Shown here piece by piece: positions 1 to 8,390 of a stretch of 8,390 nt of DNA. The DNA is from Anaerolineaceae bacterium (GTDB lineage: Bacteria > Planctomycetota > Phycisphaerae > FEN-1346 > JAACEH01). The notes beneath the pieces were generated by a model. That model was not told the DNA's origin. It worked only from the letters and a program-made list of their open reading frames with translations, and did not search any database. The first letter of the stretch is position 1; the number at the start of each line of letters is the position of its first letter. The stretch is from the NCBI GenBank assembly GCA_011682595.1, contig JAACEH010000143.1, positions 1 through 8,390 on the forward strand, given 5' to 3'. A program made the position numbers and the translations under genes.

Positions 1-1241
1 GAGAACTACTTCTGCAGCGACGCTCCGTGTCTGCCGTCGCGGGCTGCGCTGTGGAGCGGGCAGTTCGGCATTCACACCGGCCTGGTCGGCCATGGCGGCA
101 CGACGCCTGGTGGTTCTACAAGCAGTTCAACGAGATGTACAACCCGGCGGGCAAGGGCGGCAACGAGTCGGCCGAGGAAATCACCCCGACGGTCCTCAAG
201 TGGATTGAGGATAACGGCGAGCAGGACAACTGGTTTCTGCACGTCAACTACTGGGATCCGCACACTCCGTACCGGGCCCCGGAGGAGTTGGGCAACCCCT
301 TCCAGGACGACCCTCTGCCGGGGTGGCTGACCGAAGAGGTGCTGGCCCGGCATCGCAAGAAGGTCGGCCCGCACGGGGCCAGGGAAGTTGCCATGTGGGA
401 CGACCGGACGTTCGATCAGCATCCGCGGCAGGTTGGCCGGATCGAAAACATGAACGACCTGCGGAAGATGATCGACGGCTATGATTGCGGCATCCGTTAC
501 GCCGACCAGCACTGCGGCAAACTGTTCGAGGCCCTGAAGGCCAAGGGGGTTTTCGACGACCTGGTGATTATCATCAGTAGCGATCACGGCGAGTGTCTGG
601 GCGAGCTGGGCATTTACGGCGAGCACGCCACGGCCGACCAGATCACGGGGCGGATTCCGATGATTATCCGCTGGCCGGGCCGGGCCAAGGCCGGCCGGGT
701 GGACCAGGGGCTGCACCTGAACCTCGACCTGCCGGTGACGCTGGCCGAGATGCTGAACATAGAGCCGAGCCGACGCTGGGACGGGCAGAGCTACGCAACG
801 GCCCTGACCGGCGGCGCGGACACGGGGCGCGACTACCTGGTGCTGAGCCAGTGCTGCCACGTCTGCCAGCGGAGCGTGCGCTTCGGGCCGTGGATTTACA
901 TGCGGACCTACCACGACGGGTTCCACCTGTTCCCGAAGGAGATGTTGTTCAACGTGGTCGAGGACCCTCACGAGCAGAAGAACCTGGCCGGCCAGCGGCC
1001 CGACGTCTGCCGCGAGGCCGTTTACCGGCTGAGCCAGTGGCACGACGAGATGATGTTCACAATGCCCCAAGGGCACACGGTCGATCCGCTGTGGACGGTT
1101 ATAGCCGAGGGCGGCCCGTTCCACGCCCGGGGCATGCTGCCGGAGTATTGCCAGCGGCTGAAAAAGACCGATCGCGGCCATGCGGTCGAGGAACTGAAGC
1201 GTCGCCATCCTGGGGAGTTCGAGCCGCCGAAGTCCTGCTAG
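1..1241 (+). pseudogene. Sulfatase, 5'-partial, disrupted by an out-of-frame internal deletion
   Basis: Sulfatases hydrolyse sulfate esters or sulfamates using a formylglycine made from Cys or Ser in a C/S-x-P-S-R motif; planctomycetes carry many. Here that motif (C-L-P-S-R, Cys codon at 28-30) is in frame 1, followed by a family-like [10 protein letters not shown] stretch up to 102. From about 96 on, the sulfatase sequence continues in frame 3: [11 protein letters not shown], then SSDHGE (metal-binding Asp/His at codons 558-563 region) and a further GEH, ending with TAG at 1239-1241. From my memory of the family, some 40-50 residues normally separate the HGGT and AWWFY blocks; here they abut, so the frame change looks like a deletion. 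The GTG at 27 that opens the frame-3 reading is an artefact, as its first residues are out-of-frame motif. The gene begins outside the window. The substrate cannot be told. Confidence 0.82.
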
Positions 1242-1262
1242 GGATCAGGCAAAAGCAAGAAG

Positions 1263-1312
1263 AGCGAAAGCGGCCGTGGCCATTGATGTGGCTGCGGTCG
1301 CTTCTGTTTGTC
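1263..1312 (+). terminator. Possible weak terminator after the sulfatase
   Basis: AGCGA (1263-1267) pairs with TCGCT (1298-1302), with inner GC and GCC pairs, several G-U wobbles and two A-G mismatches. It is followed by a T-rich but interrupted tail. It lies about 20 bases past the sulfatase stop. The stem is imperfect, so this is a weak call. Confidence 0.3.
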
Positions 1313-1332
1313 CCGGCGGGTTCGCGGGCGCG

Positions 1333-1377
1333 AAAAAGGGGCCTTCCGTCTCCCCGCAAAAGTAGACGAAAGACCCC
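1333..1377 (-). terminator. Intrinsic terminator of the HTH-receiver gene
   Basis: Read on the minus strand, GGGGTCTTTCGTCT (1377-1364) pairs fully with AGACGGAAGGCCCC (1351-1338). That is 14 base pairs including two G-U wobbles, with a 12-base loop and then five T (1337-1333). It lies 25 bases past the stop codon of the minus-strand regulator. The wobbles pair only in the minus-strand RNA; the plus-strand RNA has mismatches there. This is the clearest terminator in the window. Confidence 0.85.
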
Positions 1378-1401
1378 GGAGGGAAACTCTAGATAATTGG
1401 A

Positions 1402-1968
1402 CTACGATAGCAGGTTCGTGGCGCTTTCAATCTCACGCACGACAGCCCGGAGATTGAAGGGCTTCGGCAGAAAGCTCTCAAAGCCGAAGCTCGTGAACTG
1501 CTGGGCGTCGCCTTCGCTGCCGCCGACGGCGATCACTCGCGTGGCGGCCAGGTCCGGGTTGCTCTTCAGCGCTTTGAGGACCGTTCGCACGTCGCAGTCC
1601 GACAAGTTCAACTCGAAGAGGATGACGTGCGGCCGAAAGCCGTCGGCCATCATCCCGGCCTCGAAAGCATTGCTGGCAACCTGGACCGAATAGCCGATGT
1701 CCCGCTCCAGACTGGTGCGGAGCAGGTCGGCCATCTCGTACTCGTCGTCGACAATCAGCACGCGGGTCACGCCGATCTCAAGGCCCTTCAGAGGAATGCC
1801 ATGAGTTCGCATGAATCGCAGAAGCTGGTCGCGTGGAATACGGCGGTCTTTACTGCCAGGAATGCGGTAGCCCTTGAGTTGACCTGAGTCGAACCACTTG
1901 GACACCGTGCGAGGACTCACTCGACAGACGCGAGCCACTTCCCCCGTAGTGTAAACGTCCTTAACCAT
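1402..1968 (-). CDS. HTH (MerR/excisionase-type) plus receiver-domain regulator with a Glu at the phospho-site
   Basis: 188 residues. Residues 5-55 form an excisionase/MerR-like helix-turn-helix (TTGEVARVCRVSPRTVSKW, then a wing rich in Arg/Lys). Residues 68-188 form a CheY-like receiver domain. Acidic pocket residues D74, D75 and E76 and the signalling Lys K169 are present. The position of the phospho-acceptor Asp is E119, 44 residues after D75, the same spacing as CheY D13 to D57, in the context V-I-L-F-E-L-N-L. The usual Thr/Ser 30 residues further on is G149. A Glu there often mimics phosphorylation, so the domain may be locked in one state or be phosphate-independent (inference). The ATG at 1966-1968 follows GGGGAGAGGG closely. 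The gene has its own promoter and terminator and no adjacent histidine kinase. This architecture, HTH before receiver, is common in planctomycetes; the target genes are unknown. Confidence 0.9.
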   Translation of the reverse strand: MVKDVYTTGEVARVCRVSPRTVSKWFDSGQLKGYRIPGSKDRRIPRDQLLRFMRTHGIPLKGLEIGVTRVLIVDDEYEMADLLRTSLERDIGYSVQVASNAFEAGMMADGFRPHVILFELNLSDCDVRTVLKALKSNPDLAATRVIAVGGSEGDAQQFTSFGFESFLPKPFNLRAVVREIESATNLLS

Positions 1969-2044
1969 CCCTCTCCCCGTAAACAGCGATGAATCTCAGC
2001 AAAAATGCACTTGACCGTGCCTGGCCCCCTTCACAGGGCACAAA

Positions 2045-2073
2045 AATATAACCCAAGAATTGCCCGCAGTCAA
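2045..2073 (-). promoter_or_regulatory. Sigma-70-type promoter of the HTH-receiver gene
   Basis: On the minus strand, TTGACT (2073-2068), a 17-base spacer and TATATT (2050-2045) match the vegetative promoter consensus at 10 of 12 positions. Transcription would start near 2038, giving a leader of about 70 bases before the ATG at 1968. Confidence 0.75.
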
Positions 2074-2074
2074 A

Positions 2075-2096
2075 TCTCAACAGCCCTTTGTTGAGA
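2075..2096. promoter_or_regulatory. Palindromic operator candidate upstream of the regulator promoter
   Basis: TCTCAACA (2075-2082) and TGTTGAGA (2089-2096) form a perfect 8-base inverted repeat around a 6-base centre. It ends one base from the -35 box, with its centre about 47 bases upstream of the predicted start, which is a usual place for an activator site. A second, smaller inverted repeat, CTTGAC/GTCAAG (2101-2106 and 2114-2119), lies just beyond. No T run follows, so a terminator is unlikely. The binding protein is unknown; autoregulation by the gene product is one option. Confidence 0.5.
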
Positions 2097-2270
2097 GGAG
2101 CTTGACGGGATCTGTCAAGAGCGGACTTCGTGACGGTCCACCGGAGGGCAAGCCCGAGAATCGCGTAACACATTGTGGCCATGTGGGTTATGCTGCATTG
2201 GCGGTGCGGCGAGATGTGTCACCCTAGGTAAGATGTGCCGGTTGCACGGTCGGAAAGCCCCTGGAAAGAC

Positions 2271-2314
2271 GGCGTCAGGATTTGTTCGGAAAAATATGAA
2301 ATCCGCCATTTTTT
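2271..2314 (+). terminator. Terminator-like hairpin on the plus strand, no known gene upstream
   Basis: GGATTT (2278-2283) pairs with AAATCC (2299-2304), and GGC (2271-2273) can pair with GCC (2305-2307) across a bulge. A run of six T follows (2309-2314). The loop is long (15 bases) and the stem AT-rich, so it is only moderately convincing. No plus-strand gene ends here; a small RNA is possible but no promoter was found. Confidence 0.3.
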
Positions 2315-2427
2315 CGATGTCGCCGGCTTGGCAGTGGTCCGACAGCGTCACAACCGGGGCACAGAGGTGCGTTCTTCTGTACTGATAAGAGCGTTATTGG
2401 CCAGTTGAGACCGGCAAAACGGCGGCA

Positions 2428-2454
2428 CCGGCTGCCTTTGAAGGCCCTTGCCGG
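2428..2454 (-). terminator. Possible terminator hairpin after the radical SAM gene
   Basis: On the minus strand, CCGGC and GCCTT (2454 onward) pair with AAGGC and GCCGG (down to 2428), leaving a 2-base loop and an uneven internal loop. It starts about 30 bases past the radical SAM stop codon. Only a four-T run follows, after a gap of several bases, so factor-independent termination is uncertain. Confidence 0.35.
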
Positions 2455-2483
2455 CCACATATTTTGCATTTTGTGTCGGGCTC

Positions 2484-4054
2484 TCACGCGCTCGGCGCCG
2501 GCTTCAGGACGTGCAGCTTGCAGACCTTGCGGAAATGGTGGCCGACGATGGACAGCGTGATGGCCTCCTGCAACAATTCTGGGTGGCGCAACTGCGTCCA
2601 TATCAGGAGCCACCAGTAGTGGAGTCGGCCATTGCTGATGACGCCCAGGTGAAACGCGGAGCGGAGGAAGGCCAGGATGTCCTGATACTGCATGCGTGTT
2701 GTCGTCTTGGGGGCCTGGTATTCCCGCAGGAAGGTCCGGATTCGCCGGTAGTAGTTCTTCGGCGAATAGATGTGATCCAGGATCTTATAGTATCCCTCGC
2801 GCAGCCGCTCGGCGCTCATCCGCGACAGGATGTTTGTCGTCCCGTCGACATTGTCTCCCGAGATCTGGCCGAGCAGCCGACCCTCGCCCTTGAGACGGTC
2901 GTAGAGCCGCGTGCCGGGCATGGCCTGAAGCAAGCCGACCATGGCCGTCACGATGCCGCTGTTCTGGATGAAGTCGATCTGCCGTTGGAAGATCGAAGGC
3001 TCGTCGCTGTCGAAGCCGACAATGAACCCCCCTGCACCTGAAGGCCGGCCCTCTGCAGGCGCTTCACGTCGGCCACCAGGTCGCGGCCCTGGTTCTGCTT
3101 CTTGTTGCACTCGGCCAGGCCCATCTCGTCGGGCGTCTCCAGGCCGATGAAGACCGTGCAGAATCCGGCCTCGACCATCATCCGCATCAGCTCCTCGTCG
3201 TCGGCCAGGTTCATCGAGACCTCGGTGTTGAACGGGATTCCGGGGTGGCTTTTCTGCCACTTGATCAGGGCCGGCAGCAACCCCGTCTTGAGGGCTTTCG
3301 GGTTGCCGATGAAGTTGTCGTCCACGAAGAAGATGCCGCTCCGCCAACCCGTGGCGTAGAGACCGTCCAACTCGGCAATGACCTGCTGCGGGGTCTTGGT
3401 GCGCGGCTTATGGCCGAACAGCGAGGTGACGTTGCAGAAGTCGCAGTTGAACGGGCAACCACGGGAAAACTGGATGCTCATCCAGCCATACCGTTTCAGG
3501 TCCATCAACTCCCACTTGGGAGCCGGCGTCTGGTGGACGTCGGGGAACTCGGGGGTAGTGTAAAGGCGTTTGGCTTTTCCTTGGGCCAGATCGGCCAGAA
3601 ACGGCGGCAGCGTCAACTCGGCTTCGTTCAACACGAAGTGATCGACCTCGTCAAACTGCTCGTACTCGACGGTAAACAGCGGCCCCCCGGCAACCACCTT
3701 CAACCCGGCCGCCTTGCAGCGGCTGATGACCAGCCGCGCGGACTCTCGCTGGATGACCATTGCGCTGACCATGGCGCAGTCGGCCCAGGCCAGATCTTTC
3801 GGGTGGAGCTTGGTGACGTTCAGGTCCACCAGTCGCATGGACCACTCTTGCGGCAACATGGCCGCAACCGTGAGCAGCCCCAGCGGCGGCGACCCGGCGC
3901 GTTTGCGGACGAACTTCAAGGCGTGCTTGAAGCTCCAGAATGTGTCGGGACACTCCGGATAAATCAGAAGGACGTTAATCGGCTTCCCTCCCAGCCACCC
4001 ACTTAAAAGATCAAGCACCGCCGCATCAGGACCATCAACCCGCCATGATACCAC
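2484..4054 (-). pseudogene. B12-binding radical SAM protein (DUF4070 type), frameshifted
   Basis: Counting from the family-like start (Ile codon 3977-3979, then NVLLIYPE), residues 1-150 are a cobalamin-binding-like Rossmann domain (VVAGGPLF at 95-102). The radical SAM domain carries the 4Fe-4S motif C175-P-F-N-C179-D-F-C182. The C-terminal part (GFIVGFDSDEPSIF onward, then a DUF4070-like tail) is in another frame. Both halves belong to one protein of about 500 residues, the usual family length. The break is at a run of six G on the coding strand (3027-3032); seven would restore QVQGGFIVGF. It resembles the hopanoid C-2 methylase group but belongs to a sister type of unknown substrate. I place the start at GTG 4052-4054, 11 bases after a strong AGGAGGTGG (4064-4072), giving a 25-residue extension. 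An AUU start at 3979 behind GGGAGG is the alternative. Sequencing error, decay or slippage could explain the frameshift. Confidence 0.8.
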
Positions 4055-4063
4055 GGCGACCGT

Positions 4064-4072
4064 CCACCTCCT
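4064..4072 (-). promoter_or_regulatory. Strong Shine-Dalgarno sequence for the radical SAM gene
   Basis: AGGAGGTGG on the minus strand is nearly a full anti-16S match. In-frame GTG (4054-4052) follows after 11 bases. An out-of-frame ATG at 4046 opens only a three-codon frame. A second, weaker site (GGGAGG) precedes the Ile codon at 3979, where family members usually begin. Confidence 0.5.
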
Positions 4073-4387
4073 AGACCAATCCGTTAAAACCATTTTGGAC
4101 GATAATTTTACAGAAGTCGGTATGAGCCACCCGGTTACGCTCTTTTTTTGTTTTTGCCCAGCCATTAACGCATCAAAATCCAACAATCCCCGTGGTATGG
4201 TCCGCACTTGCCGGGCCATGGCCGAGTGGCACGGCAGGCCGGTCAACAGCCCCGACATTTCGCAGGCCCGCTTCCCGGCCATCTTTTCATCGGGCCCATA
4301 GCCCGAACAGCGCCTGGACCGCACCACGCAAACCGCCTCCTCTTCCACCCGTATTGAGAAAAATCCGCAGCCCGGAAGGAGAACGGC
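4073..4387. other. Divergent intergenic region between the radical SAM gene and the ArsR operon
   Basis: Short open frames exist on both strands (for example 4095-4301 plus), but none has a ribosome site or a recognisable domain. An open minus frame running back to 4348 is an upstream extension of the radical SAM frame with non-protein-like composition. An A/T-rich patch (4095-4150) is a likely place for the minus-strand promoter; TAAAAT at 4110-4105 could be a -10 box, but I see no good -35 box at the right distance. Confidence 0.45.
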
Positions 4388-4416
4388 TTGACTTGGCGGC
4401 TATTCCACGATATAGT
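4388..4416 (+). promoter_or_regulatory. Sigma-70-type promoter of the ArsR-HgcAB-like operon
   Basis: TTGACT (4388-4393), a 17-base spacer and TATAGT (4411-4416) match the vegetative promoter consensus at 10 of 12 positions. The start of transcription would be near 4423, about 28 bases before the ArsR start codon. It is the only good promoter seen ahead of the five-gene operon. Confidence 0.78.
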
Positions 4417-4419
4417 GGA
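4404..4419. promoter_or_regulatory. Probable ArsR operator over the -10 box
   Basis: TCCAC (4404-4408) and GTGGA (4415-4419) form an inverted repeat around GATATA; 14 of 16 positions are symmetric. It covers the whole -10 box. ArsR/SmtB repressors typically bind short dyads overlapping their own promoter and block polymerase until metal binds. The first downstream gene is an ArsR-family repressor, which supports autoregulation (inference). Confidence 0.62.
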
Positions 4420-4439
4420 GTAGTGTTGGGCTGATTCGA

Positions 4440-4444
4440 GGGAG
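4440..4444 (+). promoter_or_regulatory. Ribosome binding site that decides the ArsR start
   Basis: GGGAG (4440-4444) directly abuts the ATG at 4445 but lies 6 bases before the ATG at 4451. The second ATG therefore has the better spacing and is taken as the start. Confidence 0.55.
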
Positions 4445-4450
4445 ATGAGT

Positions 4451-4846
4451 ATGGATCCAGAGTGCGAGGCGACGTGTTGTCCGAAGAAACCAGATCTCAA
4501 AAATCGGCCTCTGCTTACCGGGGTCCAGGCATTACCGCTTGAACAGGTTTTCAAGCTGCTCGCCAACGGCACGCGGCTGCGGATAGTGCATGCCCTTGCG
4601 CGGACCGGCGAACTATGCGTCTCGGAGATTGCCGAAGCCCTGGGCATGAAGCCCACGGCGGTCTCGAACCAGCTTCAGCGGCTGGCGGACCGGGGCATTG
4701 TCGAGCCCCGCCGAAACGGGAACCAGATTCTGTATCGTGTTATCGACCCATGCGTGGTCAAGCTTCTGGACAGCGCGTGGTGTCTCACGGAGGACGCCCG
4801 AATGCGGGCATCAGGACGGGCACCAAGAGAAAGGACCGCAACATGA
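4451..4846 (+). CDS. ArsR/SmtB-family metal-responsive repressor
   Basis: 131 residues from ATG 4451 (133 from ATG 4445). A winged-helix domain covers about residues 25-100: the sensor helix ELCVSEIAEAL, then the recognition helix KPTAVSNQLQRLADRG and a wing (EPRRNGNQILYRV). Cysteines, counted from the 4445 Met, are C7, C11, C12, C58, C103 and C113. C7, C11 and C58 fall at the same numbers as three of the four Cd/Pb ligands of CadC (C7, C11, C58, C60), with C60 replaced by Ser and an extra C12. This suggests a thiolate site for a soft metal or metalloid; which one is unknown. It heads the operon with a dyad over its promoter. Its TGA overlaps the next gene's ATG (ATGA, 4843-4846). Confidence 0.92.
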   Translation: MDPECEATCCPKKPDLKNRPLLTGVQALPLEQVFKLLANGTRLRIVHALARTGELCVSEIAEALGMKPTAVSNQLQRLADRGIVEPRRNGNQILYRVIDPCVVKLLDSAWCLTEDARMRASGRAPRERTAT

Positions 4847-5265
4847 AGGCGGGAATCGTAGCCGTTGTTCTTGCCGCCGTTGTCGTTGCCGCCGGGATCA
4901 CTTACTCGTTCATCCGCCAGGAGGATGGGCCCGTCGACCGGGGGCCTCCGGTGACGGCAGGGCCGGATAGCTCCTCGAAGATCGTCCAGGTCGATGACCT
5001 GGCCAAGAGCCCTGAAGATTTCAAGGGTCGGATCGTGCTCCGGGCAGTAGTCGTGGGCCTGAAGGAATCGGAAGGGGTGTTCGGCGTCATCGACTCCCGC
5101 GAGTTCGAGTCCTGCGGCAGGTTGACCTGCGCGGAGACCATTCTTCCCGTCAGGTTCTCCGGCCGCCTGCCCGGTCTGAAAACCGTGGTCGAGATCACCG
5201 GGCGGGTGGTTCGGGGCGAGAAGGGGCTGATCATCGACGCCGAAGGCGTGGAGGTCGCGCCGTGA
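4843..5265 (+). CDS. Membrane-anchored OB-fold-like protein with a C-x4-C pair
   Basis: 140 residues. Residues 4-24 form one strongly hydrophobic segment after MK, either a signal anchor or an uncleaved signal peptide with no lipobox Cys, so the rest is probably outside the cytoplasmic membrane. After a Pro/Gly/Ser-rich linker, residues 45-140 look like a small five-strand barrel (VDDLAKSPEDFKGRIVLRA, later TGRVVRGEKGLIIDAEGVEV), the pattern of OB-fold proteins such as the tRNA_anti-like or CcmE type. Two Cys (C91, C96, in ESCGRLTCAE) could bind a metal or form a disulfide. AAAGGA lies 7 bases before the ATG. It overlaps arsR upstream and the next gene downstream by 4 bases each. I know no named family with certainty; the role is inferred from context only. 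Confidence 0.8.
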   Translation: MKAGIVAVVLAAVVVAAGITYSFIRQEDGPVDRGPPVTAGPDSSSKIVQVDDLAKSPEDFKGRIVLRAVVVGLKESEGVFGVIDSREFESCGRLTCAETILPVRFSGRLPGLKTVVEITGRVVRGEKGLIIDAEGVEVAP

Positions 5266-5786
5266 AATGGCTGCTGGTATCGGGTGTCTTCCTGGCGGTT
5301 CTGGCCGGGCATTTCCTCTACGTCACAGGCAGCCTTTGGCCGTCAAACAAGGATGGGACATGGGCCTCCTACGAATTCGAGCGGCCCGAAGAGTCCCGTC
5401 TGAGCCGCTACATCGGGCCGGGGCAGTACTGGCTCGGCTTTTCTTACGGTCTGGCCGGAGCCTTCACCGCCATCTGCCTGGTTCGGATGATCCGCATGCG
5501 CCGGGAGTCTCTGGCCGCGTCGGCCGGGGGACTGGCCTTGGGCGGCCTGTTGTGGGCGAGCCTTTGTTTCCTGGCCGGCTGTTGCGGATCGCCGATGCTC
5601 CCGCTCTACATGGGGCTCCTGGGACCGAAGTTTCTTGGCCTCACCAGGCCCCTGACCTTCGCCCTGACGCTCCTCTCGATTGTGATCGGTTACGCCTGGA
5701 TGCTCAAGCGGTCCCGAAAGGTGGTAGCGAACAATGTCAACACTAGTCTACATGAAAATGCTGGAGCAGACCCCGGCCAAGTATGA
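5262..5786 (+). CDS. Small integral membrane protein with a vicinal Cys pair
   Basis: 174 residues starting at GTG 5262, overlapping the previous stop (GTGA). Four hydrophobic segments are visible at about 3-23, 56-76, 85-106 and 129-148. The loop between the first two (about 24-55) is polar. C107 and C108 sit at the end of the third segment in FLAGCCGSPMLPLYMGLLG, followed by two Pro. Vicinal Cys near a membrane segment recall mercuric transporters of the MerT type, but there is no overall match, so transport or thiol binding of a soft metal is only a suggestion. The last 30 residues are polar and overlap the next gene by 53 bases, so their sequence is constrained by two frames. No named family recognised. 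Confidence 0.82.
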   Translation: MKWLLVSGVFLAVLAGHFLYVTGSLWPSNKDGTWASYEFERPEESRLSRYIGPGQYWLGFSYGLAGAFTAICLVRMIRMRRESLAASAGGLALGGLLWASLCFLAGCCGSPMLPLYMGLLGPKFLGLTRPLTFALTLLSIVIGYAWMLKRSRKVVANNVNTSLHENAGADPGQV

Positions 5787-6372
5787 CCGGGGCATGCGAA
5801 TCCTGACCCTCGGCCGGATCGGCCGAATCAAGCGGGAAATCGCCTCGCTCCGTGTGCAGCCCGGCCAGGAGGTCCTGGAAATCGGCTGCGGGACGGGGAG
5901 GCTGGCCGCCCTGATGAGCGAGCGCGGCGCCCGCGTGGTGGGCATTGACGTCTCCGAGGGCATGCTGGCCGTGGCCCGCCAGAACGCGCCGAAAGCCGAG
6001 TTCATCCACATGACGGCGACCGAGATCGACCGCCTCGGGCCGCAGCGCTTCGACCGCGTCGTGGCCACCCTCTCCTTCAGTGAACTTTCAGAAGACGAAC
6101 TCGACCACGTGTTACGAGCTGTCATCGAGGCCCTTAAGCCGGGCGGCAGGCTGGTCCTGGCCGACGAGGTGCCGCCCGGGCGGTGGTGGCAGCGGATTAT
6201 TTCCTCTCTGGTCCGCTGGCCACTGGTGGCGCTGACCTTCCTGCTGACGCAGAACACGACACACGCACTCAAGGGAATTGAGAGCCGGCTTGAGCGAGCG
6301 GGTTTTCGGCTATCATCCCGCAAGGAGTACCTGCTCGGGACACTGGCCATCATCGTGGCGGAGAAAGCATGA
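5734..6372 (+). CDS. cpaM: SAM-dependent methyltransferase, corrinoid protein-associated (CpaM-like)
   Basis: 212 residues, class I Rossmann methyltransferase. The SAM site is VLEIGCGTGRLA (47-58) with acidic D72 in VVGIDVS. Later blocks are FDRVVATLSFSELSEDEL and LKPGGRLVLADEVPP. The N-terminal M-K-M-L-E-x(4)-K-Y-D-R-G-x-R-x-L-T-L-G block and the hydrophobic C-terminal stretch (about 152-180, with LTFLLTQNTT) match what I recall of CpaM proteins, which are encoded beside HgcAB-like corrinoid fusions. A plausible role is to move a methyl group from SAM to or from the corrinoid protein next door; this is inferred. The ATG at 5734 follows AAAGGTGG at about 9 bases; ATGs at 5752 and 5758 would shorten the 53-base overlap. 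It shares ATGA with the next gene (6369-6372). Confidence 0.86.
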   Translation: MSTLVYMKMLEQTPAKYDRGMRILTLGRIGRIKREIASLRVQPGQEVLEIGCGTGRLAALMSERGARVVGIDVSEGMLAVARQNAPKAEFIHMTATEIDRLGPQRFDRVVATLSFSELSEDELDHVLRAVIEALKPGGRLVLADEVPPGRWWQRIISSLVRWPLVALTFLLTQNTTHALKGIESRLERAGFRLSSRKEYLLGTLAIIVAEKA

Positions 6373-7490
6373 TGTGGAATCTCATCAAGGACCTGTGGCT
6401 GCTCTTCGGGCGTCTTTTCCCCTTTCCCACCAGGCCGGGGCTCCGCCGGGTGGGCAATCCCGGCCGCTCCTCGCCGGTCCTGGTCACCTGCAACTTCGAG
6501 CTTACCGTACGCAAGGTCATCGAGGCATTGCGCCGCGACGGCCTCGATGCCTGGCTGCTCGTGGCCCCCACCAGGGGCATCAACGTGTGGTGCGCAGCCG
6601 GTGGCGGACATTTCACCACCGACACCGTCGTCTCTATCCTCAGAACAAGCGGCATCGAGAACATGGTCGACCACCGGAACCTCATTCTCCCGCAATTGTC
6701 GGCGGTCGGAATAAACGTCGGGGCCCTGAAGGAGCGCACGGAATGGCAGCCGCGCTTCGGCCCGGTGGACATCAAGCACCTGGCTGCCTATCTGAGGGCC
6801 GGCAAGTCACAGGCTCCGCGGGAACACCGCCGCGTAAGGTTCGATCTTAAAGACCGCTTTGTCATGGGGACCAACCTCGGCTTTAACTCGCTCCTGTTTC
6901 TCGTCCTGCCCCTGCTTGTCGCTTCGGTCTGGCTGGGCGGCCTGTGGTGGAAGTCCATTGCCCTCGTGTTCGTTCTTTCCGTGCTCAACAGCGTGCTGGC
7001 ATTCCGGCTGCCCGGCAGACCCGGCCTGCAGAAAGGCCTCTGGCTCGGTCTTCTCGCCTCGGCGATCTTCGTGGCCATCTCGCAGACGGTCTGGACGATG
7101 GGGCCCTGGGCCGTTGTCGGCTGGGCGGGATGGATCGTCCTGCTGTCGGTCTACCTTGGCTACGAGATGCCCAGCTGGTCGCCCTTGTGGCGATCGAACG
7201 TCAAGGAACTCGTCCTGGGCCGTAAGACCACGCAGCTTGAGATCATTCCCGAGCGCTGCATCGGTTGCGGCCGGTGCGACATCGTTTGCCCGGCCAACGT
7301 ATTCGCCCTCGACGATGCAGCCGGCAAGCCTGAAGTGGTGAACCCGGATGCCTGCCAGGCCTGCGGGGCCTGCATCGAGAACTGCCCGGCGGAGGCAATC
7401 ACGAGTAACTTCCGTGCAGGCATGTGCTCGTGCCCGACCTGTGCCATTATCAAGGGCGCCAAATCCATCCGGAACCGTTCATCGGCTTGA
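6369..7490 (+). CDS. HgcAB-like fusion: corrinoid domain, membrane helices and 2[4Fe-4S] ferredoxin
   Basis: 373 residues. Residues 30-145 are an HgcA-like corrinoid-binding domain with the cap-helix motif N72-V-W-C75-A-A-G-G79; in HgcA this Cys binds cobalt from below and the motif ends in Lys rather than Gly. VDHRNLILPQL (100-110) and HRRVRFDLKDR (153-163) also follow HgcA. Four membrane segments lie at about 170-190, 195-212, 222-241 and 245-265; HgcA usually has five. Residues 290-345 are an HgcB-like ferredoxin: C297/C300/C303/C307 and C329/C332/C335/C339. The tail has C353-S-C355-P-T-C358, recalling the thiols at the end of HgcB. HgcA and HgcB are normally separate proteins that methylate Hg(II) using a Co-methyl corrinoid reduced by the ferredoxin. 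The fused type is a paralogue, and its substrate is not known to me. GGAG lies 5 bases before ATG 6369. It is the last gene of the operon. Confidence 0.9.
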   Translation: MMWNLIKDLWLLFGRLFPFPTRPGLRRVGNPGRSSPVLVTCNFELTVRKVIEALRRDGLDAWLLVAPTRGINVWCAAGGGHFTTDTVVSILRTSGIENMVDHRNLILPQLSAVGINVGALKERTEWQPRFGPVDIKHLAAYLRAGKSQAPREHRRVRFDLKDRFVMGTNLGFNSLLFLVLPLLVASVWLGGLWWKSIALVFVLSVLNSVLAFRLPGRPGLQKGLWLGLLASAIFVAISQTVWTMGPWAVVGWAGWIVLLSVYLGYEMPSWSPLWRSNVKELVLGRKTTQLEIIPERCIGCGRCDIVCPANVFALDDAAGKPEVVNPDACQACGACIENCPAEAITSNFRAGMCSCPTCAIIKGAKSIRNRSSA

Positions 7491-7537
7491 TCCGAGAGGT
7501 GAATATATGAAGTATGGCACGAACGGCTTTTCGGGGC

Positions 7538-8377
7538 TCAGCTTTTCAGCAGCCAGTCGACGACCTCGGCCAGCCCGTGGTGGTCGTTGGAGGGGGCGAG
7601 GCGGTCGGCCGCCTGGCGGACGCACTCGGCGGCGTTGGCCATGGCCATGCCCAGGGCGGCCTGGCGGATCATCTCCAGGTCGTTGACGTCGTCGCCGATG
7701 GCGGCGATCTGGTCGGCTGGGATCTTCCACCCGTCGGCCAGCCGCAGGGCGGCCGCCCACTTGTTCACCCCGGGAGCGAAAGCCTCGAACAACTTCAGCC
7801 CCAGGTTCGGGGCCTGGATGATCAGCGTGCGGACTTGGAAATCGAGCTGCGAGTCGACCGCCCGGCGAACTTCTTGCAGGACCGCGTCGGGAGCGACGGT
7901 GGCGATCTCCATACAGCCTCGGAAGGCCTCGGCGGCGCCGTCGAGGTCGGTCGTGTGGTAACGGTCGGCGTAGAGGTCCAGGAACTGTTGCATGTCGGGC
8001 GAGTGATGCGGCCCGGGCACCAGGACGAAATCCAGGTTGCGCGTGAAACCGTCCACGCAGACGATGGCCGACTTGCCCTGGGCCAGGATGGTTTCGGTCA
8101 CGCGGCGGGCGACGTCGGAAGCGAAAACGGTCGAGTCGATTGTGCGATGATCGCTCGGGTGCTTGACCAGGCCGCCGTTCAGGCAAATAACGGGCCGGTC
8201 GAGTCCGATCGCACGGACTACGGGCAGGGCTGTGCGGTAACTTCGTCCGGTGGCCAGGACGACGCGGCAGCCGGCCTCGTCCAGCCGCTTCAGGGCCGCG
8301 ACCGTGGCCGGCGTCACTTCGTTCTGCGAGTTCAGCACCGTCCCGTCCAGGTCGGCGACCAGCATGCGGTAGGTCAT
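7538..8377 (-). CDS. Cof-type HAD-IIB hydrolase (sugar-phosphate/nucleotide phosphatase-like)
   Basis: 279 residues, complete. HAD motifs are in order: D9-L-D11-G-T with nucleophile and acid/base Asp; LATGRS (41-46); K206 in GVNKW; and GDDVND (228-233) for Mg2+ binding. The C2B cap lies between residues 80 and 190. The length and the ending (APSNDHHGLAEVVDWLL) fit the Cof subfamily, which dephosphorylates small phosphorylated metabolites in the cytoplasm; the actual substrate cannot be read from sequence. ATG 8375-8377 follows GGGAG (8384-8388) at 6 bases; a second Met at residue 5 lacks such a site. It runs convergently to the HgcAB-like operon, with 47 bases between the two stops. No strong shared terminator is visible in that gap. 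Its promoter would lie outside the window. Confidence 0.93.
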   Translation of the reverse strand: MTYRMLVADLDGTVLNSQNEVTPATVAALKRLDEAGCRVVLATGRSYRTALPVVRAIGLDRPVICLNGGLVKHPSDHRTIDSTVFASDVARRVTETILAQGKSAIVCVDGFTRNLDFVLVPGPHHSPDMQQFLDLYADRYHTTDLDGAAEAFRGCMEIATVAPDAVLQEVRRAVDSQLDFQVRTLIIQAPNLGLKLFEAFAPGVNKWAAALRLADGWKIPADQIAAIGDDVNDLEMIRQAALGMAMANAAECVRQAADRLAPSNDHHGLAEVVDWLLKS

Positions 8378-8390
8378 TCCAGGCTCCCAA

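Follow-up and report, generated by a model that had tools for sequence, protein, structure and literature searches.

What is achieved by five tightly coupled genes that encode a putative metal sensor, two small membrane proteins, a methyltransferase and a corrinoid protein? The window, i.e. the whole stretch of 8,390 nucleotides analysed here (contig JAACEH010000143.1, Anaerolineaceae bacterium), contains these five open reading frames on the forward strand in the order ArsR, OB, CC, CpaM and HgcAB-like fusion (Table 1). Their junctions (ArsR/OB, OB/CC, CC/CpaM and CpaM/fusion) overlap by 4, 4, 53 and 4 bases, respectively. The promoter in front of them was the only match of a promoter scan between positions 4100 and 7600; shuffled sequences gave 0.4 +/- 0.6 matches. 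Reading frames, overlaps and this sole promoter agree with the original prediction, which had proposed overlapping genes behind one promoter with a dyad over the -10 box. The dyad, whose 20-base core (4402-4421) scored 15/16, recurred as a palindrome in 17 of 18 promoters.

Table 1. Features of the five-gene operon (positions in the window)
Feature	Position	Strand	Basis or remark
Sigma-70-like promoter TTGACT-17-TATAGT	4388-4416	+	10/12 consensus bases
Operator dyad CTATTCCAC-GATATA-GTGGAGTAG	4400-4423	no strand	9-6-9, 8/9 pairs, covers -10 box
AntR-like ArsR/SmtB repressor, 133 aa	4445-4846	+	NF033788 87.7 vs cut-off 55
ArsR Cys103	4751-4753	+	aligns with 6uvu and antR-annotated protein
ArsR Cys113	4781-4783	+	aligns with 6uvu and antR-annotated protein
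OB protein, 140 aa	4843-5265	+	predicted N-terminal helix and five-stranded OB-fold (structure model)
OB protein Cys91	5113-5115	+	conserved in 90% or more of 29 aligned rows
OB protein Cys96	5128-5130	+	conserved in 90% or more of 29 aligned rows
CC membrane protein, 174 aa, GTG start	5262-5786	+	several predicted helices (structure model)
CC protein motif C-x4-CCGSP-x-L	5565-5600	+	invariant in 46/46 aligned rows
CpaM, corrinoid protein-associated SAM methyltransferase, 212 aa	5734-6372	+	NF043040 276.2 vs cut-off 180
HgcAB-like fusion, 373 aa	6369-7490	+	NF043039 365.2 vs cut-off 285; Pfam CdhD, Fer4
Cap-helix-like motif N-V-W-C, residues 72-75	6582-6593	+	N72, W74, C75 invariant in 37/37 rows
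Two CxxCxxCxxxCP motifs, residues 297-308 and 329-340	7257-7388	+	Pfam, alignment
C-x-C-P-x-C tail motif	7425-7442	+	Cys353, 355, 358 invariant in 37/37 rows

The operon recurs across several bacterial groups. Twelve of 19 loci with closely related fusions showed the identical gene order, and the anticipated co-occurrence of OB and CC with the fusion in a conserved neighbourhood was thus borne out. ArsR was present in all 16 close loci whose upstream side is visible, and CpaM adjoined the fusion in 18 of the 19. Among 13 five-gene operons, the window's included, the four junctions overlapped in 13, 13, 9 and 11 cases. Protein distances of the five members were correlated (r 0.62-0.87), a level reached by none of 2000 permutations for any of the ten pairs. 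In 19 loci with distant fusions, two of which start inside the fusion gene, AntR-like ArsR, OB and CC were found in none; here CpaM and the fusion were accompanied by TetR in four loci (L028, L029, L031 and L036) and by a different type of ArsR in one further locus. Most of these TetR loci disclosed no metal gene by eye.

The regulator had been predicted to be an ArsR-type metal(loid) sensor, which the NF033788 score supports and which can be refined: judged by its sequence, it is AntR-like. It matched PDB entry 6uvu with 131 bits over residues 2-124, and the AntR-type cysteines were present in 18 of 18 operon regulators. Among plasmid proteins antR was the top match by bits (132; 51.6% identity), and the plasmid gene is preceded by the same palindrome with a score of 16/16. 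AntR responds to Sb(III) and methylarsenite. Thus, the window shares with the AntR locus a full-length match of the regulator, both cysteines and the operator; unlike there, where a short gene and a P-type ATPase come after antR, neither was seen in the window, and a Pfam scan of nine window proteins revealed no P-type ATPase. Other plasmid matches reached 62.8% identity, and neighbour genes were read for a minority of them. Two cadD-linked ArsR proteins, 55.6 and 53.3% identical to that of the window, also possess both cysteines, and their genes the palindrome. The shared operator is therefore not specific to AntR, and the metal is not settled, Cd or Pb being possible. For the same reason antimony as the settled inducer was weakened to a likely As/Sb response. 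A regulon search allowing two mismatches was restricted to palindromic two-strand sites, because a reversed control pattern also matched in 10 of 19 genomes (e.g., 16 matches versus 12 for the control in G005).

OB and CC are uncharacterised cysteine-bearing protein families. A Pfam search gave no family at E <= 0.1 for either window protein, and a PDB fold search with CC nothing at E <= 0.001. The conservation of OB Cys91 and Cys96 falls short of strict invariance. Mer transporters carry a CC-x-x-P motif, which the CC protein motif resembles; MerT and MerC, too, are small membrane proteins in which a CC pair precedes proline. Unlike these, the CC protein has no Pfam match above threshold, and the MerT family matched only one of 46 CC proteins (E 0.037). 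The identification of CC as a Mer transporter was rejected on the Pfam and fold searches. As had been supposed, the two proteins seem foreign to classic hgcAB loci, since no match occurred in the one classic hgcAB stretch searched (L062). The pair was missing from 4 of 16 loci and is thus not obligatory.

OB and CC occur with corrinoid proteins of two kinds. An MtrA-like gene was found in 8 of 15 further CC loci, and six of these eight also have OB; there the MtrA-like corrinoid protein replaces CpaM and the fusion. The CC assignments of L157 and L158 do not rest on one CC alignment, in which their rows stood in a wrong frame and were set aside. Like the fusion, MtrA with PterinBD-DUF4346 is a corrinoid methyl carrier; it differs in its Pfam family, in a cysteine-rich N-terminus and in having a pterin domain where the fusion has CpaM as partner. 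A search for PterinBD-DUF4346 in 13 genomes was positive in G080 alone. A Planococcus plasmid contains the MtrA-like gene together with a P-type ATPase-like frame recognised by eye; a search for the protein in phages gave no match. Of five MtrA-type loci, four had an operator score of only 12-13/16, values reached by 9% (12) and 1.7% (13) of resamples.

For the last two genes, the predicted CpaM-like SAM methyltransferase and corrinoid fusion were upheld by NCBIfam models. Both proteins exceed the cut-offs of these already named families, whose names, however, cover only two proteins of the set. The original suggestion of an undescribed system may hold for the set, since no published description of the five genes was found in a search made mostly outside subscription journals. 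CpaM shares SAM-dependent methylation with ArsM, and ArsM-type frames lie near some of the loci, but it scored only 40.9 with the ArsM model NF008823 (cut-off 263). Among 392 genomes from the phylum to which G011 belongs, 385 gave an NF043039 match at E <= 0.001, with only the seed over the cut-off, and 13 of 14 controls matched at this level as well. The fusion was found on no plasmid searched.

Like HgcAB, the fusion comprises a corrinoid domain with a cap-helix cysteine, a membrane domain and a dicluster ferredoxin, whose eight cluster cysteines are invariant in 37 of 37 rows. By analogy with HgcA Cys93 we infer the role of Cys75, and Cys353 appears to be placed like HgcB Cys73, an equivalence by position (both from the accessible part of PMC7305189). 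In contrast to HgcAB it is one protein, scoring below the cut-offs of HgcA (NF040863, 167.2 vs 275) and HgcB (NF040864, 55.8 vs 99). Unlike HgcB, it has no tail cysteine after Cys358, where 19 of 37 rows have one and nine a CC pair. The window operon further differs in its dedicated CpaM, OB and CC, and no mercury methylation is known for it. Common to both is an upstream ArsR and, for the window operon probably, a link to arsenic, published for hgcAB in what is accessible of PMC7438021 and PMC10349881; the latter cites work on ND132 in which classic hgcAB is controlled by ArsR and responds to arsenic. Only an arsRDABC operon and a comment that hgcAB is absent occur in the available portion of PMC7824343.

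Metal(loid) genes lie near some of the loci. ArsP_1, an ArsM-type frame and two genes that exceed their cut-offs, ArsG and ArsF, lie near L007, and further ArsM-type frames were detected near L156 and L165. In L004 a heavy-metal P-type ATPase is the next gene, its frame beginning 76 bases after the fusion, and on a plasmid of Pelobacter propionicus such a gene adjoins CC. RND-type pumps were recognised by eye in L005 (there partly by Pfam), L007 and L009; the operon loci L001, L002 and L006 showed no metal gene by eye.

From the observed operon structure, conservation, motifs, kinship of regulator and operator, and the company of OB and CC with both types of corrinoid protein, we infer each chemical step, the transport direction and the metal of the following scheme. 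The operon would, with about even confidence, serve inducible, corrinoid-dependent methylation and detoxification of metal(loid)s. In the absence of metal, ArsR bound to the dyad over the -10 box would silence the five genes. Binding of a thiophilic ion to Cys103 and Cys113 would free the promoter, the likeliest candidates being As(III), methylarsenite and Sb(III). CpaM would use SAM to methylate the corrinoid in the fusion, with Cys75 of the cap helix below the cobalt, and the two [4Fe-4S] clusters would hold the cobalt reduced. The cysteines of OB and CC might gather the ion at the membrane and hand it to the CxCPxC tail of the fusion, where it would be methylated; the product may exit by diffusion or neighbouring pumps. 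For HgcAB, the accessible text of PMC11588087 names SAM as methyl donor in vitro. More tentatively, and rather doubtfully as a whole, the loci may represent a new class of corrinoid-dependent As/Sb methylation with an AntR-type switch, an OB and CC relay and a swappable engine (CpaM and fusion with SAM, or MtrA-like protein with pterin domain).

Arsenic or antimony is a likelier substrate than mercury. That the fusion produces methylmercury as HgcAB does, the membrane proteins serving as additional mercury handling, is unlikely, although cap-helix cysteine, cluster motifs and the Cys73-like residue are all conserved, the fusion gives sub-threshold matches to the models of HgcA and HgcB, and the CC motif is Mer-like. 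Moreover, L017 contains a MerR-family and a MerC-like gene and the distant relative L023 a MerB-like gene, all under cut-off. Against it stand the AntR-like regulator, the single MerT match among 46 CC proteins and two cultured organisms with fused HgcAB (Methanococcoides methylutens and Pyrococcus furiosus), for which the accessible parts of PMC5893877 and PMC7319479 report no methylmercury; their proteins may be close to or distant from the window fusion. MerB over cut-off was absent from all 25 genomes, which is weak evidence since methylators need no MerB. Mercury as the sole reading was demoted to a rival on the carriers and the MerT and MerB searches.

A Cd/Pb/Zn system with the corrinoid enzyme as an auxiliary is rather unlikely. 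It would suit the cadD-linked regulators, the P-type ATPases adjoining the L004 operon and the Pelobacter CC gene, and the Planococcus plasmid. However, Cd or Zn export is not known to need a methyl-transfer enzyme, and both the constancy of CpaM beside the fusion and the three ArsM-type frames speak against it. The reverse reaction, by which methylated metalloids are stripped of methyl groups with the corrinoid as acceptor, is quite unlikely. The response of AntR to Sb(III) and methylarsenite, the genes ArsG, ArsF and ArsP_1 near L007, which belong by name to organoarsenical families, the ArsM-type frame there and the MerB-like gene of L023 would fit, but CpaM belongs to a family of SAM methyltransferases. 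Methyl addition is favoured over removal because SAM-dependent methylation of HgcA is described as irreversible in the accessible text of PMC11588087. It is very unlikely that CpaM and the fusion methylate a non-metal substrate while ArsR, OB and CC merely sense envelope stress: the TetR-associated pairs, mostly lacking metal genes, are consistent with it, but the AntR-type cysteines in all 18 regulators of the close clade and the two corrinoid partners of OB and CC speak against it. A chance neighbourhood, in favour of which nothing was found except the four loci lacking OB and CC, is practically negligible given the conserved order, overlaps, operator and protein distances.

The operon may be an unrecognised route for methylating toxic metal(loid)s. 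As far as the accessible reports go, both carriers of fused HgcAB tested in culture gave no methylmercury. Such fusions could pass for mercury methylators. Should the operons methylate arsenic or antimony, the fusions would have to be set apart in surveys of mercury methylators, and metalloid methylation would gain a B12 route besides ArsM. A class with a swappable engine, if true, would assign a function to fused HgcAB and supply a candidate enzyme for the biomethylation of antimony.

The five genes overlap successively by 4, 4, 53 and 4 bases, and a promoter scan over 4100-7600 returned a single site, whose -10 box lies within a dyad. The original prediction of five overlapping genes behind one promoter of this kind was borne out at the sequence level. 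On the - strand the operon is flanked by an HTH_17-domain response regulator (1402-1968) and by a HAD-family hydrolase (7538-8377), neither of them with an obvious link to it. Between 4348 and 2484 of the same strand a radical SAM/B12-binding protein is apparently split into two overlapping frames near 2950-3350, the kind of split that a frameshift or a sequencing error would produce. A 404-aa sulfatase frame (3-1241) abuts the window's edge and matches its family only from about residue 38.

Features of the operon in the window and ArsM-type frames at other loci
Feature	Location	Strand	Remark
ArsR	4445-4846	+	operon gene 1
OB protein	4843-5265	+	operon gene 2
CC protein	5262-5786	+	operon gene 3
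CpaM	5734-6372	+	operon gene 4
HgcAB-like fusion	6369-7490	+	operon gene 5
Promoter-like site	4388-4416		sole find of the promoter scan
Imperfect 9-6-9 dyad	4400-4423		8/9 pairs; spans the -10 box
ArsM-type frame	L007 11402-12010	-	below cut-offs; in-frame TGA
ArsM-type frame	L156 2472-3080	-	below cut-offs; in-frame TGA
ArsM-type frame	L165 4402-5010	+	below cut-offs; in-frame TGA

Scanning genome contigs with a pattern turned up 38 fusion relatives, 19 in a close group (L001-L019; 59-72% identity) and 19 in a distant one (L020-L038; 30-55% identity in the best segment, 14 of them at 33-40%). A search of genomes for OB and CC proteins beside HgcAB-like fusions, proposed along with the original prediction, gave a positive answer: all five genes occur in the same order in 12 of the 19 close loci. 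Three others (L003, L008, L016) comprise ArsR, CpaM and fusion, and L012 ArsR and fusion; L010, L013 and L018 start at CpaM, their upstream side lying beyond the contig, and on another contig of the L018 genome there are ArsR, a piece resembling CC and the beginning of CpaM. In L001 an additional gene separates CpaM from the fusion. CpaM was found in 16 of the 19 distant loci; neither OB nor CC was seen in any of the 19 (the sequences of L027 and L034 start within the fusion), and L023 carries an ArsR of a different type. Immediately upstream of the distant CpaM-fusion pair, a TetR-type regulator was noticed by eye in L028, L029, L031 and L036; in L023 (438-3577) the pair is preceded upstream by a frame judged thioredoxin-like by eye, an ArsR, and a gene that resembles MerB/SaoL and scores under cut-off. 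Three genomes (G010, G001, G006) possess a second, distant fusion adjoining a CpaM-like gene or piece (L059, L060, L061).

Among 13 five-gene operons, including that of the window, overlaps occur at the four successive junctions in 13, 13, 9 and 11 cases, respectively, by exactly 4 bases at the first junction in all 13 and at the second in 12. Protein distances correlated in all ten pairs (r 0.62-0.87), and none of 2000 permutations reached such a value for any pair. On sequence grounds the five genes can be taken to move as one unit. The 12 loci are titled as Bacteroidetes, Planctomycetes, Nitrospiraceae and Deltaproteobacteria MAGs, one merely as 'bacterium', and their fusions are 60-71% identical to that of the window. 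These mixed labels, which are bin labels, together with the fusion identities may point to transfer of the operon.

Residues 2-124 of the window ArsR align with PDB 6uvu (131 bits), which we take to be AntR and which by eye differs in one residue from the antR-annotated protein. AntR reportedly responds to Sb(III) and methylarsenite via Cys103 and Cys113, and none of the 18 operon regulators lacks either cysteine. Of the hits in 34 plasmid records, those to antR scored highest in bits (132 bits, 51.6% identity over 93%); two cadD-linked regulators (L124, 55.6%; L125, 53.3% identity) with the same two cysteines scored 128 bits, and further hits reached up to 62.8% identity over shorter stretches. 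Gene neighbours were read for the antR hit and the cadD-linked hits. Since antR and cadD-linked regulators have these cysteines in common, the sensor was classed as a thiophilic metal(loid) type. The type of sensor agrees with the predicted metal sensing by ArsR; its cadD-linked kin make Cd or Pb possible inducers as well, with As/Sb favoured by context rather than proof.

The operator was scored as the best 20-base match to ATTMCAYNNTATNNTGKAAT at most 200 bases from ArsR (maximum 16). Scores of at least 13 were obtained in 17 of 18 operons; among 3600 Markov resamples of the same stretches, 1.7% gave at least 13 and 0.17% at least 14. L008 had no site within 200 bases and a palindrome about 430 bases upstream. 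As the pattern was derived from the operon loci themselves, loci outside this set provide a fairer test. A score of 16/16 was found ahead of a plasmid gene annotated antR (L123), two cadD-linked arsR genes (L124, L125) and the second ArsR in L009; the site ahead of L098 (AntR-like gene, G004) and that ahead of L101 (MtrA-type operon, G080) each scored 15/16. The gene set is real and conserved, and it has an operator of its own.

The window fusion and methyltransferase pass the NCBIfam models 'HgcAB-like fusion protein' and 'corrinoid protein-associated methyltransferase CpaM', respectively, and thus belong to families already named. All 37 rows of the fusion alignment, the window's among them, retain cap-helix Asn72, Trp74 and Cys75, eight cluster cysteines, and Cys353, Cys355 and Cys358. 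The available text of PMC7305189 and PMC11588087 describes HgcA Cys93 and HgcB Cys73, Cys94 and Cys95 as important for Hg methylation; Cys353 lies 14 residues past the last cluster cysteine, close to the distance of about 12 that these excerpts give for HgcB Cys73. Beyond Cys358 a cysteine occurs in 19 of 37 rows and a CC pair in nine, and the window fusion has none there. It scores under the HgcA and HgcB cut-offs, and classic HgcA exceeded its cut-off in one of the 19 close-group genomes (G003). The parts of the operon put it close to HgcAB, but going by the cut-offs it belongs to neither HgcA nor HgcB.

Neither OB nor CC matched a Pfam family at E <= 0.1; at the same threshold NCBIfam gave no model for CC and a single weak one for OB (E 0.072), far under cut-off. 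OB was modelled by AlphaFold with a mean pLDDT of 77.6, block means exceeding 85 from residue 51 onward; in the model an OB-fold follows an N-terminal helix of low confidence, and the PDB structures that match best are those of OB-fold proteins, namely archaeal RPA (E 4.4e-5) and E. coli YgiW (E 1.4e-3). The CC model is helical (mean 76.6) with no PDB fold match at E <= 0.001; C-x4-CCGSP-x-L is kept in all 46 aligned rows.

Neighbouring genes were read by eye, at L009-L011 in part, and profile libraries were run on chosen neighbours. Curated cut-offs were exceeded at L007 by ArsG, ArsF, a heavy-metal P-type ATPase, ArsP_1 and DGC, at L004 by a heavy-metal P-type ATPase, at L005 by a CusB/HlyD-type protein, and at L013 and L016 by DsbD_TM; by eye, RND-type pumps were recognized at L005, L007 and L009. 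L017 has a MerR-family and a MerC-like gene, both under cut-off. No metal gene was seen by eye among the neighbours at L001, L002 and L006, and MerB was over cut-off in none of 25 genomes. In the three ArsM-type frames reading continues past an in-frame TGA, so that they look like selenoproteins; each is a probable ArsM selenoprotein close to a locus that contains CC. Plasmid pPRO1 of Pelobacter propionicus carries a short CC frame (L126 9016-9363) immediately ahead of a heavy-metal P-type ATPase. This frame is without a listed gene, and a Tn3 family transposase lies in the region.

Profile searches with CC, seeds included, gave matches in 4 of 392 genomes of the G011 phylum, two of them strong; the corresponding figures were 2 of 68 with one strong match for G004, 3 of 247 with two strong matches for G478 and, for G017, 13 of 297, made up of nine strong, two partial and two weak matches; the class search for G080 found G080 alone among nine. 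After exclusion of six weak matches, 15 non-seed stretches were read (L101, L138-L140, L156-L166). An OB match adjoins CC in 11 of them (a short frame in L161, within a longer frame in L159); CC reaches the contig end in L140 and L160, and L165 and L166 hold CC pieces only. Eight stretches (L101, L138, L139, L140, L156, L157, L160, L161) encode an MtrA-like corrinoid protein, five of them (L101, L138, L139, L156, L157) with an AntR-like ArsR bearing both cysteines; the operator of the latter, L101 apart, scored 12-13/16. The MtrA-like protein of L101 passes the Pfam families MtrA and PterinBD-DUF4346; three others, run against NCBIfam, matched MtrA models under cut-offs. In L158 the neighbour of OB and CC exceeds the cut-off for MduS, a family of methyltransferase selenoproteins; in L162-L164 no corrinoid gene was seen next to OB and CC. 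A small Planococcus kocurii plasmid (L127 464-1840 with L129 1991-4524) likewise encodes an MtrA-like protein, annotated as DUF4346 and bearing a Cys-rich insert, along with ArsR and a P-type ATPase-like frame. Going by gene content, the system may have two interchangeable corrinoid engines, the HgcAB-like fusion or the MtrA-like protein. No description of it was found in the literature searched, outside of which most subscription journals lie and in which OB and CC are nameless as search terms.

According to the available parts of PMC7438021 and PMC10349881, hgcAB with an upstream ArsR, co-transcription and ars genes nearby have already been reported; ND132 experiments cited in the latter place hgcAB under ArsR control with a response to arsenic, and the former rooted its tree with fused HgcAB. 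Two cultured carriers of fused HgcAB formed no MeHg, as stated in excerpts of PMC5893877 and PMC7319479. In vitro, HgcAB receives its methyl group from SAM (PMC11588087, in part), with which a SAM methyltransferase adjoining the fusion fits; yet HgcAB was active there, and the available text mentions no separate methyltransferase. The most likely role of the operon, to which we give about an even chance, is the predicted corrinoid-dependent methylation of metal(loid)s for detoxification, with As/Sb favoured.
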